Assembly (NCBI GenBank): GCA_945862295.1
Contig: CAMAXT010000005.1
Location: forward strand, 1-64,000
Source of the DNA: Pseudobacteriovorax antillogorgiicola
Lineage (GTDB): Bacteria; Bdellovibrionota_B; Oligoflexia; Oligoflexales; CAIYRB01
Direction of reading: 5' to 3'
DNA length: 64,000 nt
In this document: piece by piece, positions 1 through 64,000 of the stretch
How the letters are laid out: each line of letters begins with the position of its first letter
Numbering within the stretch: the stretch's first letter is position 1
Made by a program: the position numbers and the translations under genes
The notes under the pieces: model-generated
Database searches by the model: none
Seen by the model: the letters and a program-made list of their open reading frames with translations, nothing else
What the model was told of the DNA's origin: nothing

Positions 1-1
1 T

Positions 2-580
2 ATGGCTATTCTGACTCGTTGCGCTGTCCGCACCGCGAAATCCATAGTAGTCGGTACTGAGATACTTTTGAATGATCCGAAAGCATCGCTTGCGGCAGCG
101 TTTACAGGTGGCGCATCTTTTATACGAACAGACTATTTCGTCGATCGGATGCTTCGACCTGAATATGGCGGCGAGATGCATATCGACCCAGAAGGTTTGA
201 TCGCCTACAGACGAAGAATTGGTGCTGAGCAGATTGCGATCATGGCAGATATCCAAGTGAAGTACGCAACAATGATCAGACCACGGCCTATTTCAGAGTC
301 TGCGAACGAAGCTAAAGATAAAGGTGCAGATGCAGTGATTGTGTCAGGGAATTTGACGGGAGTAGCGCCGGATTTGACGGATCTTAACCAAGCGAGCAAA
401 GCGGTTCCTAATTATCCAATCCTAATAGGGAGTGGATTAAACAGTGACAACATCGAAAAAGTACTCGCCGTCGCGACTGGTGCAATTGTGGGGACTGGCA
501 TAATGGATTCTGTAGGTAGGATCGTTAAGGCTAAAGCTGCGCACCTAATCGTGCAACGCAATAAGCTAGCCAACCGGTAG
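2..580 (+). CDS. BtpA/SgcQ family protein (N-terminus cut by window edge)
   Basis: TIM-barrel-like protein with GGASFIRTDYFVDRM, IMADIQVKYATMI, DAVIVSGNLTG, PILIGSGLNSDNI and AIVGTGIMDSVG motifs; lacks the usual N-terminal third, so the start probably lies outside the window. Confidence 0.75.
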   Translation: MAILTRCAVRTAKSIVVGTEILLNDPKASLAAAFTGGASFIRTDYFVDRMLRPEYGGEMHIDPEGLIAYRRRIGAEQIAIMADIQVKYATMIRPRPISESANEAKDKGADAVIVSGNLTGVAPDLTDLNQASKAVPNYPILIGSGLNSDNIEKVLAVATGAIVGTGIMDSVGRIVKAKAAHLIVQRNKLANR

Positions 581-664
581 GGCTGGTTCTAGTCCTTTTG
601 ACGTTTCGTCGAACGGCAAAAGAAGAAATTCCGCTTCTAAACTACCAACAACACCAGCATTCGG

Positions 665-1510
665 TTGTTTTCTTCATTTTCCAGTGCAGAAACCGCAGGT
701 GCTTTTAGGTTTCAAAAACCACCAAAATTAGAGAAACAAAACATGCGTAATATCCGTATATTGCCGGTAAGGGACTTTTTTTGCCTTATTACAGCTTACA
801 GCTGTGCAAATGAAGCAAATTTCATAAGCAAAGAAACAGAGCATAGTACAGCCTACGCAAATGCTGGGGCAGATGCAGACCCAGAATCAGATGATGCCAT
901 GCCAGCTAATCCAAGTGATTCAGATCCAAATGCTAACACCGAAGAGAAGGCTGATGATTCAACAAAAGACCAAGAAGGTTTTCGTTTAGTCAGAGATTTT
1001 AAAACTACATTTGAAGAAAATGCGGCGTTTAAATTTAAACCAAGAGAGCGCGTAGTCGAACAAGAATTCACTTTGACATCTAGCTACGATCAAGTCGAAA
1101 AGAAATTCACCCAAATTTCTCGTCCGAATGTGACCAAAAACTTTCGCCAGGGTAACCCAAGCGAAATGCGTCGTGAGAAACTATTCCAAGGAAATCAAGG
1201 AATATTAGATCTTTTGATTGTAATCGAAGATTCTGGGTCGATGGTTCAAGAGCAGACAAATCTTTCGACGAAACTGGCGCCTCTTCTTGAATATATAAAA
1301 GATTCTGATTGGCGTATTGGCGTTGTAACCACCGATCAAGCTAAAGCGTGCTCGCGTAAGGTCATACAAAAAGGTGATACCGACATTGAGGCGGCGTTTG
1401 CAAATGCGATTAACGTAGGACTCGCCGGATTACATGCTTCACAGTTGAAAAAGCGCAAGCATGAGTTGACGGTGACATTTTCGCGAAAATTCGAAATCAT
1501 GTTCATCTGA
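665..1510 (+). pseudogene. Truncated VWA-domain protein (decayed)
   Basis: GILDLLIVIEDSGSMVQEQ (MIDAS-like DxSGS) and WRIGVVTTDQAKACSRKVI match Bdellovibrionota-type VWA surface proteins; similarity stops after NVGLAG (about 1428) and the remaining codons are antisense to a STAS-like frame. Confidence 0.6.
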
Positions 1511-1762
1511 TAGATGAAGTCAGGGGAACAAGATTCGAGTACCAGATTTGAAACAACTGCAGCCTTCTTGGTAAAGCCTAACCAAATGCTGATCCCGACA
1601 CTGTTTATATTGCTAATACCTCGAAGGTCGATGTGGCAGTTTGGTTTCATAGTTTTGAGGCAATCCTCAAGAGGCTGGGCAGCATTTTCGTCAAGACTGC
1701 CTCGAAGCAGTATTCGTTAGCCGCTGTTGATAATTTCAGTTTTGAAGGTTTCCAAATTTTGT
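1415..1762 (-). pseudogene. STAS-domain-like protein remnant with in-frame TAA
   Basis: Minus-strand reading LETFKTEIINSG*RILLRGSLDENAAQPLEDCLKTMKPNCHIDLRGISNINSVGISIWLGFTKKAAVVSNLVLESCSPDFIYQMNMISNF...NCEACN resembles STAS proteins ending in CxxC; one in-frame stop near the N-terminus. Confidence 0.55.
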
Positions 1763-1776
1763 CCTGTTGAAAGATA

Positions 1777-2904
1777 TTACTGCCGGTCAATTAGGTACTT
1801 ATATTTAATGCTGAGAATTCTCGCGACTGACTCATCGATTTGCTCCTCTGAGATGACTTTTCGTTGCACTGCCTTCTCGATGGAATCAATCATCTGCAGT
1901 TGACTTTGTTTTTCCCATGCTGCCAGTAAAATATCGTTACCAGCCAAGACAGACCTGATTCCAATCTCCGGGACGGTGTAGCTGTGGGTTAGAGCTTTCA
2001 TTTTTAAATCGTCGGAAATTATAAGCCCAGAGAAGCCAATCTCGGTCCTTAAAATATTGATGACGTTCTTTGAAAGGGATGCTGGATATTTTCGATCTAG
2101 TTCCGGAACTAGCACGTGACCAATCATTATTGCGTCGATGTCGTCTTTCAATTTAATGAAAGGGAGAAACTCGTATTTTTTAAGATCAGAAACTCGACGA
2201 TTAATCACAGGCAACGTGTGATGGGAGTCTTCGATGGAATAGCCAAGGTTCGGAAAATGTTTTCCTGTAGAGATAATATTGGTCGCCTTTAGACCGCTGA
2301 CCACACTCAGGGCGGCAGCGGCAACGATCTCTGGTGATGATCCATAAGAACGTGAGTGAATGTACGAGCTTTCTTCAGGCGCTAAGTCTAGGACTGGAGC
2401 AAGATTCATGTTGATGCCAAGCTCTTGCATTCGCTTACCGAGCGCTAGGTTGGCATTGAAGAGTGCTGACCGGGCTTTTTTTGGTGCAATCTCAAACGTC
2501 TTGCCGAGAGTATTGGCATTGTGCCTGGTGTATTTAAGTCCGCTGACCTTCCCTATTCTATTGACGACACCTCCTTCTTGGTCGACAGCGATAATGAGTG
2601 GTATTCCAGAATTGACGGTGACCGCTTCTTGGAGGTAGGCGGTCATTCCAGCAAGTTGATCTTCATCTGTGATGTTTTGATCGAATAGAATGATGTTACC
2701 TATAGAGTTATCAACGAGATATTTCGCCTCTGATACTGTGATGCGATCGCCATAGATGCCGACCATCATCATCTGGCCGATTTTTTCGCGCAGAGTCATT
2801 TCGCGAATGCGGCCTTCTACCCAGCCGTTTTCATCAACAGCGAGCACCTGCGTTGGTGACAGCAGGCAAAGTAAGGTTGATAATTTAAAAAGAAAGTTCC
2901 GCAT
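1777..2904 (-). CDS. nagZ: Glycoside hydrolase family 3 protein, beta-N-acetylhexosaminidase (NagZ-like), with signal peptide
   Basis: MTLREKIGQMMMVG, IAVDQEGGVVNRI, GKHFPNLGYSIEDSHHTLP, GLIISDDLKMKAL motifs; N-terminal hydrophobic signal ending VLA. Confidence 0.88.
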   Translation of the reverse strand: MRNFLFKLSTLLCLLSPTQVLAVDENGWVEGRIREMTLREKIGQMMMVGIYGDRITVSEAKYLVDNSIGNIILFDQNITDEDQLAGMTAYLQEAVTVNSGIPLIIAVDQEGGVVNRIGKVSGLKYTRHNANTLGKTFEIAPKKARSALFNANLALGKRMQELGINMNLAPVLDLAPEESSYIHSRSYGSSPEIVAAAALSVVSGLKATNIISTGKHFPNLGYSIEDSHHTLPVINRRVSDLKKYEFLPFIKLKDDIDAIMIGHVLVPELDRKYPASLSKNVINILRTEIGFSGLIISDDLKMKALTHSYTVPEIGIRSVLAGNDILLAAWEKQSQLQMIDSIEKAVQRKVISEEQIDESVARILSIKYKYLIDRQ

Positions 2905-3043
2905 TCCGATCCTTCGTAGGCAAGATTTGCCTCACGTATAGATCGGAGAACCGGTGAGAAAGTTTAGAAAAGTGAATACACTGATTTGGCTATTTTTTTA
3001 AATGTCTCATTAAGTGCAATAAATTTAGCTGAATCACAACGGT

Positions 3044-3298
3044 TCAGTCCCAGGGAAGGTCCACGCGTTTTGTTTCTTCGAAGAAAGCACCCGGTCTGTC
3101 ATCTTGTATTAGTTTTGTTACTGCAATTTCAAAACCGAGTGCATTTAACACCTGTCGTGCGCAGTCGAGTTGAACCGTAGGTTTATTTTTTTCCATTTGG
3201 TAGACGAAATTGAGGCCGACGCCCGCTATTTTAGCTAACTGGGTCTGCGATAGTCCACTTTCTCGGCGAATCTTTCGTACGAATGATCCAATATCCAT
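3044..3298 (-). CDS. HipB-like helix-turn-helix transcriptional regulator (orphan)
   Basis: IGSFVRKIRRESGLSQTQLAKIAGVGLNFVYQMEKNKPTVQLDCARQVLNALGFEI; start taken at the internal Met (MDIG), ORF can extend to 3316. Confidence 0.82.
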   Translation of the reverse strand: MDIGSFVRKIRRESGLSQTQLAKIAGVGLNFVYQMEKNKPTVQLDCARQVLNALGFEIAVTKLIQDDRPGAFFEETKRVDLPWD

Positions 3299-3406
3299 GG
3301 TGTCCCCGCAGTTCATTTGATTGATGGGATAATTTTAACACGAAATAGCTCCAGCAGATAAATGCTGGAGCTTTCATGCGAACAGATGAGAGCAATAGAG
3401 ACTTGT

Positions 3407-4192
3407 TCAGCCCTTTGGACCGGAGCCTTTTTTTCTGATTTTCTTCAGAAGAATTGGTAAGACTGATAGAAATGCAAGTAAGAGTATTGCGATCAATAGG
3501 CTATTGCGAACTTCGGCAGGGAATTCAGAGAAACTTGTTTTCCCTTGAATGACTGAATCGATGAGCTGACAACCCGTTGCTCCAAGGTAGACATAGGCAA
3601 AAGTACCTGGCAGCATGCCGATCATGCTTCCGAGGATGTAATCCTTCATTTTGAGTGGAACTAGACCGCAAGCATAATTTAATCCGTTGAAAGGAAAAAG
3701 GGGAACAAGGCGGACAAAGAGTACAAAATTAAAGCCGTTTTCCTCAATGCTATTTTTGAACTTCCCGAACCATGCTTGTTTTGACAGAAAGCTTTCAATC
3801 GATTCGCGAGCGACGTACCGAGCAATAACAAACGCAAGTGTTGCGCCGATCGTTGAACCTATCGAAACAATGAGTGTTCCCCACCACGGTCCAAAAGCTA
3901 ATCCAGACATCATCGTAACTAGGAGGCCGGGGATAAATGCGATTGTAGCAATGACGTAAAGAACGATAAAGAGAACGGGTGCCCAAACGCCCCAGCTCTC
4001 TAAGTAGGCCTGGATGGTAGTGCAGTCAGGTATTTTCAAATTGCGTAGTGCCCAGACAACTGCTGATAGCACGACTACACCTATGACTAATCGCTTGTAC
4101 TTTGCCGCAGCAGATGGTTTCTTCTGATTTTGTGCGTCCGCCATATATCCTCCAGTTCCGCATTCACTTCTTTGGTCCAGCAATTGTCTCAT
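3407..4192 (-). CDS. TVP38/TMEM64 family (SNARE-associated/DedA-like) membrane protein
   Basis: Multiple TM helices; GLAFGPWWGTLIVSIGSTIGATLAFVIARY and VRLVPLFPFNGLNYACGL motifs. Confidence 0.88.
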   Translation of the reverse strand: MRQLLDQRSECGTGGYMADAQNQKKPSAAAKYKRLVIGVVVLSAVVWALRNLKIPDCTTIQAYLESWGVWAPVLFIVLYVIATIAFIPGLLVTMMSGLAFGPWWGTLIVSIGSTIGATLAFVIARYVARESIESFLSKQAWFGKFKNSIEENGFNFVLFVRLVPLFPFNGLNYACGLVPLKMKDYILGSMIGMLPGTFAYVYLGATGCQLIDSVIQGKTSFSEFPAEVRNSLLIAILLLAFLSVLPILLKKIRKKGSGPKG

Positions 4193-4239
4193 AACTTCAT
4201 TTGATAAGGTAATCTTTGCATTCCGTTTGTAATAAAAAA

Positions 4240-4259
4240 CCGCTCCGAATACGGAGCGG
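4240..4259 (-). terminator. Intrinsic terminator
   Basis: Perfect 8-bp stem CCGCTCCG-AATA-CGGAGCGG flanked by aaaaaa (T-run on minus strand); downstream of the 4287-5024 minus gene. Confidence 0.75.
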
Positions 4260-4286
4260 TTGGTTTCGATTTCTAAATCATTCGTC

Positions 4287-5024
4287 TTACTCTGGGCCTG
4301 TTTCCAATTTCAACAGTTCTACGTCATCGGTCGAGACTTTAATCCAGACCAGTTTCGGGCTGGATTGTGTTTTATCGACCGACCAGACGAGAGTGCTCGT
4401 TGGTTTAGATGCGTTGGCGTTACCTTGCGAATCTTTTGGTGTAAGTGTGACACTATAATTGTGGTAACCGTTGTTACCTTCTTCAACGACACTCGAGCAT
4501 AGGTAAGCCGATGGGAATTCGGAACCGTCTTTTTTTGTAACGACTACTGAATAGTCGTCTTTTGTTTCGTCATCTGCGATGTCTACCAGACCTTTATTTT
4601 TGCTATCACTGAACATCAAGGATTTATTTACGTCATATACAGCTGTGAGTTTTTGGGGGGTGCCATTTTTAGGCGTGCCTTTAAGAACAGTAGTATCAGA
4701 GTCGTAGATGGTTTCGAAAGGTGATCCACAGCTATTAAAGAGAATCGCCAGGTCAATGCCGTAGTCAGCACTTCCGAGTGCGGCGTCGAGTGGACTTTGA
4801 TCCTCGCTAGTCGATTTTTCTTCCCCATTGGATTCGGGTCCACCGTCGTTTCCAGTTTCGTTTTCATTACTAGCCTGGGTCTTCTTCTCCCCCGTTGTTC
4901 CTGTTTCTTTTGCGCCGTTTCCTACCTCTGTTCCCAAGCCGCAGGAAAGCAAAAAGAGGCAAACTAAAGCAACTGATGATGCAGTGGCTAGACAGTTAGA
5001 GCTTGGATTCAACGTGAGTTTCAT
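4287..5024 (-). CDS. Hypothetical lipoprotein
   Basis: Lipobox LFLLSCG followed by low-complexity linker; starts within the end of the TIGR02147 gene (4-nt overlap). Confidence 0.7.
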   Translation of the reverse strand: MKLTLNPSSNCLATASSVALVCLFLLSCGLGTEVGNGAKETGTTGEKKTQASNENETGNDGGPESNGEEKSTSEDQSPLDAALGSADYGIDLAILFNSCGSPFETIYDSDTTVLKGTPKNGTPQKLTAVYDVNKSLMFSDSKNKGLVDIADDETKDDYSVVVTKKDGSEFPSAYLCSSVVEEGNNGYHNYSVTLTPKDSQGNANASKPTSTLVWSVDKTQSSPKLVWIKVSTDDVELLKLETGPE

Positions 5025-5899
5025 GACTGCACCTTCTTGGTATGGGGATACATCTGCGCATTTACTTGAATAATTAACTCGCCACCTTTGTCCTCAGCCA
5101 CTTGCATCGCCCAGGTGTGTAATTCGCCCCTGAACTGTTTTAGTTTATATTTAAGTTCGAGCACCGCTGATTCAGGAATTGTGAAAGTGACTGCCCCGAA
5201 CTCCCTCTCTTCAACTGGGATATTTTCGAGGGAGTCTTTGGCTTGATCAAGCATTTGGCGGTGGTAGTTTCTTATGGAAAGACTTTTCACCTCGTCGCTT
5301 GAAAGAACCATATTGTCTTTCATTTTCAGTTTGCCGTCGATTTTTTCGACAAAGCCTTCTTGAAGCAGAAATTGAATCGCTTGGGAGATTTCGTTGATCG
5401 ACGCTTTTCCGTAGATGCGTCTGGAGATCCAGTATGGATCGTCGCGGAACTCTTTGAGAGTTGTCATCTCCCGTATAACGGGATAGAGCCAGTGGCTAAG
5501 ATATTTGTGACTCTCAGTATTGAGTTCACGTTTTTTTGCCTGCGGGGTTAGCTTTTGCAGTATGGAGAAGTAGTATTCCTTGTCGGTATCTGATTTGGCT
5601 TGATTCATCTTTACAAGTGTCGCGAAATAGTCCGCCATTTGACCTGATAAACTTAGTGCTTTGATAAATTTCTGCGTTGCATCAGGACTGATGTTTCGTT
5701 CGCCGTCGATTACAAGTTTCAGAATATTTGGTGATGTGAAGCCAGCTGATTTAGAAAATGCTCGGTAACTGTATCCCCGCTGGCTGTCTTTTCTAAACTC
5801 GTAGAAATCGCGCAAGTATGTACGAAAGTTCGTATAGCCGTAGACTGTGAAGGCTTTGTCTTTTACTTCGGTTTTGCTGTCGAGTTTTTCTGCGCCCAT
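5021..5899 (-). CDS. TIGR02147 family protein (HTH-type)
   Basis: VYGYTNFRTYLRDFYEFRKDSQRGYSYRAFSKSAGFTSPNILKLVIDGERNIS is typical of the TIGR02147 family. Confidence 0.85.
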   Translation of the reverse strand: MGAEKLDSKTEVKDKAFTVYGYTNFRTYLRDFYEFRKDSQRGYSYRAFSKSAGFTSPNILKLVIDGERNISPDATQKFIKALSLSGQMADYFATLVKMNQAKSDTDKEYYFSILQKLTPQAKKRELNTESHKYLSHWLYPVIREMTTLKEFRDDPYWISRRIYGKASINEISQAIQFLLQEGFVEKIDGKLKMKDNMVLSSDEVKSLSIRNYHRQMLDQAKDSLENIPVEEREFGAVTFTIPESAVLELKYKLKQFRGELHTWAMQVAEDKGGELIIQVNAQMYPHTKKVQS

Positions 5900-6016
5900 G
5901 GGGAAGCCTTCTATTTAATGCTATCCCTGTATTCGGCATATTTTGCCTATTGCTTAAGTGATTTTTGTAACTATCTGTAATTGAGAGAGTATTTAGGTAC
6001 CGTTGTATACAGCAAA

Positions 6017-7186
6017 TCAATGCGCCAAGGAGATATTGGAGTCCTGGATTTCTTCCAACAGTAGAGACGCCATCCAAAGAAAATCAGTTCCGTTGAAGGT
6101 TGTTTGGCAATTAGCATAAGCTCTCGGAGTGTATTCTTGGGACTTTCGCTGCCAGAGGTAGTCAGCCTTCTTATCGCAGTTGGTCGGTAGATTCTCGGAT
6201 GGAAACTGAGGCATTGTTAATAGTTCAGTCAACATCTTGTGAGCTAAATTTGGATTCATCGCGTTGATCGACTTAAGCCTCAGAAATCTAAAAAACATAT
6301 TCTGTGGATCGAGCATAACTAATTTGTGAGTTTGCCACTGTAGTCTGGAGCTTTTAAATGAGATGTGATCAAAGCTATCGACAAGCGTTGCGAAGTAACT
6401 GTCATGTGGGACGTTGATTGGATATTTTCTTGCGGTGTTTTTTAGTTCAAGTTCTAGCCAAATAGAGAGCGCTACTAAGTGTGACGCATAGCCGCGTTCT
6501 AGAACTTGCACTGAAAGCTCACCGGTGGAGAAGCCGTTCTTGACGTGCGTCGGGATTTCGGACTGGGAAAGCTGCAAATCAGCTGAAAGCATGCGCAATC
6601 CAAGTGCTATCTGCGGTGTTGCGTAGCTTACATAGACCGGTCCGTTGCCAAGGTAACCGTTGTTTTCTTCGATGGTTTTAAGCAATGCAAGAATGTGTTG
6701 GTCGTAGCGTTCAGGCTTTTGCGACAAGGCAATCATGACACCAACTATCATATCTCGTGACGTGCTTTTCTTGCAGGTCGGGTGCCGCAACCAGTAGCCA
6801 TCAGTCTTTGAGTTCTCGATCGCAGTCCAAGCGTCGTGCGCTCTTGCAGTTAGTCCGGCTTTTTTAAGTGCTGCGAAGCGTAGCGAAGAGAATAGCAAAC
6901 TATCGCAAATATCTAGGACTTTGCCAGATGATGTCTTGTTGATCACCATACCGTGATCTAGCAGCTGTTCATTAACCTGATTATCATAGAGCAGAATTCT
7001 GCGATTGGTTTCGTTGATTGTGGTTTCCATTTCAGCGACTGAAGGACGTTCGAGATTTGCGGACCAATTCTGTAGCGCTGCAGCTGAAAGTTCGAGGTAA
7101 CGGCGATTGCTTCCGAACTGCAGAAAAATGCCGATCAAACTAAAGCCAGCGAAGGCCAATAAGGAGGAAGTTGTAAATATGCGCAT
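6017..7186 (-). CDS. Hypothetical protein with N-terminal signal/TM segment
   Basis: 389-aa ORF, SLLAFAGFSLIGIFLQFG N-terminal hydrophobic segment; no recognised domain. Confidence 0.65.
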   Translation of the reverse strand: MRIFTTSSLLAFAGFSLIGIFLQFGSNRRYLELSAAALQNWSANLERPSVAEMETTINETNRRILLYDNQVNEQLLDHGMVINKTSSGKVLDICDSLLFSSLRFAALKKAGLTARAHDAWTAIENSKTDGYWLRHPTCKKSTSRDMIVGVMIALSQKPERYDQHILALLKTIEENNGYLGNGPVYVSYATPQIALGLRMLSADLQLSQSEIPTHVKNGFSTGELSVQVLERGYASHLVALSIWLELELKNTARKYPINVPHDSYFATLVDSFDHISFKSSRLQWQTHKLVMLDPQNMFFRFLRLKSINAMNPNLAHKMLTELLTMPQFPSENLPTNCDKKADYLWQRKSQEYTPRAYANCQTTFNGTDFLWMASLLLEEIQDSNISLAH

Positions 7187-7314
7187 GTTTTGTCAGATGG
7201 TTCGTTGTTTGTTCCATCCAACTCATCGGAACTTTTGACGATTTCCTTAAATAGTACAAAAATCTCTGTTAATTTAGGTTTTTAGCCAAGGGGTCTATCC
7301 GAAAAAACACAAAA

Positions 7315-7350
7315 ATGCCGAGCGAAAGGCATAATCCTAATGCTCGGCAT
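7315..7350 (-). terminator. Intrinsic terminator of aldehyde dehydrogenase gene
   Basis: ATGCCGAGC ... GCTCGGCAT inverted repeat (9 bp) followed on minus strand by TTTTTGTGTTTTTT. Confidence 0.7.
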
Positions 7351-7364
7351 TCAAAAGAAAAAAA

Positions 7365-8927
7365 TCAGAAGCGGTAGTTCATATCAGGTTCGACGTACTC
7401 AGTATCCATCTGTGCTAACTGAAGTTTGCCAGACATATCCCAGTTTACTGAATGCCACTTGGTAAATTGATCGACGACCCAGATTCCTGATTGGCGTCCG
7501 CCGTTACCAGATTTACCGTTGCCGCCAAAAGGTAAATGCGCTTCCGCACCAGTTGTCGAGTTGTTGATACTCGACATGCCGGCGGTGATTTCATTTTTGA
7601 ATTTGTAGATCCGTTGTGGATCGCTGGTATAGATGGCTGATGATAGGCCGTAGCCGTGGTTGTTCGCCATCGCCATTGCTTCATCGTCGTCCTGGTATTT
7701 GAGAACGTTTACGAGTGGTCCGAATGTCTCAGTGGAGTAAATAGAGTCTTTCATGCTGACATTTAACACGAAGTTTGGTCGTGTATAAAAACCGTTTTCA
7801 GCGTCACCGTCAAAATGTTCCCAGTTTACACCGTGACCAATGTGGCCGCCTTTACCAAGTGGGAGTTCATGATGCTTTTCTACGAGTTTTGCCAGATGTG
7901 TTTCGTGGCTACGGAGGAAACGTTCGCTGATGAGTGGACCGTAGAAATTCTTCTCGTTGGTTGGCACACCGATTTTTATAGCTTTTGTTTTAGCTACTAG
8001 CTTCGTGATGAAGTTGTCATAAATTTTATGATGAATAATCAGGTTCCCCAGAGAGGTACAGCGCTGACCAGCGGTTCCAAAGCTACTGAATATGACACCG
8101 TCTAGCGCAAGGTCGATATTTGCATCTTCTGCGACGATGAGGGGATTTTTTCCACCTAATTCCAAACACGGGGTCTGCAGATTTCGGCCGCAAGCTTCAC
8201 CGATCCGTTTGCCAATCGCAGTGGAACCAGTAAAGCCGATTTTATCAAACTTGCCTTCATCAATTAAATCGATAAATGCCGCACCAGTTGTTGGGCCGTT
8301 ACCGAAGACAACGTTGAATACACCTTGTGGAAAACCCGCCTTCTGCATCAGTTCAGTGTAATAGTAAGCAGTCGCAAGCGCGTCTTCAGATGGTTTCCAA
8401 ACGCATGTGTTGCCAGCGACTAATGCTGGAACGAAATACCAAGAAGGTACTGCTGCAGGAAAGTTACAAGCGGTTATGCAGCCAAATACACCAATCGGTC
8501 GGCGGTAAGTAAATAATTCTTTATTAGGCATTTCTGACGGAACAGTTTGACCGTAAAGACGTCGCCCTTCTGAAATGAAGAAGTTACATGTATCGATGAC
8601 TTCTTGTACTTCGCCCATTGATTCTCTAAATGGCTTGCCGATTTCTCTGGTCAAGACTTTTGATAGAGCGAGTTTGTTTTGTTCAACAAGTCTGCCAAAA
8701 TTTTGAATCATGCCAGCCCTAACCGGCGCAGGTGTATTCGCCCATTTTTTATAAGCACTACGTGCAGAATCGGCAGCGGCTCTGACTTGATCCTTGTCAG
8801 CTTCGGTAAATATTGCAACTTGATCACGACGATCTGCTGGATTGAGTGAGATAATTTCTTTGGATCCTTTGATCCACTCGCCGTTTACAAAAGCGCTGTA
8901 TCTATTGTCGATAGTTTTTGAAGACAT
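7365..8927 (-). CDS. NAD(P)-dependent aldehyde dehydrogenase (alpha-aminoadipic/ALDH7-like)
   Basis: GFTGSTAIGKRI, LELGGKNPLIV, FGTAGQRCTSLGNLIIH (catalytic Cys), LPFGGNGKSGNGGR. Confidence 0.9.
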   Translation of the reverse strand: MSSKTIDNRYSAFVNGEWIKGSKEIISLNPADRRDQVAIFTEADKDQVRAAADSARSAYKKWANTPAPVRAGMIQNFGRLVEQNKLALSKVLTREIGKPFRESMGEVQEVIDTCNFFISEGRRLYGQTVPSEMPNKELFTYRRPIGVFGCITACNFPAAVPSWYFVPALVAGNTCVWKPSEDALATAYYYTELMQKAGFPQGVFNVVFGNGPTTGAAFIDLIDEGKFDKIGFTGSTAIGKRIGEACGRNLQTPCLELGGKNPLIVAEDANIDLALDGVIFSSFGTAGQRCTSLGNLIIHHKIYDNFITKLVAKTKAIKIGVPTNEKNFYGPLISERFLRSHETHLAKLVEKHHELPLGKGGHIGHGVNWEHFDGDAENGFYTRPNFVLNVSMKDSIYSTETFGPLVNVLKYQDDDEAMAMANNHGYGLSSAIYTSDPQRIYKFKNEITAGMSSINNSTTGAEAHLPFGGNGKSGNGGRQSGIWVVDQFTKWHSVNWDMSGKLQLAQMDTEYVEPDMNYRF

Positions 8928-9091
8928 AGCTGATCTCCGTTCGGATTCGGATTAATATTAGTAGCTCATTTAAATGGAAACCGGTGAAAATAACAACAGA
9001 CAGTCGGAGCATTTTCCCGGCAAAATTTTTGCGTCAAATAGCGAATCATAGTAAAATTGGGTAATTACCACAACATGGAGCAAAGTATTTT

Positions 9092-9325
9092 ATGGACAGA
9101 AGATCAGGTACTCGTTGTCCTCATTGTCAAGGACCTGGAGTAGAAGACGCGAGTAAACCAGAAGGAGTTCGTTGTCGACGGTCTACATGCATACAAAATC
9201 ATAGTCATGTGACATGCCCGCGCTGCAAATCTAAGCACCTTGAGTCGGTTACGTTTCAAGATGCAACATATGTCTATAAATGTGAAGACTGCACAAATAC
9301 TTGGAAAGTAAAAGAGGGAGCCTGA
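9092..9325 (+). CDS. Small zinc-ribbon-like protein
   Basis: 77 aa with CPHC, CRRSTC, CPRC, CEDC cysteine pairs. Confidence 0.6.
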   Translation: MDRRSGTRCPHCQGPGVEDASKPEGVRCRRSTCIQNHSHVTCPRCKSKHLESVTFQDATYVYKCEDCTNTWKVKEGA

Positions 9326-10591
9326 TCAGCCCCCCACAAGAGATGCCATGTCGAATACTGGCATGTACATCGCAATAACGATAAAGCCGACAATAGAACC
9401 GATCAAAACAATCATGATGGGTTCGATCATAGAAAGAACGGTTGCAACTGCCATATCAACTTCATCTTCGTAGAAGTCACTTACTTTAAGTAACATATCG
9501 TCGAGTGCACCCGTTTGCTCACCAACTGCCACCATCGAAACTACCATGTTCGGAAAAAGTCCACCTTCAGCTAACGGTTCGGACAGCTTTGTACCCTGTT
9601 CGATCTTAGATCTTACGTAGGCGATGAATTTTTCGATCGTTTTGTTGCCCGAGGATGCTGCGCAAATCGTTAAAGCATCAAGAATGTTTACACCGGAAGT
9701 AAGCATTGTCGACATCGTAGAACAAAAGCGACCGACCGCAATTTTTCTTAAGAGTTCACCAATGCCGGGTGCCTTTAAAATCATTGCGTCGAATATTTCA
9801 CGTCCTTTTTCGGTCTTGACCCAATATTTAAACAGAAACGAAGCGACGATCAGTCCGCCGAAAATCAAATACCAGTTATTAACTAGGAAATCAGATGCGT
9901 CTACTACAACTTGGGTGATACCAGGTAGCTCTTTGCCGTTGTCGGAATACTGTTTCGCAAAGGTCGGAACAACGAAGAGTAAAAGACCAGAAATAACTGC
10001 GCCTGCCACAACGACAACAATCATTGGGTACATCATTGCTGACTTAACTTGCGACTTAATTTTCGAAGCTTTTTCGATATAGGTTACTAGCTTCAACAGA
10101 ATTGTATCGAGATTACCGCTGGCCTCACCGGCGCGTACCATCGCGACATAGAGATTATCAAAAAGCTTTGGATAAGCTTCTAATGCGTCACTGAGCTTAG
10201 AGCCGTTTTCGACTGCACCGCTGACGTTTCGTAAGATTTTTCCGAATGTTGGAACGCGCTGCTGTGCACCAAGGATACCTAGAGATTGAATCAGTGGAAC
10301 GCCACTATTAATCATCGTTGCAAATTGCTTAGTAAATACGATCAGATCCTTAGCGGTTATTTTTCCTTCGCCGAGCTGAATTGTCGTCCGACCTTTCGCG
10401 TCTTTCACGATAAACTTGCTTAAAAACCCATCGCCCTCATCGGTATCGTCGAGTTTGTGTGCCTTAAGAAGCGTAACTTTTAGACGCATTTTACCAAGTT
10501 GCTCTTTTGCATGAGCCTTGGTTTTCGCCTGCACGACCCCGTTTCGCGGTTTACCCCGGGAGTCTTTTGCTTTGTACTTAAATTCTGCCAT
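9326..10591 (-). CDS. pilC: Type IV pilus inner-membrane platform protein PilC (T2SS F family)
   Basis: MAEFKYKAKDSRGKPRNG, tandem T2SSF domains with GVPLIQSLGIL and GVNILDALTI. Confidence 0.93.
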   Translation of the reverse strand: MAEFKYKAKDSRGKPRNGVVQAKTKAHAKEQLGKMRLKVTLLKAHKLDDTDEGDGFLSKFIVKDAKGRTTIQLGEGKITAKDLIVFTKQFATMINSGVPLIQSLGILGAQQRVPTFGKILRNVSGAVENGSKLSDALEAYPKLFDNLYVAMVRAGEASGNLDTILLKLVTYIEKASKIKSQVKSAMMYPMIVVVVAGAVISGLLLFVVPTFAKQYSDNGKELPGITQVVVDASDFLVNNWYLIFGGLIVASFLFKYWVKTEKGREIFDAMILKAPGIGELLRKIAVGRFCSTMSTMLTSGVNILDALTICAASSGNKTIEKFIAYVRSKIEQGTKLSEPLAEGGLFPNMVVSMVAVGEQTGALDDMLLKVSDFYEDEVDMAVATVLSMIEPIMIVLIGSIVGFIVIAMYMPVFDMASLVGG

Positions 10592-10599
10592 CGTCTAAT

Positions 10600-11718
10600 T
10601 TACGCTCCGCGTTTCGGTGCAGACATTTTTCCAGCTCGTTGAACCGGTGACCGGCTCTTTTTGTCGATTAATTCTTCAAGTTCTTCTGGCTCTGGTGATT
10701 TCTCCATAGCAAGTTCAACAGGAATTAACCGACGTTCAACCATAGAGAGAAGAGACTGATTCATTGTTTGCATGCCGCTATCTTGTTGGCCAGTTTGCAT
10801 AATCGAATAAATCTGATGCAACTTATCTTCGCGGATAAGGTTTCGAATCGCTTTGTTTGGCATCATGATTTCCATTGCCATCGCTCGACCGCCAGTCTGA
10901 GCAGGCAGGAGCATTTGAGACATTACTCCCATGAGCGACATGGCTAGCTGCGTCCGTACCTGTACCTGTTGATGTGGTGGGAAAACGTCAATAATACGGG
11001 TTAGAGTTGAGATACTTGAGTTTGTGTGCAGAGTTGCAAACACAAGGTGACCGGTTTCTGCTGTTGTAAGCGCTAAAGAAATGGTCTCTAAATCACGCAA
11101 CTCGCCCACGAGCACGACATCTGGATCTTGCCGGAGAGCACTCTTCAATGCTCTGGCGAATGAGTTTGTGTCTGATCCGACTTCTCGTTGGTTAATCATG
11201 CAGTTTTTATGATTGTGCATGAATTCGACTGGATCTTCGATGGTAACGATATGATCGCGTCTGTTCTCATTGATGTGATTTATCATCGCAGCTAGGGTCG
11301 TCGATTTACCCGAACCAGTTGGACCTGTTACTAGAACAAGGCCACGTGGAAGCGTGCACAGATATTTCGCGACCGGAGGTAGATTGAGTTCTTCAATTGA
11401 ATAAATTCTGAACGGAATGACCCTGAACACGCCGCTGATATGGCCGCGTTGGTGGTAAACGTTTGCACGAAAGCGCGCGAGTCCTTTGACTGAGAACGCT
11501 AGGTCGATTTCCTTGTTTGCTTCAACTTCTTTTCTCTGCTCTTCGGTAAGAATGCTGAAACATAGTTGTCTTGAATCAGCCGGTGCCAAAGGCGGTAGTT
11601 CCAGCGGCAGGAGATTTCCGTCAATTCGCAGACGTGGCGGCGAATCGGTAGAAATATGTAAATCCGACCCTTTTTGATCGATCAGCGCTTTTAGTAGCTG
11701 TGGTAATGTGTAATTCAT
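10600..11718 (-). CDS. pilT: Twitching motility ATPase PilT
   Basis: GSDLHISTDSPPRLRIDG, GPTGSGKSTTLAAMI, Asp box, RQDPDVVLVGELRDLETI, GHLVFATLHTNS. Confidence 0.94.
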   Translation of the reverse strand: MNYTLPQLLKALIDQKGSDLHISTDSPPRLRIDGNLLPLELPPLAPADSRQLCFSILTEEQRKEVEANKEIDLAFSVKGLARFRANVYHQRGHISGVFRVIPFRIYSIEELNLPPVAKYLCTLPRGLVLVTGPTGSGKSTTLAAMINHINENRRDHIVTIEDPVEFMHNHKNCMINQREVGSDTNSFARALKSALRQDPDVVLVGELRDLETISLALTTAETGHLVFATLHTNSSISTLTRIIDVFPPHQQVQVRTQLAMSLMGVMSQMLLPAQTGGRAMAMEIMMPNKAIRNLIREDKLHQIYSIMQTGQQDSGMQTMNQSLLSMVERRLIPVELAMEKSPEPEELEELIDKKSRSPVQRAGKMSAPKRGA

Positions 11719-11731
11719 AACTCCACTCTTT

Positions 11732-13444
11732 CTATGCTGCTGCAGATCCCGAGTTGTCGTCCGAATCCGGCGTCGTCGAACCAGTCACTTCCGGCGCATC
11801 CGTAATACCTTGAACCATTTTATTTAAAGCAGACTGACGCAGGGTGCGCATACCGTTTGCCATGGCGATTTTTTTGAGGCGCATTGAGGCAGCTCCGTCA
11901 AGTATGGCTTCTCGAACTGGATCGCTAAGTTTCAAGACTTCATGTACCGCAACTCGACCTTTGTAGCCCGAGCCGTTACAGTTCGCACAGCCGGCACCTT
12001 TGTAGGCTTTCACTTTGGAAGCGTACTGAGGATGAATCCCTAGATCAGCGAGAACTTTTGGTGTTACAGATTCGTCGACGACACGGCAGTTAGCACAAAT
12101 TTTTCGCATCAATCGTTGAGCTGTTACACAAGTCAGAGCTGATACTAGGTTGAATGTCTCAACGCCCATGTTTAACATTCGAGAGATCGTGTCGGTCGCG
12201 CTGTTTGTGTGGAGCGTTGAAAGCACCATGTGGCCAGTTAACGCAGCTTTGATCGCGATTTCCGCTGTTTCTAGGTCTCGAATCTCACCCACCATGATGA
12301 CGTCCGGATCTTGTCGAAGGAAAGCTCTCAGGGCGCTCGCAAAGTTAAGTCCGATGTCGGATTTCATACCAACTTGGTTGATACCTTCGAGGTTAAATTC
12401 GACCGGATCTTCAGCGGTCATGATGTTGTCAGACTCTTGATTCAGTTCTTGCAATGCTGAGTAAAGAGTTGTCGTTTTTCCAGAGCCCGTAGGACCTGTT
12501 ACAAGTACCATTCCAAAAGGAGAAACGATTGATGTTTTAAATTTTTGCAGTTCGTCAACCTCGAAGCCGAGTTTAGTCATATCTACCTGTAGAGATGATT
12601 TATCGAGAATACGCATTACTATCTTTTCACCGTAAACTGTCGGAACAGTGCTCACACGAAAGTCAATCGGCTTACCACCGATTGAAATATTGATCGCACC
12701 GTCTTGTGGCAATCTCGTTTCTGCAATATCGAGAGAAGCCATAATTTTAATACGTGAAATCAACGGTGCTTTCATCGAGACCGGAGGTCTAGCGATTTCA
12801 GCTAGTACACCGTCGATACGAAGTCGAACTCGTAGGGATGTTTCGTAGGGTTCGATATGAATATCCGATGCTTTTCTCTGCAAACATTGCATCAGAATTT
12901 GGTTAACGAGCTTGATGATTGGACCGTCACCTTTGTCCTTGGTCGCAATATCTACGCGTTCTTTTTCACCTTTTTTATTGACTTGGGTATCGTCGCCAGA
13001 GCTTTCTTTAATGTCTAGTAGGCGTCCGTAGTATTTTTCAAGTGCTTCAGTGAGTCGAGCTTCAGACGCAAGTACTGGTTTTGGAAAAAACCCGACAGTG
13101 AACCTTATTGCGTTCATTGCGTCTAGATTTCTAGGATCGCCCATCGCAACGATGATGTTGTTGCCAGCTCTATCGATTGGGACAACGCGGTGTTTAAGCG
13201 CCATGTCTTTAGGTATCAATTCGATGATTCCTTTAGGAATATCCATCTGATTGATATTTGTTTTTGGGATGCGGTAGTACTTTGAAAACGCGTCTAGGAG
13301 CTTCTCTTCTTCAACGATAGCGAGTTTCTCTATTGCGTAGAGTAAGGTGCATTCATCTTTTGCTGAAACAGCCTCAGCACGCACATAGTCCTCAGCGCTT
13401 AGAATGCCGCCATTCACAAGATGTGTTTTTAATGGATTGGACAT
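11732..13444 (-). CDS. pilB: Type IV pilus assembly ATPase PilB
   Basis: ASDIHIEPYETSLRVRLRIDG, GPTGSGKTTTLYSAL, RQDPDVIMVGEIRDLETAEIA, Cys-rich CANCRVVD...CANCNGSGYKGR. Confidence 0.94.
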   Translation of the reverse strand: MSNPLKTHLVNGGILSAEDYVRAEAVSAKDECTLLYAIEKLAIVEEEKLLDAFSKYYRIPKTNINQMDIPKGIIELIPKDMALKHRVVPIDRAGNNIIVAMGDPRNLDAMNAIRFTVGFFPKPVLASEARLTEALEKYYGRLLDIKESSGDDTQVNKKGEKERVDIATKDKGDGPIIKLVNQILMQCLQRKASDIHIEPYETSLRVRLRIDGVLAEIARPPVSMKAPLISRIKIMASLDIAETRLPQDGAINISIGGKPIDFRVSTVPTVYGEKIVMRILDKSSLQVDMTKLGFEVDELQKFKTSIVSPFGMVLVTGPTGSGKTTTLYSALQELNQESDNIMTAEDPVEFNLEGINQVGMKSDIGLNFASALRAFLRQDPDVIMVGEIRDLETAEIAIKAALTGHMVLSTLHTNSATDTISRMLNMGVETFNLVSALTCVTAQRLMRKICANCRVVDESVTPKVLADLGIHPQYASKVKAYKGAGCANCNGSGYKGRVAVHEVLKLSDPVREAILDGAASMRLKKIAMANGMRTLRQSALNKMVQGITDAPEVTGSTTPDSDDNSGSAAA

Positions 13445-13537
13445 AGAACCGTTTTCCTCAAAGCTGTTGCACTCTAATCGTTAAAGATTGGTGCTTCCGC
13501 ATTGGGGGCTTATCGGTTCATTCGGTTCGTAAGTTTA

Positions 13538-14269
13538 CTATAGGTCTGTTTTATAAATGGTTTTCGGATCAACGTGCTTCAGCCTTGTAGCTTTCAGTTG
13601 TGTTGACGCTGTTCGACCCAAGAAATCTAAGTGATCAGCATCTGGCGATTTAATTGCCGATTTTATCGCTTTTTTTAATAAAGGAAGCACGCCTTCAGGG
13701 TGATAAGCGATACCTGCTGCTGGGTGGTAGCCTGTTTGAGTTCTAAAGATGTAGCCTTGAAGGATTTGATTCTTTTTAAGACCAAACAAGCGGTAGTTTT
13801 TTGGCAATCTCATAGGAATCTTGTCTTGGGTCAATAAATTCAAGAAAATAGCGTCTTCGTTGCTCTTTATTTTAAGAACTTGGAAGATACCATGGATACA
13901 GAGCGACAGCTCATGGATAGCTTGGATAGCCGCTGCATCGGTCCGTTCAGGATTAAGATCCAAGTAGTATCTAACTGGCGAGATGTTCTTGACGCCTTCT
14001 TTAGCAATTGGTCGCTCGAACAGGTAATAGTTGATGAAATAGCTCATTCTTAAGCCAAAAAACGCATCGTCGTAGAAAACTTTTCCGAACTTTGTGAAAA
14101 ACTCTTCACGTGCAGAAATAAGTTCTTCGTTACCGAATTCGTGTTCAGCCCAGTGGGCAAGCTTTTCGATAGCCGCATCAATGCCACTACCAGCATCGTT
14201 AGCCTGGTTTGCTAAGTCTGATGACGAGATGATTACTTTTTGATTTGCAGGCTGGGTTTCCAACACCAC
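13538..14269 (-). CDS. Hypothetical protein
   Basis: 243-aa ORF overlapping the upstream gene by 37 nt in a same-strand cluster. Confidence 0.6.
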   Translation of the reverse strand: MVLETQPANQKVIISSSDLANQANDAGSGIDAAIEKLAHWAEHEFGNEELISAREEFFTKFGKVFYDDAFFGLRMSYFINYYLFERPIAKEGVKNISPVRYYLDLNPERTDAAAIQAIHELSLCIHGIFQVLKIKSNEDAIFLNLLTQDKIPMRLPKNYRLFGLKKNQILQGYIFRTQTGYHPAAGIAYHPEGVLPLLKKAIKSAIKSPDADHLDFLGRTASTQLKATRLKHVDPKTIYKTDL

Positions 14270-14685
14270 TCATGTACCTTTTCGCCATAAAATGGCAGAG
14301 ATATTTTCAAAGGAATCCAGACAAAAAGGCTACCATGTCCGCAGGCTTTCGTCATAAGAGATTCAAGCCTGTTACCCTCTTTTTTTTCAGAAGCAATGAT
14401 TACAATATCTTCTACTGGAATATAAACGGAATAATCGAGAAAATGCCTTTGAATTAGTCTTTTAATGGTGACTGCAGACTCTTCCGAATCAAAATCCCCT
14501 GCATTCATAGTAATTTGATTAAATTTAGTGATTGCGACGATTGAACGCAGGCTTGGAAGGAAACTCCACGTGGCTGCAGCTGCGATCGGTATTAAGCACA
14601 TCAAAGATACAAAGAACGTCCTTGTATCAAAGCGTTTACTTGTTTTTTTAACCGGTCGATTCATGGTTTGTCGGCCTGTTGCCAC
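14233..14685 (-). CDS. Hypothetical protein with N-terminal TM helix
   Basis: TFFVSLMCLIPIAAAATWSF hydrophobic segment; overlaps neighbours on both sides; internal start at 14667 possible. Confidence 0.55.
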   Translation of the reverse strand: MATGRQTMNRPVKKTSKRFDTRTFFVSLMCLIPIAAAATWSFLPSLRSIVAITKFNQITMNAGDFDSEESAVTIKRLIQRHFLDYSVYIPVEDIVIIASEKKEGNRLESLMTKACGHGSLFVWIPLKISLPFYGEKVHEWCWKPSLQIKK

Positions 14686-15248
14686 AGGATTTCAGCTACT
14701 TGAAGACGACTGCCGATTGTCCGTCCGATGATGAACAACCAGTCGCTTAATCTGTTAACGTATATGCGCGCTTCATCTCTAATTTGTTCTGTGTTTGCAA
14801 GAGTCACCACGCACCGCTCACAGCGCCTGCATACTGTGCGGCAGACATGTGCGTAAGAAACAAGTTCGTGGCCACCGGGAAGAATGAAGTTTGAAAGAGG
14901 TTCAAGTGTCTCGTTATAAGAATCCATCTCTTGTTCCAAACGAGCGATGTCTTTTTGACCAACAAGTTGTTGTTTAGATTTTACAAGGACTTCGTGTGGC
15001 GTCGAAAGCTCTCCACCCAGGTCGTGCATTTCGTTTTGAATTTTGAGCAAACAGGTAACAATATCACTAAATTTTTTGCTGTCGAATTGCGTGAGTTTAT
15101 CGCGAAGCAACCCTAAGAACGAATTTAGTTCGTCGACGGTCCCATAACCTTCGATGCGCGAGGAGTCTTTCGGCACCTTTCTGCCTCCGGCAAGCATCGT
15201 CGTGCCTTTGTCGCCAACTTTTGTGTAAATGCTGGTTAATCGCATCAT
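14661..15248 (-). CDS. Cob(I)yrinic acid a,c-diamide adenosyltransferase (PduO-type)
   Basis: TSIYTKVGDKGTTMLAGGRKVPKDSSRIEGYGTVDELNSFLGL, CRRCERCVV, YVNRLSDWLFIIGR. Confidence 0.92.
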   Translation of the reverse strand: MMRLTSIYTKVGDKGTTMLAGGRKVPKDSSRIEGYGTVDELNSFLGLLRDKLTQFDSKKFSDIVTCLLKIQNEMHDLGGELSTPHEVLVKSKQQLVGQKDIARLEQEMDSYNETLEPLSNFILPGGHELVSYAHVCRTVCRRCERCVVTLANTEQIRDEARIYVNRLSDWLFIIGRTIGSRLQVAEILWQQADKP

Positions 15249-15306
15249 TAGACCTTTATTAAATGATCCATCACTTTACACAAAAGTGGTGTTTATAGAA
15301 ATAAAA

Positions 15307-15329
15307 ACGCCGCCCTGGAAGGGCGGCGT
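15307..15329 (-). terminator. Intrinsic terminator downstream of IHF gene
   Basis: ACGCCGCCC-TGGAA-GGGCGGCGT perfect 9-bp stem followed on minus strand by TTTTAT. Confidence 0.8.
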
Positions 15330-15409
15330 CGAGATATCGATTTAATCTGGCTATACCGGACAGGTAGTCGGATCAGATTTATAAGCGATTCTGTTGCGAA
15401 ACGGTGGAC

Positions 15410-15820
15410 CTATTGTCCGTCGCGTTCAGCGTATGCTTTGTTCACTGAATCTCGTAGCTTGTCTGACGGATGAAACGTAACAACCCTACGAGCGGAAATT
15501 TCAATCCGGTCACCGGTATGCGGGTTTCTTCCTGGACGAGACCTTTTTTCTTTGACGGTCCATTTGCCGAATCCAGAAATTTTGACTTCCTTACCTTCCT
15601 CGAGCTTCAATTTAACTTCTTCAAGAATGATCTCGAGAATCTCTTTGGCTTCTTTAACGGGAAAGCCAACTTTGTCACGAATCATTTCTATGAGAGCGTC
15701 TTTAGTAAGCGTGGCGTCCACTGGTGAGATTCTCCTGTCCGACTTGTCCGGAGGCGCCGGCCTGCACATCGCGAATGCCCTGGTCCGTCCGTTTGTTACT
15801 ATCTCTTTTAATATTAGCAA
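15410..15820 (-). CDS. ihfA: Integration host factor subunit alpha (HU/IHF family)
   Basis: LTKDALIEMIRDKVGFPVKEAKEILEIILEEVKLKLEEGKEVKISGFGKWTVKEKRSRPGRNPHTGDRIEISARRVVTFHPSDKLRDSVN; true start may be internal. Confidence 0.88.
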   Translation of the reverse strand: MLILKEIVTNGRTRAFAMCRPAPPDKSDRRISPVDATLTKDALIEMIRDKVGFPVKEAKEILEIILEEVKLKLEEGKEVKISGFGKWTVKEKRSRPGRNPHTGDRIEISARRVVTFHPSDKLRDSVNKAYAERDGQ

Positions 15821-16216
15821 GTTCTGTCATTAAGTAGAAGCTTTATGGATAAAAATTTCCTGGCCAGAGTAGGTTTGGGCAAGGAGCCTAGTGCATTTTC
15901 TCCTTTGTTTGCCAAAGGTTATGGCCAAAGTTTAGTAAATGCCAACCATTTTATTTGGTTACATTTTTGTCTAGTGAAAACCCAATCTGGACGCGCTGAT
16001 TTAGCTAAGTTGATTTGACGCGCGCCTTTTGGCCGGTAGAAACGATTCGGATCCAGGAAGGAATCTCCAGTCAGTTTGGCGGATTACCCCTGATTTTCAG
16101 GGAAATCTGACATTGCGCGGCGCAAGCGCTCAATGTATTGTGCGGCACTCTCAGAGTGGTCGGCAATCTTGGTCGAAAATTTTCAAAGTAACATCAAACA
16201 GTGGAGCCAGGTCAAA

Positions 16217-17869
16217 ATGCGAACCATACGTTCATTTATTGCGATTACTGTTTCGTCGCTTAGTTTAGCGATGGGACTTCTAAGTGCAGGAGCACAGGCA
16301 GAAGATTTTAAATCTACTGCAATTGATGCAAAGACAGGCACGGTCAGCATAAATTTCTACGACGAACCGAAAACACTCGATGCACAAAAAGCGACAGATG
16401 CCATTGCAATGATGATTCTTGGTCATGCAAGCGAAGGTCTAACGCGCCTCGACCCAGCAGACAAGCCGTTTGCTGCTCAGGCTGAATCTTGGGAAATGAA
16501 AGACAAGACCAACTACATTTTCAAAATTCGCAAAGGCGCCCTCTGGAGCGATGGCAAACAAGTTACCGCTCATGACTTCGTTTATTCTTGGCGCCGCGCT
16601 TTGGATCCTAAAACAGCTTCTGAATACTCATTCATTCTTTATGCTGTCAAAAACGGCGAAGCGATCAACAGTGGAAAAATGCCGGTTGAAAATCTCGGCG
16701 CGAAAGCGATTGATGATTTTACTCTAGCTGTAGAGCTTGAACGTCCAACGGAGTACTTCCTGAAACTTACAGCCTTCTCGACTTATTTTCCTGCTCGTGA
16801 AGACAGCGTGAAAAAATACGGTGAGAGCTATGCCGCGGACCACGACAAGCTCCTTTTCAACGGTCCGTACGTTATTACTTCTTGGAAACACAATGCGTCG
16901 CTCGTTCTTCAGAAAAACGATAAGTACTGGAATAAGGACGCGATTAAAGTCAACACGATCAACATGCCTTATGTCATCAAAGACAAGAATTCTGAATTCA
17001 ATATGTTCAAAGACGGCAAGTTCGCGATGACTTGGAGCATGACTAAAGAATTGTTGCCTGAAGCTCAGAAGAGCAAAATGCAAATCAGAAAGTACAACTC
17101 CGGTACTGTTTGGTACTTCCAATTCAACACCACTCGCGCCGTCACTGGTAACAAGAACTTCCGTAAAGCCCTTCAATTGGCGATGAATCGTGAAGAGTTC
17201 GTGAAACAAGTTGAAGGCACTCCAGGAACAAAACCAATCTACGGACTGATCCCGGAGTACATGCCAGGTATTAAGAAGCGTTATGGTGACGAGTTTCCTC
17301 TGAAGTTTGCTGATGCCCAGATCGATGCAGCCAAGATGCACCTTGAGCTGGCGAAAAAAGAACTCAACTTAAAAGAATTCCCAGAGCTTTCTATTTTAGC
17401 GAGTGATGCTGATAACGTGCGTCGTGACATGGAATACTTCCAACGTTATTTTGCAGAAAAACTCGGCCTGAAATTCAAACTAGAATTCCACACTTTTAAA
17501 GTTCGTCTAGAGAAGACATCTAGCAAGAACTTCGACATTGTGAACTCTGGCTGGGGCCCCGACTACCTAGATGCGATGACATTCGCAGACCTTTTCACAA
17601 GCTGGAACCAAAACAACAATTCTGGTTGGTCTTCAAAAGAATACGACCGTTTGATTAAAACTGCGATGGATTCAACAGATTCCCAAGAGCGTCTGAAGCT
17701 CATGTCAGACTCTGAAAAAATCCTCGTTGACGACGCCCCAATCGCGCCGTACTTCCAAGCGTTCCGTCTTTTCGTTCAAGATTCAAGATTGCAAGGTGTT
17801 CTTCGCCGTACAGTAGGTCCCGATCCGGATTTCTACTACGCAAAAATCGCAGAAAAGGCTGGCAAGTAA
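16217..17869 (+). CDS. oppA: Oligopeptide ABC transporter substrate-binding protein
   Basis: Family 5 SBP: SINFYDEPKTLDAQKATD, IRKGALWSDGKQVTAHDFVYSWRRALDP; signal peptide after internal start MRTIRSF. Confidence 0.92.
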   Translation: MRTIRSFIAITVSSLSLAMGLLSAGAQAEDFKSTAIDAKTGTVSINFYDEPKTLDAQKATDAIAMMILGHASEGLTRLDPADKPFAAQAESWEMKDKTNYIFKIRKGALWSDGKQVTAHDFVYSWRRALDPKTASEYSFILYAVKNGEAINSGKMPVENLGAKAIDDFTLAVELERPTEYFLKLTAFSTYFPAREDSVKKYGESYAADHDKLLFNGPYVITSWKHNASLVLQKNDKYWNKDAIKVNTINMPYVIKDKNSEFNMFKDGKFAMTWSMTKELLPEAQKSKMQIRKYNSGTVWYFQFNTTRAVTGNKNFRKALQLAMNREEFVKQVEGTPGTKPIYGLIPEYMPGIKKRYGDEFPLKFADAQIDAAKMHLELAKKELNLKEFPELSILASDADNVRRDMEYFQRYFAEKLGLKFKLEFHTFKVRLEKTSSKNFDIVNSGWGPDYLDAMTFADLFTSWNQNNNSGWSSKEYDRLIKTAMDSTDSQERLKLMSDSEKILVDDAPIAPYFQAFRLFVQDSRLQGVLRRTVGPDPDFYYAKIAEKAGK

Positions 17870-17872
17870 ACC

Positions 17873-18793
17873 TTGGGAAAATACATAGTACAAAGACTAT
17901 TCATGGCTGTCGTTACCCTTTATTTGGTGGCGACAGCCACCTTCATTCTGATGCATGCGGTTCCTGGCAACCCATTGCAACAGGAAAAGGCGATGTCTGC
18001 TGTCATTAGACAAAACCTCGAAGAAAAATATGGTCTTAATAAGCCGTTACTTCAGCAGTACACGACTTACATGTCCAATATGTTTTTAAAGGCTGATTTC
18101 GGTATTTCTTTTAAGCAGGTGAACCGACCGGTAAATAAGATTATCGCCGAGCATTTTATGCCGTCAGCGACTCTTGGTGTGATGGCGCTCTTTGGAGCCT
18201 TGGTTTTTGGTGTCATCTTAGGAGTGTTTGCAGCTCTCAACCGTAACGGTATTCCCGATATGTTTGCAATGGTGCTCGCCGTATTAGGTGTATCCATTCC
18301 AAGCTTTTGTTTGGCTTACTTTCTACAGCATATCTTTGCTTTACAACTCGGAATCCTCCCGGTCGGTGGCTGGGGCGGCTTTGCTGAGACGTTACTGCCC
18401 GCGATGAGTTTGGGCATGATTGTGATGGCATCCATGGCACGTTTGATGCGTAGCTCGATGCTTGAAGTTGTTCAGCAGGATTATATGAAGACAGCTAAAG
18501 CTAAAGGCTTGAGCCGTCTTCAGATCATTTTAAAACATCAGATTCGAAACGCCGTTCTGCCCGTTATGATTTACTTCGGTCCGCTTTTCGCAACGATCAC
18601 GACCGGTAGTTTCGTTATCGAGTCTATTTTCGGAATCCCGGGCCTCGGCCAATTCTTTGTGAATGCAGTTAATGAGTTGGATTACACGGTGATCATGGGT
18701 CTCACAGTTTTCTATTCGGGATTTACAATCCTGATTATTTTGGTGAATGACTTACTTCTCGCTGTCGTCGATCCTCGGATCAGGTTGGCTTAA
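17873..18793 (+). CDS. oppB: Oligopeptide ABC transporter permease OppB
   Basis: GKYIVQRLFMAVVTLYLVATATFILMHAVPGNPL, ARLMRSSMLEVVQQDYMKTAKAKGLS (EAA loop); TTG start. Confidence 0.93.
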   Translation: MGKYIVQRLFMAVVTLYLVATATFILMHAVPGNPLQQEKAMSAVIRQNLEEKYGLNKPLLQQYTTYMSNMFLKADFGISFKQVNRPVNKIIAEHFMPSATLGVMALFGALVFGVILGVFAALNRNGIPDMFAMVLAVLGVSIPSFCLAYFLQHIFALQLGILPVGGWGGFAETLLPAMSLGMIVMASMARLMRSSMLEVVQQDYMKTAKAKGLSRLQIILKHQIRNAVLPVMIYFGPLFATITTGSFVIESIFGIPGLGQFFVNAVNELDYTVIMGLTVFYSGFTILIILVNDLLLAVVDPRIRLA

Positions 18794-18823
18794 GGCAATT
18801 AAAAGCGCATTTAGAGGATCAAA

Positions 18824-20224
18824 TTGAACAAGACAGCTGCTCAGAACGATGGAAATTTTAATCCTTCGCCAGATTTGTTCGTGCCGGTATCGATCGACGA
18901 TCAAAGTCTCGACGGGATTCTGGGCCGTCCGTCGATATCCTACTGGCAAGATGCTTGGATGCGTTTACGTCGAAATAAAACGGCGATCGTGTCGGCCTTG
19001 TATATTGTCGTGTTGTCTCTTTGCGCCATTATTATCCCCATGTCTCTTGATTACAGCCATGACCAACAAGAAATTTGGAACAAACACTCACCGCCATCTT
19101 TTGGTGAAGATGTTTATGTCGACAGCGGCGATTATGTTTTCCAGCCAAAAACAACTGAGCAAGTTATCGATGAGTCTGCAGAGGCAGCAATTGATGTGCC
19201 GGCTTCCCCTAAGAATGTTCGCGTCGTCGGCGAGCCTAGGACCACTGGTATTGAGATTGAATGGGATCAAGTCTCAGGTATCGATGGATACAGAGTGTAC
19301 CGCTCGATTTCGACTGATACGCTCGGCATTCCATTAGACGATGTTCCTGCTGATCGAATTAACTACTTTGATACATCGTCTCTTTCTAAAGGCGTGACGT
19401 ACTATTATGTCATCACCGCATTCAATATGTTTGGCGATAGTATGGATACAGAAATACTAACGGTAAAACCTCGTTTTGCAATTCAACCAGATGTAGCGCG
19501 TGCTATCGATCCCAATGCTCAACCAGGCTCAATCATAAAAACCAAAGCCCATTATCTTGGTACCGATTATCTCGGCCGCGATATGTTGGCTCGTATCATG
19601 ATCGGTGCACGCGTCTCCCTGTTTATCGGATTCGCAGCTCCAATCCTCTACATTCTCTTCGGCATTATTTACGGAAGCGTGTCTGGGTACTTTGGCGGCT
19701 TAGTTGATGACCTCATGATGCGTATTACAGATATCGTTGCAACAGTCCCTGAGTTGCTTGTTATTATCATTTTGCAGGTGGTCCTTGGAAACGGTGTTAC
19801 GACATTGATCATTGCCCTTGTGGCGGTGTCTTGGGCACGCAGTGCAAGACAAATCCGTGGTGAAGTACTTAGACTCAGAGAGATGGAGTTTGTGCACGCT
19901 GCTAAGGTGCTTGGTACAGGATTTTTCACCATTGTAGCGCGGCATCTTTTGCCAAACGTTATGGGGACAGTGCTTGTTCTTCTTACGCTTGCTGTTCCAT
20001 CAGCTATATTTACTGAAGCCTTTCTTTCATTCATTGGGCTTGGTATTGAGCCGCCGATGACGTCTTGGGGTATCGTTACCAAAGAAGGCGCGGCCGTTTT
20101 TGTGACCTACCCGTTAGAGCTTCTAATTCCTTCTTTAATGATCTGTTTAACTATGCTGGCCTTTAACTTACTCGGCGACGGCTTACGGGATGCCCTCGAT
20201 CCGAAGTTAAGAGGTGCGAAATGA
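18824..20224 (+). CDS. oppC: Oligopeptide ABC transporter permease OppC with inserted fibronectin type III-like domain
   Basis: HYLGTDYLGRDMLARIMIGARVSL, EMEFVHAAKVLGTG (EAA loop); unusual FN3-like insert between TM1 and the conserved TDxxGRD motif; TTG start. Confidence 0.92.
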   Translation: MNKTAAQNDGNFNPSPDLFVPVSIDDQSLDGILGRPSISYWQDAWMRLRRNKTAIVSALYIVVLSLCAIIIPMSLDYSHDQQEIWNKHSPPSFGEDVYVDSGDYVFQPKTTEQVIDESAEAAIDVPASPKNVRVVGEPRTTGIEIEWDQVSGIDGYRVYRSISTDTLGIPLDDVPADRINYFDTSSLSKGVTYYYVITAFNMFGDSMDTEILTVKPRFAIQPDVARAIDPNAQPGSIIKTKAHYLGTDYLGRDMLARIMIGARVSLFIGFAAPILYILFGIIYGSVSGYFGGLVDDLMMRITDIVATVPELLVIIILQVVLGNGVTTLIIALVAVSWARSARQIRGEVLRLREMEFVHAAKVLGTGFFTIVARHLLPNVMGTVLVLLTLAVPSAIFTEAFLSFIGLGIEPPMTSWGIVTKEGAAVFVTYPLELLIPSLMICLTMLAFNLLGDGLRDALDPKLRGAK

Positions 20225-21249
20225 AAGAACCAATTTTAAAAGTCCGCGACCTCGCGGTTGAATTTGCCACCTACGGGGGGCACGTGAAAGCAGTGCGCGG
20301 AGTAAGTTTCGACGTATTTCCTGGTGAAATTCTCTCGATCGTTGGCGAATCAGGCTGCGGAAAATCAGTAACACTACAAACGTTAATGGGCCTTATTCCC
20401 TGTCCTCCTGGACGTGTGACTTCAGGATCTGCTTTCTTGGGAGACCGAGATCTCCTAAAGATGTCTAGACAAGAGATGGAATCTGTTCGTGGAAAAGAAC
20501 TTGGAATGATCTTTCAGGATCCATTGACCTCTCTGAATCCAACAATGTCGGTTGGTGCACAGATTTCCGAAGTTATTATTAAACACGAGAATTTAAGCCA
20601 TAAAGCTGCATTTAAAAAAACCGTTGATCTAATGAAGCTGGTGCAAATCCCGGAAGCAGAAAAGCGCTGGGGACAGTTTCCGCACGAGTTCTCAGGCGGC
20701 ATGCGCCAGCGAATCATGATTGCGATAGCTTTGGCATGCCGACCAAAGATTCTCATCGCCGATGAACCAACAACAGCTTTAGACGTAACCATTCAAGGCC
20801 AGATTCTTGAGCTTCTTAAGCAGCTGCAATCCGAAATCAATATGTCTGTGATTTTAATTACGCACGATCTCGGTGTTGTGGCATCGGTTTCTGATCGAGT
20901 CGCTGTGATGTATGCAGGGCAGATCGTAGAATCCGGCTCTGTAAAAGAGATTTTTGGATCGCCAGCCCACCCTTATACAGCGGGATTAAAGTCAGCAATT
21001 CCTAATCCTCTGAAAACCCACCAGACAGTACTAGAATCAATTCCTGGAAGCCCTCCAGATCTGTTTTCTCCTCCGACCGGATGTGCGTTTGCAGTGCGCT
21101 GCAAGTCTGCAATGAAAGTTTGCTTGCAGAGCGATCCGCCTCCGATGAGCTTGGATAAAACATCGTTACGCGCAGACCGTTTTTCGAAGTGCTGGCTCCA
21201 TCATCAATATGCGCCGTTAGCATTGAAGGAGAAGGCTCTACATGCGTAA
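20221..21249 (+). CDS. oppD: Oligopeptide ABC transporter ATP-binding protein OppD
   Basis: GESGCGKSVTLQTLMGL, FSGGMRQRIMIAIALACRPKILIADEPTTALDVT, Cys-rich oligo_HPY C-terminus. Confidence 0.94.
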   Translation: MKEPILKVRDLAVEFATYGGHVKAVRGVSFDVFPGEILSIVGESGCGKSVTLQTLMGLIPCPPGRVTSGSAFLGDRDLLKMSRQEMESVRGKELGMIFQDPLTSLNPTMSVGAQISEVIIKHENLSHKAAFKKTVDLMKLVQIPEAEKRWGQFPHEFSGGMRQRIMIAIALACRPKILIADEPTTALDVTIQGQILELLKQLQSEINMSVILITHDLGVVASVSDRVAVMYAGQIVESGSVKEIFGSPAHPYTAGLKSAIPNPLKTHQTVLESIPGSPPDLFSPPTGCAFAVRCKSAMKVCLQSDPPPMSLDKTSLRADRFSKCWLHHQYAPLALKEKALHA

Positions 21250-22213
21250 CAAACCGATAGTTAAAGTACAAAACCTAACGAAGAAATTTCGCTTGGGACG
21301 AAAAGTTTTTTTACATGCGGTTGATGATCTCAGTTTTGAGATCAACGAAACCGAAATCTTGGGTCTTGTTGGGGAAAGCGGTTGTGGAAAATCCACACTT
21401 GGACGCTTAATCATCAAGCTTCACGAGCCAACATCCGGCAAGATCGACTTCAATGGCACCGATGTGTCGCACAAATTATCAATGGCTGAGCGCCGTAAGT
21501 TTAGTCGGGATGTTCAGCTTATATTTCAAGACCCATACAGTTCACTTAACCCGAGGATGACTGTCAAAGACATCATTGCGGAAGGTCCGGACTCGTGCGG
21601 TTTGTGGAAGAGTGAAGAGCGCGAGAAAAAAGTCGCATTCTGGCTTGAAAGAGTCGGTCTGCATGCAAGTCACGCTAGCCGTTATCCGCACGAATTTTCA
21701 GGTGGTCAGCGGCAAAGAATCGGCATCGCCCGCGCGCTAGCACTCGAACCTAGACTTGTTATCTGCGATGAACCAATTTCGGCATTGGACGTTTCAGTTC
21801 AAGCTCAGATCGTAAATCTTCTGAAAGAACTTCAGAGGGAGCGTGATCTCACCTATTTGTTTATTGCTCACGATTTAAGTATGGTGCGTATAATCTGCGA
21901 TCGCATGGCAGTTATGTACTTAGGAAAGATCGTCGAACTTGGAACATCTGCCCAGGTTTACGATAACCCTCAGCATCCTTATACCAAAGCATTAGTCAGC
22001 TCGAATCCGATACCGGACCCTGAGTTTGAGCAAAAACGAACCAGGTCACTCATTCAGGGAGAAATCGGTTCGCCGGTTAACCCAAAACCAGGATGTCGAT
22101 TCGCGCCGCGTTGTCCGCATGTAATGGACATATGTCGAACAACAGATCCAGTCGATACCAAGACCGAAGCTGGACAAGTTGTTGCTTGTCACCTTTTTTC
22201 TCAAAAAAAATAA
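21242..22213 (+). CDS. oppF: Oligopeptide ABC transporter ATP-binding protein OppF
   Basis: GESGCGKSTLGRLI, FSGGQRQRIGIARALALEPRLVICDEPISALDVSVQ. Confidence 0.94.
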   Translation: MRNKPIVKVQNLTKKFRLGRKVFLHAVDDLSFEINETEILGLVGESGCGKSTLGRLIIKLHEPTSGKIDFNGTDVSHKLSMAERRKFSRDVQLIFQDPYSSLNPRMTVKDIIAEGPDSCGLWKSEEREKKVAFWLERVGLHASHASRYPHEFSGGQRQRIGIARALALEPRLVICDEPISALDVSVQAQIVNLLKELQRERDLTYLFIAHDLSMVRIICDRMAVMYLGKIVELGTSAQVYDNPQHPYTKALVSSNPIPDPEFEQKRTRSLIQGEIGSPVNPKPGCRFAPRCPHVMDICRTTDPVDTKTEAGQVVACHLFSQKK

Positions 22214-22240
22214 TTCTCTCCTGAGGAGCATTTCAAGCCT

Positions 22241-24541
22241 ATGGCTCAGAAATTAAAGTTTTCGTTGCTTTTTGTTATCGCTATCGTCATCGGACTTGCT
22301 CTTTACGCTGGTTGGGTATTGAAATCCCAGGGTAACGCCGAAACGTATTGGTCAAAGGTTGATAACCAAAATGTCAAGTTCGATAGCTTTGGCATTCCGA
22401 CTATAAAAGGTGCGAATTGGTCAGATCTTATCCGTCGTCAGGGTCACGTGATCGCGAGTGAACGTCTCTGGCAGATGGATTTGATTCGTCGCAAGGCTGG
22501 AGGACGACTCTCCGAGTGGTTTGGACCCGAGGCCGTTCCCCATGATGAAGAAATGCGTCTGCAAAACAGACAAGAGATTGCCGGAGTCGCCGCTGATAAC
22601 CTACCTCCGGACGAAAGAAAAACCTGCGATGAGTATGCCCGTGGTGTCAACGACTACATCACGAGTAATCCAGGAACATGGGGCGTAGAATATAAAATTA
22701 TTGGATTTGATCCAGAGCCTTGGAGTTGCAAAGATTCGATTCTAGCTCTCTTGGAAATGGCTGATATGCTGACGACCTCTGCTGACAGTGAAGCAAAGTC
22801 TGAAACCTGGCGCCGTAATCTATCGCCTAAATGGCAAGACTTTCTTTTCACGCTCAATCATCCTTGGAATAAGCCTCTGTTTGGCGAGGCCGATGTCGCC
22901 CATGCTCCGCTTCCGCCGTCACAGGAATTTCTCGCTCCGTCTCCTATCGTTCCTGAGCAACATGCGAACGTTACGGTCGTTGAACATTCGATCGTTGGAA
23001 GCAATAACTGGGCGTGGGCTGGGCCAACTGGAAAATTCGTAGCAAATGATCCGCACCTTGGGCAAAGCGTTCCACAGATCTGGTACGCGATGCGTTTGGT
23101 TACCGCCAAAAACGAATGGATTGCAGGTGTTTCTGTTCCTGGCATTCCAGGAATCATTATTGGCATGAATCCGTACGTCGCTTGGGGGTTCACCAACACC
23201 GGAGAAGACGTCGATGATTATCTGGAAGAAAAGCTTAATGCTGACGGCACGGAATATTTAGCTTCGATCGAAGAAGGATCTGAGGTTTGGTTGCCAATCA
23301 CTAAGAAAACTTTTGAAATCGTTGTCAAAGGTGAGAACGAGCCGCGCATTGTCGAAGGGAAATTCACCCATCGCGGCCCGCTGTCTTCTCCGCCAAATTT
23401 AGGAAACAAGCGTTTTTCTCGGCAGTGGTTAGCGCTACGGCCGGAAGTTATGAGACTTCCGGTTGAGTTATTTTTTCGTGCTCAAGATCTTGATGGCTTG
23501 AGTGCGGCTTTAGCTGGAATGAAACTACCCGCTCAAAATACCGTCGCGATGGATCGCCAAGGAAATATTCGTTATCAAACCACGGGCACTGGCATCGACC
23601 GGAAAATGTCGGGTCTTCGTCCGGTTGATGCAATAGCAGGCGAATGGATTCAGCTTCAACCGTCTTCGATGCGTCCGGCTAAAACAATTAACTTCACTGG
23701 TTCGCCGATCATGATGGCGACAGCTAATGAACGAATATGGGTTGATACTTACGGTCACACTTGGTTTAACGACGATCGCAAAGACCGAATCATGACTCAG
23801 CTCGCAAGTAACGAAAACCAAACGCGCTCTACGATGGAGGCTTTACACCTCGATACGACGGGCCGTTTTCGCAAAGTTGTGATCAATTGGATGATCGAAC
23901 GTGCTGATAAGGATCCTGCTACAAAAATTAAAATCCCTGATCGCTGGCGAACCTGGTCGGGAAGCAGCATGGATGATCAAGTTACATTTGAAGATGCTGA
24001 TCTTGCAGAAAAAGAAATGACCAAGATCTTTCTCTCGCGCGTGGCAGCAACGTTTACGTCTGAGGATGATAAAAAAACCGATTATTTCGCGCCGATGCGC
24101 CGCGCTTGGGTGTTAACGGTGCTTTTGCAAGAAGGCAACAGCGGTACAGAAATCTTTGGCGTAAATGATGAAGAGTTGGCTAAACACCTAGTCAACATGC
24201 TCGCCGAACGTAAACACGCCGAAACCTATTCTTTTAAAAATCGATGGAAAGCTCAGCATCCGTTCGTAGCCGGTATTCCCGTCCTCGGTAAAATCTTTGC
24301 AGTTACTGAAACTGAGCAATGGGGATCGGGTGATTTGGTTTTAGCTGAAAAAACTTCATTTGGCCCGTCGGTTCGGATGGTTTGGGACATGGATAAGCCA
24401 ATGGAATCGACTTGGGTATTTCCAGTAGGTCAGTCCGGACACGTTTGGTCAAAGCACTACAAGAATTTTCATGAACTTTGGGCCAAAAAAGGCGTCACGA
24501 ACGTCTTCCCGACGGACGAGCAAGCGCTTTACGGATTCTGA
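22241..24541 (+). CDS. Penicillin acylase family protein (Ntn-hydrolase)
   Basis: VKFDSFGIPTIKGANWSDLIRRQGHVIASERLWQMDLIRRKAGGRLSEWFG; autoprocessing site VEHSIVGSNNWAWAG. Confidence 0.92.
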   Translation: MAQKLKFSLLFVIAIVIGLALYAGWVLKSQGNAETYWSKVDNQNVKFDSFGIPTIKGANWSDLIRRQGHVIASERLWQMDLIRRKAGGRLSEWFGPEAVPHDEEMRLQNRQEIAGVAADNLPPDERKTCDEYARGVNDYITSNPGTWGVEYKIIGFDPEPWSCKDSILALLEMADMLTTSADSEAKSETWRRNLSPKWQDFLFTLNHPWNKPLFGEADVAHAPLPPSQEFLAPSPIVPEQHANVTVVEHSIVGSNNWAWAGPTGKFVANDPHLGQSVPQIWYAMRLVTAKNEWIAGVSVPGIPGIIIGMNPYVAWGFTNTGEDVDDYLEEKLNADGTEYLASIEEGSEVWLPITKKTFEIVVKGENEPRIVEGKFTHRGPLSSPPNLGNKRFSRQWLALRPEVMRLPVELFFRAQDLDGLSAALAGMKLPAQNTVAMDRQGNIRYQTTGTGIDRKMSGLRPVDAIAGEWIQLQPSSMRPAKTINFTGSPIMMATANERIWVDTYGHTWFNDDRKDRIMTQLASNENQTRSTMEALHLDTTGRFRKVVINWMIERADKDPATKIKIPDRWRTWSGSSMDDQVTFEDADLAEKEMTKIFLSRVAATFTSEDDKKTDYFAPMRRAWVLTVLLQEGNSGTEIFGVNDEELAKHLVNMLAERKHAETYSFKNRWKAQHPFVAGIPVLGKIFAVTETEQWGSGDLVLAEKTSFGPSVRMVWDMDKPMESTWVFPVGQSGHVWSKHYKNFHELWAKKGVTNVFPTDEQALYGF

Positions 24542-24578
24542 GTTCTGTGCAGCCGTGCGGGGAACGTGCTAACATTAA

Positions 24579-25775
24579 ATGATGAAAAACCCATCATTCC
24601 AATGTTTATTCCTGATCGTTCTCATCCTTTCTGGCTGCGGTGCGCAGTCAAATCTCATTGGGTTGACAGTACCCGAGCGTCATAAGAATAATTTTTTCCA
24701 CAGCCTCGATATGGCTCAGTCCCTTTATGATCAAGGGCGTCTGATTGAAGCGAGAAAATACGCGCAAAACGCCTACTCTATCGATCCCGACTCTGAAGAA
24801 GCAGCAATTCTTTTTGGTTTCATTCATCTGTCACTGGCAGGTGGCGATCCTTTTTCACTCGCAAAAGGCTTAATAAGTGCTGAAAGCGAGCGCAAGAAGG
24901 CTGCGAAGTTACCGGGTGCTACTGCGGGTGATGCCAGCACAGGAGATACCCTAGGTGCGATCAAAGATGCCGTTGGATTTACAACGGAGGAGATCGAATC
25001 TCTTGGTTCGAAAGATACTACTGACGTTCTCTATCCGGTTCTTGTCCCTAAGTGTGCTGAAGAGGTGCGAGTTAACGTTCAACGGTTGATTTACGTGAAT
25101 GAAGCAATCAGGGCGGTATGCCCTTTTGTCGATATCGACACCCGTAACGATCTCGATTCCCGTCACCTTTGCGCCTCGACCGAACAACGCAGAAACGCTC
25201 AGAATAAAGCTCATTTCCTTTGGGCCTTCACCCATCTGACGGAAGCGGTCGCTTTTAACGCAGTATTAACTTATCGGAATACCGGTTCGCTTGATAAGAG
25301 ATCGAACCTTGAAAAAAGAGTTGAGAAGGTTCAATTGATTGACACATCAGCAACTGGCAATTTGGATGCGCTTCTTTCTTCCATGGCAAGTCTTGAGAAA
25401 ACTGTTAGCGCAATTTTTCCGGCTAATGGTACCTGCTCCGCTTCTTTTCCGACTTCTCAATTAGAAGCAACCCTGAACGACATGCTCACGGTAGACAAAG
25501 CGTTTGGAAAAATCGTTGGTATTCCGAAAGGAATTGCCAACTCAATTCTCAAGGCGGTAGCGAAAATTAAGGGGGTTGGAGACACCGACATCAGTTCGAA
25601 ACTTTCTGCAATAAAAGGCGATTTCACTAAAAAAGTCAGCTCCGGCCTATCGGCTAAAATAGACCAGCTTGCTGCCGACCCCGCTATTCCCCTCGACCCT
25701 GCTAAAAAAACCCAAATCTGCGCGATTTTGGACTCGATTTCTTCAGGGGCAAATGCCAGTGAAGCATGCAAATAA
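24579..25775 (+). CDS. TPR-like lipoprotein, hypothetical
   Basis: Lipobox LILSGCG; SLDMAQSLYDQGRLIEARKYAQNAYSIDPDSEEAAILFGFIHLSLA TPR-like. Confidence 0.7.
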   Translation: MMKNPSFQCLFLIVLILSGCGAQSNLIGLTVPERHKNNFFHSLDMAQSLYDQGRLIEARKYAQNAYSIDPDSEEAAILFGFIHLSLAGGDPFSLAKGLISAESERKKAAKLPGATAGDASTGDTLGAIKDAVGFTTEEIESLGSKDTTDVLYPVLVPKCAEEVRVNVQRLIYVNEAIRAVCPFVDIDTRNDLDSRHLCASTEQRRNAQNKAHFLWAFTHLTEAVAFNAVLTYRNTGSLDKRSNLEKRVEKVQLIDTSATGNLDALLSSMASLEKTVSAIFPANGTCSASFPTSQLEATLNDMLTVDKAFGKIVGIPKGIANSILKAVAKIKGVGDTDISSKLSAIKGDFTKKVSSGLSAKIDQLAADPAIPLDPAKKTQICAILDSISSGANASEACK

Positions 25776-25824
25776 TTGACCGCCGTGCTATGGTTCCTTT
25801 AAGTTTTGCTAAAGGGAGATAGGC

Positions 25825-26322
25825 ATGGGTTCTAAAGAAATTAATGTCGGCGCTGAAGCTCCTAACTTCAAATTAACTGATCAGGACGGAATCGTCCGAC
25901 AGTTGTCCGACTACCGGGAAAAATCGACCGTTGTCCTTTTTTTCTATCCTAAAGATTACACCGCAGTCTGTACGCTCGAAGCTAAAGCATTCAGAGATTC
26001 TTACGAAGAATTTTGTGATGTTGGAGCTGAAGTCCTTGGTATTTCTGCTGATGGGACTGAGAGTCATGCCAGCTTTTGCAGTTTCCATAGTTTGCCATAT
26101 AAACTACTGACTGATAAAAACAACACCGTCCGTGATCTTTACGGTGCGAGTAGTTTTTTTGGTGATATGGGCTCGAGAGTCACTTTTGTGATCGACCGAC
26201 AAGGTATCGTACGCTCGGTGTACAGATCGGCATTGAGAGCAAAGAAACATGTTCAATCATCTCTGGAAGTCGCGATGACATTGAAACTCTCTGATTTAGG
26301 TTCCTTAGGTGCGCAAAGGTAA
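25825..26322 (+). CDS. Peroxiredoxin (Bcp/PrxQ-like)
   Basis: APNFKLTDQDGIVRQLSDYREKSTVVLFFYPKDYTAVCTLEAKAFRDSYEEF; VTFVIDRQGIV. Confidence 0.88.
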   Translation: MGSKEINVGAEAPNFKLTDQDGIVRQLSDYREKSTVVLFFYPKDYTAVCTLEAKAFRDSYEEFCDVGAEVLGISADGTESHASFCSFHSLPYKLLTDKNNTVRDLYGASSFFGDMGSRVTFVIDRQGIVRSVYRSALRAKKHVQSSLEVAMTLKLSDLGSLGAQR

Positions 26323-26323
26323 T

Positions 26324-27292
26324 TTAGTTTTTGATTACCTGAACGCTGTAGCGAGACACACCACAGAAAAATCGCCAGTTGCCCTCACCTTTTTCGAAGG
26401 GCTCCGGTCCATCCATGACCCAAGCTAGACCGTACTTGGCTTTTTCCATATCATTCTCCGAAGCCTCACCTTGGCGCGGTTTCCCAGAGATTGCAAAAAA
26501 GCGGTTGTTGAACGTGTATAGCAGATCGAGATTGCTGCACAGTCCGTCTTTGCATTCCAGACAAGATCTCAATTCAGACGGTAACTCATCTAAAAATTTA
26601 ATGCTGCCTTCTGAACTAGACGCTTTCGATGGCGTCAGTTCAACCTTCAATCGTGACGCTTTGTCTTTGATGTTAACAGGAAGCTCCCAAGACTTGCGGA
26701 CCTTACCGTTTACAAAAGCGTCATAATCACGGCCAAATATGCGGATAAATCTTTGCTCATTGCTAACCCACGACACAACTGTCGGAAGTAGAGACGACAG
26801 TTTTTTATCGGGCTGGTTGTAGTTTCGATTTACTAAAGCCAAATTGGCTTCATTGCCTGAAGCAAAGTGAGAATCGTCACCAGCAGGTACTTTGCTATAT
26901 GACTGCGAACAGATTGTTTCGCTTGCAGCCTGCATGCATAACTTTGTTCTTGGTGGGCTCTTGCCGTCGATATCGATTTGAATTGAATAAGCTTTGATGT
27001 CGGGAACTGATTGAAATTTGAATTCAAGAACGTAATTGGCGCCGCCGATGCCATTACCTTCACTGCATCCGAGATCCTCATATCCCAGCTCTTTTAACTG
27101 CGATGATGCAAAAACTTCGATAAAAGCTGACAGGGCTTCGCAGCGGAGTTCGACGCTGACATCACGAAACGATGGCGGAAGATCTGGAATGGCAACCTTA
27201 GTTACATTGTTAGGTTCTTGTGCAAGCGCAGGGAAACTTCCTATGACGCTAACCAAAACAAAGCTGAAAAACAGGATTGTCTGACGTCTCAT
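26324..27292 (-). CDS. Hypothetical secreted protein
   Basis: 322-aa ORF with signal peptide TILFFSFVLVSVIGSFPALA. Confidence 0.65.
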   Translation of the reverse strand: MRRQTILFFSFVLVSVIGSFPALAQEPNNVTKVAIPDLPPSFRDVSVELRCEALSAFIEVFASSQLKELGYEDLGCSEGNGIGGANYVLEFKFQSVPDIKAYSIQIDIDGKSPPRTKLCMQAASETICSQSYSKVPAGDDSHFASGNEANLALVNRNYNQPDKKLSSLLPTVVSWVSNEQRFIRIFGRDYDAFVNGKVRKSWELPVNIKDKASRLKVELTPSKASSSEGSIKFLDELPSELRSCLECKDGLCSNLDLLYTFNNRFFAISGKPRQGEASENDMEKAKYGLAWVMDGPEPFEKGEGNWRFFCGVSRYSVQVIKN

Positions 27293-27390
27293 ATAATTCT
27301 CTTTAATATCGGTTTGTTAAACTTTGTTAGATCATGATACCTTATTGGCAAAATTCTATAAACCTAAATCATTACGAAATGTTAAGCTCC

Positions 27391-27418
27391 TTGACACTGC
27401 ATCGATTCTTTATATGAT
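27391..27418 (+). promoter_or_regulatory. Sigma70-type promoter for the Gld-like ABC operon
   Basis: TTGACA -16 bp- TATGAT, 77 bp upstream of the 27495 start. Confidence 0.6.
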
Positions 27419-27494
27419 GAGAAACTCAGATCGCTATCGATACTTGTTTTTACGACATCTGGTTTTAACCACGACTGTTTGTGGGAGTGTTTAA

Positions 27495-28424
27495 ATGATT
27501 GAAGTCTCTGGTTTGTCGAAACGCTTTGGCGAAGTCCAAGCGCTTTCGAACGTTACATTTACTGTTCCAAAGGGGCAGATTGTTGGATTTCTCGGTGCTA
27601 ACGGCGCCGGGAAGACGACAACAATGGACATCATGTGCGGCTGCATTGGCGCAGACGAAGGGTCTGTGAAAATTAGCGGCTTTGACATCACCGAGCAGCC
27701 TATCGAAGCAAAGCGGCGGTTAGGTTATCTTCCGGACATCCCTCCGCTGCATTTAGAGATGCGGGTTGCTGATTTTATAACCTACTCGGCAAAGATTCAT
27801 CGGCTGGCGTCAGCTAGCATCCCGAAGAAAGTTTCAGAAGTCATCGAGCTTCTCTCATTGGGCGATGTTCGAGGTAGAATCATCGGCAACCTTTCAAAAG
27901 GCTTTCGGCAGCGCGTAGCTTTAGCCCAAGCAATTGTGCATGATCCAGAAGTTTTGGTGCTTGATGAGCCAACAGAGGGCTTAGATCCAAACCAGATCTT
28001 GCACATCCGTGACTTGATCAAATCGCTTGCTGGCCAGCACACGATTATTCTCAGTTCCCACATCCTTTCAGAGGTTCAAAATACTTGTGACCACATAATT
28101 ATCATTCATAAAGGGTCGATTGTTCAGCAGGGCACGAAAGAGGAACTTTCAAGCCATTTACAGTCAGAGCATCTTTATCGCCTGCGCGTTGGAGCTAATA
28201 GCTCAAAACTCGCAAGCGTTCTCACCGCTGTACCCGGAGTGACTATGGCAAACATTATCAACCAGGATGACCACGAACTTGAGTTTGGTATTGGTAGAGA
28301 CAATGAGCTGCAATTAGTTGTCGAGACAGTCGCACGGCAAGTTTTAGATGGTGGCTATGGTCTACGCGAAATTAGTGCGAAGACTCGCAGTTTGGAAGAA
28401 GTTTTCTTTCAGGTAACTCAGTGA
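27495..28424 (+). CDS. ABC transporter ATP-binding protein (GldA-like)
   Basis: GLSKRFGEVQALSNVTFTVPKGQIVGFLGANGAGKTTTMDIM; LSKGFRQRVALAQAIVHDPEVLVLDEPTEGLDPNQ. Confidence 0.92.
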   Translation: MIEVSGLSKRFGEVQALSNVTFTVPKGQIVGFLGANGAGKTTTMDIMCGCIGADEGSVKISGFDITEQPIEAKRRLGYLPDIPPLHLEMRVADFITYSAKIHRLASASIPKKVSEVIELLSLGDVRGRIIGNLSKGFRQRVALAQAIVHDPEVLVLDEPTEGLDPNQILHIRDLIKSLAGQHTIILSSHILSEVQNTCDHIIIIHKGSIVQQGTKEELSSHLQSEHLYRLRVGANSSKLASVLTAVPGVTMANIINQDDHELEFGIGRDNELQLVVETVARQVLDGGYGLREISAKTRSLEEVFFQVTQ

Positions 28425-28461
28425 ACATAACGAATATGGTGAACACAGTCGGGAGGATACT

Positions 28462-29229
28462 TTGATGAGTCCGGTAATGACAATAGCATGGCGAGATATT
28501 CGCTCTTATTTCGCATCACCGAAAGGTGCGGCAATATTCTTCTTTTTTCTTGGGTTTATGAGCCTATTCTTCTACCTATTTATAATGACCTATATGGAAT
28601 ATGCCCAGCGCGCAGCTTCAATGGGAGGTGAGGGCGTTTCCCTTGAGCAACTCATTAGGGCATTCTTTGACAACATTTATTTTATTTTGCTTTTGGTCGT
28701 ACCGGCAGTGACGATGTCGTCGTTCTCTGAAGAAAGACGAAACCAGACTCTGCGCTTACTGCAGACATCGCCCGTGACTGCGATGCAGATCGTAGCTGGA
28801 AAATTCATAGCAGCGGTTTCTGTCTTGGCGTTCGTTCTGGCCTGCTCGGCTGTTTACCCACTATTTATTAAAATGTATGGCAATCCTGACATTGGAGTCA
28901 TCTGGACAAGCTACCTCGGCGTCTTGCTTCTGATGTCGGCGCAAGTCGCATTTGGTTTATGGGTATCTTCAATGACTAATAACCAATTTCTTGCGTTCTT
29001 ATTCACGATGTTTGGACTCTTCCTGCTTTTAATCCTGAACTACTACGCACCGAATATGGCAAGTGGCGGCATTTGGGAAAGCGTTGTGAAATACATCGCT
29101 GCAAAAGAGCATTTGGACACGTTTTTTAAAGGTATTTTGACGGTAGCAGATGTGACGTACTTCATCTGCTTTGTGGCTGTGTTTTTGTTTTTTACAAATA
29201 TTGTTCTCGATTCGCAGAGATGGAGATAG
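28462..29229 (+). CDS. ABC-2 type permease (GldF-like)
   Basis: TIAWRDIRSYFASPKGAAIFFFFLGFMSLFFY; VPAVTMSSFSEERRNQTLRLLQTSPVTAMQIVAGKF. Confidence 0.9.
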   Translation: MMSPVMTIAWRDIRSYFASPKGAAIFFFFLGFMSLFFYLFIMTYMEYAQRAASMGGEGVSLEQLIRAFFDNIYFILLLVVPAVTMSSFSEERRNQTLRLLQTSPVTAMQIVAGKFIAAVSVLAFVLACSAVYPLFIKMYGNPDIGVIWTSYLGVLLLMSAQVAFGLWVSSMTNNQFLAFLFTMFGLFLLLILNYYAPNMASGGIWESVVKYIAAKEHLDTFFKGILTVADVTYFICFVAVFLFFTNIVLDSQRWR

Positions 29230-29233
29230 GTCT

Positions 29234-30865
29234 ATGAATTCCAGTCTTTTCTTTATTCCGTTTCTAGCGGCATTTGTCGCACTTGTAGGTACAGCAATTG
29301 GTGGCGGCTCTCAGGACAGTAAATGGGTGGGACACCTAGCATTGGGTATCGCGGCGTCCTTGATTGTCCTTTGGATTGCCTTAGACATTTCAAATTTCAA
29401 AAGATTTTTTAGTCGCAAAGGTGCCAAGTACGGTGCCGGTAGCGGTGTGGTTGTAATCTTGGGACTTGGAATCATTATCGGCCTAGCGGTACTGACATCT
29501 CGCCCCAGATTTAATAAAAGTTTAGACGTCACTCGCGATCAACTAAACACGCTATCAGAGCAATCGATCAAGGTCGCCGAAACGATTCGCGACACGAAAG
29601 CAACGATCAAGATCACAGCCTACTTTTCAGACGAGAACCTTGAGCAAACGTTTCGAGACCTGCTTTTTATGTTCGAAGCCCGAGGTTCTTCATTTACAGT
29701 TGAATATCTAAATCCTCAGAAAGAACCCACCAGAGCGATTGCGGACAAGATAACTGATCTGAATACTGTAATCGTTCGCCGTGAAAACCTTGAAACTCGT
29801 CTTAGTACCTTTAGTGAAGAGAAACTGACCAATGCTTTTGTAAATGTACTCAAAGATAAATCGAAGAAAGTTTACTTTACTAAAGGCCACGGTGAGGGTG
29901 CACTAAGAAGTGAGGAGGCGACTGGATTTAATTTTATCGTTCAGGAACTTGAAAATACCAAAATAGTCGTTGAAGACCTTTCGTTACTTGAAGCTGCGAA
30001 GGTTCCGGATGATGCCGATGCAGTGATTATTGCTGGGCCTAAGTATGATTTTAAAGAAGAAGAAACCCGTATCCTTGAAGACTTTTTAAAGCGTGGTGGT
30101 GCGGTCATGACTATGGTCAACGGCATCACGCCAGTTGAAACTCTTAACAAAATGCTTGAGAAGTTTGGTTTGGCATATAATAGCGACTTTTTAATTCTAG
30201 ATCCGGCTAGCCAACAAGCCCAGATGTACACGCAAAATTATACTATCGTGTCCGGATTTGATGAGTTTCATCCGATCTCACGCGACTTTGCCAGCCAGTC
30301 TCAGATTGCCCTGCCGATGCGAAGTGCGCGGACGATTCGCGAGATTACAGACAATCCGTTCCAGATGAAAATCACTCTTGCCGGTAAGACTTTTGAACAG
30401 CAAGTGCGGATCAAAGATGTGTTTGCGGCAGCTGATTTAACGGAAGTAAAAAGAGACCGCCTCGATGCAGGGGCCTTTCCCGTTATTGCTGTAGCTAGTG
30501 GAAAAATTCCTGGCCCTTCGACCGCCAATAACGAACAGAATCCCGACGATGTAAAAACCGATGCCACCTCTGATAATGCCGCAACAAAATCACCTGAAAC
30601 CCGTCTGATTGTTATGGGATCTGTGGAATTCGCCAACAATGCGAACATCACGTCTGCCGAGCAACGGGACATGTTTTTAAATATGACTAACTACTTACTT
30701 CAGGATGAGGACTTCATCTCTATCCGTCCGAAAGATATGTCGAAGACTGAGCTTGACATGAAGTCTCCCATTAGTCAGATCGTTTTCTTATTGATAGTGA
30801 TTGTCTATCCGTTGTTCTTCCTCGGCACAGGCACCCTTTACTGGTTGCGTAGGAGACGAGCATGA
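29234..30865 (+). CDS. Gldg family protein (GldG/ABC-type uncharacterised transport)
   Basis: RFNKSLDVTRDQLNTLSEQSIKVAETIRDTKATIKITAYFSDENLEQTFRDLL; start taken at internal ATG 29234. Confidence 0.88.
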   Translation: MNSSLFFIPFLAAFVALVGTAIGGGSQDSKWVGHLALGIAASLIVLWIALDISNFKRFFSRKGAKYGAGSGVVVILGLGIIIGLAVLTSRPRFNKSLDVTRDQLNTLSEQSIKVAETIRDTKATIKITAYFSDENLEQTFRDLLFMFEARGSSFTVEYLNPQKEPTRAIADKITDLNTVIVRRENLETRLSTFSEEKLTNAFVNVLKDKSKKVYFTKGHGEGALRSEEATGFNFIVQELENTKIVVEDLSLLEAAKVPDDADAVIIAGPKYDFKEEETRILEDFLKRGGAVMTMVNGITPVETLNKMLEKFGLAYNSDFLILDPASQQAQMYTQNYTIVSGFDEFHPISRDFASQSQIALPMRSARTIREITDNPFQMKITLAGKTFEQQVRIKDVFAAADLTEVKRDRLDAGAFPVIAVASGKIPGPSTANNEQNPDDVKTDATSDNAATKSPETRLIVMGSVEFANNANITSAEQRDMFLNMTNYLLQDEDFISIRPKDMSKTELDMKSPISQIVFLLIVIVYPLFFLGTGTLYWLRRRRA

Positions 30866-32265
30866 AAAACATTAAACTTATAGTGATTCTTACGGTCCTG
30901 CTTTTCGGCTTGGGTGGAATCGCAACCTGGGACGAATGGAAAACAAAGGAAGAAGAAAAAGAAACTAAGGGTAAAAACAAGCTGACTTTGATCACGCCTG
31001 ATCAAGTCACTGAGTTTGTCTACACTGCAAAACCCGAGGAAGTCGCTGCGGCAACCGATGGTGACATTCTTGAAATTAAATTGGCAAAGGTTGATGGTGT
31101 TTGGATGATAAACCATCCGATCGCACTCGCTGCCGATAGTCCTGCTGTAGAAAATTTGCTGAAGTCTGTTTCTGATTACAACTACACATCGGTAGTTTCA
31201 ACTGACAAAGCGACCTGGAAGAATTTTGGTTTAGAAAATTCGAGTGTAAAAATTAGATTGAAGACCCTTGATGGCGCAGAAACGACACTGTTTTTCGGCA
31301 GTAAAGCTCCTGTCGGCTACAATTCTTATCTAGCAACTTCAGCTTCAGATGATGTGCTGATGGGTAGTCAGCATATTGCTATTGCCGTGACTAAGACACT
31401 GCATGATCTTCGTAGCAAGGCGATGGTCAAAATTGATGAATCTCAAATTAAGTCTTTGGAATACAATTCCCTGAGCGGTACGGACGTTTCGCTGGTTAAA
31501 GACGGCAACTCTTATAAATTTGCTGCTGGCGGAGCGGAGCCGGACGTAGCCTACATTCGTGATTTTATCGATGACCTCAATTTCGTCAAAGCTGATAAGT
31601 TTATTGATAACCCCGATCCGGCGCTTGCTGAGAAATTTTCCAACCCGGAGATTTTAGTTCGACTGACCTTTGAAGGCAAACCAGATCTAAATCTTTCGTT
31701 TTTAAGCAGTGCTGACAAGATGTATGCCCGCATAGGTATGGGACCATCATTGATAGAACTCCCCGCAGAGTTTTCTAAAAACATTTTGAAAACCAATAAT
31801 GACTTTCGTAACCGACGAATTGTGCCTAGTGCCTTTATGTCAACTCTCTCAGGCGTCACAATCGATGGCGTTTTCTATAAAAAAATCACCGGAAGTTGGT
31901 TCACCGGTGACGAGATCGCGAAAGCAGAAGGCCCCGATGGCTCGACCAAGGCAAAAGAGTCCTCACATGTCCGGCCGTTTGTTGTAGACCTGGAGTTTGC
32001 TAAAACCGAAGACTTTTACCGGGCCGATCAGCCTGACTTCGTAAAATCACTTCTCGCCGCTCCTGTACATAGTGTTATTCTGGAGAGCGCTGCTGGGGAT
32101 CCAAAGAAAATTACTGTCGATCTCTACAAACATGAGTTAATCGACGACAAGTACTGGGTGAAAGTTTCTGGTGGCCCGTCAGGCTTCCTCGTTGCGAAAT
32201 CGCACTTTGAAAGCATTACACCTTCCGCAAAACCAGCGGAATTGCCAGTTGGACCTGAAGGCTGA
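30862..32265 (+). CDS. DUF4340 domain-containing protein
   Basis: N-terminal TM then repeated beta-rich segments; follows GldG by ATGA overlap as is usual for this family. Confidence 0.82.
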   Translation: MKNIKLIVILTVLLFGLGGIATWDEWKTKEEEKETKGKNKLTLITPDQVTEFVYTAKPEEVAAATDGDILEIKLAKVDGVWMINHPIALAADSPAVENLLKSVSDYNYTSVVSTDKATWKNFGLENSSVKIRLKTLDGAETTLFFGSKAPVGYNSYLATSASDDVLMGSQHIAIAVTKTLHDLRSKAMVKIDESQIKSLEYNSLSGTDVSLVKDGNSYKFAAGGAEPDVAYIRDFIDDLNFVKADKFIDNPDPALAEKFSNPEILVRLTFEGKPDLNLSFLSSADKMYARIGMGPSLIELPAEFSKNILKTNNDFRNRRIVPSAFMSTLSGVTIDGVFYKKITGSWFTGDEIAKAEGPDGSTKAKESSHVRPFVVDLEFAKTEDFYRADQPDFVKSLLAAPVHSVILESAAGDPKKITVDLYKHELIDDKYWVKVSGGPSGFLVAKSHFESITPSAKPAELPVGPEG

Positions 32266-32282
32266 CGCAATATTTAAGAGGG

Positions 32283-33110
32283 TCAGTAACCTGACGGTCC
32301 CCGCTCATCCTTGGCCTTTCTCGTTGTTCGTAGCAATGTCGGAAGGGTTAATCCGCAAAGAATTAAGATGATAAGGCTGATTAGTTGGGAGCTCGACATC
32401 CAATTGCCAAAGGGATGTCCACGGAAATCACCTCTAAAAAATTCGAGTATGAACCTCGCATTCGCGTATCCGACAATTGCAAAATAGCCAACCATCCCGT
32501 GTCCGAGTCGACTTTGGATTCTAGACAAGTTTAAAACTAACGGTACCGTCAGGGCTAAGACAACGAAGGTTTCCCAAAGTTGGACTGGGTATCTTGGTAG
32601 GTTGTCTTCCAGGTTAGGAAAGGTGACAGCCCACAAGAAACTTCCTGGAAAGTGGCCCCAGCTTTCGGGGACGAGACTACCGTAGTCATCGCCATTCAGA
32701 AAGCACCCAAGGCGTCCCACAGCTAGCGCAATCAGTCCACATGGTATCGCTATATCCAAAACATCTCGTAAGTTCAAACGCGCAAATTTCACGTAAATTA
32801 ACCCACCGAGAAACGTTCCCATCGCTCCCCCATAAAATGTCATTGATCCAAGCTGGGTGAGACCCTGGATCAACCCCGCAACCGAGTGCAGTTCCGGTTG
32901 TTCGATAACAATAGATAGGAAACGCGCACCGAAATATCCGCACAGATAGCCAATGATGTATAGATTTGAGATCTGTCTATTTTCTAGAGGATGCGCAAGG
33001 CGCAGATTAAGTCGGCAGAGCATGAAAAATGCTAAAACAGCTCCCAGCGCATACATGAAATGCCAGGACGGTATGACGATGGGGCCCCATTCAAAAAGGA
33101 TCGGGTACAT
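32283..33110 (-). CDS. lgt: Prolipoprotein diacylglyceryl transferase
   Basis: GGAMGTFLGGLIYVKF, AVGRLGCFLNGDDYG, RYPVQLWE, FILEFFRGD. Confidence 0.93.
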   Translation of the reverse strand: MYPILFEWGPIVIPSWHFMYALGAVLAFFMLCRLNLRLAHPLENRQISNLYIIGYLCGYFGARFLSIVIEQPELHSVAGLIQGLTQLGSMTFYGGAMGTFLGGLIYVKFARLNLRDVLDIAIPCGLIALAVGRLGCFLNGDDYGSLVPESWGHFPGSFLWAVTFPNLEDNLPRYPVQLWETFVVLALTVPLVLNLSRIQSRLGHGMVGYFAIVGYANARFILEFFRGDFRGHPFGNWMSSSQLISLIILILCGLTLPTLLRTTRKAKDERGPSGY

Positions 33111-33140
33111 GGGGCCTCCCAGGTCTACAAAGAAAACTGC

Positions 33141-34628
33141 TTAGTTTCGAGCAATCTCTAGCGAAGTCGAAATCAGATGGTCCATGACTGGACCCGGAAG
33201 AACTGTACCAAGCAAGACAACCAGAATCACGGCAACGCCGACCACGAGCGAAACGATGACTGAGTTCTTCGGTGCGAGAGGTGCAGCAACTTTTACAGGT
33301 TCACTCATGAACATCCGAACAATCACTCTTAAGTAGTAGTAAAGTGAAATTGAGCTACCAATGATACCGATAACTACCAAGCTGACTAAATTAGCTTTCA
33401 GAGCGGCATTGAAAACGAAGAACTTAGAGATGAATCCAACGGTAGGCGGCATACCTGCAAAAGCAAACATGAAGACAGCGAGTGCAAAGCATGCTTTGGG
33501 GTGTTTTGAAGCCATACCAGAGAGGTTATCAAGTGTGATGTTGTCGTTTTGGTCATTTTCAAGCCACATCAAGATTCCGAAGGAGCCGATCGAGATAATC
33601 GCATAACCGATGAGGTAGTAGAGGACAGCAGCGTAAGGGAATTCCCCACCAAGGTTTCCTATCGCACAGATTGCGACAGCCATGTAACCGCTGTGGGCAA
33701 TTGACGAATAAGCAAGCATACGTTTGAGGCTGTTTTGCACAAGAGCCATGACGTTGCCTGCAATCATCGAGATGACCGCAAGGAACATCAATGCCGGCAT
33801 CCAGACTTCATAAATAGAAGAAAGACCGCCGCCAAAAATACGCATGGCAACCAGGATGATCATGACTTTAACACTAGTAGCCATCAATGCAGTGATCCCG
33901 GTCGGAGCTGCTTCATATGCATCTGGTGCCCAGAGATGAAACGGAGCTAGTGCTAATTTAAAACCAAGCCCAACCATAGCGAAAAGTGCACCGAGTTGGA
34001 CCCAGTTATGGTCCGCCATTTTTGGAACAAGTTCGACGATTTCAGATAGGCGCATGGTGCCTGTAGCGCTGTAGAGAAGGCCGAAACCAAACATCAAGAG
34101 TGCAGTCGCGAAAGACCCGAGAACAAAGTACTTAATCGCGCCCTCTTGGCTTTTGCGAGTTGGATCTGTGTAACCGAGTAGAGCGTATAATCCGATAGAA
34201 GAAAGTTCGAGTCCAACAAACAGCGTAATCAAGTCTTCACTCGAAACCATGACTAACATACCGCTGATGACCATCTGATAGAGACTGGAGATCTCGCCGC
34301 GAAAGAACTTAGCCTTCAACCAAGTGTCTTTAAAAAGGATTGAAATGATAATTGCTATGACGAGAAGAGTTACTTGGCCGAACTGAGTTATCAATCCGGT
34401 GAGATAGTTTCCGGATAAGTAAGCCGTCTCGACTGAGTTTGGTGCCAGCAAAGCAGCAAGCAATGCGCCAATCAAAATTACGATCTGTAACCCGAAGACA
34501 GCGGTCTCAGAGCCAACTTTCTTGAACACCGATTGTAGCATTGCGGAGATTGCACCAAGGCAGAGTATTAGAACGGGCAGTGCCGAGATGTAAAAATCTA
34601 AGGTTACAGTTGGAAAACTAAAGTTCAA
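33141..34628 (-). CDS. nuoN: NADH-quinone oxidoreductase subunit N
   Basis: Proton-pump family; YALLGYTDPTRKSQEGAIKYFVLGSFATALLMFGFGLLY, APFHLWAPDAYEAAPTGITA. Confidence 0.94.
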   Translation of the reverse strand: MNFSFPTVTLDFYISALPVLILCLGAISAMLQSVFKKVGSETAVFGLQIVILIGALLAALLAPNSVETAYLSGNYLTGLITQFGQVTLLVIAIIISILFKDTWLKAKFFRGEISSLYQMVISGMLVMVSSEDLITLFVGLELSSIGLYALLGYTDPTRKSQEGAIKYFVLGSFATALLMFGFGLLYSATGTMRLSEIVELVPKMADHNWVQLGALFAMVGLGFKLALAPFHLWAPDAYEAAPTGITALMATSVKVMIILVAMRIFGGGLSSIYEVWMPALMFLAVISMIAGNVMALVQNSLKRMLAYSSIAHSGYMAVAICAIGNLGGEFPYAAVLYYLIGYAIISIGSFGILMWLENDQNDNITLDNLSGMASKHPKACFALAVFMFAFAGMPPTVGFISKFFVFNAALKANLVSLVVIGIIGSSISLYYYLRVIVRMFMSEPVKVAAPLAPKNSVIVSLVVGVAVILVVLLGTVLPGPVMDHLISTSLEIARN

Positions 34629-34630
34629 AA

Positions 34631-36220
34631 TTACTCTCCTGCGCTTTCAGCGCTTTGTTCTGACGACGCTACGTTCTCAATGTCTTTTGCTGGTTGTTCA
34701 GCGGCGACGAGACGGTATTGTTTATAGTTTTGTGCAAGGTGTTCAACTGACGGCCTGATTTTATCCAGGAATAAATTCGGATAGATACCCATTAGCACTG
34801 CCAAGATTGCTAGTGGTGTCAAGTAAGCGAATTCACGCGGAGACAAATCCTGAAGCTCTTGGTTTTCTTTTTTATCAAGTGGTCCGAATAGAATCTTGCG
34901 GCAAAGGTGCAGCATGTAAACAGCGCCGAGGAGTACGCCTAAACTCGCCGTGATACCGGCGATTGGAGATGATTGGAATGTTCCAAGAAGAATGAGGAAC
35001 TCGCCTACGAATCCGCCAGTGCCTGGTAGTCCAACCGAACTTAGAGTCGCGATGATAAGCATAAATGCAAACCAGGGCATGACTTTCGCTAAGCCGCCGA
35101 AATCTGCAAGCATTCGAGTGTGTCGACGTTCATAGATAATGCCGACCAAAAAGAACAATGCTCCGGTACTGATACCGTGGTTAATCATTTGATACACGGC
35201 GCCGGTCAACGCTTCGACTGAGATTTGGTTGCCGCCAGCGACTAAAGCAAAGCTGCCAATAACGACGAAACCTAAGTGCGATACCGAAGAGTATGCGACG
35301 AGTTTTTTAGCATCTTTTTGCATCCAGGCGGTTAGGGCACCGTAAATGATACCAATAACACCTAAAGACACGATGATAGGTGCGTAGGTTGCGACCGCTT
35401 CAGGAAATAGCGGGATTGCAAATCTTAGAAGGCCATAGGTACCAAGCTTTAGTAACACACCAGCCAAAATAACCGAACCAGCCGTTGGCGCTTCGGTGTG
35501 GGCGTCTGGTAGCCAAGTGTGAAACGGGAACAAGGGAACTTTGATAGCAAAAGCTAAAGCAAATGCACCAAACAACCAAAGCTGGGTCTCATAAAGTGGT
35601 GCCGTAGTGTAGAGGTCAAGAATGTTGGTCGAGTAAGTACCGGTCTTTTGGTAGTGCAGAAGATAGAGCACGATCGCCGCAGCGAGCATGAACAATGAAC
35701 CGACTACGGTGTAGATGATAAACTTGGTTGTCGCGTCGATGCGGTTTTTCCCACCCCAGATACCGATCATGAAATACATCGGGATAAGCATTGCTTCCCA
35801 GAAAATGTAAAAGAACACCATGTCAAAGGCGACTAGTGATCCAAGCATCCCGCATTCAAGGAACATAAATAGGGAAAGAAACGCTTTTTGTTTGCTTCCT
35901 TCAATGTGCCAAACAGAAAGCAGGATGAGCGGCGTTAGAAAGGTCGTCAAAATAAAAAGTAGAAGGTTTAGCCCGTCGACACCCATGATGTATTTGATAC
36001 CGAAGGAAGGGATCCAGGAATATTCTTCAACGAACTGCAAGCCAGGAGTCTGAGCATCGAAGTAATACCAAACATGAAGACTGAAAAGGAACGTTACTGC
36101 AGATCCGCCCATCGCAACCCAACGAGATATAGCGAGGTTGGGTGTAAACATGATGGCGACTGCTGTTAGCAGCGGCAGAAACGTCGTTAGGGTCAAGACA
36201 TGTGAATTAAAAAAATCCAT
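34631..36220 (-). CDS. nuoM: NADH-quinone oxidoreductase subunit M
   Basis: FGIKYIMGVDGLNLLLFILTTFLTPL, VPLFPFHTWLPDAHTEAPTAGSVILAGVLLKLGTYG. Confidence 0.95.
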   Translation of the reverse strand: MDFFNSHVLTLTTFLPLLTAVAIMFTPNLAISRWVAMGGSAVTFLFSLHVWYYFDAQTPGLQFVEEYSWIPSFGIKYIMGVDGLNLLLFILTTFLTPLILLSVWHIEGSKQKAFLSLFMFLECGMLGSLVAFDMVFFYIFWEAMLIPMYFMIGIWGGKNRIDATTKFIIYTVVGSLFMLAAAIVLYLLHYQKTGTYSTNILDLYTTAPLYETQLWLFGAFALAFAIKVPLFPFHTWLPDAHTEAPTAGSVILAGVLLKLGTYGLLRFAIPLFPEAVATYAPIIVSLGVIGIIYGALTAWMQKDAKKLVAYSSVSHLGFVVIGSFALVAGGNQISVEALTGAVYQMINHGISTGALFFLVGIIYERRHTRMLADFGGLAKVMPWFAFMLIIATLSSVGLPGTGGFVGEFLILLGTFQSSPIAGITASLGVLLGAVYMLHLCRKILFGPLDKKENQELQDLSPREFAYLTPLAILAVLMGIYPNLFLDKIRPSVEHLAQNYKQYRLVAAEQPAKDIENVASSEQSAESAGE

Positions 36221-36310
36221 TGGTACCTTTTCTTACAGTACTAAATATTTAGTATCAGCAGGTCCCGCATTACCGGGACAAGTCGCAAGCACCCTTGGTG
36301 CCACGACAAG

Positions 36311-38254
36311 TTAAAAGAGCAAAATCGTCAACAAACAGAAAATACCCAGCATCACTACCATTGCGTGCCGGTGTAAACTGCCCGACATACGGAAACTAGT
36401 TAAACCAGCGACTAGCATAAAAGCCTGACCAATGCCGTTTACGATGCCATCGATAATGACGGTGTCGACAATCTTCCAGAGAAACAGAGACATGTCTTTC
36501 AGCGGATCAACGATATATTTGAAATAGAACTCATCGACGTAATATTTGTTGGTAAGCACCTTATGAATGCCGGAAAAACTCTTTTTGAGTTTGATGGCAG
36601 TTGGTGATGGTCCGTTTTTGTAAAGCACAATGGCGAAGCCAGCTGAAAGGAACATGCCCAGTACCGATATGCCCATCAAACCAAGTTCGAGTGAATGCGA
36701 GTATGTTGCGGTTAAGTGCGGCCAATGTTCAGCAGCGGCAGCTGGTACATGAATGATCGGACTTAGATAATGTTCAAACAGCAAATGCGGCAAACCAGGA
36801 ATCACGTGTGGAACGTTGAGGTAACCTACAACTGCACTCAAGATCGCGAGTACAACAAGTGGCGCCCACATTACCGCGCTCGTCTCATGCAAATGCTCAC
36901 GTGTGTGGTGATCACTGCGATTAGGCCCATAAAATGTCAGCATCAGGAGTCGGGTCATGTAGAAGGCAGTGCAAACCGCCGCCATTGCGCCCATACCCCA
37001 GATCACAGGACCGCCGCCAATCCAAGCTTTCCATAGGATCTCATCTTTCGAGAAGAAACCAGCAAGTCCTGGGAAGCCGATAATTGCTAGTACACCAACC
37101 AACATCACAGCGTGTGTGATCGGCATGTATTTGCGTAAGCCGCCCATCTCTTGCATATCTTGTTTATGGTGCATGGCAACAATGACACTACCCGCTCCAA
37201 GGAATAGAAGTGCTTTAAAGCATGCGTGTGTGAATAAGTGGAAAACACCGCCAGCATATGCACCAACACCGCAAGCCAAAACCATATAACCAAGCTGACT
37301 GACGGTCGAGTAAGCGAGTACTTTCTTGATGTCGTTTTGCACGATCGCAATCGTTGCTGCAAAGAGAGCGGTAGCAGCTCCCACAGACGCCACAATCATC
37401 TGGGTATCCGGCGCTAAGAAGTACAAGAAGTTCAAGCGGGTCATCATATAGATACCTGCCGTAACCATTGTTGCTGCGTGGATAAGAGCTGAAACTGGTG
37501 TCGGACCTGCCATCGCATCTGGAAGCCAAACATATAGAGGAAGCTGAGCAGACTTACCGCAAGCTCCGATAAAGAGCGCGAGAGTGATCCAACTAACAGC
37601 TTCAAGCTGAGGACCAGTCAGAGCATTACCATTGATGATGATGTCTTTAAGTTCGCTGAACGAGACCGTGCCGAAGAATTTAAAGCACAGGAATACGCCG
37701 ATTAAGAATCCAATGTCACCGATCCTGTTTACTAGGAACGCTTTCATACCGGCAGCGGCGTTCGCATCGTCTTCGTACCAGTAGCCGATAAGGAGGTAAC
37801 TACAAAGGCCCACGCCTTCCCAACCGATAAACATGATCAAGAGATTGTCGCCGAGAACTAGGAGCAGCATCATGAATACGAAAAGATTTAAATAAGAGAA
37901 AAAGCGCCAAGTGGCTTTTTCCTCATGCATGTAGCCACCGGCATAGATGTGGATCAAACTTCCGATTCCCGTGATGATTAGCATCATCATGCCGGAGAGG
38001 CGGTCGAGAATGAATTGAAACGGGGCTTTAAACCCACCAGCTTCGAGCCAGTCGAAACCAAAGATTACCTGGCCTTCACCGCCAGCAGACATCATTTGCA
38101 TGTAGGCAGTGAGTGCGCAAGCAAATGAAGCGATAAGTGCGGATGCACCGACTATATGAGAGACAGTCTTTGATACTTTACGTAACAACAAACCGTTCAG
38201 AGCCGCACCAAGCAGAGGGAACAAGATCACGAGCCATAGCAACATCAGAAACAT
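36311..38254 (-). CDS. nuoL: NADH-quinone oxidoreductase subunit L
   Basis: FIGWEGVGLCSYLLIGYWYE, AFLVNRIGDIGFLIG, QLPLYVWLPDAMAGPTPVSALIHAATMVTAGIY. Confidence 0.95.
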   Translation of the reverse strand: MFLMLLWLVILFPLLGAALNGLLLRKVSKTVSHIVGASALIASFACALTAYMQMMSAGGEGQVIFGFDWLEAGGFKAPFQFILDRLSGMMMLIITGIGSLIHIYAGGYMHEEKATWRFFSYLNLFVFMMLLLVLGDNLLIMFIGWEGVGLCSYLLIGYWYEDDANAAAGMKAFLVNRIGDIGFLIGVFLCFKFFGTVSFSELKDIIINGNALTGPQLEAVSWITLALFIGACGKSAQLPLYVWLPDAMAGPTPVSALIHAATMVTAGIYMMTRLNFLYFLAPDTQMIVASVGAATALFAATIAIVQNDIKKVLAYSTVSQLGYMVLACGVGAYAGGVFHLFTHACFKALLFLGAGSVIVAMHHKQDMQEMGGLRKYMPITHAVMLVGVLAIIGFPGLAGFFSKDEILWKAWIGGGPVIWGMGAMAAVCTAFYMTRLLMLTFYGPNRSDHHTREHLHETSAVMWAPLVVLAILSAVVGYLNVPHVIPGLPHLLFEHYLSPIIHVPAAAAEHWPHLTATYSHSLELGLMGISVLGMFLSAGFAIVLYKNGPSPTAIKLKKSFSGIHKVLTNKYYVDEFYFKYIVDPLKDMSLFLWKIVDTVIIDGIVNGIGQAFMLVAGLTSFRMSGSLHRHAMVVMLGIFCLLTILLF

Positions 38255-38266
38255 TCCTCCGGAAAA

Positions 38267-38569
38267 TTATCCGCGCAGCACTCTCAGGAAATCGGTATCG
38301 ATCGTGCCGTATTTTCTATAAAGAGCGATAACCATAGCTAAACCGACCGCAGCTTCGCACGCCGCAACCGTAATAACGAAAAACACCATAACTTGGCCGT
38401 CGACGTTGCCAAGGGTTTGGGTAGCTGAAACAAAGACGAGGTTTACCGCATTCAGCATCAACTCAATCGACATCATGACCAGAATGAGATTCTTCCGGAA
38501 CAACACGCCAAATACGCCACAGCCAAACATGATCGTGGCGAGGATTAGATAGCTTTCACTGGTTGGCAT
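38267..38569 (-). CDS. nuoK: NADH-quinone oxidoreductase subunit K
   Basis: GVLFRKNLILVMMSIELMLNAVNLVFV, AACEAAVGLAMVIALYR. Confidence 0.94.
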   Translation of the reverse strand: MPTSESYLILATIMFGCGVFGVLFRKNLILVMMSIELMLNAVNLVFVSATQTLGNVDGQVMVFFVITVAACEAAVGLAMVIALYRKYGTIDTDFLRVLRG

Positions 38570-39113
38570 TTACAGTTCTCCTGCGGCCCGGTTTTGCAGC
38601 CTTGTCTTTTTTGGCGATGACAATACTAGCAACCATCGCTAACAAAATAAGGATTGAAGCCAATTCAAATGGCCATAAGTACTTAGTAAATAAAACCATT
38701 CCGACGACGTAAGTGTTTCCTCCGGCGGCGGCGATCGCTTCCGGTGTCATCTCTCCAACCGTGGCCATGGATGGAACGCGCGCAACAAGGAAAGCGATAA
38801 TGACAAAAGATAAGCCTGTGATTCCCATCATAACGATGTCAGGTATTGATACGCGGACCTTACCGTGACTTTCTTGTTCCAGATTGAGAAGCATGATTAC
38901 GAAGACAAATAAGACTACGATCGCACCGGCATATACCAATACTTGAATGGCAGCTACAAAGTGGGCCTCCATCATGGCGTAGATACCGGCGAGAAGAAAA
39001 AGATCAAACACCAGAAACACAGCGGACGTTACCGGGTTACGCGAACCAACAACCATTACCGAGCAAAAGGTAACGAGGGCCGCAAACACATAGAATAAAT
39101 GAAGTTGAGTCAT
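38556..39113 (-). CDS. nuoJ: NADH-quinone oxidoreductase subunit J
   Basis: HFVAAIQVLVYAGAIVVLFVFVIMLLNL. Confidence 0.94.
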   Translation of the reverse strand: MTQLHLFYVFAALVTFCSVMVVGSRNPVTSAVFLVFDLFLLAGIYAMMEAHFVAAIQVLVYAGAIVVLFVFVIMLLNLEQESHGKVRVSIPDIVMMGITGLSFVIIAFLVARVPSMATVGEMTPEAIAAAGGNTYVVGMVLFTKYLWPFELASILILLAMVASIVIAKKDKAAKPGRRRTVNANQ

Positions 39114-39126
39114 ATACGTTTCCCGA

Positions 39127-40323
39127 CTACTTAAAATTCAAAATCGCTACAATAATTGCTGTGACAAATATGTTTGCAAGTCCAACAGGCAACATGAACT
39201 TCCATCCTAGAGACATCAGCTGGTCATATCTGAATCTTGGAAGCGTCCAGCGAACCCAGACATACATCCACATGAAAAAGCCTGCTTTAATGAACAACAC
39301 TGCGACACCAATGAGTGATGCAATCAGCGAATGCACACCCATTTCTTGCAACGATAGTGAGAGGAACGGAGCGCCCCAGCCGACTAGGTCCAGAAGGTAT
39401 GGGAGAACAGGGATATGCAATCCTCCTATCAGTTGCATCAGCGTGTCGTGCGGAACGAAAGGGATCTGCCAACCGCCGAAAAATACAGTCGATGCTAGGC
39501 AAGAAAGAATAAACATGACGACGTATTCTGTTAAGAAGATCAAAGCAAATTTAGCTGAACCATACTCAGTGTGGAAACCTGCAACTAACTCAGCTTCAGA
39601 TTCAGCCAAGTCAAAAGGCGCGCGGTTTGTTTCTGCAAACATACAAACAAAGAAAATCATGAAAGAAATTGGCGACGTGATAATGCCCCAGTTCCAGAGA
39701 TTCGATTGGCCAATTACGATTTGATTGAGATCAAGTGTTCCGTAAATCAATACGATTGGAATCAGAGACATTCCCAAAGGAATCTCGTAGCTGATCATTT
39801 GAGCAGAGGCGCGTAGCGATCCGAGAAGTGAATACTTATTGTTACTTGCCCAGCCTGCGATGGTTATGCCGTAAATACCCAAACTTGAAACGGCCAAAAT
39901 AAACAAAAAACCAACATCAACATTAACGATTGATAATGGAATGTTGTAACCGAAGAGCTGGAAATCATTGCCATAAGGAATAGCGCAAGCAATAAGTAGT
40001 GCCGGAATGACGCCAAAAATCGGTGCGATCTGAAAGAAAATCTTGTTCGCACCTCTCGGAACGATTTCTTCCTTCAAAATCAATTTCACCGCATCAGCAG
40101 CAGACTGCAGTAAACCCCAAAGACGTAGCTTGAAGAAGCCAACGCGATTTGGTCCTTTACGACGTTGCATAAGTGCAGGCGCGCGACGTTCAACCCAAAT
40201 CATGATCGGGGGAACCTGGATGCATATAGCGAAAACAACAGCAAACTTAATAGCTGTCGCAATGAGCTGGACTGCAAATTCATTGTCCAAGAAAGCTTGA
40301 ATTTGTTGAAGATCTAGTCCCAT
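39127..40323 (-). CDS. nuoH: NADH-quinone oxidoreductase subunit H
   Basis: WVERRAPALMQRRKGPNRVGFFKLRLWGLLQSAADAVKLILKE, ETNRAPFDLAESEAELVAGFHTEYG. Confidence 0.95.
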   Translation of the reverse strand: MGLDLQQIQAFLDNEFAVQLIATAIKFAVVFAICIQVPPIMIWVERRAPALMQRRKGPNRVGFFKLRLWGLLQSAADAVKLILKEEIVPRGANKIFFQIAPIFGVIPALLIACAIPYGNDFQLFGYNIPLSIVNVDVGFLFILAVSSLGIYGITIAGWASNNKYSLLGSLRASAQMISYEIPLGMSLIPIVLIYGTLDLNQIVIGQSNLWNWGIITSPISFMIFFVCMFAETNRAPFDLAESEAELVAGFHTEYGSAKFALIFLTEYVVMFILSCLASTVFFGGWQIPFVPHDTLMQLIGGLHIPVLPYLLDLVGWGAPFLSLSLQEMGVHSLIASLIGVAVLFIKAGFFMWMYVWVRWTLPRFRYDQLMSLGWKFMLPVGLANIFVTAIIVAILNFK

Positions 40324-40670
40324 TCGAGTGCTCCGCGTTTAACAACGTAAACATATCCAGCAACAAGTATCACAAGGAAAATAGTAACTTCGACAATGCC
40401 AAACCAGCCGAGCTCTCTAAAAGTTGTTGCCCAGAGGTAGAGAAAAATGGTTTCGATATCGAATAGAATAAATAGGATCGCAGTGAGGTAGAATTTGACG
40501 CTCATTTTGTCGCGTTCGCCGACCATTGGAACACCGCATTCATACGGTTCGTCTTTTACCGGAGACAACGTGCGTTTTCGTGGACCTATGAAATGCGAAA
40601 GCCCCGACATGATACAGCCGAAGATGATCGCAAAAACCAGGACAATTAAAACTGGCAGGTAGGGATTCAT
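40314..40670 (-). CDS. nuoA: NADH-quinone oxidoreductase subunit A
   Basis: PYECGVPMVGERDKMSVKFYLTAILFILFDIETIFLYLWA. Confidence 0.95.
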   Translation of the reverse strand: MNPYLPVLIVLVFAIIFGCIMSGLSHFIGPRKRTLSPVKDEPYECGVPMVGERDKMSVKFYLTAILFILFDIETIFLYLWATTFRELGWFGIVEVTIFLVILVAGYVYVVKRGALEWD

Positions 40671-40737
40671 TTCGTCACAATACCTTATACAATAGTCGCA
40701 GCAACAGCTTGGGAACGTGATCTGACAGGAGCTTCCG

Positions 40738-41757
40738 ATGACAATTCGACAAGGTGAAAAGATTCTCGTACTTGGCGCAGGTAATTTCGGTACCTGTCTA
40801 GCACAGCATCTTGCCGAAAAAGGTTACCAGGTAACAATGTGGACCCGGTCCGAAGACGTAGCCAACACGATTAACGCTTCCCATAAAAATCCCAAATATC
40901 TTAGTACAATTAACCTATCACCTAGATTGTCCGCAACAAGCATTATTAATGAAGCTCTCATCAACCAGCAGTCAGTCATCGTGCAAGCGACACCAACTCA
41001 GACCATGCGCGAGGTGTTGCTCGGGATCAAAAAGTTTTGGCGACCAGAGTTGCTGCTTATTTGTGCAGCGAAAGGGATTGAAATTGGCTCTCTAAAATTG
41101 CCTACAGATATTATCAGTGAGATCCTCGGACCAGACATTGCAATAAAGTCTACATTCCTTTCTGGGCCTAGCTTTGCGAGTGAGATAGCAGCGCATCAAC
41201 CGACTGCGGTAGCAGTAGCCAGCAAGGACGCGAGTCGCGCGGCCTGGGCGCAAGAATTGTTTCACGCCGCTCACTTTCGCGTTTACACCAGCGATGATCC
41301 TATTGGTTTAGAAGTAGCTGGCGCGCTGAAAAATATTGTGGCTATTGCCGCTGGAGCCAGCGTTGGGATTGGGTTTCAGATGAATTCGCGGGCGGCATTG
41401 ATCACGCGCGGCCTAGCTGAGATTACCCGGATTGGGGTTGCGCTCGGCGCAAATCCTCTGACCTTCAAAGGTCTAGGCGGCGTCGGCGATTTGTTTCTGA
41501 CGTGTACCTCCGAAAAGAGCCGAAATTTCTCAGTCGGCTACCGTCTTGGAAAAGGTGAACAGCTAAATATCGTTTTGAAAGAGGTCGGGGTAGCTGAAGG
41601 TGTGACCACTGCAAGGGCTGCCTATGATTTAGTCAACAAACTCGGCGTTGATGCGCCAATCACCTCGGAAGTCTACCGGGTCCTTTACGAAGGGAAACCG
41701 ATTGCTCAAGCAGTCATGGATCTTTTGACTCGGGAAGCTAAACCCGAGATAACCTGA
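40738..41757 (+). CDS. gpsA: NAD(P)H-dependent glycerol-3-phosphate dehydrogenase
   Basis: LGAGNFGTCLAQHLAEKGYQVTMWTR, SGPSFASEIA, GALKNIVAIAAGASVGIG, LGGVGDLFLTCTSEKSRN. Confidence 0.94.
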   Translation: MTIRQGEKILVLGAGNFGTCLAQHLAEKGYQVTMWTRSEDVANTINASHKNPKYLSTINLSPRLSATSIINEALINQQSVIVQATPTQTMREVLLGIKKFWRPELLLICAAKGIEIGSLKLPTDIISEILGPDIAIKSTFLSGPSFASEIAAHQPTAVAVASKDASRAAWAQELFHAAHFRVYTSDDPIGLEVAGALKNIVAIAAGASVGIGFQMNSRAALITRGLAEITRIGVALGANPLTFKGLGGVGDLFLTCTSEKSRNFSVGYRLGKGEQLNIVLKEVGVAEGVTTARAAYDLVNKLGVDAPITSEVYRVLYEGKPIAQAVMDLLTREAKPEIT

Positions 41758-41858
41758 CCAACCAGTACAGAGCTGTGGATAGATTGTTGATTAACAAAAC
41801 AACAGGCGGTGGAACCTAGTCCCCGCCTTGTTCGCATCGATTTGCGTCTACTGTGAAT

Positions 41859-43240
41859 TCAAATTTTTACCGGTACCAGGACCGTTTGCTCTGGTGAATA
41901 GGCCTGTACCGGCTCTCTTTTGGTAACTTCAAGGACCTGAGTTTGAGCATTTAATTCGATCGTTAGTTTCTCTACATCTTGAACTGATTCGATCGTACTG
42001 AAAGCAAAGATTCTACCCGCCTCATCGACATCAATTGCAGTGATCGTACCCCTTAGGGCGAGGGCATCGTTTTTAACGCAGAAGTCTTTGATCTCAGCGC
42101 CAATCTGTCTGAATTGACAAACCGCATAATTGTCAAAAATGGAGGCAATGCCGCCTTTTTCTTCAATTTCGAGCGGACGCTGCATGTTTTGAACGAACTC
42201 TGGTTCTGCAACGATAGTTTTAAGGTCATTGCTAAGAACAATTAAATTGCGCCAGCCTTTAAGCACAAAAAAGTCACCGACTTTTAAACCCCAATAAAGA
42301 TCGTCAAAGGTATTTTTTTCGACTTTACCAACTAGTTCTCCGTAAACAGGATGCTCGACCATATGGCGCAATTCAACAACTACGCCTGTTTTGGTTAGGC
42401 GGAATGCATTGTTGTTGGCGAAAAAATATTCAGTGAAGGAGGAGTTCAAAGCTTTCAAGCTATATGGGACGGGTGCTCTGGAAGTAACTTTGCTGATCCA
42501 AGTGTCTTCTGACGATGACCCATCAGTTGCAACGCTGTCCGGACCGACGAGTTCATAATCATCAAGTGAAGTTTTCATAACAGAAACTAGAATGACTTCG
42601 TCTTTGTTTTCGAAAACGCGCGCCAGACTCAAGCTGTCACCAGAGCGTTTTTTCCAAAAATCCATACTTTGGTAAGAATCATCATCTGCCGTGAAATAGA
42701 TGCGGCTCTCACCTTCAACTTCTGTCAACCTAAACGAGCCTGGATTGACAGCGTCAGCGGAAATTTTCCAGGCTTTCCCATCGGACTTACGGACTAAATG
42801 GGCATCGGGTAACTCGTTGCCGATGCTTCTATATCTGAGAATCGCGAAGAACTTTGCATCGATATCTACGACTTTTTGCAAACGTGCAGGTAGAAGAATT
42901 TTGTAGACGGTTCCATCGACATCGACTTCAACTTCGAGGGTTGAAATTTCCTTACCGTCCTCACCAACGTTTGTTACCAGCATCTCTTCGTTGTCAGTGG
43001 TTCTGGTGCTTAAAAAAGGTCCTGCAAAGAGAACTTTCTTTATGTCACTACTGCGGAAACGATTTCCTTGGTCCAAAGGATCTTCAGTCAAAGGAATCGC
43101 AGGGTCTTGGTGATCTTCAGGGTCTTTCGCCGGATTTGGATTCTCCGTACCACTATCGGAAAAAGGATCGATTGATGGAAGGCAGGCATTCAAAAAAAGG
43201 CTTGAAAAACCAAATAGAAGCGAGCTGCGAAGTTTCATAG
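41859..43240 (-). CDS. Hypothetical lipoprotein
   Basis: Start at MKLRSSLLFGFSSLFLNAC (lipobox); SD AAGAAGG precedes a C10 tract; ORF can extend to 43325. Confidence 0.7.
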
Positions 43241-43467
43241 GGGGGGGGGCCTTCTTATGAGATGCGACAAAATTCGGAATCAAGTGAATAAATGAAAGTT
43301 TAGTTGTTGAGAAACCAGGTGGCAATATTCTCCGAACAGTTTTCCTGAGTTACCAAAACTGTTTCATTAAGACCCCGAAATTTCACAGTAAATAACTTCT
43401 TTTGCAGAGCCTCATGTGACTGTACTATCGCCCATTCAAATTCAAAAATACGTCACTAGGAGAGCAG

Positions 43468-43914
43468 ATGACGATTCAGTTTTATTCCGATATTGAGAAA
43501 TTCAATCAGATCTACAAATTGCCTTGCAATGATCAACCTGTTCTTTTAACTCCAGACCGCATTGAAAACTTTCGCGATATTCTTGCGGAAGAAGTCGAAG
43601 AGGCAAATGACATCTCAGACAAGTATCAAAAAATGCTGCAAGCATCTGGTGGCACACTAAATCCGCAGCAAAAACTCGAAATCCTTACCGATATGTCTGA
43701 CTGGCTTGGCGATATTGTTGTTTACTGCTCAAGCGAAGCAAAACGCTGGGGTCTGCCACTTGACCAAATCTTAAATGTCATTATGCAATCTAATTTTTCA
43801 AAACTTGACGCCAACGGCGAACCGATTTACGACGAGCGTGGTAAAGTTATGAAGGGTCCGAATTACTGGAAGCCGGAACCAAAGATTAGTCAGCTACTTT
43901 CTGAAGACAAATGA
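43468..43914 (+). CDS. MazG-like / PRA-PH superfamily nucleotide pyrophosphohydrolase
   Basis: FRDILAEEVEEANDISDK ... EILTDMSDWLGDIVVYCSSEAKRWGLPLDQILNVIMQSNFSKL. Confidence 0.72.
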   Translation: MTIQFYSDIEKFNQIYKLPCNDQPVLLTPDRIENFRDILAEEVEEANDISDKYQKMLQASGGTLNPQQKLEILTDMSDWLGDIVVYCSSEAKRWGLPLDQILNVIMQSNFSKLDANGEPIYDERGKVMKGPNYWKPEPKISQLLSEDK

Positions 43915-44699
43915 GTGTAAATTTAAAAAAACACTTGGCAGAAGTTGAAGCTGTGGTGCGAAATACTGCGCCACAGCGCAACAAATTAAACCCCGCATCT
44001 TATATTGGTGGTGGGGTTTCTTCCTATCAGTATGCTGCACCGAGCGTACCGCAGGTTAGATCGATATATAAAAATACGCCGTTCTCTTTTTGTGATAAGA
44101 CTCCTGCTGCAAAAATTCAAGAGATCAAAACCTGGGATTACATCTGGCAACAATCGCAAATTTACGAAGTCGCCAGCCTTTCGCTTATACACATGAGCGA
44201 TGGTGTAAAAAAAGGCGAACTCCTAGCTCAGCACCTCCCGATGTTAAAGAAGTGGGCTCTGCGGATAGATAACTGGGCGCACAGCGATGGGTTGTCTTCA
44301 ATCTATACCCGGATTTTAGAATCTGATCGCAAGGCAATGCTGCCAATTTTAGAAGACTGGAGTGACTCTAACAATCCATGGCTGAGGCGGCAGTCTATTG
44401 TCAGCCTGCTCTATTATTCTTCTGCACGCAAAGATGTCCTGTCATTTGTGAAGTTAATTAGCCTTGTTAAAAAGCAGCTGCATCACGAAGACTACTACGT
44501 TCAAAAGGGGGTTGGCTGGACATTGCGAGAGATTGGTAATGTCTATCCAGATGAGGTGTTTGCGTTTTTAGAAGCAAATATAGGGGCTGTTAGTGCCGGG
44601 GCTTTCTCCGCGGCTACCGAAAAACTTTCTCCAGCGCAAAAAACCCACATTAAGAAATTGCGAGCGCTAGCTAAAGGAGAAACCCTTGGACGCCGTTGA
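43911..44699 (+). CDS. DNA alkylation repair protein (AlkD-like HEAT repeats)
   Basis: YEVASLSLIHM, IDNWAHSDGLSSIYTRIL, NPWLRRQSIVSLLYY, LHHEDYYVQKGVGWTLREIGNVYPDEVFAFLE. Confidence 0.82.
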   Translation: MSVNLKKHLAEVEAVVRNTAPQRNKLNPASYIGGGVSSYQYAAPSVPQVRSIYKNTPFSFCDKTPAAKIQEIKTWDYIWQQSQIYEVASLSLIHMSDGVKKGELLAQHLPMLKKWALRIDNWAHSDGLSSIYTRILESDRKAMLPILEDWSDSNNPWLRRQSIVSLLYYSSARKDVLSFVKLISLVKKQLHHEDYYVQKGVGWTLREIGNVYPDEVFAFLEANIGAVSAGAFSAATEKLSPAQKTHIKKLRALAKGETLGRR

Positions 44700-45711
44700 G
44701 CTCTGCGCAAGTGTTTCTGGTCGTAAAAGACATACAGGGCGTTGGCTCACAGTTGTATCATTCAGCGTCATTGTTTCTGGGCTCGCAGGTGGCGTTGCCT
44801 ACACGGCTGGGCACACGGGTAGCGAACTAGGTTTCGCTGTTCTGACACTTTTGGGCTTGATGACAGTATACCTAGCTTTCTTGTTCACATCATTCGCCAA
44901 TGACCTATGGCTTTTTTGTCATCGTAGGGAATTGCGGCACCTGCTTCCAATTTTATTTGTAATTTTTGCTTATATTCTATTCGGCGTAGGAACAGGGACA
45001 TTTACTTGGCAGTCATTCGGAACGATCGGCGCCTTTGTTACGTTGCCAACTCTCTTTGCCGTGACTTGGCAAAGAGACTCAACGCCGCAGTGGTTCGATT
45101 GGCTGGCTGTTGCGTGCATTTGGCTTCCGTTTGATCTTGGTCTTCTTAAAAATGTATGGCTTTGGCCTCAGGGCAACGGTGCTTACATACTCAATACAGC
45201 TGTCGCGGTGTCTTTAGCGATATATCTATTCTCGTCGGTTCGTCGCATCGCTGATATCGGTTTTCGTTTGCGGTGGAAAAGATCGGATTTTAAAACGACC
45301 GCGATCATTTTCGGACTTTTTTGCATCATCGCCATACCATTTGGCGTCGCGAGTGACTTCATAAGTTTCAATGTAAAACCAGATGTCGTTAAAGGGCTAT
45401 TAGCACCGATTGGGATTTTTCTGTTTATAGCTTACCCGGAAGAACTTCTTTTTCGTGGGCTGTTGCAAAATTTTCTAACTAAAAAATTCGGAAGTGAAAA
45501 AATCGCTTTAGTTGTCGCTGCAGTATTCTTTGGTGCAACTCATCTCAACAATGGACTCCAACCCGATTGGCGTTACTTCGTATTAGCGACCATCGCTGGA
45601 TTTTTTTACGGCGCCGCTTATATAAAGACGAAAAATCTTTTCGTTCCGGCCGTCATCCACGCACTAGTAGATTCGGTTTGGATTCAATTTTTGATGAAAA
45701 CCCCGTCCTAG
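44686..45711 (+). CDS. CPBP family intramembrane metalloprotease
   Basis: AYPEELLFRGLLQNFLTKKFG, FGATHLNNG, PAVIHALVDSVW; multiple TM helices. Confidence 0.87.
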   Translation: MDAVELCASVSGRKRHTGRWLTVVSFSVIVSGLAGGVAYTAGHTGSELGFAVLTLLGLMTVYLAFLFTSFANDLWLFCHRRELRHLLPILFVIFAYILFGVGTGTFTWQSFGTIGAFVTLPTLFAVTWQRDSTPQWFDWLAVACIWLPFDLGLLKNVWLWPQGNGAYILNTAVAVSLAIYLFSSVRRIADIGFRLRWKRSDFKTTAIIFGLFCIIAIPFGVASDFISFNVKPDVVKGLLAPIGIFLFIAYPEELLFRGLLQNFLTKKFGSEKIALVVAAVFFGATHLNNGLQPDWRYFVLATIAGFFYGAAYIKTKNLFVPAVIHALVDSVWIQFLMKTPS

Positions 45712-45968
45712 GGTTTTACCTGATCTTCAGCCTTGTATAAGCGAGATAGCTGAGAAAAAATGAATTTTTCGCATTCCTCGCATGTCAAAATTATGACGCT
45801 CCGGTAAATAAGCAGCATTTGCCTGCTTAATGTAGATACATTTTGCTCTGTTATGTGCCGGTTGCAAGCCACCGATGCCTAAAACATGGTAGAATGGACC
45901 AACCCCTACATTGCTAAATAATATGATCCAAAGTCAATTACTACATCATGCTGGAGTGCTGTTAGCTT

Positions 45969-48900
45969 ATGAGAAAGCAATTTGAACCTGCTATCGAAGA
46001 TCTAAAAACTGACACAACTTCTGCGTCACCTCGCCTCTTCGATGAACTCGGGCACGACGATTTTTTTGGGGACGAACAAATTGATCGCGAGATTCAACTT
46101 CAGCTTCGTTCTGCAGAGCAGCAGTCAAATGAAAAGAAAGCTATCGACCGCTTTCTCTACGAAATTCTGAAGATCGAACAAGATCTTGTTCAGCAGTTAA
46201 AAAAGAAGATCTTCGACCAAGAAAATTCGCAAGCTTCTAAGCGCCTCGAAGACCGTATGCGCGCTGAAGAGCTTGCTTCACAGAACCGTATTCGAGAGAA
46301 GCTTTCGAAAGAGAAAATGGAATCTGAAAAGCGTATACAGCGCCAGATTCAATTAGAACAACTTCGCCTCCAAAACCGCTTTATCGAGAAGAAGAACGAG
46401 GAGGAGGCAACTCTTAAAGTTCGTAAAACCGAATTGTTAAAGAATGAGCAGACTGCGATTTCTTCATTGCGCTCTGACCTACAGATTAAAATGGAAACCG
46501 AATCCGCAGCAAGATTGAAAGAAGCTCTTGCGACAGAAAAGAAACTGGCGGATGAACGTCTCGAAGATCTCAAGAACAACGAATTTGCTCTTGTGCGCAA
46601 AAAAATCGCAGAGATGCGCAAACGAGAAGAGTCAGTCGTTGCCGAGACAATTGCTAATTACGAAAACCAAGCAAAAACTCAACTCGATGGCATGCTAAAG
46701 GCAGCCTTTGAAAAAGAGGAAGAGCTTTCAAAAGCTCGCATCGACGAAGCTTCAACCAATCATAAGCAAAAATTCGCAAGTGATATCGAGCGTTCCAAGA
46801 GGGTTGTATCTGTCGAAGCGGAAAAGATTAGAGCGAAGTTGCAAGAGAGTGAAAATCAGCGTCTTGTCAGAACCATTGCTGAACTTGAAAAAAATGCAGC
46901 AGCTGAAATCGAGACTCTACGAGCTTCGATGCTGGCAGATGAAGAGAAACAATCGTTGATTCGTATCCAAACTCGTATTCATGACGAAGCGAAAAATGTT
47001 GAATTGAGGTTGAAGCTTCGTTTTGAAGAAGAGAAAAAGACAAGCGACCGTCGTCGAAGCCAGCAGATCGCAATTGAAGTGACTGAATCAGAACACCGTG
47101 CGCAAAAACAACAGATATTAGAAGAAGCCGCTGCGGCAGCGCGTCTCCAATCCGACCTCAAACTGGAAAAAAATCAGTCATCAGAACGCATTGAAGCTGC
47201 GAAAATGATGGAGCTGGATGCCGCCCGTCAGCGTATAGTTGAGCAAAAAGCGGCCGAAGCTTCAGCGAAGACGCAGCGGATCGCCAGCAATGAAATTAAA
47301 GAACACAAGCATATTGAAGAGTTTTGCGAAGCACTAGCTGAGCGCGAAAAAATCGAAATTAATTGCCGCTTAGAGGAAAATCTTCGCGCAGAGCAATTAG
47401 ACTCTCAGTCACGAATTAAGACCGCAAAAGAACAATTCGGCATCGCAGCAGCAAAAAAATTAGCTTCCGAGTTTGAAAAAGAAGCTCAGCAATCGAAAGT
47501 TCGGGTTCAACGGGCGATGGTAAGTGAAGACACTTACATTAGTGACTATGAATCGAAACTAATTGCTGATGAAGCAAAAGCACGTGACCTCCGTATTGCC
47601 GAGTCATTGGCAAAAGAGGAACAAGATTCCAAGAATAGAGCTCAGATCCGCTGGAGTGAAGAGAACAGAAAAGCAACAGCGCGAGTCGAGCAATGCCTTG
47701 TTACCGAAGCTAAAGAAAGTGATCACCGAATCAGCGCTCGCGTAATTAAAGAAGATATCGATGCCCAAGAGCGCATTGATACGAGAATAGATCGTGAGAA
47801 AAGCGATGCCAGCGCCCGCTTTTCAGTTATGATGCGTAAGGAATCGGAAGAAGCCGAAATTCGTGTCCGTCAACGCCTAGCAATGGAAGCCGCCGAAGCG
47901 GAACAACGCCGCGTTATACTATGTCAGAACGAAGAAGAACTCGCGAAAAAACGAGTGGTCTTGGCACTTGAGATTGAAGAATCCGAAGCGAAAGAGCGCT
48001 TATCTCGCATGTATTCAAAGGAGCGCATGGAAGCCGAGAAGCGTCTTGCTAGTCGCCTTGAATCTGAGGAATCCGATGCTCGGGTCCGTGTTTCAAGAAG
48101 ACTCAATGATGAGATGGCGGAAGCTGAGAAACGCTCAGAACTGCATGTAGCGAAGGAAGAGCTGGAATCACAGCAGCGAGTTCGCAACCTGATGGAAAAA
48201 GAGCAAGCGTCAGCCAATAAGTGGCGAGAACAAGCCTTGGCCAAGGAAACTGTTGAAGCTGGCATCCGTCAAGAGAAGCGTTTGAAGGAAGAAAAAGAAT
48301 CTAGCGACCGTCGTGCAGGGGCTCTTTTAGAAGAAGAAAAGACTACTGGCCGCGACCGCTTGAAGACATCTCTAGTAGAAGAAGATCAAGCATCAGCTCG
48401 TCGCGTTGCTCAGCGTATGGAAGCCGAGCAGCATGAACACGAACTTCGCATTGCTCAGTATCTTGCTGAAGAGTCAGAAGTTTCAGAACAGCGCCTCGCA
48501 GCTGTACTCGAACGAGAAGACATTGAATCTAAAAAGCGAATACGTCAATTGGTGGAACAAGAAGAACGAGAACATGTTTTACGTACTGAGCGTCAAATTG
48601 CCCGTGAAGAGCGAGAAAGCCGAGCTCGCCTCGAGTCATCGATAACCAAAGAACGCAAAGACTCTGAAACTCGCATCAAAGAGTATCTTGCGAAAGACGA
48701 TTTGGAAGCGAAACGCCGTCATACTGAAAATCTCACCAAGGAAGCGGATGAAATGAAACGCTTCAAAGCTGAAGTCGTTGTCAAAGAAGAAACAACCTAT
48801 CAAAGACGCCTAGCTTCGCGTTTGGAATTTGAACGCTCTGCCTCGCGCACTCGCGTCGAACAAGCAATTGCAAGTGAAGAGCTTGAGAGCCAAAAGCGAA

Positions 48901-49688
48901 TCGAAGCCGCTTCTTATGCGATTGATGAAGAAGGCCGCTTCTTAGAAGACGAGCTAAAAACCGCAGAAGCTCTCGATGCTGAAAAACGGCAGATGTCTAG
49001 ACTTCAAGAGGAGCAAAAGTTAATCCGTAAACTCGAAGATAAGCGGCATGATTTACGCGATCGCCGGGAGCTCGAGAAACGCCGCTTCCATGCCGAGCTA
49101 GTAGCGAGAGAGAACGAGGTGTTTATTGCAGGCTGTGCCCGTAAAGAGCAAGACATGGTCCACGAAGAGTCTAGAAGAGACCGTGAGATGATCGATCAAT
49201 TGGCAGCAGAGTGTGAAACACTCCTTGCTCGTGTGGTTGATAATTTTGGTTTGAATATGCCAGTCGCAGGCCTTTTAGTTGCAAGAGATATGCGCGTCCA
49301 AAGTCCAAGCCGTAGGCAAGTAGTCACCCAAGCCAGAAACGAAGGTCTCGATCCAACCGTCGAATTCCAGTCTGTGGAAGACGAGTGCTTTAAGATCCTC
49401 AACGCGATGCCGAAAAAAGTTATTGGCCGCGAGCTAGGTCGCAAGACTCCTCATGAAGCCATGGCTCTTTTCCGCGAGTGCAGCGAGCGCGTTCGTTCCC
49501 ATCTCTTGGATAGTCTCGGCGAACCAATGAGAAGCGTGTTTTCGCAGATGATTAGCGTTTCTTCACCGCAAGACCAAACAGATGTCTTAACAGTCATCGA
49601 CACCGCTTCGTCCGAGAAGCTTGAAGAATTCGTCAACGATTTGCGCTACCAAGCTCAGATTAGCTTTAGTAATCCCGAGAAACTGTAA
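45969..49688 (+). CDS. Giant coiled-coil protein with 63 x 15-residue repeats and unrecognised C-terminal domain
   Basis: 1239-aa ORF; residues 41-985 split exactly into 63 units of 15 residues with pattern xxxAxxR(I/L/V)xxxLxxE. Confidence 0.93.
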   Translation: MRKQFEPAIEDLKTDTTSASPRLFDELGHDDFFGDEQIDREIQLQLRSAEQQSNEKKAIDRFLYEILKIEQDLVQQLKKKIFDQENSQASKRLEDRMRAEELASQNRIREKLSKEKMESEKRIQRQIQLEQLRLQNRFIEKKNEEEATLKVRKTELLKNEQTAISSLRSDLQIKMETESAARLKEALATEKKLADERLEDLKNNEFALVRKKIAEMRKREESVVAETIANYENQAKTQLDGMLKAAFEKEEELSKARIDEASTNHKQKFASDIERSKRVVSVEAEKIRAKLQESENQRLVRTIAELEKNAAAEIETLRASMLADEEKQSLIRIQTRIHDEAKNVELRLKLRFEEEKKTSDRRRSQQIAIEVTESEHRAQKQQILEEAAAAARLQSDLKLEKNQSSERIEAAKMMELDAARQRIVEQKAAEASAKTQRIASNEIKEHKHIEEFCEALAEREKIEINCRLEENLRAEQLDSQSRIKTAKEQFGIAAAKKLASEFEKEAQQSKVRVQRAMVSEDTYISDYESKLIADEAKARDLRIAESLAKEEQDSKNRAQIRWSEENRKATARVEQCLVTEAKESDHRISARVIKEDIDAQERIDTRIDREKSDASARFSVMMRKESEEAEIRVRQRLAMEAAEAEQRRVILCQNEEELAKKRVVLALEIEESEAKERLSRMYSKERMEAEKRLASRLESEESDARVRVSRRLNDEMAEAEKRSELHVAKEELESQQRVRNLMEKEQASANKWREQALAKETVEAGIRQEKRLKEEKESSDRRAGALLEEEKTTGRDRLKTSLVEEDQASARRVAQRMEAEQHEHELRIAQYLAEESEVSEQRLAAVLEREDIESKKRIRQLVEQEEREHVLRTERQIAREERESRARLESSITKERKDSETRIKEYLAKDDLEAKRRHTENLTKEADEMKRFKAEVVVKEETTYQRRLASRLEFERSASRTRVEQAIASEELESQKRIEAASYAIDEEGRFLEDELKTAEALDAEKRQMSRLQEEQKLIRKLEDKRHDLRDRRELEKRRFHAELVARENEVFIAGCARKEQDMVHEESRRDREMIDQLAAECETLLARVVDNFGLNMPVAGLLVARDMRVQSPSRRQVVTQARNEGLDPTVEFQSVEDECFKILNAMPKKVIGRELGRKTPHEAMALFRECSERVRSHLLDSLGEPMRSVFSQMISVSSPQDQTDVLTVIDTASSEKLEEFVNDLRYQAQISFSNPEKL
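46089..48923 (+). repeat. 63 tandem 45-bp coding repeats (15-aa units, diverged)
   Basis: Hand segmentation, no indels; Arg at unit position 7 in about 48/63 and Glu at position 15 in about 55/63. Confidence 0.9.
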
Positions 49689-49738
49689 ATTTTTACCTGG
49701 TTTGATTCGGTGCCACAGTACCTAATCACTAATTTCGG

Positions 49739-50701
49739 TTAAACTGTCATCTGATCGATAACGTCTTTCACGTTATCGATTTTCTTTATTTCCCCAACAC
49801 TTTTCCCAGCCTGATAGAATTCCTTGTAATCACTTCCTTGACTCAACGATTTCTTGAGTTGCCAGACTGATTTTAGGCTGTAAAACGTCCGCATCCAGTG
49901 CTTTGTGCGGTTGTTTTTAAGTAGATATCTCGTCAGTGGGCCAGCCTTTGTCCCTACAGATTTAATATAAGGTGTGTTAATGACCGAAACAGGCACACCC
50001 GTTATTTTTTCAGACAAAACGATGTCTTCCGGCTGAGCCTTTAGAATCGCTTGTTTGTAGTCCGCATGCGCTGAACACTCTGTGGTAGCAATCATCCTAG
50101 TTCCAAGCTGAACGCCATCATAGCCCATAGCAAGAGCAGCTTTGTACGCAATTGGGCCTCCAATTCCTCCAGCACAGATCATCGGTAAATTGAACTTTTT
50201 GAGCGAGCTATAAAGCTCTTGTGGAGATATCCGACCGGCATGCCCACCTGCAGTGTTATTGACACAAATCAAGCCATGAACACCGCTATCGATAGCTTTT
50301 TTCGCATACTTTTCTTCAGTCACGTCATGAAACACAGTTCCACCAGCTTGCGCGACCCGGTCAGTAACCCACCTAGGATTGCCTAATGCTGTAATAAAAA
50401 ACCTAACACCTTCTTCTAACGCCACATCCAACCATTCCTGGTTGCGTTTTAGGTATGTTTTTGACGAACCTTCGATCAACAGATTGAGGCCGATCGGTTT
50501 TTTCGTCAGCATTCGGATGTGTTTTAAACCGTCGCGAAAATTATAACGGTTCACAAACACCAGTGAGACTGGTTGTACAATTCCGATTCCACCCGCTTCA
50601 GATACCGCTGCTACAAGATCTGGATTGCTACACGGGTACATTGCACCACCTATAATCGGGTTTTTGATACCAAGTAATTTGGTGAAAGAAGTAGGTGCCA
50701 T
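49739..50701 (-). CDS. Nitronate monooxygenase family protein (2-nitropropane dioxygenase-like)
   Basis: IKNPIIGGAMYPCSNPDLVAAVSEAGGIGIVQP, CVNNTAGGHAGR, PMICAGGIGGPIAYKAALAMGYDGVQLGTRMIATTEC. Confidence 0.9.
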   Translation of the reverse strand: MAPTSFTKLLGIKNPIIGGAMYPCSNPDLVAAVSEAGGIGIVQPVSLVFVNRYNFRDGLKHIRMLTKKPIGLNLLIEGSSKTYLKRNQEWLDVALEEGVRFFITALGNPRWVTDRVAQAGGTVFHDVTEEKYAKKAIDSGVHGLICVNNTAGGHAGRISPQELYSSLKKFNLPMICAGGIGGPIAYKAALAMGYDGVQLGTRMIATTECSAHADYKQAILKAQPEDIVLSEKITGVPVSVINTPYIKSVGTKAGPLTRYLLKNNRTKHWMRTFYSLKSVWQLKKSLSQGSDYKEFYQAGKSVGEIKKIDNVKDVIDQMTV

Positions 50702-51053
50702 AAGTGCTCCGAAAAAGGTCCCAGATCAGAAGTCAGATTTCATTGTACGGAGAAGTCAGGTTCGATCTATAGGGCTTTTGATCATCCCATGAACCACCGC
50801 CCAGCTCATTTTTTAATCACAGGCATCAAAACCGCTCAAAAATTTCCCAGAATTCAACAATGAATGTCAGTATTTGAGAAAGACGGATGGGGGTAGGTTT
50901 TCGAAAATGCTGACATTTTTGTTTGCAAATGTATCTGAATGTTTTTAACTTGTCCTCCAGTCAGCTCAAAGTAAGACCAAATCTCTTTGATCCTCGTAGG
51001 TTCTCTTTTGAGAGCAATGCATAGTAAATCCTGTCGCTTAACGGATTGACCAG

Positions 51054-53180
51054 ATGGCGAAAAAGAAAGCCGCTGCTAAGCAGCGTGCAAACAATGAGGG
51101 AAGTAGTAAACCGATGAAGAAAGGTTCAGCTAAAGCTAAAACCGAATCTAAAAAGCTTCCTCAGGTAGAACTCGATTCTGCAAAAGAAGTCATCGATAAT
51201 GTTCGCAAGTCAGCCAAGATGATTACCGCGAGCAGTACTGCCGAATATTTCGCGAAAAACCTTCAGCAAGTGGGCTTCTCATCGCCAACCAAGGCGGTTT
51301 TAACCACGTTAAAAGAAGCTTTTGACAACGCTTTAGATGCATGTGAAGACGCTAGCATTCTTCCAGATATCCACGTTGTCGTTGAAAAAATCGGCGTTGG
51401 AACGTTGAAAAATACCGACCAGATTCTTATCCGCGTTGAAGATAACGGTCCTGGTATCGATCCCGACGATGTTCCAAAAGTATTCGGTGAATACCTAGCA
51501 AGTTCGAAATTCGGACGAGCACGTTGCTCGCGCGGACAGCAGGGTATTGGTATTTCTGCCGCAACTACCTGGGCAATGCAGACAACGGCGTCTGGTGCAC
51601 GTGTTGTGACTAAGAAAAAGACTGCCCGCAAAGCATTTAGCTGCATTGTCGACATGGATCTCAAGCACAACCGTGGAATCGTCAAAAACAAAGAGAACAT
51701 CGACTGGAAAAAAGAGCACGGCACGAACGTTGAATTTAAAATGGACGGCCGCGTTCAGTTAAACGGTGAAGGTGGTCTGTTGAACTACCTCCGCAGTACC
51801 ATTCTCGTTAATCCGCATATGTCTATTACCTACACCTTGCCTGAAATGCAGAAGACAAGAGTAGAACGAGTTACTTCAGAAGTTCCTTTGATTCCTGAAG
51901 CAACTGAGCCTCATCCTCATACGATGATTTTAGGTGAGTTTTTAGCCCACGCTCGTCTTTTCGGTCATATCAAAGCTTCAACTTGGTTGAAAAAAGGCTT
52001 TTCACGCGTCTCCGATAAAACGCTCCAAGAGCTAGTCAGTTTGCATAAGCTGCCGCCTGCGATTTTGAATCAAGCAGTCGATACAATGTCTGAATCCGAC
52101 ATCAAAACTCTCTACAGCGCTATTCAAAAGTCTGCTCTGCAGGCACCTTCAACGAGTTCAGTACTCGCTATTGGTGAAGACGGGCTGGCGTTGAGTATCC
52201 AGCGCCTTGGTGATATCGACTTTTTTTCTGTCGTATCTCGTAAACCGATGATCGCGGACTTTAAACCAGTTCAGGTCGAAGTCGCTATCGCTCGTCAAAG
52301 AGGAGTGACTGGCGAAGATAAAGAAGAATCTGTACAGGTTCTTCGTTTCGCCAATAGGGTGCCGTTGCAGTTTGATAAAGCTGCGTGCGCGATAGTAAAA
52401 GCAATCACGTCGATCAATTGGAAGCCTTATGGTCTTAGACAGCCTAAGAATTCCTTACCAATCGGCCCTTACATCATCGCGATAAGTGTGGTTTCGCCGT
52501 TTATAAAATTCAAGAATGCATCAAAAGAAACAGTTGATGGTTCTGACGAGCTAGTTGAAGAATTTCGCCGCACCCTGATGCAGGCCGGTCAGCGCCTTTC
52601 TCGTTACCTCAAGCGCGAGCACAAAGCCGATGAGCTAGAACAACGGCAACAACATATCGAGCAATTTTGCCCAATCTTGGTCGAAACTCTCGCGCGCATT
52701 GTAAACGCACCAGAAAACCGCAAGGTAAAAGCTGAAGAAGGCCTAGCTAAGATTCTGGCGCGAGATACCAAAGGTATTCGCCAAGATTTGAATGTCGCTG
52801 ATCAAAGGCTCGCCTCCTATCTTCAAGATAATAAGAAGCATCTTTCTGGATTCTTTGCGGATATCGAAAGCGAAGAAGCTGCTGCTCATTCAGAGCGTGA
52901 CTTGGAAGACGGCGAAGTAGACGAAGATGTTGATTCCGATTCAGAAGATTCTGAAAAGGGTTCAGAAAAGTCTGCGAAAAAATCCAAGGGCAAAGCTTCT
53001 AAAGTCAAAGCTTCTAAAGGCAAAAAAGCAAAAGAGAAGAATTTCAAAAAAGCAGAGAAACCCGCAGCTAAAAAAGAAGCTATGCAAGAACCGAAAGCTA
53101 GTACGAAGAAATCCGAAGCTCCGAAAAAAGCACCGACTAAGACACCACCAGCGAAGAAAACTAAGCCAAAGGCTAAGTAA
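51054..53180 (+). CDS. top6B: DNA topoisomerase VI subunit B
   Basis: GHKL ATPase TTLKEAFDNALDACEDA, RVEDNGPGID, FGEYLASSKFGRARCSRGQQGIGISAA; transducer RFANRVPLQFDKAACAIVKAITSINWKPYGL; Lys-rich tail. Confidence 0.95.
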   Translation: MAKKKAAAKQRANNEGSSKPMKKGSAKAKTESKKLPQVELDSAKEVIDNVRKSAKMITASSTAEYFAKNLQQVGFSSPTKAVLTTLKEAFDNALDACEDASILPDIHVVVEKIGVGTLKNTDQILIRVEDNGPGIDPDDVPKVFGEYLASSKFGRARCSRGQQGIGISAATTWAMQTTASGARVVTKKKTARKAFSCIVDMDLKHNRGIVKNKENIDWKKEHGTNVEFKMDGRVQLNGEGGLLNYLRSTILVNPHMSITYTLPEMQKTRVERVTSEVPLIPEATEPHPHTMILGEFLAHARLFGHIKASTWLKKGFSRVSDKTLQELVSLHKLPPAILNQAVDTMSESDIKTLYSAIQKSALQAPSTSSVLAIGEDGLALSIQRLGDIDFFSVVSRKPMIADFKPVQVEVAIARQRGVTGEDKEESVQVLRFANRVPLQFDKAACAIVKAITSINWKPYGLRQPKNSLPIGPYIIAISVVSPFIKFKNASKETVDGSDELVEEFRRTLMQAGQRLSRYLKREHKADELEQRQQHIEQFCPILVETLARIVNAPENRKVKAEEGLAKILARDTKGIRQDLNVADQRLASYLQDNKKHLSGFFADIESEEAAAHSERDLEDGEVDEDVDSDSEDSEKGSEKSAKKSKGKASKVKASKGKKAKEKNFKKAEKPAAKKEAMQEPKASTKKSEAPKKAPTKTPPAKKTKPKAK

Positions 53181-53190
53181 AAGGAACTAA

Positions 53191-54360
53191 ATGGCACGCG
53201 TAGAAGGTAAGCGGATAGCTAAAAAAGACACCGAGATCATCTCCCTAGGTAAGGACCTGTGCGAGAAGATGCTAGGCGAGCTAGAGCGGGCACAGCGGCC
53301 TATTCTTCGTGCGACAAAGTGTGCACTAGATAACTCTATATATAATGCAAAAATCGGCTTTTTGACCCCCGGGGACAAGAAGGTCTCTTCTGAATTGAAC
53401 GTGAGTTCAGTCAAAAAGATGACTCGTGCGATATTCATGTTAGAGATTCTACTTAGAAACGTCGAAATTTCTAACATCAACACGAAGCGTGAACTTTATT
53501 ACGTCGTTAAAGGTTATGTTAAGCACGAAGCCAAACTTCGTCCTCTCGATTTTACCGATCAGTCTGAGTCCGACTCAGTCATCGATTTTATCTGCGAGAT
53601 GATGGAAGCTTATCGCGAAGAACTAAACTGCGTAGCAGATGACCGAGGGGGTCAGACTTATTCCAAAAACTTAATCGTGACGGAGAAGGAGTTCGACGGC
53701 AACGAAGCGGTTGTTGACCTGTCTCTATTGGGTACCGCGCCTTACCAGCCACGTAACAGACCGCAGAATCTGGTTCTACAAGCTAAAAAGAAAATCGACT
53801 TCTGCATCATTATCGAGTCACAAGGTACAGCGAACACCCTTGTTGCCAATGGTTTCACTAAACGTCACAACTGTATTTTGATAGGTAGCCAAGGTGTTCC
53901 TTCGAACGCTGTACGTGCTTGGGTTAAAAGAATTCAAGATCAGTTATCTGTTCCTCTCTTTTTCTTTGGTGACCTCGACGCCTATACGATGCAAAACATT
54001 TTCCGCACGTTGAAGGCGGGATCGGCTGCATCACTTATCAGAAACTCCGAGTTCTGTGCTCCTGATGTTAAGTTCTTGGGCGTTCTTCCAGAAGACATCA
54101 AGAAATACGACCTGGTCGATTACGCCGTTAAAGAAAACGATCCTGCCGAAGCTCGGTCTCTCAAAAAAGCAAGAGACGCCCTTTCAAATGATCCATTCTT
54201 TAAAGACAAGAAGAACAAAGAGCTGACAGGTATTTTAGACTGGTTGGTTAAAAACAAGCGACGATGCGAACAGCAGTCCTTTATCTCAGTAGATCCTCGT
54301 GACCCGCAAATGATGGAAAAAATCATCATCGATAAAATTAAACGCGGTAACTACATTTAA
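53191..54360 (+). CDS. top6A: DNA topoisomerase VI subunit A (Spo11/Top6A)
   Basis: Catalytic-Tyr motif NTKRELYYVV, DFTDQSESDSVIDFICEMMEAYREELNCVAD, Toprim IIIESQGTANTLVANGF and FFFGDLDAYTMQNI. Confidence 0.96.
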   Translation: MARVEGKRIAKKDTEIISLGKDLCEKMLGELERAQRPILRATKCALDNSIYNAKIGFLTPGDKKVSSELNVSSVKKMTRAIFMLEILLRNVEISNINTKRELYYVVKGYVKHEAKLRPLDFTDQSESDSVIDFICEMMEAYREELNCVADDRGGQTYSKNLIVTEKEFDGNEAVVDLSLLGTAPYQPRNRPQNLVLQAKKKIDFCIIIESQGTANTLVANGFTKRHNCILIGSQGVPSNAVRAWVKRIQDQLSVPLFFFGDLDAYTMQNIFRTLKAGSAASLIRNSEFCAPDVKFLGVLPEDIKKYDLVDYAVKENDPAEARSLKKARDALSNDPFFKDKKNKELTGILDWLVKNKRRCEQQSFISVDPRDPQMMEKIIIDKIKRGNYI

Positions 54361-54373
54361 TAGTTTTCAAGGA

Positions 54374-54397
54374 AAAGGCTTCTATCAAGAAGCCTTT
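54374..54397 (+). terminator. Intrinsic terminator of the topoisomerase VI operon
   Basis: AAAGGCTTCT-ATCA-AGAAGCCTTT perfect 10-bp stem, then gcTTTT; the loop contains the stop codon of the convergent gene. Confidence 0.78.
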
Positions 54398-55236
54398 GCT
54401 TTTGACTTCAGAAGATGAGCAAAGGATGCACCTTCAGGTTTGCTGATCGCAACCAAATCGACTTTTCGAGTGAGACCTGGAATAGTTTGATTCGAAAAAC
54501 GGTCGATTTTACATTGTGGCGAGTAACCCTGAGCTTTCGCGGTTTCAAAAGCCCGTGATGTAACCAATGATTTAGCACCAACGATTTTGGTGTACTTTTC
54601 GAGTTTTGCAGTCGTATTGACCGCGTCACCAATGATTGTGAATTCCATACGACCACCGCCGCCAACAGCTCCAAAAACAACATCTCCGACGGAACATGCA
54701 GCTCTCAAATCAACAGTTGGAAGACCCAGCTCGCGCCTTTCTGACTGCCAAAGTTCCGTTTTAAAGAGAATTTCCTCTATCGATTTTAGCGCGTCCGCTG
54801 CGTATGTTGAACTCGAACCTACAGCTCCATAGTGTGCAAGTATGCCCGTAGCCACAAGTGTCACGTAAACCATGATTCCCCAAGAGACTGAGGCGCAAAC
54901 ACCTGAGAAAACTACCTGTCCTGGTTGGAGGTGTAGGCTTCGCATGACGATGAGTAGAAAGATGTAGCTAAACATCGGTGTAGTACCGATTGCTTCCTCA
55001 TTCGAAGAGTATTGAAAAAGTAACATCTGAATAAAGAAGAAATAGTCGACGGCAATAGATAGAGCGATGTCATACCATTCAAGTTTTTTAGTTAAAAGTC
55101 GGTTGATTGACCAGAGCCAGACCGTCATGTAGGTTGCGAAGAGTAAGGCGATCGGTAGTTGGTTGATCTTTAAGAGATTCCATCCGACATTTAGAACTAG
55201 CAGGCACCAGAGGCTGCAAACAAAAAACAGCTGCAC
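54385..55236 (-). CDS. Membrane protein with truncated class III nucleotidyl cyclase domain
   Basis: TM helices then DLRAACSVGDVVFGAVGGGGRMEFTIIGDAVNTTAKLEKYTKIVG; the first half of the cyclase domain is absent. Frame stays open upstream to about 55360, so the start is uncertain. Confidence 0.7.
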   Translation of the reverse strand: MQLFFVCSLWCLLVLNVGWNLLKINQLPIALLFATYMTVWLWSINRLLTKKLEWYDIALSIAVDYFFFIQMLLFQYSSNEEAIGTTPMFSYIFLLIVMRSLHLQPGQVVFSGVCASVSWGIMVYVTLVATGILAHYGAVGSSSTYAADALKSIEEILFKTELWQSERRELGLPTVDLRAACSVGDVVFGAVGGGGRMEFTIIGDAVNTTAKLEKYTKIVGAKSLVTSRAFETAKAQGYSPQCKIDRFSNQTIPGLTRKVDLVAISKPEGASFAHLLKSKAKAS

Positions 55237-55464
55237 GCCGTTGACGAAAAAAGCACGCCTAAGTTGATGCTCTAGGATCGCGCCTTTAGCTTGGTAGGTC
55301 TTCTTAGAGTTTTTTGGTTGCTGCTGCAGGTATACTTTCCAAATAAAAATCGATTGTTATCTATCGACAGTAAGTAAGGAAAACCGTAAATTGGAATTCT
55401 TGGAATATGATAAAAAACGGTCATTTTCCGAATGATTTCATGAAAAAAGCGACCGAGAATCTTT

Positions 55465-58400
55465 ATGCCAGGGTACCGCAGTTTAAAAAAATTATTCGAA
55501 GAACTGGAGAAAGTTCTGCAGACTCCCCAGTCTGTTCAGGTTTCGGGTCTACCTGACTCCGTGATTCAGCTTCTGCTTTCAAACGTTGTTCAACGAAAAC
55601 TTAATAACAAACTAATCATAGTGCTGCCGTCCCCACGCGAACTTTCTAGCTGGCTTCAGTTTTTCGAAGCGAATGGCTGCAATAGTGATGCCGGACCTTT
55701 ATGTACAGTGCTGCCTTTTTTCAGCAATTTCGGTAACGACCGATTCATCGATCATGGTGCGACACAGAAATCGCGGATGTTCTCTATAAGCCAACTGCTT
55801 GATAGCGATGTTCCCCAGATTATTTTGACGACCTTGCGTGGGCTTCTTCAGAAGACTGTATCCGCTAATCTCTTTCACGGGTGTGCATTCACTCTAACCG
55901 TCGAATCTGAGTATGATCAAGAACAGCTGGTCCAAACCGTTGCCGATTTAGGATATGTGCAAGCATCTGTCGTTGACGAGGAAGGGAAGTTTTCTGTTCG
56001 TGGCGGCATTTTTGATATCTTCCCATTGAATTCTTTGGCTCCGGTTCGAATCGAATTTATAGGTGATTCAATAGGTGCAATTAGAGAGTTTGACGTTCAG
56101 TCCCAGCGTTCTAAAGCTTCGAAAAAAAGTTGCAGGATTGGATTGGCTCATGAGTGGAGTGCGCCTTCTGCGAGCAGAAAAGAAGACGCTCAGAAAGTTT
56201 ATAATCATCTGCTAGATCAAAACATCCCGCAAGCCGATCGCGACGGGATGATCAACCAGTTTTTAAATGGCTTGTTTTTTAACGGCATCGATATGTTCGC
56301 ACCTTTTCTAAGGAAAGAATCGAGCTCCGGTTTGGAGCTGGCTGCTGGGGTAGGAGCTAGGTTTTTTTATCCAAAGACGCTAAATCAATGTCTGAAGGAC
56401 TATCTAGATTTCTTCGATGAAGTCTCCAGGAGTCGCGAAAGCGATATTGCGCGCGAGCGTCCGGTAGTTGACGTTGACTTTCATTTCTCAGAGGTCTCCG
56501 CCGAAGAGTCCTCTCTTCCGCCGCATCCATATGTAGAATTCGGCAATCCGTTTGTTTCCAATGAGGCCCACCATTTCCGAATGGAATCGCGGTTAGTTGT
56601 TGAGAATACCCCTCCGCTGTCCCAATCAGCGTCTGTCATGTTTGACCGCTGGATCGATGTCATTCAGGAAAGTCTTAATGCAGAAGTTAAAGTCGGCATT
56701 CTATACGTCGGTGACGAGCAAAGGGAGCGGATTGAGAATCTTCTAAATCACCGAAACCTTTCTTTCTCCGCAAAAAAGGATTTACTGCGTACAGCCCTTC
56801 AGGACAGCAAAGATTCGGTAGGCATTTATCTGTCGCAAGGTGATCTTGCGTCTCATATTAAACTTGCAGATTCAAATTGGTTGCTGATACCTGATCACAT
56901 TCTTTTCGGATCGCGGCCTCGTAGCAAAAAATCGGGTTCGCGCAAACTACAGAATTATCTTAGTTCCTTTGCCGACTTGAAAGCCGGCGATCTCGTCGTG
57001 CATGTCATGCACGGCATCGGCAAATACAATGGTCTCTCTAATTTATCGATTGGCGGCGCAAGCTCAGATTTCCTAGTTATTGAATACGCCGGCGCCGATA
57101 AGATCTATTTACCTGTTGATCGACTAAGTCTCCTTCAACGCTACACATCTGGTGGGGAAGGCGCGGCAGCGCACACTCTTGACCGTTTAGGCACCCAAAC
57201 TTGGGAAAAACGGAAATCGAAAGCTAGGGGTGCTGCCAAAGATATGGCGGCCGAGCTACTGAGCCTGCAAGCAAAACGGGCCATTGCTGACGCACCGCAT
57301 TTCTCCGCACCTGAAGATTCTTACTTTAAATTCGAAGCCTCTTTCCCTTACGAAGAAACCGAAGACCAGCTTAAAGCGATCATGGATGTCGAAGCAGACG
57401 TTCGGTCCGCGCGCGCCATGGACCGCCTCATTTGCGGCGATGTTGGTTTTGGCAAGACCGAAGTGGCTCTGCGCGCAGCATTTCGCGCGGTTCTTGAGGG
57501 TTACCAAGTTCTCGTCCTCGTACCGACTACAGTCCTCTGCTACCAACATTATCGAACATTCGCAGATCGTCTGACAAATTTTGGAGTAACCGTTGCTTAC
57601 GTTAATCGGTTTGTCAAAGGCGTCGACGAGAAGTCTGCAATTGATGGTCTTCAACGCGGAACCGTCGACATTCTGATCGGCACTCACCGTCTTTTGAGCA
57701 AAGACATCAAACCTAAACGTCTCGGTCTTTTGATTATCGATGAAGAGCAGCGCTTTGGTGTCACTCACAAAGAAAAACTCAAACACCTTCGTGCTGGCGC
57801 CCATGTTCTAACGTTGAGCGCAACTCCGATCCCACGCACTCTCCATCTTGCGATGGTTGGTCTGCGCGACATCTCTCTCATTGCAACCCCGCCTCAGGAA
57901 CGTATTGCGATCAAGACCTACGTGTCCCGCTTTGACGACGAGTTGATCAAAGACGCAATTGAAAGTGAAATTCGGCGGGGTGGACAAGTATTCTTTGTCC
58001 ATAACCGGGTTGAAGATATCGAAGAAGTCGCGTCTTACCTTAAGCGTTTAATTCCAAAAACCGAAGTGCGTGTCGGTCACGGCCAAATGCGTGAGCATCA
58101 ACTTGAAAAAGTGATCCTTGATTTTGTTGAGCACAAATTTCCCGTTCTCCTTTGCACGACGATTATCGAGTCGGGCATTGATATGCCAAACGTCAACACC
58201 CTCATCGTCAATCGCGCCGACCGTTTCGGACTAGCACAGCTCTATCAGCTGCGCGGTCGCGTTGGACGCTCTAGTCGGCAGGCTTACGCGTATTTCATGA
58301 CACCTGCTGTTGAAACCCTAACGGAAGACGCGCAAAAACGCCTAGATATCCTCTCCGCATTTCAAGAGCTCGGCGCTGGATTTCAAATCGCAAGCTTTGA

Positions 58401-58992
58401 TCTAGAGATGCGCGGTGCAGGTAACTTGCTTGGCGGTGATCAGTCTGGCCATGCGTCAACAGTTGGACTCGAGCTGTATACTCAGATGCTTGATGAAGCG
58501 ATCGCAGAGGTTCGCGGTGAAGCCGTTCGTCAACGCCGTGATACCGAGATCAAAGTTCCCGTTAACGCGTTCATCCCAATGTCCTACATCGCAGCAGAGC
58601 GGCAGCGTCTTCATATGTATAAGTCGATTTTTGGTTGCGAATCAGACGGTGAACTCAGGCAGCTCCGTGATGATTTGCGCGATCGCTACGGTGAAGAGCC
58701 AGCTGAAGTACAGTTACTCTTCTTAGTCGCGCGGCTGAAAATGCGTCTCGCCGCAATGAACGCTGTTCGCCTGAGCGCGGGCAAAGGCGTCTACGAGATA
58801 GTATTCGGAGTCCTCGACAATTCTTTTATCGACCGACTGATGCGCGCGGTCAAAATGCATCCCGAAACTTATCAACTTGCTCCAGATAACCGTTTACTGA
58901 TCAAAGGCGAAACACCAGCCGGTGGCCAAATCAAAAGACAGGAAGAGATGCTTACAGCGCTTCTCTCAAAGATAATTCCCCTTTCAGAATAG
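55465..58992 (+). CDS. mfd: Transcription-repair coupling factor Mfd
   Basis: GDLVVHVMHGIGKYNGL RID domain, RLICGDVGFGKTEVALRAAFRAV, DEEQRFGV, TRG motif region QLYQLRGRVGRS. Confidence 0.96.
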   Translation: MPGYRSLKKLFEELEKVLQTPQSVQVSGLPDSVIQLLLSNVVQRKLNNKLIIVLPSPRELSSWLQFFEANGCNSDAGPLCTVLPFFSNFGNDRFIDHGATQKSRMFSISQLLDSDVPQIILTTLRGLLQKTVSANLFHGCAFTLTVESEYDQEQLVQTVADLGYVQASVVDEEGKFSVRGGIFDIFPLNSLAPVRIEFIGDSIGAIREFDVQSQRSKASKKSCRIGLAHEWSAPSASRKEDAQKVYNHLLDQNIPQADRDGMINQFLNGLFFNGIDMFAPFLRKESSSGLELAAGVGARFFYPKTLNQCLKDYLDFFDEVSRSRESDIARERPVVDVDFHFSEVSAEESSLPPHPYVEFGNPFVSNEAHHFRMESRLVVENTPPLSQSASVMFDRWIDVIQESLNAEVKVGILYVGDEQRERIENLLNHRNLSFSAKKDLLRTALQDSKDSVGIYLSQGDLASHIKLADSNWLLIPDHILFGSRPRSKKSGSRKLQNYLSSFADLKAGDLVVHVMHGIGKYNGLSNLSIGGASSDFLVIEYAGADKIYLPVDRLSLLQRYTSGGEGAAAHTLDRLGTQTWEKRKSKARGAAKDMAAELLSLQAKRAIADAPHFSAPEDSYFKFEASFPYEETEDQLKAIMDVEADVRSARAMDRLICGDVGFGKTEVALRAAFRAVLEGYQVLVLVPTTVLCYQHYRTFADRLTNFGVTVAYVNRFVKGVDEKSAIDGLQRGTVDILIGTHRLLSKDIKPKRLGLLIIDEEQRFGVTHKEKLKHLRAGAHVLTLSATPIPRTLHLAMVGLRDISLIATPPQERIAIKTYVSRFDDELIKDAIESEIRRGGQVFFVHNRVEDIEEVASYLKRLIPKTEVRVGHGQMREHQLEKVILDFVEHKFPVLLCTTIIESGIDMPNVNTLIVNRADRFGLAQLYQLRGRVGRSSRQAYAYFMTPAVETLTEDAQKRLDILSAFQELGAGFQIASFDLEMRGAGNLLGGDQSGHASTVGLELYTQMLDEAIAEVRGEAVRQRRDTEIKVPVNAFIPMSYIAAERQRLHMYKSIFGCESDGELRQLRDDLRDRYGEEPAEVQLLFLVARLKMRLAAMNAVRLSAGKGVYEIVFGVLDNSFIDRLMRAVKMHPETYQLAPDNRLLIKGETPAGGQIKRQEEMLTALLSKIIPLSE

Positions 58993-59075
58993 ATGGTTAG
59001 ATTCAACGTGGGTCACTTTATGAACAGCCGCAAATATGCTAAACTTTCTATGTTCCCCGGAAAAAGGAGTGAGAA

Positions 59076-60080
59076 TTGTTTAAGCACTGGTACCTCATTG
59101 CGTCGGTCGTGTGCTTCGCGCTAGGCGCATATGTCTGGAAGATTGGAAGCAAGATCACACCTGCTTCATTGGCTGCAAGTCAGCTAGAACGATCGAGCTC
59201 CACGAAATTTGGCTCTGTCATTGTCGAGGTCGGCAAAGAAAAAATCCTTCGCGACGATGTGGAGTGGGAGTATCAGCTTCTAACTCATGGCATTACTGAT
59301 GCGTCCAACCTAACACCTATCCCAAACCTTGGCTCAAAGATTCACTCTGAGCTTGGTCCGCTTAGGCGATCAATTCTAGAAAGCCTCATCGAGCGAAAAT
59401 TACTTTACGCTATGGTTCGCCGTGACGAAGGATTTGATGGCACCAATGCTGCGAGATACAGCGATTGCCTAACCGAATGGCAAAAGGCAGGTACTGCTCT
59501 TCCTCCCGAAGTGTCGGGAAGTAGAGCACGTGAGCGACTAAAGTCACGACTGTGCGAGCGCTCGATCGTTGAGCAGTACTTATCTGAGATCGTCTACAAA
59601 GAGGCGGTTGTAACAGAATCCGAGATTACTGAGTATTTTAAGAGCCGTGTAGAAGTATTGGGCGTTTCCGAACAGATTGTCATCAGGCAGATCGTTGTAG
59701 CTGATGAGACCACAGCAAAAAAAGTTAGCAACCAAACTACTTCCAGTAATTTCTCAGACATGGCCCGTCAATATTCAATCACTCCCGAAGGAAAATCTGG
59801 CGGACGCCTTGGCCCTTTTGGAAAGCATAAGATGCCAACCTTCTTCGAAGCTGCATTCGCCATGAAAAAGGGTCAAATCAGTACAGTTTTGAAGTCCAAT
59901 TACGGCTATCACATCATGATCGTTGATGAAAGAATCGCCGAACACAATCAAAGCTTCGATGAAGCACGTCCTGCAATTCATAAAAAACTTCTTACTGAGA
60001 AAAAAGAAGCTGCCTATCGCGATTGGGTGGAGCTCGCCTTAGTTGCGATTAGCGTCAAAGCGCCTTCGGCTCTTTGGTAG
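59076..60080 (+). CDS. Parvulin-type peptidylprolyl isomerase (PpiC/SurA-like)
   Basis: IRQIVVADETTAKKVSN...FSDMARQYSITPEGKSGGRLGPFGKHKMPTFFEAAFAMKKGQISTVLKSNYGYHIMIVDER; N-terminal signal/TM. Confidence 0.9.
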   Translation: MFKHWYLIASVVCFALGAYVWKIGSKITPASLAASQLERSSSTKFGSVIVEVGKEKILRDDVEWEYQLLTHGITDASNLTPIPNLGSKIHSELGPLRRSILESLIERKLLYAMVRRDEGFDGTNAARYSDCLTEWQKAGTALPPEVSGSRARERLKSRLCERSIVEQYLSEIVYKEAVVTESEITEYFKSRVEVLGVSEQIVIRQIVVADETTAKKVSNQTTSSNFSDMARQYSITPEGKSGGRLGPFGKHKMPTFFEAAFAMKKGQISTVLKSNYGYHIMIVDERIAEHNQSFDEARPAIHKKLLTEKKEAAYRDWVELALVAISVKAPSALW

Positions 60081-60150
60081 GATAAAAAAACCTTCCTTTT
60101 TTCAGTCCAACGGATAATCTATCCATTCGAATCACTTTTTTGGTGAGAAC

Positions 60151-61116
60151 ATGACTAAATTTAAATGCTTACTTGGTGCAGCGATATTTTGTGTGGCTGC
60201 AACTTCTGTCATTGCTCAAGAGGTTATCCTCGACCGTATCGTCGCAATCGTTGATGGATCACCGATTCTTTACAGCGAGATCCAGGACAAAATCACCAAG
60301 GGACCTCTCGTCATGGTTTCGGAATATCCAGCCGAAGAGACAGCTCCGCCAGCCGAGCGCGCATTGCAAGATGCCATCAACTTCGAGCTAGTGATTACCA
60401 AAGCTAGAGAGATGGAAATCGACGTCTTAGATGACGAAGTCGACGCCGAGATCAAGATGTTCCTTGATAGCAAGAATCTGACAATGGAAGACTTGACGAA
60501 ACACTTAGCGACCCAAGATACAACGATTCTAGACTATAAAACAGACTTCAAAGACCAGATGATTTTCCGCCGTTTCCAAGGCCGCGTCATCAATCCTTTG
60601 GTTAAGATCACCGACAAAGACATCGAAACTTACTACCTAAAACGCTCGGGATCGACCTCTGATCTTGTAGAACTTGTTCTCCGTCAGATCTTGATTTCAG
60701 TCGCCGGCAATGCCTCTGAAGACATCGTCGAAGCAAAACGCAAGCTATCTGCTGAAGTCCACCAAAAACTCCTCGATGGTATGGCTTTCGCTGAAGCTGC
60801 GAAGATTTATTCGGATGAGGAAAAAGCACGCGACAATGGCGGACTGATGAATCCTATCAAACTAAAAGACTTGGTTGGAACAATCCGCACCGAAGTCGAG
60901 ACTCTCGACATCGGGCAATTCACATTGCCAGTTCGAACATCCCTTGGATTCCATGTGTTCTTTTTAGAAGAGAAAAGATTTGCTGGCAGTCAAGAGTTCC
61001 AGCAGCAAAAGCGTCAGCTTGAGTTCGAACTTCGGACACTTGAGTTGCAAGCTCAAACGCGTCGCTGGCTGCAGGAGCAACGGCAAAAAACCAAAGTTGA
61101 GATCGTAAAAGAATAA
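60151..61116 (+). CDS. SurA-like peptidylprolyl isomerase
   Basis: EVILDRIVAIVDGSPILYSEIQDK; VLRQILISVAGNASED...AKIYSDEEKARDNGGLM...TSLGFHVFFLEEKR. Confidence 0.9.
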   Translation: MTKFKCLLGAAIFCVAATSVIAQEVILDRIVAIVDGSPILYSEIQDKITKGPLVMVSEYPAEETAPPAERALQDAINFELVITKAREMEIDVLDDEVDAEIKMFLDSKNLTMEDLTKHLATQDTTILDYKTDFKDQMIFRRFQGRVINPLVKITDKDIETYYLKRSGSTSDLVELVLRQILISVAGNASEDIVEAKRKLSAEVHQKLLDGMAFAEAAKIYSDEEKARDNGGLMNPIKLKDLVGTIRTEVETLDIGQFTLPVRTSLGFHVFFLEEKRFAGSQEFQQQKRQLEFELRTLELQAQTRRWLQEQRQKTKVEIVKE

Positions 61117-61869
61117 TCAGCTCGGACCAGCGCGGCCTTCTCTCTCACAGATCGCGCTGATTTCGGACTCTTCGGTTAAATGTCCCGCCAGTATTTTTCC
61201 CGCGTAATTACTCACGCATCCCATCTTAGTATTACCAGGCAGGCCGCCATCAGTCTCTATTTGTACGGCAAGCCAGCTATTTCCAGGCCGTCCTTCGGGC
61301 AAACCATCAACAATTGTAAATGACAAAAGATTTTCTTGTGCATTCAGCGGCACCGCGTGGAATTCACCTTTTGCGGCTACAAAAATATGCGTCGTTGTTG
61401 GCGGCTGAACTTCGGATTGAAACACTACATCGGTCACCCTGAAGAGGATATTTCGCCCGAAGCTAGACATCTTGGTGGGATCTCCCCGGAAAACATCTGC
61501 CCGAAAGCTTCCGGCAACCATCCCAGTCTGCGGATCTTTCAAAAATGCACTTGGGTTCAATGCTGAACTAGCGGCGAAATAACGAGACTCTCGTGTCATC
61601 CGCATATCTTCCTTGATCTGCTGCCAAAAATCTCTACCCTTATCGGCGACTTGAGTTCTATAAATGTGACTGAGCACGGCGCTCTTTGGGTTATAGAGGG
61701 CGAGAAGGGGCTGATCGACCCCAAATATCCGAAACAAGTATGTTCCAACTCCAGGGTCATCTTGGCCCTTGCTTTCTTCCAGTTTAGGCAGAAGTTCAGG
61801 TTCGTTTTTTGCTGGAGAGAAGCATCCCGAAGTCAAAACCATTGCTAGGGCCATCATTGTCCATTTCAT
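61117..61869 (-). CDS. Hypothetical lipoprotein
   Basis: Start at MKWTMMALAMVLTSGCFSPAK (lipobox). Confidence 0.68.
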   Translation of the reverse strand: MKWTMMALAMVLTSGCFSPAKNEPELLPKLEESKGQDDPGVGTYLFRIFGVDQPLLALYNPKSAVLSHIYRTQVADKGRDFWQQIKEDMRMTRESRYFAASSALNPSAFLKDPQTGMVAGSFRADVFRGDPTKMSSFGRNILFRVTDVVFQSEVQPPTTTHIFVAAKGEFHAVPLNAQENLLSFTIVDGLPEGRPGNSWLAVQIETDGGLPGNTKMGCVSNYAGKILAGHLTEESEISAICEREGRAGPS

Positions 61870-61997
61870 TTTCCATCTCCTCGATTTACCTATATATTCT
61901 AGCACGCCTTGCCCATAAGTGCCGTCCTTCAAGGCCCTCGCCTGAAGCGGTATCTAAGGATCCTATTAAAAAAATTATATTTGGATCTAGTTTCGGG

Positions 61998-62026
61998 TTG
62001 ACACTCTCGCCCCGTTTGCATACAAC
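61998..62026 (+). promoter_or_regulatory. Sigma70-type promoter for the S10 ribosomal operon
   Basis: TTGACA -17 bp- TACAAC upstream of rpsJ. Confidence 0.55.
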
Positions 62027-62183
62027 CTGACCCCTCAGGTAAGCCTGCTTTAAGCAAGCCTATGCCATTCTTAGTCTGGCTGACGTATTTCCTCATCAAA
62101 GCCAGTTACTTATGGTCTATGCCGAATTAGGGCTCACCTGCCAAAGTCAAAACGAACGTATAAATTTAAGAAAGCGGATTCAT

Positions 62184-62495
62184 ATGGAAAGTCAAAAAAT
62201 TCGCATCCGTCTGCGTGGGTACGATTACAGATTGTTAGATCAATCTGCTGCAGACATTGTCGAGCGCGCTAAGCGGACCGGCGCACGTGTAGCTGGCCCA
62301 ATCCCTTTGCCGACTGGCATTAGCAAGTACACAGTACTTCGCTCCCCGCATGTTGACAAAAAATCGCGTGAACAGTTTGAAATTCGTACGCATAAGCGTG
62401 TGATCGATATCCTCGAGCCTAAGCAGCAAACAATCGACGCTCTCATGAAACTCGATCTTGCTTCTGGTGTGGATGTGGAAATCAAACTCTACTGA
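62184..62495 (+). CDS. rpsJ: 30S ribosomal protein S10
   Basis: [40 protein letters not shown]. Confidence 0.97.
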
Positions 62496-62553
62496 GTTTT
62501 GTAACTGATTAACCAAGGGCTGACGTGAATCACCCCTTTAATTTACTGACAGG

Positions 62554-63222
62554 TTGAAACGAATGACAACAGCTGGACTCATCGCCAAGAAAATCGGAAT
62601 GACCCGTATGGTTACCCCCGAAGGTCAGATGACTGCAGTTACACTTTTGCAGATCACTCCGCAAAAAGTGACTAAAATTCTTACTGCAGATCGTGATGGA
62701 TATACCGGATACCAGATTGGGTATTTCGAGAAGCGTGAAAAACGCCTCGCGAAACCTGACATCAGCAGACTTCGTAAAGCGAGTGTTGATAACAACTTCA
62801 CACGCTTTAAAGAGTTCAGAGCCGATGCTCTTCCTGCAGGTTACGACCTGGGAGCTCCTCTCGCTGTTTCTGCTTTCGAAGGCATTCCATCGGTAGACGT
62901 AACAGGGATCACCAAAGGTCGCGGCTTCACCGGTACTCCAGTTCGCTGGAACACTGCTGTCGGTCGTATGACACACGGTTCCCGTCACCACCGCCGTCCT
63001 GGTTCACTAGGTATGCGCGCGACCCCAGGACGAGTTTTCAAAAACCGTCCGAATCCAGGTCACTACGGTGATGAGCAAGTTACCATTCAAAATCTCAAAA
63101 TCTTGGACATCGATACAGTTAATAGCGTCATTGCTGTTCAGGGCGCAGTCCCCGGCCATCGCGACGGTTACCTGTGTGTATATCCTTCTTTGAAGATCAA
63201 AGCGCCGAAGGCCAAGAAGTAA
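62554..63222 (+). CDS. rplC: 50S ribosomal protein L3
   Basis: GLIAKKIGMTRM, VTGITKGRGFTG, GSRHHRRPGSLGMRATPGRVFKNRPNPGHYG. Confidence 0.97.
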   Translation: MKRMTTAGLIAKKIGMTRMVTPEGQMTAVTLLQITPQKVTKILTADRDGYTGYQIGYFEKREKRLAKPDISRLRKASVDNNFTRFKEFRADALPAGYDLGAPLAVSAFEGIPSVDVTGITKGRGFTGTPVRWNTAVGRMTHGSRHHRRPGSLGMRATPGRVFKNRPNPGHYGDEQVTIQNLKILDIDTVNSVIAVQGAVPGHRDGYLCVYPSLKIKAPKAKK

Positions 63223-63272
63223 GATTAAAACGTATTGCCGCTATTAGAGCGGATATGGAGATATAAACGGAT

Positions 63273-63902
63273 ATGGATCTACAGGTCTTTAACATCCAAG
63301 GTAAACCGGTCAGAACCATCAAGGTTCCTGATGAAATCTACGGCGTAGATATGAATACTGCGGTACTTCATACAGTCGTAAAAGCATACCGTGCAAACCG
63401 TCGTCAAGGTACACACGCTACCAAGACTAAGGCTATGGTATCCGGCGGCGGCAAGAAGCCATTCAAACAAAAAGGTACTGGTGGAGCTCGTCAAGGTTCT
63501 ACTCGAAACCCACATATGCCAGGTGGCGGTGAGAACTTTGGTCCTCAACCAAGAGACTACCGTTTAGGCGTTAATAAAAAAGTTCGTCAGTTGGGCCTAA
63601 AAATTGCTCTTTCTGATAAAATCCGTCATGGAAAACTCATTGTTGTTGAAGACTTCGGTCTAGCGAAATGCAGCACTAAGCACATAACTGGAGTTATGGC
63701 AGCATTCAAAGCAGCAAAAGCAATGTTCTCTGACGAGCGAAAAGACGACTTTCTTTACAAGTCAGCTAGGAACATATACGGTGCGGGCGCTGTAACTCCC
63801 GCTGAAATCAATGCTGAAAATGTCTTGCGTTATGAGAACCTGATTCTCAGCGAAACAGCCCTCAACGCAATCGCACAGAGACTCGGGGGAGCTACTAAGT
63901 GA
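63273..63902 (+). CDS. rplD: 50S ribosomal protein L4
   Basis: AYRANRRQGTHATKTKAMVSGGGKKPFKQKGTGGARQGSTRNPHMPGGG. Confidence 0.97.
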   Translation: MDLQVFNIQGKPVRTIKVPDEIYGVDMNTAVLHTVVKAYRANRRQGTHATKTKAMVSGGGKKPFKQKGTGGARQGSTRNPHMPGGGENFGPQPRDYRLGVNKKVRQLGLKIALSDKIRHGKLIVVEDFGLAKCSTKHITGVMAAFKAAKAMFSDERKDDFLYKSARNIYGAGAVTPAEINAENVLRYENLILSETALNAIAQRLGGATK

Positions 63903-64000
63903 ATCCATATAGCGTATTACTAAAGCCTCTTCTTTCTGAGAAGAGCAACAGAGGCCGCGAAAACGAGAATAAGTACACTTTTCTCGTCGAGCCAAAATCA
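63899..64000 (+). CDS. rplW: 50S ribosomal protein L23 (partial, runs off window)
   Basis: GTG start in a GTGA overlap with the rplD stop; VNPYSVLLKPLLSEKSNRGRENENKYTFLVEPKS. Confidence 0.9.
   Translation, partial: MNPYSVLLKPLLSEKSNRGRENENKYTFLVEPKS

What the first reader, a model, noticed from the sequence alone, without database searches (positions are those of the whole stretch)
45969..49688. 1239-aa protein with 63 uninterrupted 15-residue (pentadecad) coiled-coil repeats
Seen directly: residues 41-985 divide into exactly 63 units of 15 with no insertion or deletion (40 + 63x15 + 254 = 1239). Examples: RMEAEKRLASRLESE / ESDARVRVSRRLNDE / ELESQQRVRNLMEKE / DIESKKRIRQLVEQE. Consensus is x-x-x-(A/S)-x-x-R-(I/L/V)-x-x-x-L-x-x-E. 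Canonical left-handed coiled coils use 7-residue periodicity; a 15/4 period (3.75 residues per turn) predicts a straight or slightly right-handed coil. As one continuous helix it would be about 140 nm long (0.15 nm per residue). Strict register over 945 residues suggests selection on length, as in a ruler, scaffold or filament. I do not recognise a described family. Role is unknown.
Basis: partly seen in the sequence, partly recalled or inferred. Interest (0 to 1): 0.85.

Follow-up and report, generated by a model that had tools for sequence, protein, structure and literature searches.

The report
Giant fifteen-residue-repeat coiled-coil rod
A lake bacterium (probably an uncultured member of the Oligoflexales) carries a gene for a very long, stiff rod-like protein built almost wholly from one 15-residue repeat, of a kind so far described only in short stretches, and its relatives keep the repeat frame perfectly while changing length only by whole repeats, which points to a new type of internal cell scaffold.

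Summary
Window 45969-49688 (+) encodes a 1239-aa protein. Residues 41-985 are 63 units of 15 with no indel, and the phase persists weakly to about residue 1093. Best-fit periodicity is 3.752 residues per turn; periods of 7, 3.5 and 11 are absent. Orthologs exist in four same-family genomes. Anchor to anchor the rod is 58.0 units here and 33.0 units in three relatives, a difference of exactly 25 whole units. Between two relatives 67% identical in DNA, 672 rod residues align without an indel, while the disordered flanks carry seven. The rod (dN/dS 0.08) and the C-terminal domain (0.03) are under purifying selection. No Pfam, NCBIfam, PHROGs, PADLOC or PDB sequence match reaches threshold. In 65 genomes of the class it occurs only in this family.

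Best reading: a cytoplasmic, homo-oligomeric, right-handed pentadecad coiled coil about 140-155 nm long, with an acidic head, a conserved Glu/Arg layer every 2.2 nm, and a small helical-repeat adaptor domain at the C-terminus. It probably works as a scaffold or intermediate-filament-like element. Filament formation, oligomer state and partner are inferred, not shown. The C-terminal domain resembles FliG/MgtE_N folds only weakly. New variant of a known kind.

The parts
45969..49688 (+). Whole gene, 1239-aa pentadecad rod protein; monocistronic as far as can be seen
   Evidence: SD-like GGAG 12 nt upstream; convergent with the 49739-50701 (-) nitronate monooxygenase gene
45969..46088 (+). N-terminal non-coil tail, residues 1-40 (11 of 40 acidic); orthologs have a longer acidic, indel-rich tail here
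46089..48923 (+). Rod core: residues 41-985, 63 uninterrupted 15-residue units, consensus x-x-(E/A)-(A/S)-x-x-R-(I/L/V)-x-x-x-(L/I)-x-x-E
48924..49247 (+). Rod continuation, residues 986-1093: helix, weak in-phase repeats, conserved RLQEEQKLI.E..R..L..RRE motif shared with orthologs
49248..49370 (+). Low-confidence linker, residues about 1094-1134 (disordered and indel-rich in orthologs)
49371..49685 (+). C-terminal domain, residues about 1135-1239: short paired helices (alpha-solenoid-like), slowest-evolving part of the orthologs

Best explanation
A cytoplasmic structural rod. [quoted passage not shown] In the 96-degree wheel, positions 4 (Ala/Ser), 8 (Ile/Leu/Val) and 12 (Leu/Ile) form the apolar core. 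Glu at 15 sits in the middle of the same face and is flanked by the conserved Arg at 7, so each 2.2-nm repeat is expected to carry one Glu-Arg polar layer that locks the register. The rod carries an acidic tail at one end and, after a flexible linker, a small helical-repeat adaptor domain at the other. Most likely it acts as an intermediate-filament-like scaffold or cable: rods associate laterally with staggers set by the 15-residue charge period, and the adaptor docks them to another cell component. SHOWN: repeat, register, whole-unit length change, purifying selection, domain layout, absence of signal-peptide-like or transmembrane segments by hydropathy, lineage restriction. INFERRED: oligomerisation, parallel orientation, the salt-bridge layer, filament formation, docking, cell role.
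For: Best hydropathy periodicity is 3.752 residues/turn in all four proteins. Phase is constant along every rod and confirmed by cross-trained profiles. E+K+R is about 40% with an apolar stripe at positions 4/8/12, as for a coiled coil rather than a lone helix. Anchor distance 870 against 495 residues = 58 and 33 units. Zero indels in 672 rod residues against seven in the flanks. dN/dS: rod 0.082, C-domain 0.031, tail and linker about 0.28. AlphaFold gives helix 35-1091 with low-confidence interruptions, then short paired helices. Hydrophobic self-overlap is best at staggers of 15n, while charge complementarity between rods is best about half a repeat off, in three orthologs: in-register chains with half-repeat lateral stagger would be compatible. 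Maximum 19-residue hydropathy is 1.2. Functional precedent for coiled-coil-rich bacterial proteins forming filaments: crescentin (PMC10873595, abstract), FilP (PMC6599971), H. pylori Ccrp59/Ccrp1143 (PMC2776988).
Against: No expression, oligomer or imaging data. AlphaFold was run only as a monomer with three sequences and its confidence is modest (mean pLDDT 62-63). Synteny differs between genera and no partner gene co-travels, so no pathway supports a cell-structure role. Two near-complete genomes of the same genus lack it, so it is dispensable in the lineage. Conserved Glu on the core face is unusual and could mean that the core is only 4/8/12 and the coil is weak.
Confidence: 0.5

Rival explanations
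1. A discrete spacer or molecular ruler: one rod holds an N-terminal partner and the C-terminal domain at a fixed distance (about 150 nm here, about 90 nm in the sister genus) without forming filaments.
For: Conserved C-terminal domain on a flexible linker; rod length constant (33 units) in three species of one genus over saturated synonymous divergence; no partner is needed for a tether to be monocistronic.
Against: Length differs by 25 units between genera; constancy within the genus may simply reflect rarity of whole-unit duplications, since all other indels break register; no partner identified.
Confidence: 0.3
2. A single, non-oligomeric charged alpha helix (SAH/ER-K type) acting as a lever or spacer.
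For: Charged composition, no proline, AlphaFold predicts a lone helix.
Against: E+K+R only about 40% (single-alpha-helix domains are generally far more charged: own knowledge) and a clear apolar stripe with 61-70% ILVMF at positions 8 and 12; register constraint over the whole rod is not needed for a lone helix.
Confidence: 0.08
3. A motor- or membrane-linked arm: the C-terminal domain is a divergent FliG/MgtE_N-type helical superhelix that docks to a flagellar-like or MotA/MotB-type machine of which this lineage has several.
For: Best Foldseek matches of the model include FliG in the C ring (8wiw, E 0.048), MgtE N-domain (2yvy, 8gps) and FliG 1lkv; MgtE_N at E 0.026, below cut-off; the same genomes carry several membrane proteins with FliG_C domains, some next to MotA/MotB-like genes.
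Against: No FliG_C match even at lax thresholds; hhalign against the genomes' own FliG and FliG_C proteins gives probability below 1%; TM-scores about 0.2 on a low-confidence model; Pumilio repeats match about equally by sequence.
Confidence: 0.08
4. A surface fibre (trimeric-autotransporter-like stalk) or a phage tape measure.
For: Pentadecad-like right-handed segments are known in YadA-type stalks (PMC4786415); tape measures are long and helical.
Against: No YadA-anchor or other Pfam hit, no N-terminal hydrophobic segment, no PHROGs hit, no phage, plasmid or viral-contig relative; neighbours are housekeeping genes.
Confidence: 0.04

Closest known systems
VASP tetramerisation domain (Ena/VASP)
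   Different: A short tetramerisation domain at the end of a eukaryotic actin regulator; here 63-70 units make up most of a bacterial protein; no sequence match
DivIVA/FilP/Scy family of Gram-positive bacteria
   Same: Very long non-heptad coiled-coil rods (Scy over 1000 residues), cytoplasmic, structural (PMC9858780)
   Different: Their rods are hendecads with an N-terminal DivIVA motif; here 11-residue power is absent and no DivIVA domain is found
Crescentin and H. pylori Ccrp proteins (IF-like, coiled-coil-rich proteins)
   Same: Coiled-coil-rich cytoplasmic proteins of Gram-negative bacteria that form filaments (PMC10873595, PMC2776988)
   Different: Heptad-based; no sequence similarity detected; filament formation untested here
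Trimeric autotransporter adhesin stalks (YadA)
   Same: Contain strongly right-handed segments (YadA locally 3.8 residues/turn; PMC4786415)
   Different: Exported, with a membrane anchor; short non-heptad segments
FliG / MgtE_N helical superhelix domains
   Same: C-terminal domain is predicted as short paired helices and weakly matches these folds
   Different: No significant sequence or profile match; function not transferable

Membership tests
Pentadecad (15/4) coiled coil as a structural class | 15-residue sequence period with 3.75 residues per turn | tested here: met
   best fit 3.752 in four orthologs
Pentadecad (15/4) coiled coil as a structural class | Apolar core at four positions per repeat spaced 3-4-4-4 | tested here: inconclusive
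   Three apolar positions 4, 8, 12 (spacing 4-4); the fourth (15 or 1) is Glu/charged
Pentadecad (15/4) coiled coil as a structural class | Oligomeric, right-handed supercoil in a structure | not testable with these tools
   Needs a structure; only monomer prediction was available
Crescentin / IF-like proteins | Heptad-based segmented rod | tested here: not met
   Power at 7 and 3.5 is 0.3 and 0.2
Crescentin / IF-like proteins | Self-assembly into filaments without cofactor | not testable with these tools
   Biochemical test needed
DivIVA/FilP/Scy | N-terminal DivIVA-like motif and hendecad rod | tested here: not met
   No Pfam hit up to E 5; power at 11 is 1.2
Trimeric autotransporter adhesins | Signal peptide and YadA membrane anchor | tested here: not met
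   No Pfam hit; maximum 19-residue hydropathy 1.2, near residue 1086 and not at the N-terminus
FliG_C / MgtE_N domain families (C-terminal domain only) | Profile match above curated cut-off | tested here: not met
   MgtE_N 15.5 bits against cut-off 25.9; no FliG_C listed; hhalign probability under 1%
FliG_C / MgtE_N domain families (C-terminal domain only) | Helical superhelix fold | tested here: inconclusive
   Foldseek E 0.048 at best, TM about 0.2, model pLDDT about 60-68 in the domain
Single alpha helix (SAH) | Overwhelmingly charged, no apolar stripe | tested here: not met
   E+K+R about 40%, apolar stripe at 4/8/12
Phage tape measure protein | Relatives in phages or phage gene neighbourhood | tested here: not met

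The most novel reading that the evidence does not exclude
The longest natural uninterrupted right-handed coiled coil so far noticed, and the founding member of a lineage-specific class of bacterial cytoskeletal filaments whose length evolves only in 15-residue quanta, with a Glu-Arg layer every 2.2 nm as register lock.
Probability: 0.3. Interest if true: 0.78.

Novelty: new variant of a known kind. Interest (0 to 1): 0.58.

Why it matters
Natural pentadecad coiled coils found in the held literature are short (VASP, segments of adhesin stalks) and coiled-coil tools model non-canonical periodicities poorly (PMC11676326). A rod of 63-70 clean units with orthologs of different unit number is a natural test case for how right-handed supercoils are encoded, how register is enforced by a buried charged layer, and how structural rods change length in evolution. 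If it forms filaments it adds a class of cytoskeletal protein in a lineage (the Oligoflexales, if the placement is right) whose cultured member Oligoflexus shows variable cell shape with unknown control factors (PMC5154148), although that species' family appears to lack this gene.

Tried and rejected
Direct homolog scan with the single protein in genome contigs found nothing; an alignment found only the same lake MAGs. Viral contigs, plasmids and phages: none. Idea that the C-terminal domain is a true FliG_C torque domain: eyeball similarity was tempting, but profile comparison and hmmscan do not support it. Idea that the large FliG_C-positive ORFs in the same genomes are further rods: rejected on reading; they are other, membrane-anchored proteins. 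A weak C-domain hit in G016 is an unrelated HNH-like ORF. Shared operon partner: none; neighbours differ between genera. Absence in G004/G005 as an assembly gap: the enoyl-CoA hydratase that follows the rod gene in relatives is present there with other genes beside it, so the rod gene is missing from that locus. AlphaFold breaks every roughly 250 residues are low-confidence and probably a modelling artefact. The antisense and out-of-frame ORFs inside the gene are composition artefacts.

Full report
OBSERVATION. The ORF at 45969-49688 (+) is intact, 1239 aa. Cutting residues 41-985 in fifteens gives 63 units without an indel; R occupies unit position 7 in 48 and E position 15 in 55 of 63. Fourier analysis of hydropathy gives strong peaks at divisors of 15 (34 at 15/7, 24 at 3.75, 23 at 5, 15 at 7.5) against a maximum of 8.6 over the tested periods in 200 shuffles; periods 7, 3.5, 11, 11/3 and 3.6 carry no power. 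Because units 1-34 look less regular, I trained a repeat profile on units 35-63 only, and another on orthologs only; both pick the same phase in every third of the first half, and the extension 986-1093 is weakly in phase as well. There is no proline in 993 residues and only six glycines.

RELATIVES. The window lies in contig C5 of a 3.05-Mb, 78% complete MAG, with no close paralog in its own genome. Four of six other genomes of the same family have an ortholog: G001 (836 aa), G002 (883 aa), G003 (875 aa) and a contig-edge fragment in G006. G003 and G002 are named lake MAGs, LacPavin_0920_SED3_MAG_51_70 and Loclat_bin-10810. Profile searches of the 48 genomes held for the order and the 65 of the class find it nowhere else. 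The phylum search, limited to genomes at least 85% complete, returned no genome outside this class. Genome sizes of 7.3-7.4 Mb in one family of the order (Oligoflexus has 7.57 Mb, PMC5154148) and 28-33% GC in the sister order, as I know it from Silvanigrellaceae, suggest order Oligoflexales, class Oligoflexia; this placement is inference.

LENGTH CHANGES BY WHOLE UNITS. Homologous anchors near both ends of the rod lie 870 residues apart here and 495 in G001, G002 and G003: 58.0 and 33.0 units. The phase is constant along each ortholog. Between G003 and G001 (67% nucleotide identity in the rod, synonymous sites saturated) one gap-free block of 672 residues covers the rod, whereas the N-terminal tail and the linker hold seven indels. 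G003 against G002 gives dN/dS 0.082 for the rod, 0.031 for the C-terminal domain and about 0.28 for tail and linker. So the register is under strong selection. Length is fixed within one genus but not between genera, which weakens a universal ruler.

ANATOMY. N-terminal acidic tail; rod; linker; C-terminal domain of about 90 residues, the most conserved part. The best angular step is 95.95 degrees, i.e. 3.752 residues per turn, in all four proteins. On that wheel the apolar positions 8 (61% ILVMF), 12 (70%) and 4 (74% A/S/G/C) cluster; Glu15 (91% of 123 units) lies in the same face and Arg7 (85%) on its flank. I infer one Glu-Arg layer per 2.2 nm that fixes chain register. Self-overlap of hydrophobic residues is best at staggers of 15n; charge complementarity is best about half a repeat off. 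This is what one would expect if chains in a coil are in register and neighbouring coils pack half a repeat out of step, but it is a calculation on sequence only. By the published definition pentadecads have a, d, h and l apolar and a right-handed supercoil as strong as the left-handed one of heptads (PMC9858780; PMC4786415).

STRUCTURE PREDICTION. AlphaFold of residues 1004-1239 (three sequences) gives a helix to about 1093, a linker and six or more short helices, pLDDT about 60-68 in the domain. Residues 1-1194 come out as helix from 35 to 1091 with low-confidence interruptions. Pfam gives MgtE_N at E 0.026, below its cut-off. Profile comparison with the genomes' own FliG (A6), MotE-like (A3) and FliG_C membrane proteins (A4) gives probabilities under 1%. 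I therefore call the domain alpha-solenoid-like and do not assign it to FliG.

CONTEXT. Upstream are a CPBP-type protease (44686-45711) and a DNA-alkylation-repair-like gene, downstream a convergent nitronate monooxygenase gene, then topoisomerase VI B and A and mfd. In the sister genus the gene lies between a divergent pentapeptide-repeat gene and an enoyl-CoA hydratase gene. No partner is shared. G004 and G005 lack it: the hydratase gene is present with different genes beside it.

FUNCTION. No family in Pfam, NCBIfam, PHROGs or PADLOC and no PDB sequence matches at threshold. With no hydrophobic segment typical of a signal peptide or membrane anchor, a cytoplasmic place is most likely. Long coiled-coil-rich bacterial proteins of this general make-up form filaments and shape cells (crescentin, FilP, Ccrp59/1143), which makes a scaffold or filament the best bet (0.5), a discrete tether or ruler next (0.3). 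Neither is demonstrated.

NOVELTY. The repeat class (pentadecad) and the functional class (coiled-coil-rich structural proteins) are known. A rod of 63-70 clean pentadecad units, with whole-unit length evolution and a conserved Glu-Arg pair, was not found in the held literature. The library lacks most subscription papers, so 'longest' is not claimed as fact.

Noticed in passing
L053:4421-6709, L054:3164-4864, L055:1506-3557, L056:4202-6346, L057:2047-4521, L058:4425-6899, L059:3147-5381, L060:2561-5059, L061:4203-6707 (G000-G004, G006): All seven family genomes carry FliG proper; six of them (not G005) also carry large proteins (570-850 aa) with a signal-like N-terminus, a central hydrophobic segment and a C-terminal FliG_C (some FliG_M) domain. 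Some sit next to MotA/ExbB-like and MotB-like genes and a SpoIIE phosphatase gene (L056, L059; L054 has a MotA-like neighbour). They look like non-flagellar, membrane-anchored FliG-type rotors or adaptors with their own stators.
   Followed up: partly
window 51054-53180 (+) and 53191-54360 (+): Adjacent topoisomerase VI B and A genes in a bacterium, the B subunit with a long lysine-rich C-terminal tail.
   Followed up: no
L014:7676-8194, L012:7682-8173, L011:3594-4085, L013:846-1319: Divergently transcribed pentapeptide-repeat protein beside the rod gene in every sister-genus genome that has the rod; absent beside the rod in the window.
   Followed up: partly
G000:C15 near 20621-22153: A 663-aa open frame of the window's genome with several pentapeptide-repeat stretches matched by that neighbour protein.
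   Followed up: no
L027/L011 residues about 475-504 of the G003 protein (units RIIMHTLRERMIQAE / VEPSNNRAKIRAAAE): The only proline-containing, non-canonical unit pair inside the sister-genus rods, conserved in G001-G003: a candidate hinge.
   Followed up: no
window 29171-32265: GldG-like ABC-type protein gene (564 aa, NCBIfam TIGR03521, E 1e-17, below cut-off) followed by a 467-aa ORF without an NCBIfam match.
   Followed up: no

Follow-up and report, generated by a model that had tools for sequence, protein, structure and literature searches.

Why some bacteria use a topoisomerase VI of the archaeal type is an open question (PMC11302465). It is raised here by two adjacent genes at 51054-54360 of the window, by which we mean the whole stretch of DNA that was analysed, the first 64 kb of one contig in a draft assembly of 157 contigs: do they encode an intact enzyme, how did they come to lie in a bacterial genome, and what would the enzyme do beside the host's other type II topoisomerases? 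Our answer, to which we give a probability of about 0.85, is a type IIB enzyme that has been passed down vertically with its catalytic residues intact and that is most likely the main decatenase beside gyrase.

Structure and catalytic residues of the two subunits

The plus-strand open reading frames top6B (51054-53180, subunit B, 708 aa) and top6A (53191-54360, the Spo11-like subunit A, 389 aa) are separated by 10 bp, and the original prediction of a complete two-subunit topoisomerase VI was exact in coordinates and spacing. Sequence families and folds agree on its identity for both subunits. Top6B matches PF09239 in Pfam (E=4e-42) and PRK04184.1 in NCBIfam (495.6 bits against a cut-off of 274), while Top6A matches PF21180 (E=2e-38) and PF04406 (E=3e-11) in Pfam and scores 372 bits with NCBIfam PRK04342.1-4, under that model's own cut-off of 424. 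Among PDB sequences, Top6B finds 2q2e_B (5e-83) and Top6A finds 1d3y_A (9e-36); Foldseek searches with the AlphaFold models lead to Methanosarcina mazei Top6B (1e-42) and again to 1d3y (3e-17).

Top6B consists of a GHKL ATPase domain (residues ~61-240), an H2TH domain (~293-360) and a transducer (~365-560), with an extra helix at 554-598 and disordered Lys-rich tails at 1-60 and 618-708. The idea that the Lys-rich tail forms a special module was set aside, since in homologues the tail measures between 32 and 318 aa and is frequently not Lys-rich. The GHKL residues E88, N92 and D130 and the G-boxes of Top6B are intact, and the switch lysine K491 corresponds in sequence alignment to K427 of S. 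shibatae; all are invariant in every complete Top6B homologue. Top6A comprises a winged-helix domain with Tyr104 and a Toprim domain with E209, D261 and D263. Y104, the second tyrosine of RELYY (codons Y103-Y104 at 53497-53502, plus strand), aligns with the catalytic Y106 of S. shibatae Top6A, and the Toprim acids were assigned from the same alignment, the DxD motif D261-L-D263 being placed at 53971-53979 (plus strand) by homologue alignment and residue numbering. Each of the four residues is invariant in 110/110 related Top6A proteins, so the catalytic motifs are kept, as had been claimed.

The pair thus has the characters of a type IIB topoisomerase VI: separate A and B subunits encoded together, a winged-helix catalytic tyrosine, Toprim glutamate and DxD on A, and GHKL ATPase motifs, an H2TH domain and a transducer with its switch lysine on B. 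In topoisomerase VIII, A and B are fused in a single chain carried on mobile elements, an identity excluded by two open reading frames in chromosomal-type surroundings; Mini-A is a stand-alone A-like protein that lacks B, and here a B subunit adjoins. It is very improbable that the genes form a Spo11-like double-strand-break system, a recombination initiator rather than a topoisomerase. Top6A does have the Spo11 fold (Foldseek match to the Spo11 core complex 8urq_A, 2e-9), but the nearest structures are those of topoisomerase VI, and Top6B retains the GHKL ATPase residues, the switch lysine and the H2TH domain (helices modelled at 293-360), features that are missing or degenerated in the TopoVIB-like partners of Spo11 (PMC11302465); membership of such a complex was rejected on the modelled H2TH and the intact GHKL residues.

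The topoisomerase VI of M. mazei (2q2e; 9o0g and others) shares the GHKL-H2TH-transducer and winged-helix-Toprim layout and the catalytic residues, and its host likewise has gyrase. Identity in structural alignments is ~32% for B and ~22% for A, and the immunoglobulin-like C-terminal domain of M. mazei Top6B is replaced in the window by the helix and the disordered Lys-rich tail.

Distribution and inheritance

Top6A is present in 30/58 genomes of the window's phylum and in 93/144 of the neighbouring phylum, that of Bdellovibrio sp. qaytius, the latter count including one split gene below the cut-off. A published study (PMC11302465) already places topoisomerase VI in Bdellovibrio and in about 17 families of bacteria, so the surprise implied by the original prediction does not hold: the bacterial enzyme is intact here, but it is known already for this group and is common there. 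The survey itself contributes how widely the enzyme is spread there and how old it is, its occurrence alongside topoisomerase IV in certain lineages, and its neighbourhood with mfd. The enzymes described by Allen and Maxwell in 2024 (Bdellovibrio and 16 other families, PMC11302465) likewise have two subunits with intact motifs in hosts with gyrase; neither there nor in the window was an immunoglobulin-like C-terminal domain recognised, and topoisomerase IV, absent from those hosts outside Pseudomonadota and Terrabacteria, was not found here either. Relative to that set, the window represents a new lineage (an Oligoflexia-like family), with Lys-rich disordered Top6B tails and, in its relatives, mfd next door.

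The Top6A tree places the protein of the window in family f1, to which the window belongs (support 100), with family f8 as neighbour (94), and the GyrA tree and the identities between GyrA proteins agree with this grouping; the placement relative to archaea is weak, the archaeal sequences being few, partial and on very long branches. Pairwise Top6A and GyrA distances across 60 genomes are correlated (Mantel r 0.67, reached in 0/2000 permutations). Since the distribution of the gene keeps to family limits and its distances go with those of GyrA, these sequence comparisons indicate that topoisomerase VI in this group is old and mostly vertical, in line with the long residence originally proposed.

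A recent acquisition from archaea, or contamination, is the least probable of the readings considered. The enzyme is typical of archaea and its PDB matches are archaeal, but the nearest homologues (65-85% identical) lie within Oligoflexia, Oligoflexales, Bdellovibrionales and similar groups, against ~25% identity for haloarchaeal copies; the GC content of the locus (0.451) does not depart from that of the window (0.457), gene order is conserved in relatives, and the gene tree follows families. The surroundings are ordinary bacterial genes, including mfd, SurA-like isomerases and ribosomal S10/L3/L4, and no transposase was seen by eye among the window's translated open reading frames. Neighbours, homologue identities and unremarkable GC together exclude archaeal contamination, as the original prediction had held; of its phrase "bacterial chromosome", the bacterial genome stands, and the chromosomal location is what we infer, since the window comes from one contig in a draft assembly.

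Phages gave no Top6A match, and plasmid matches were confined to three haloarchaeal megaplasmids (~25% identity); among viral contigs, an alignment search found one with a Top6A of the same type (67% identity). A second, divergent topoisomerase VI occurs in six genomes of the same broad host phylum (G103, G107, G114, G121, G128 and G135; loci L153-L158), also with adjacent Top6B and Top6A and with tyrosine and DxD kept. Its Top6A is 32-33% identical to the window's and in the tree falls with M. jannaschii, apart from the type found in the window; it is therefore likely a separate acquisition, and topoisomerase VI probably entered the group at least twice, in agreement with the two bacterial clusters reported in PMC11302465.

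Gyrase and topoisomerase IV

Bacterial topoisomerase IV (ParC/ParE), a type IIA enzyme with an unrelated cleavage subunit, is presumed to do the same job, decatenation. The host is a bacterium of the Bdellovibrionota/Oligoflexia group, related to predatory Bdellovibrio. When gyrA, gyrB, parC and parE were looked for in its draft genome (3.05 Mb, 77.7% complete, 0.32% contaminated), gyrase was found, as one GyrA with the GyrA-box QRRGGKG and AMRYTE beside one GyrB with EGDSA, which account for the single matches to PF00521 and PF00204. A second GyrA/ParC or GyrB/ParE, which replacement of topoisomerase IV would exclude, was found neither in this 78%-complete assembly (G000) nor in six members of the family whose genomes reach 91-96% completeness; as these near-complete genomes agree, the absence is not merely an effect of incomplete assembly. 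Of 42 named genomes bearing topoisomerase VI, 40 have a single PF00521 gene.

The same tendency runs through the neighbouring phylum, where a second type IIA enzyme occurs in 2/93 genomes with topoisomerase VI and in 35/51 without it. The two with a real second gene are G119 and G126; in G101 and G144 the apparent second gene is one gene in pieces. Fisher's test on the neighbouring-phylum set gives 9e-19 with genomes treated as independent. The GyrA tree implies at least 15 changes in topoisomerase VI and 11 in topoisomerase IV, and the anticorrelation among relatedness-corrected independent pairs gives sign-test p values of 0.25-1, the changes being too few. Despite the raw counts, exclusion of one enzyme by the other as a proven rule was therefore rejected, the pattern being clade-driven; that topoisomerase VI stands in place of topoisomerase IV is graded as likely only, because the independent pairs with support are not numerous enough to reach significance.

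Both enzymes occur together in three lineages (family f6, G023 and G119/G126), a coexistence not shown in the one-genome-per-family sample of PMC11302465, and neither occurs in f12 and f4; topoisomerase VI is thus not needed and the two are not always exclusive. Most members of f6, a family of the window's order, have both. At three f6 loci (L144, L145, L146), parE-parC lies ~7-12 kb upstream of top6BA on the same contig. In f12 (G043-G053, of the window's class) the genomes are near-complete and gyrase is apparently the sole type II topoisomerase. A short ParC-like protein (474-491 aa) that seems to lack the C-terminal DNA-wrapping domain is encoded in many neighbouring-phylum genomes without topoisomerase VI (G106, G113, G178, G185, G196, G212 and others; for example L258, L259 and L261).

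Close relatives with topoisomerase VI only, topoisomerase IV only, both or neither make the survey a testable setting, one that includes cultivable Bdellovibrio-like bacteria. Family f11, of the window's order, alone holds three of the four states: topoisomerase VI only (G019, G025, G034, G037), topoisomerase IV only (G028, G031, G040) and both (G023). The presence of topoisomerase VI in these bacteria also bears on drug action: the quinolone pocket of type IIA enzymes is, to our knowledge, missing from topoisomerase VI, and structure 2hkj shows radicicol bound to its B subunit.

Proposed mechanism

The activity, decatenation preference and cellular role of the enzyme are predicted, the mechanism by homology to well-studied topoisomerase VI (PMC8837201; structures 2q2e and 9o0g). 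In a Top6A2-Top6B2 assembly, the two Top6B subunits would bind ATP and clamp shut where two duplexes cross. The dimer of Top6A would cut one duplex by Y104 with Toprim-bound Mg2+, leaving the 2-nt 5' overhangs that characterise topoisomerase VI, and a second duplex would pass through the cut before the break is resealed. Beside gyrase, with no detectable topoisomerase IV, the enzyme would separate replicated chromosomes as the main ATP-dependent decatenase. The M. mazei enzyme is a preferential decatenase, unlinking rather than relaxing (PMC8837201), a preference that fits a cell which also has gyrase, and it complements an E. coli parE-ts mutant according to unpublished data that PMC11302465 cites.

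The mfd neighbourhood

In relatives from f1, f8 and f11, mfd starts -4 to +63 bp from the top6A stop, with one overlap of 47 bp, and this spacing suggests that top6B-top6A-mfd is operon-like in these families. In the window, mfd, encoding the transcription-repair coupling factor (55465-58992, plus strand; Pfam), is separated from top6A by a terminator and a minus-strand gene at 54385-55236, whose protein has membrane segments and the back part only of a class III nucleotide cyclase domain (a weak match to PF00211, positions 98-156 of 183, E 0.11). This remnant of a membrane-anchored cyclase, probably what decay or deletion has left of a gene inserted at this point, is missing at that site in relatives where mfd directly follows top6A; as the two genes are tightly spaced there and interrupted here, the remnant and terminator suggest that the insertion came late in the history of the window's lineage.

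The strong terminator originally described after top6A is borne out by a hairpin of 10 pairs followed by TTTT at 54374-54397 (folding z = -3.61), starting 14 bp past the top6A stop and overlapping the 3' end of the convergent gene; the region around it folds with -17.1 kcal/mol (z -3.6). Lying between convergent genes, it may serve both strands. Upstream, the intergenic region 50702-51053 separates top6B from a divergent NMO-like gene, and no sigma-70-like promoter was recognised in it.

In topoisomerase IV-lacking bacteria such as Mycobacterium, gyrase alone decatenates, and an accessory topoisomerase VI that works together with Mfd on DNA tangles linked to transcription or repair, leaving the chromosome to gyrase, deserves weighing. 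The tight top6B-top6A-mfd cluster in the window's own family, f8 and f11 speaks for it, as do related lineages living on gyrase alone (f12, G009/G017). We nevertheless consider it unlikely: in the window mfd is cut off from top6A by the terminator and the opposite-strand gene, mfd was not found adjoining top6 in f3, f5, f6 and most neighbouring-phylum loci, and adjacency is not function. The preferred role therefore remains that of main decatenase beside gyrase. A wider scenario is put forward only tentatively, in which topoisomerase VI became fixed early as the decatenase replacing topoisomerase IV across the Bdellovibrionota/Oligoflexia-like group, with a top6B-top6A-mfd operon tying topology control to transcription-coupled repair in several families, occasional topoisomerase IV reversals and a second acquisition.

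Two further genes lie on the plus strand of the same neighbourhood. The gene at 45969-49688 encodes a highly charged coiled-coil protein of 1239 aa with repeated Glu/Lys/Arg-rich segments, which matches no Pfam family, was not found near topoisomerase VI in relatives and is single-copy in the host genome. At 43911-44699, an AlkD-like DNA alkylation repair gene (PF08713) shares the neighbourhood with topoisomerase VI and mfd.
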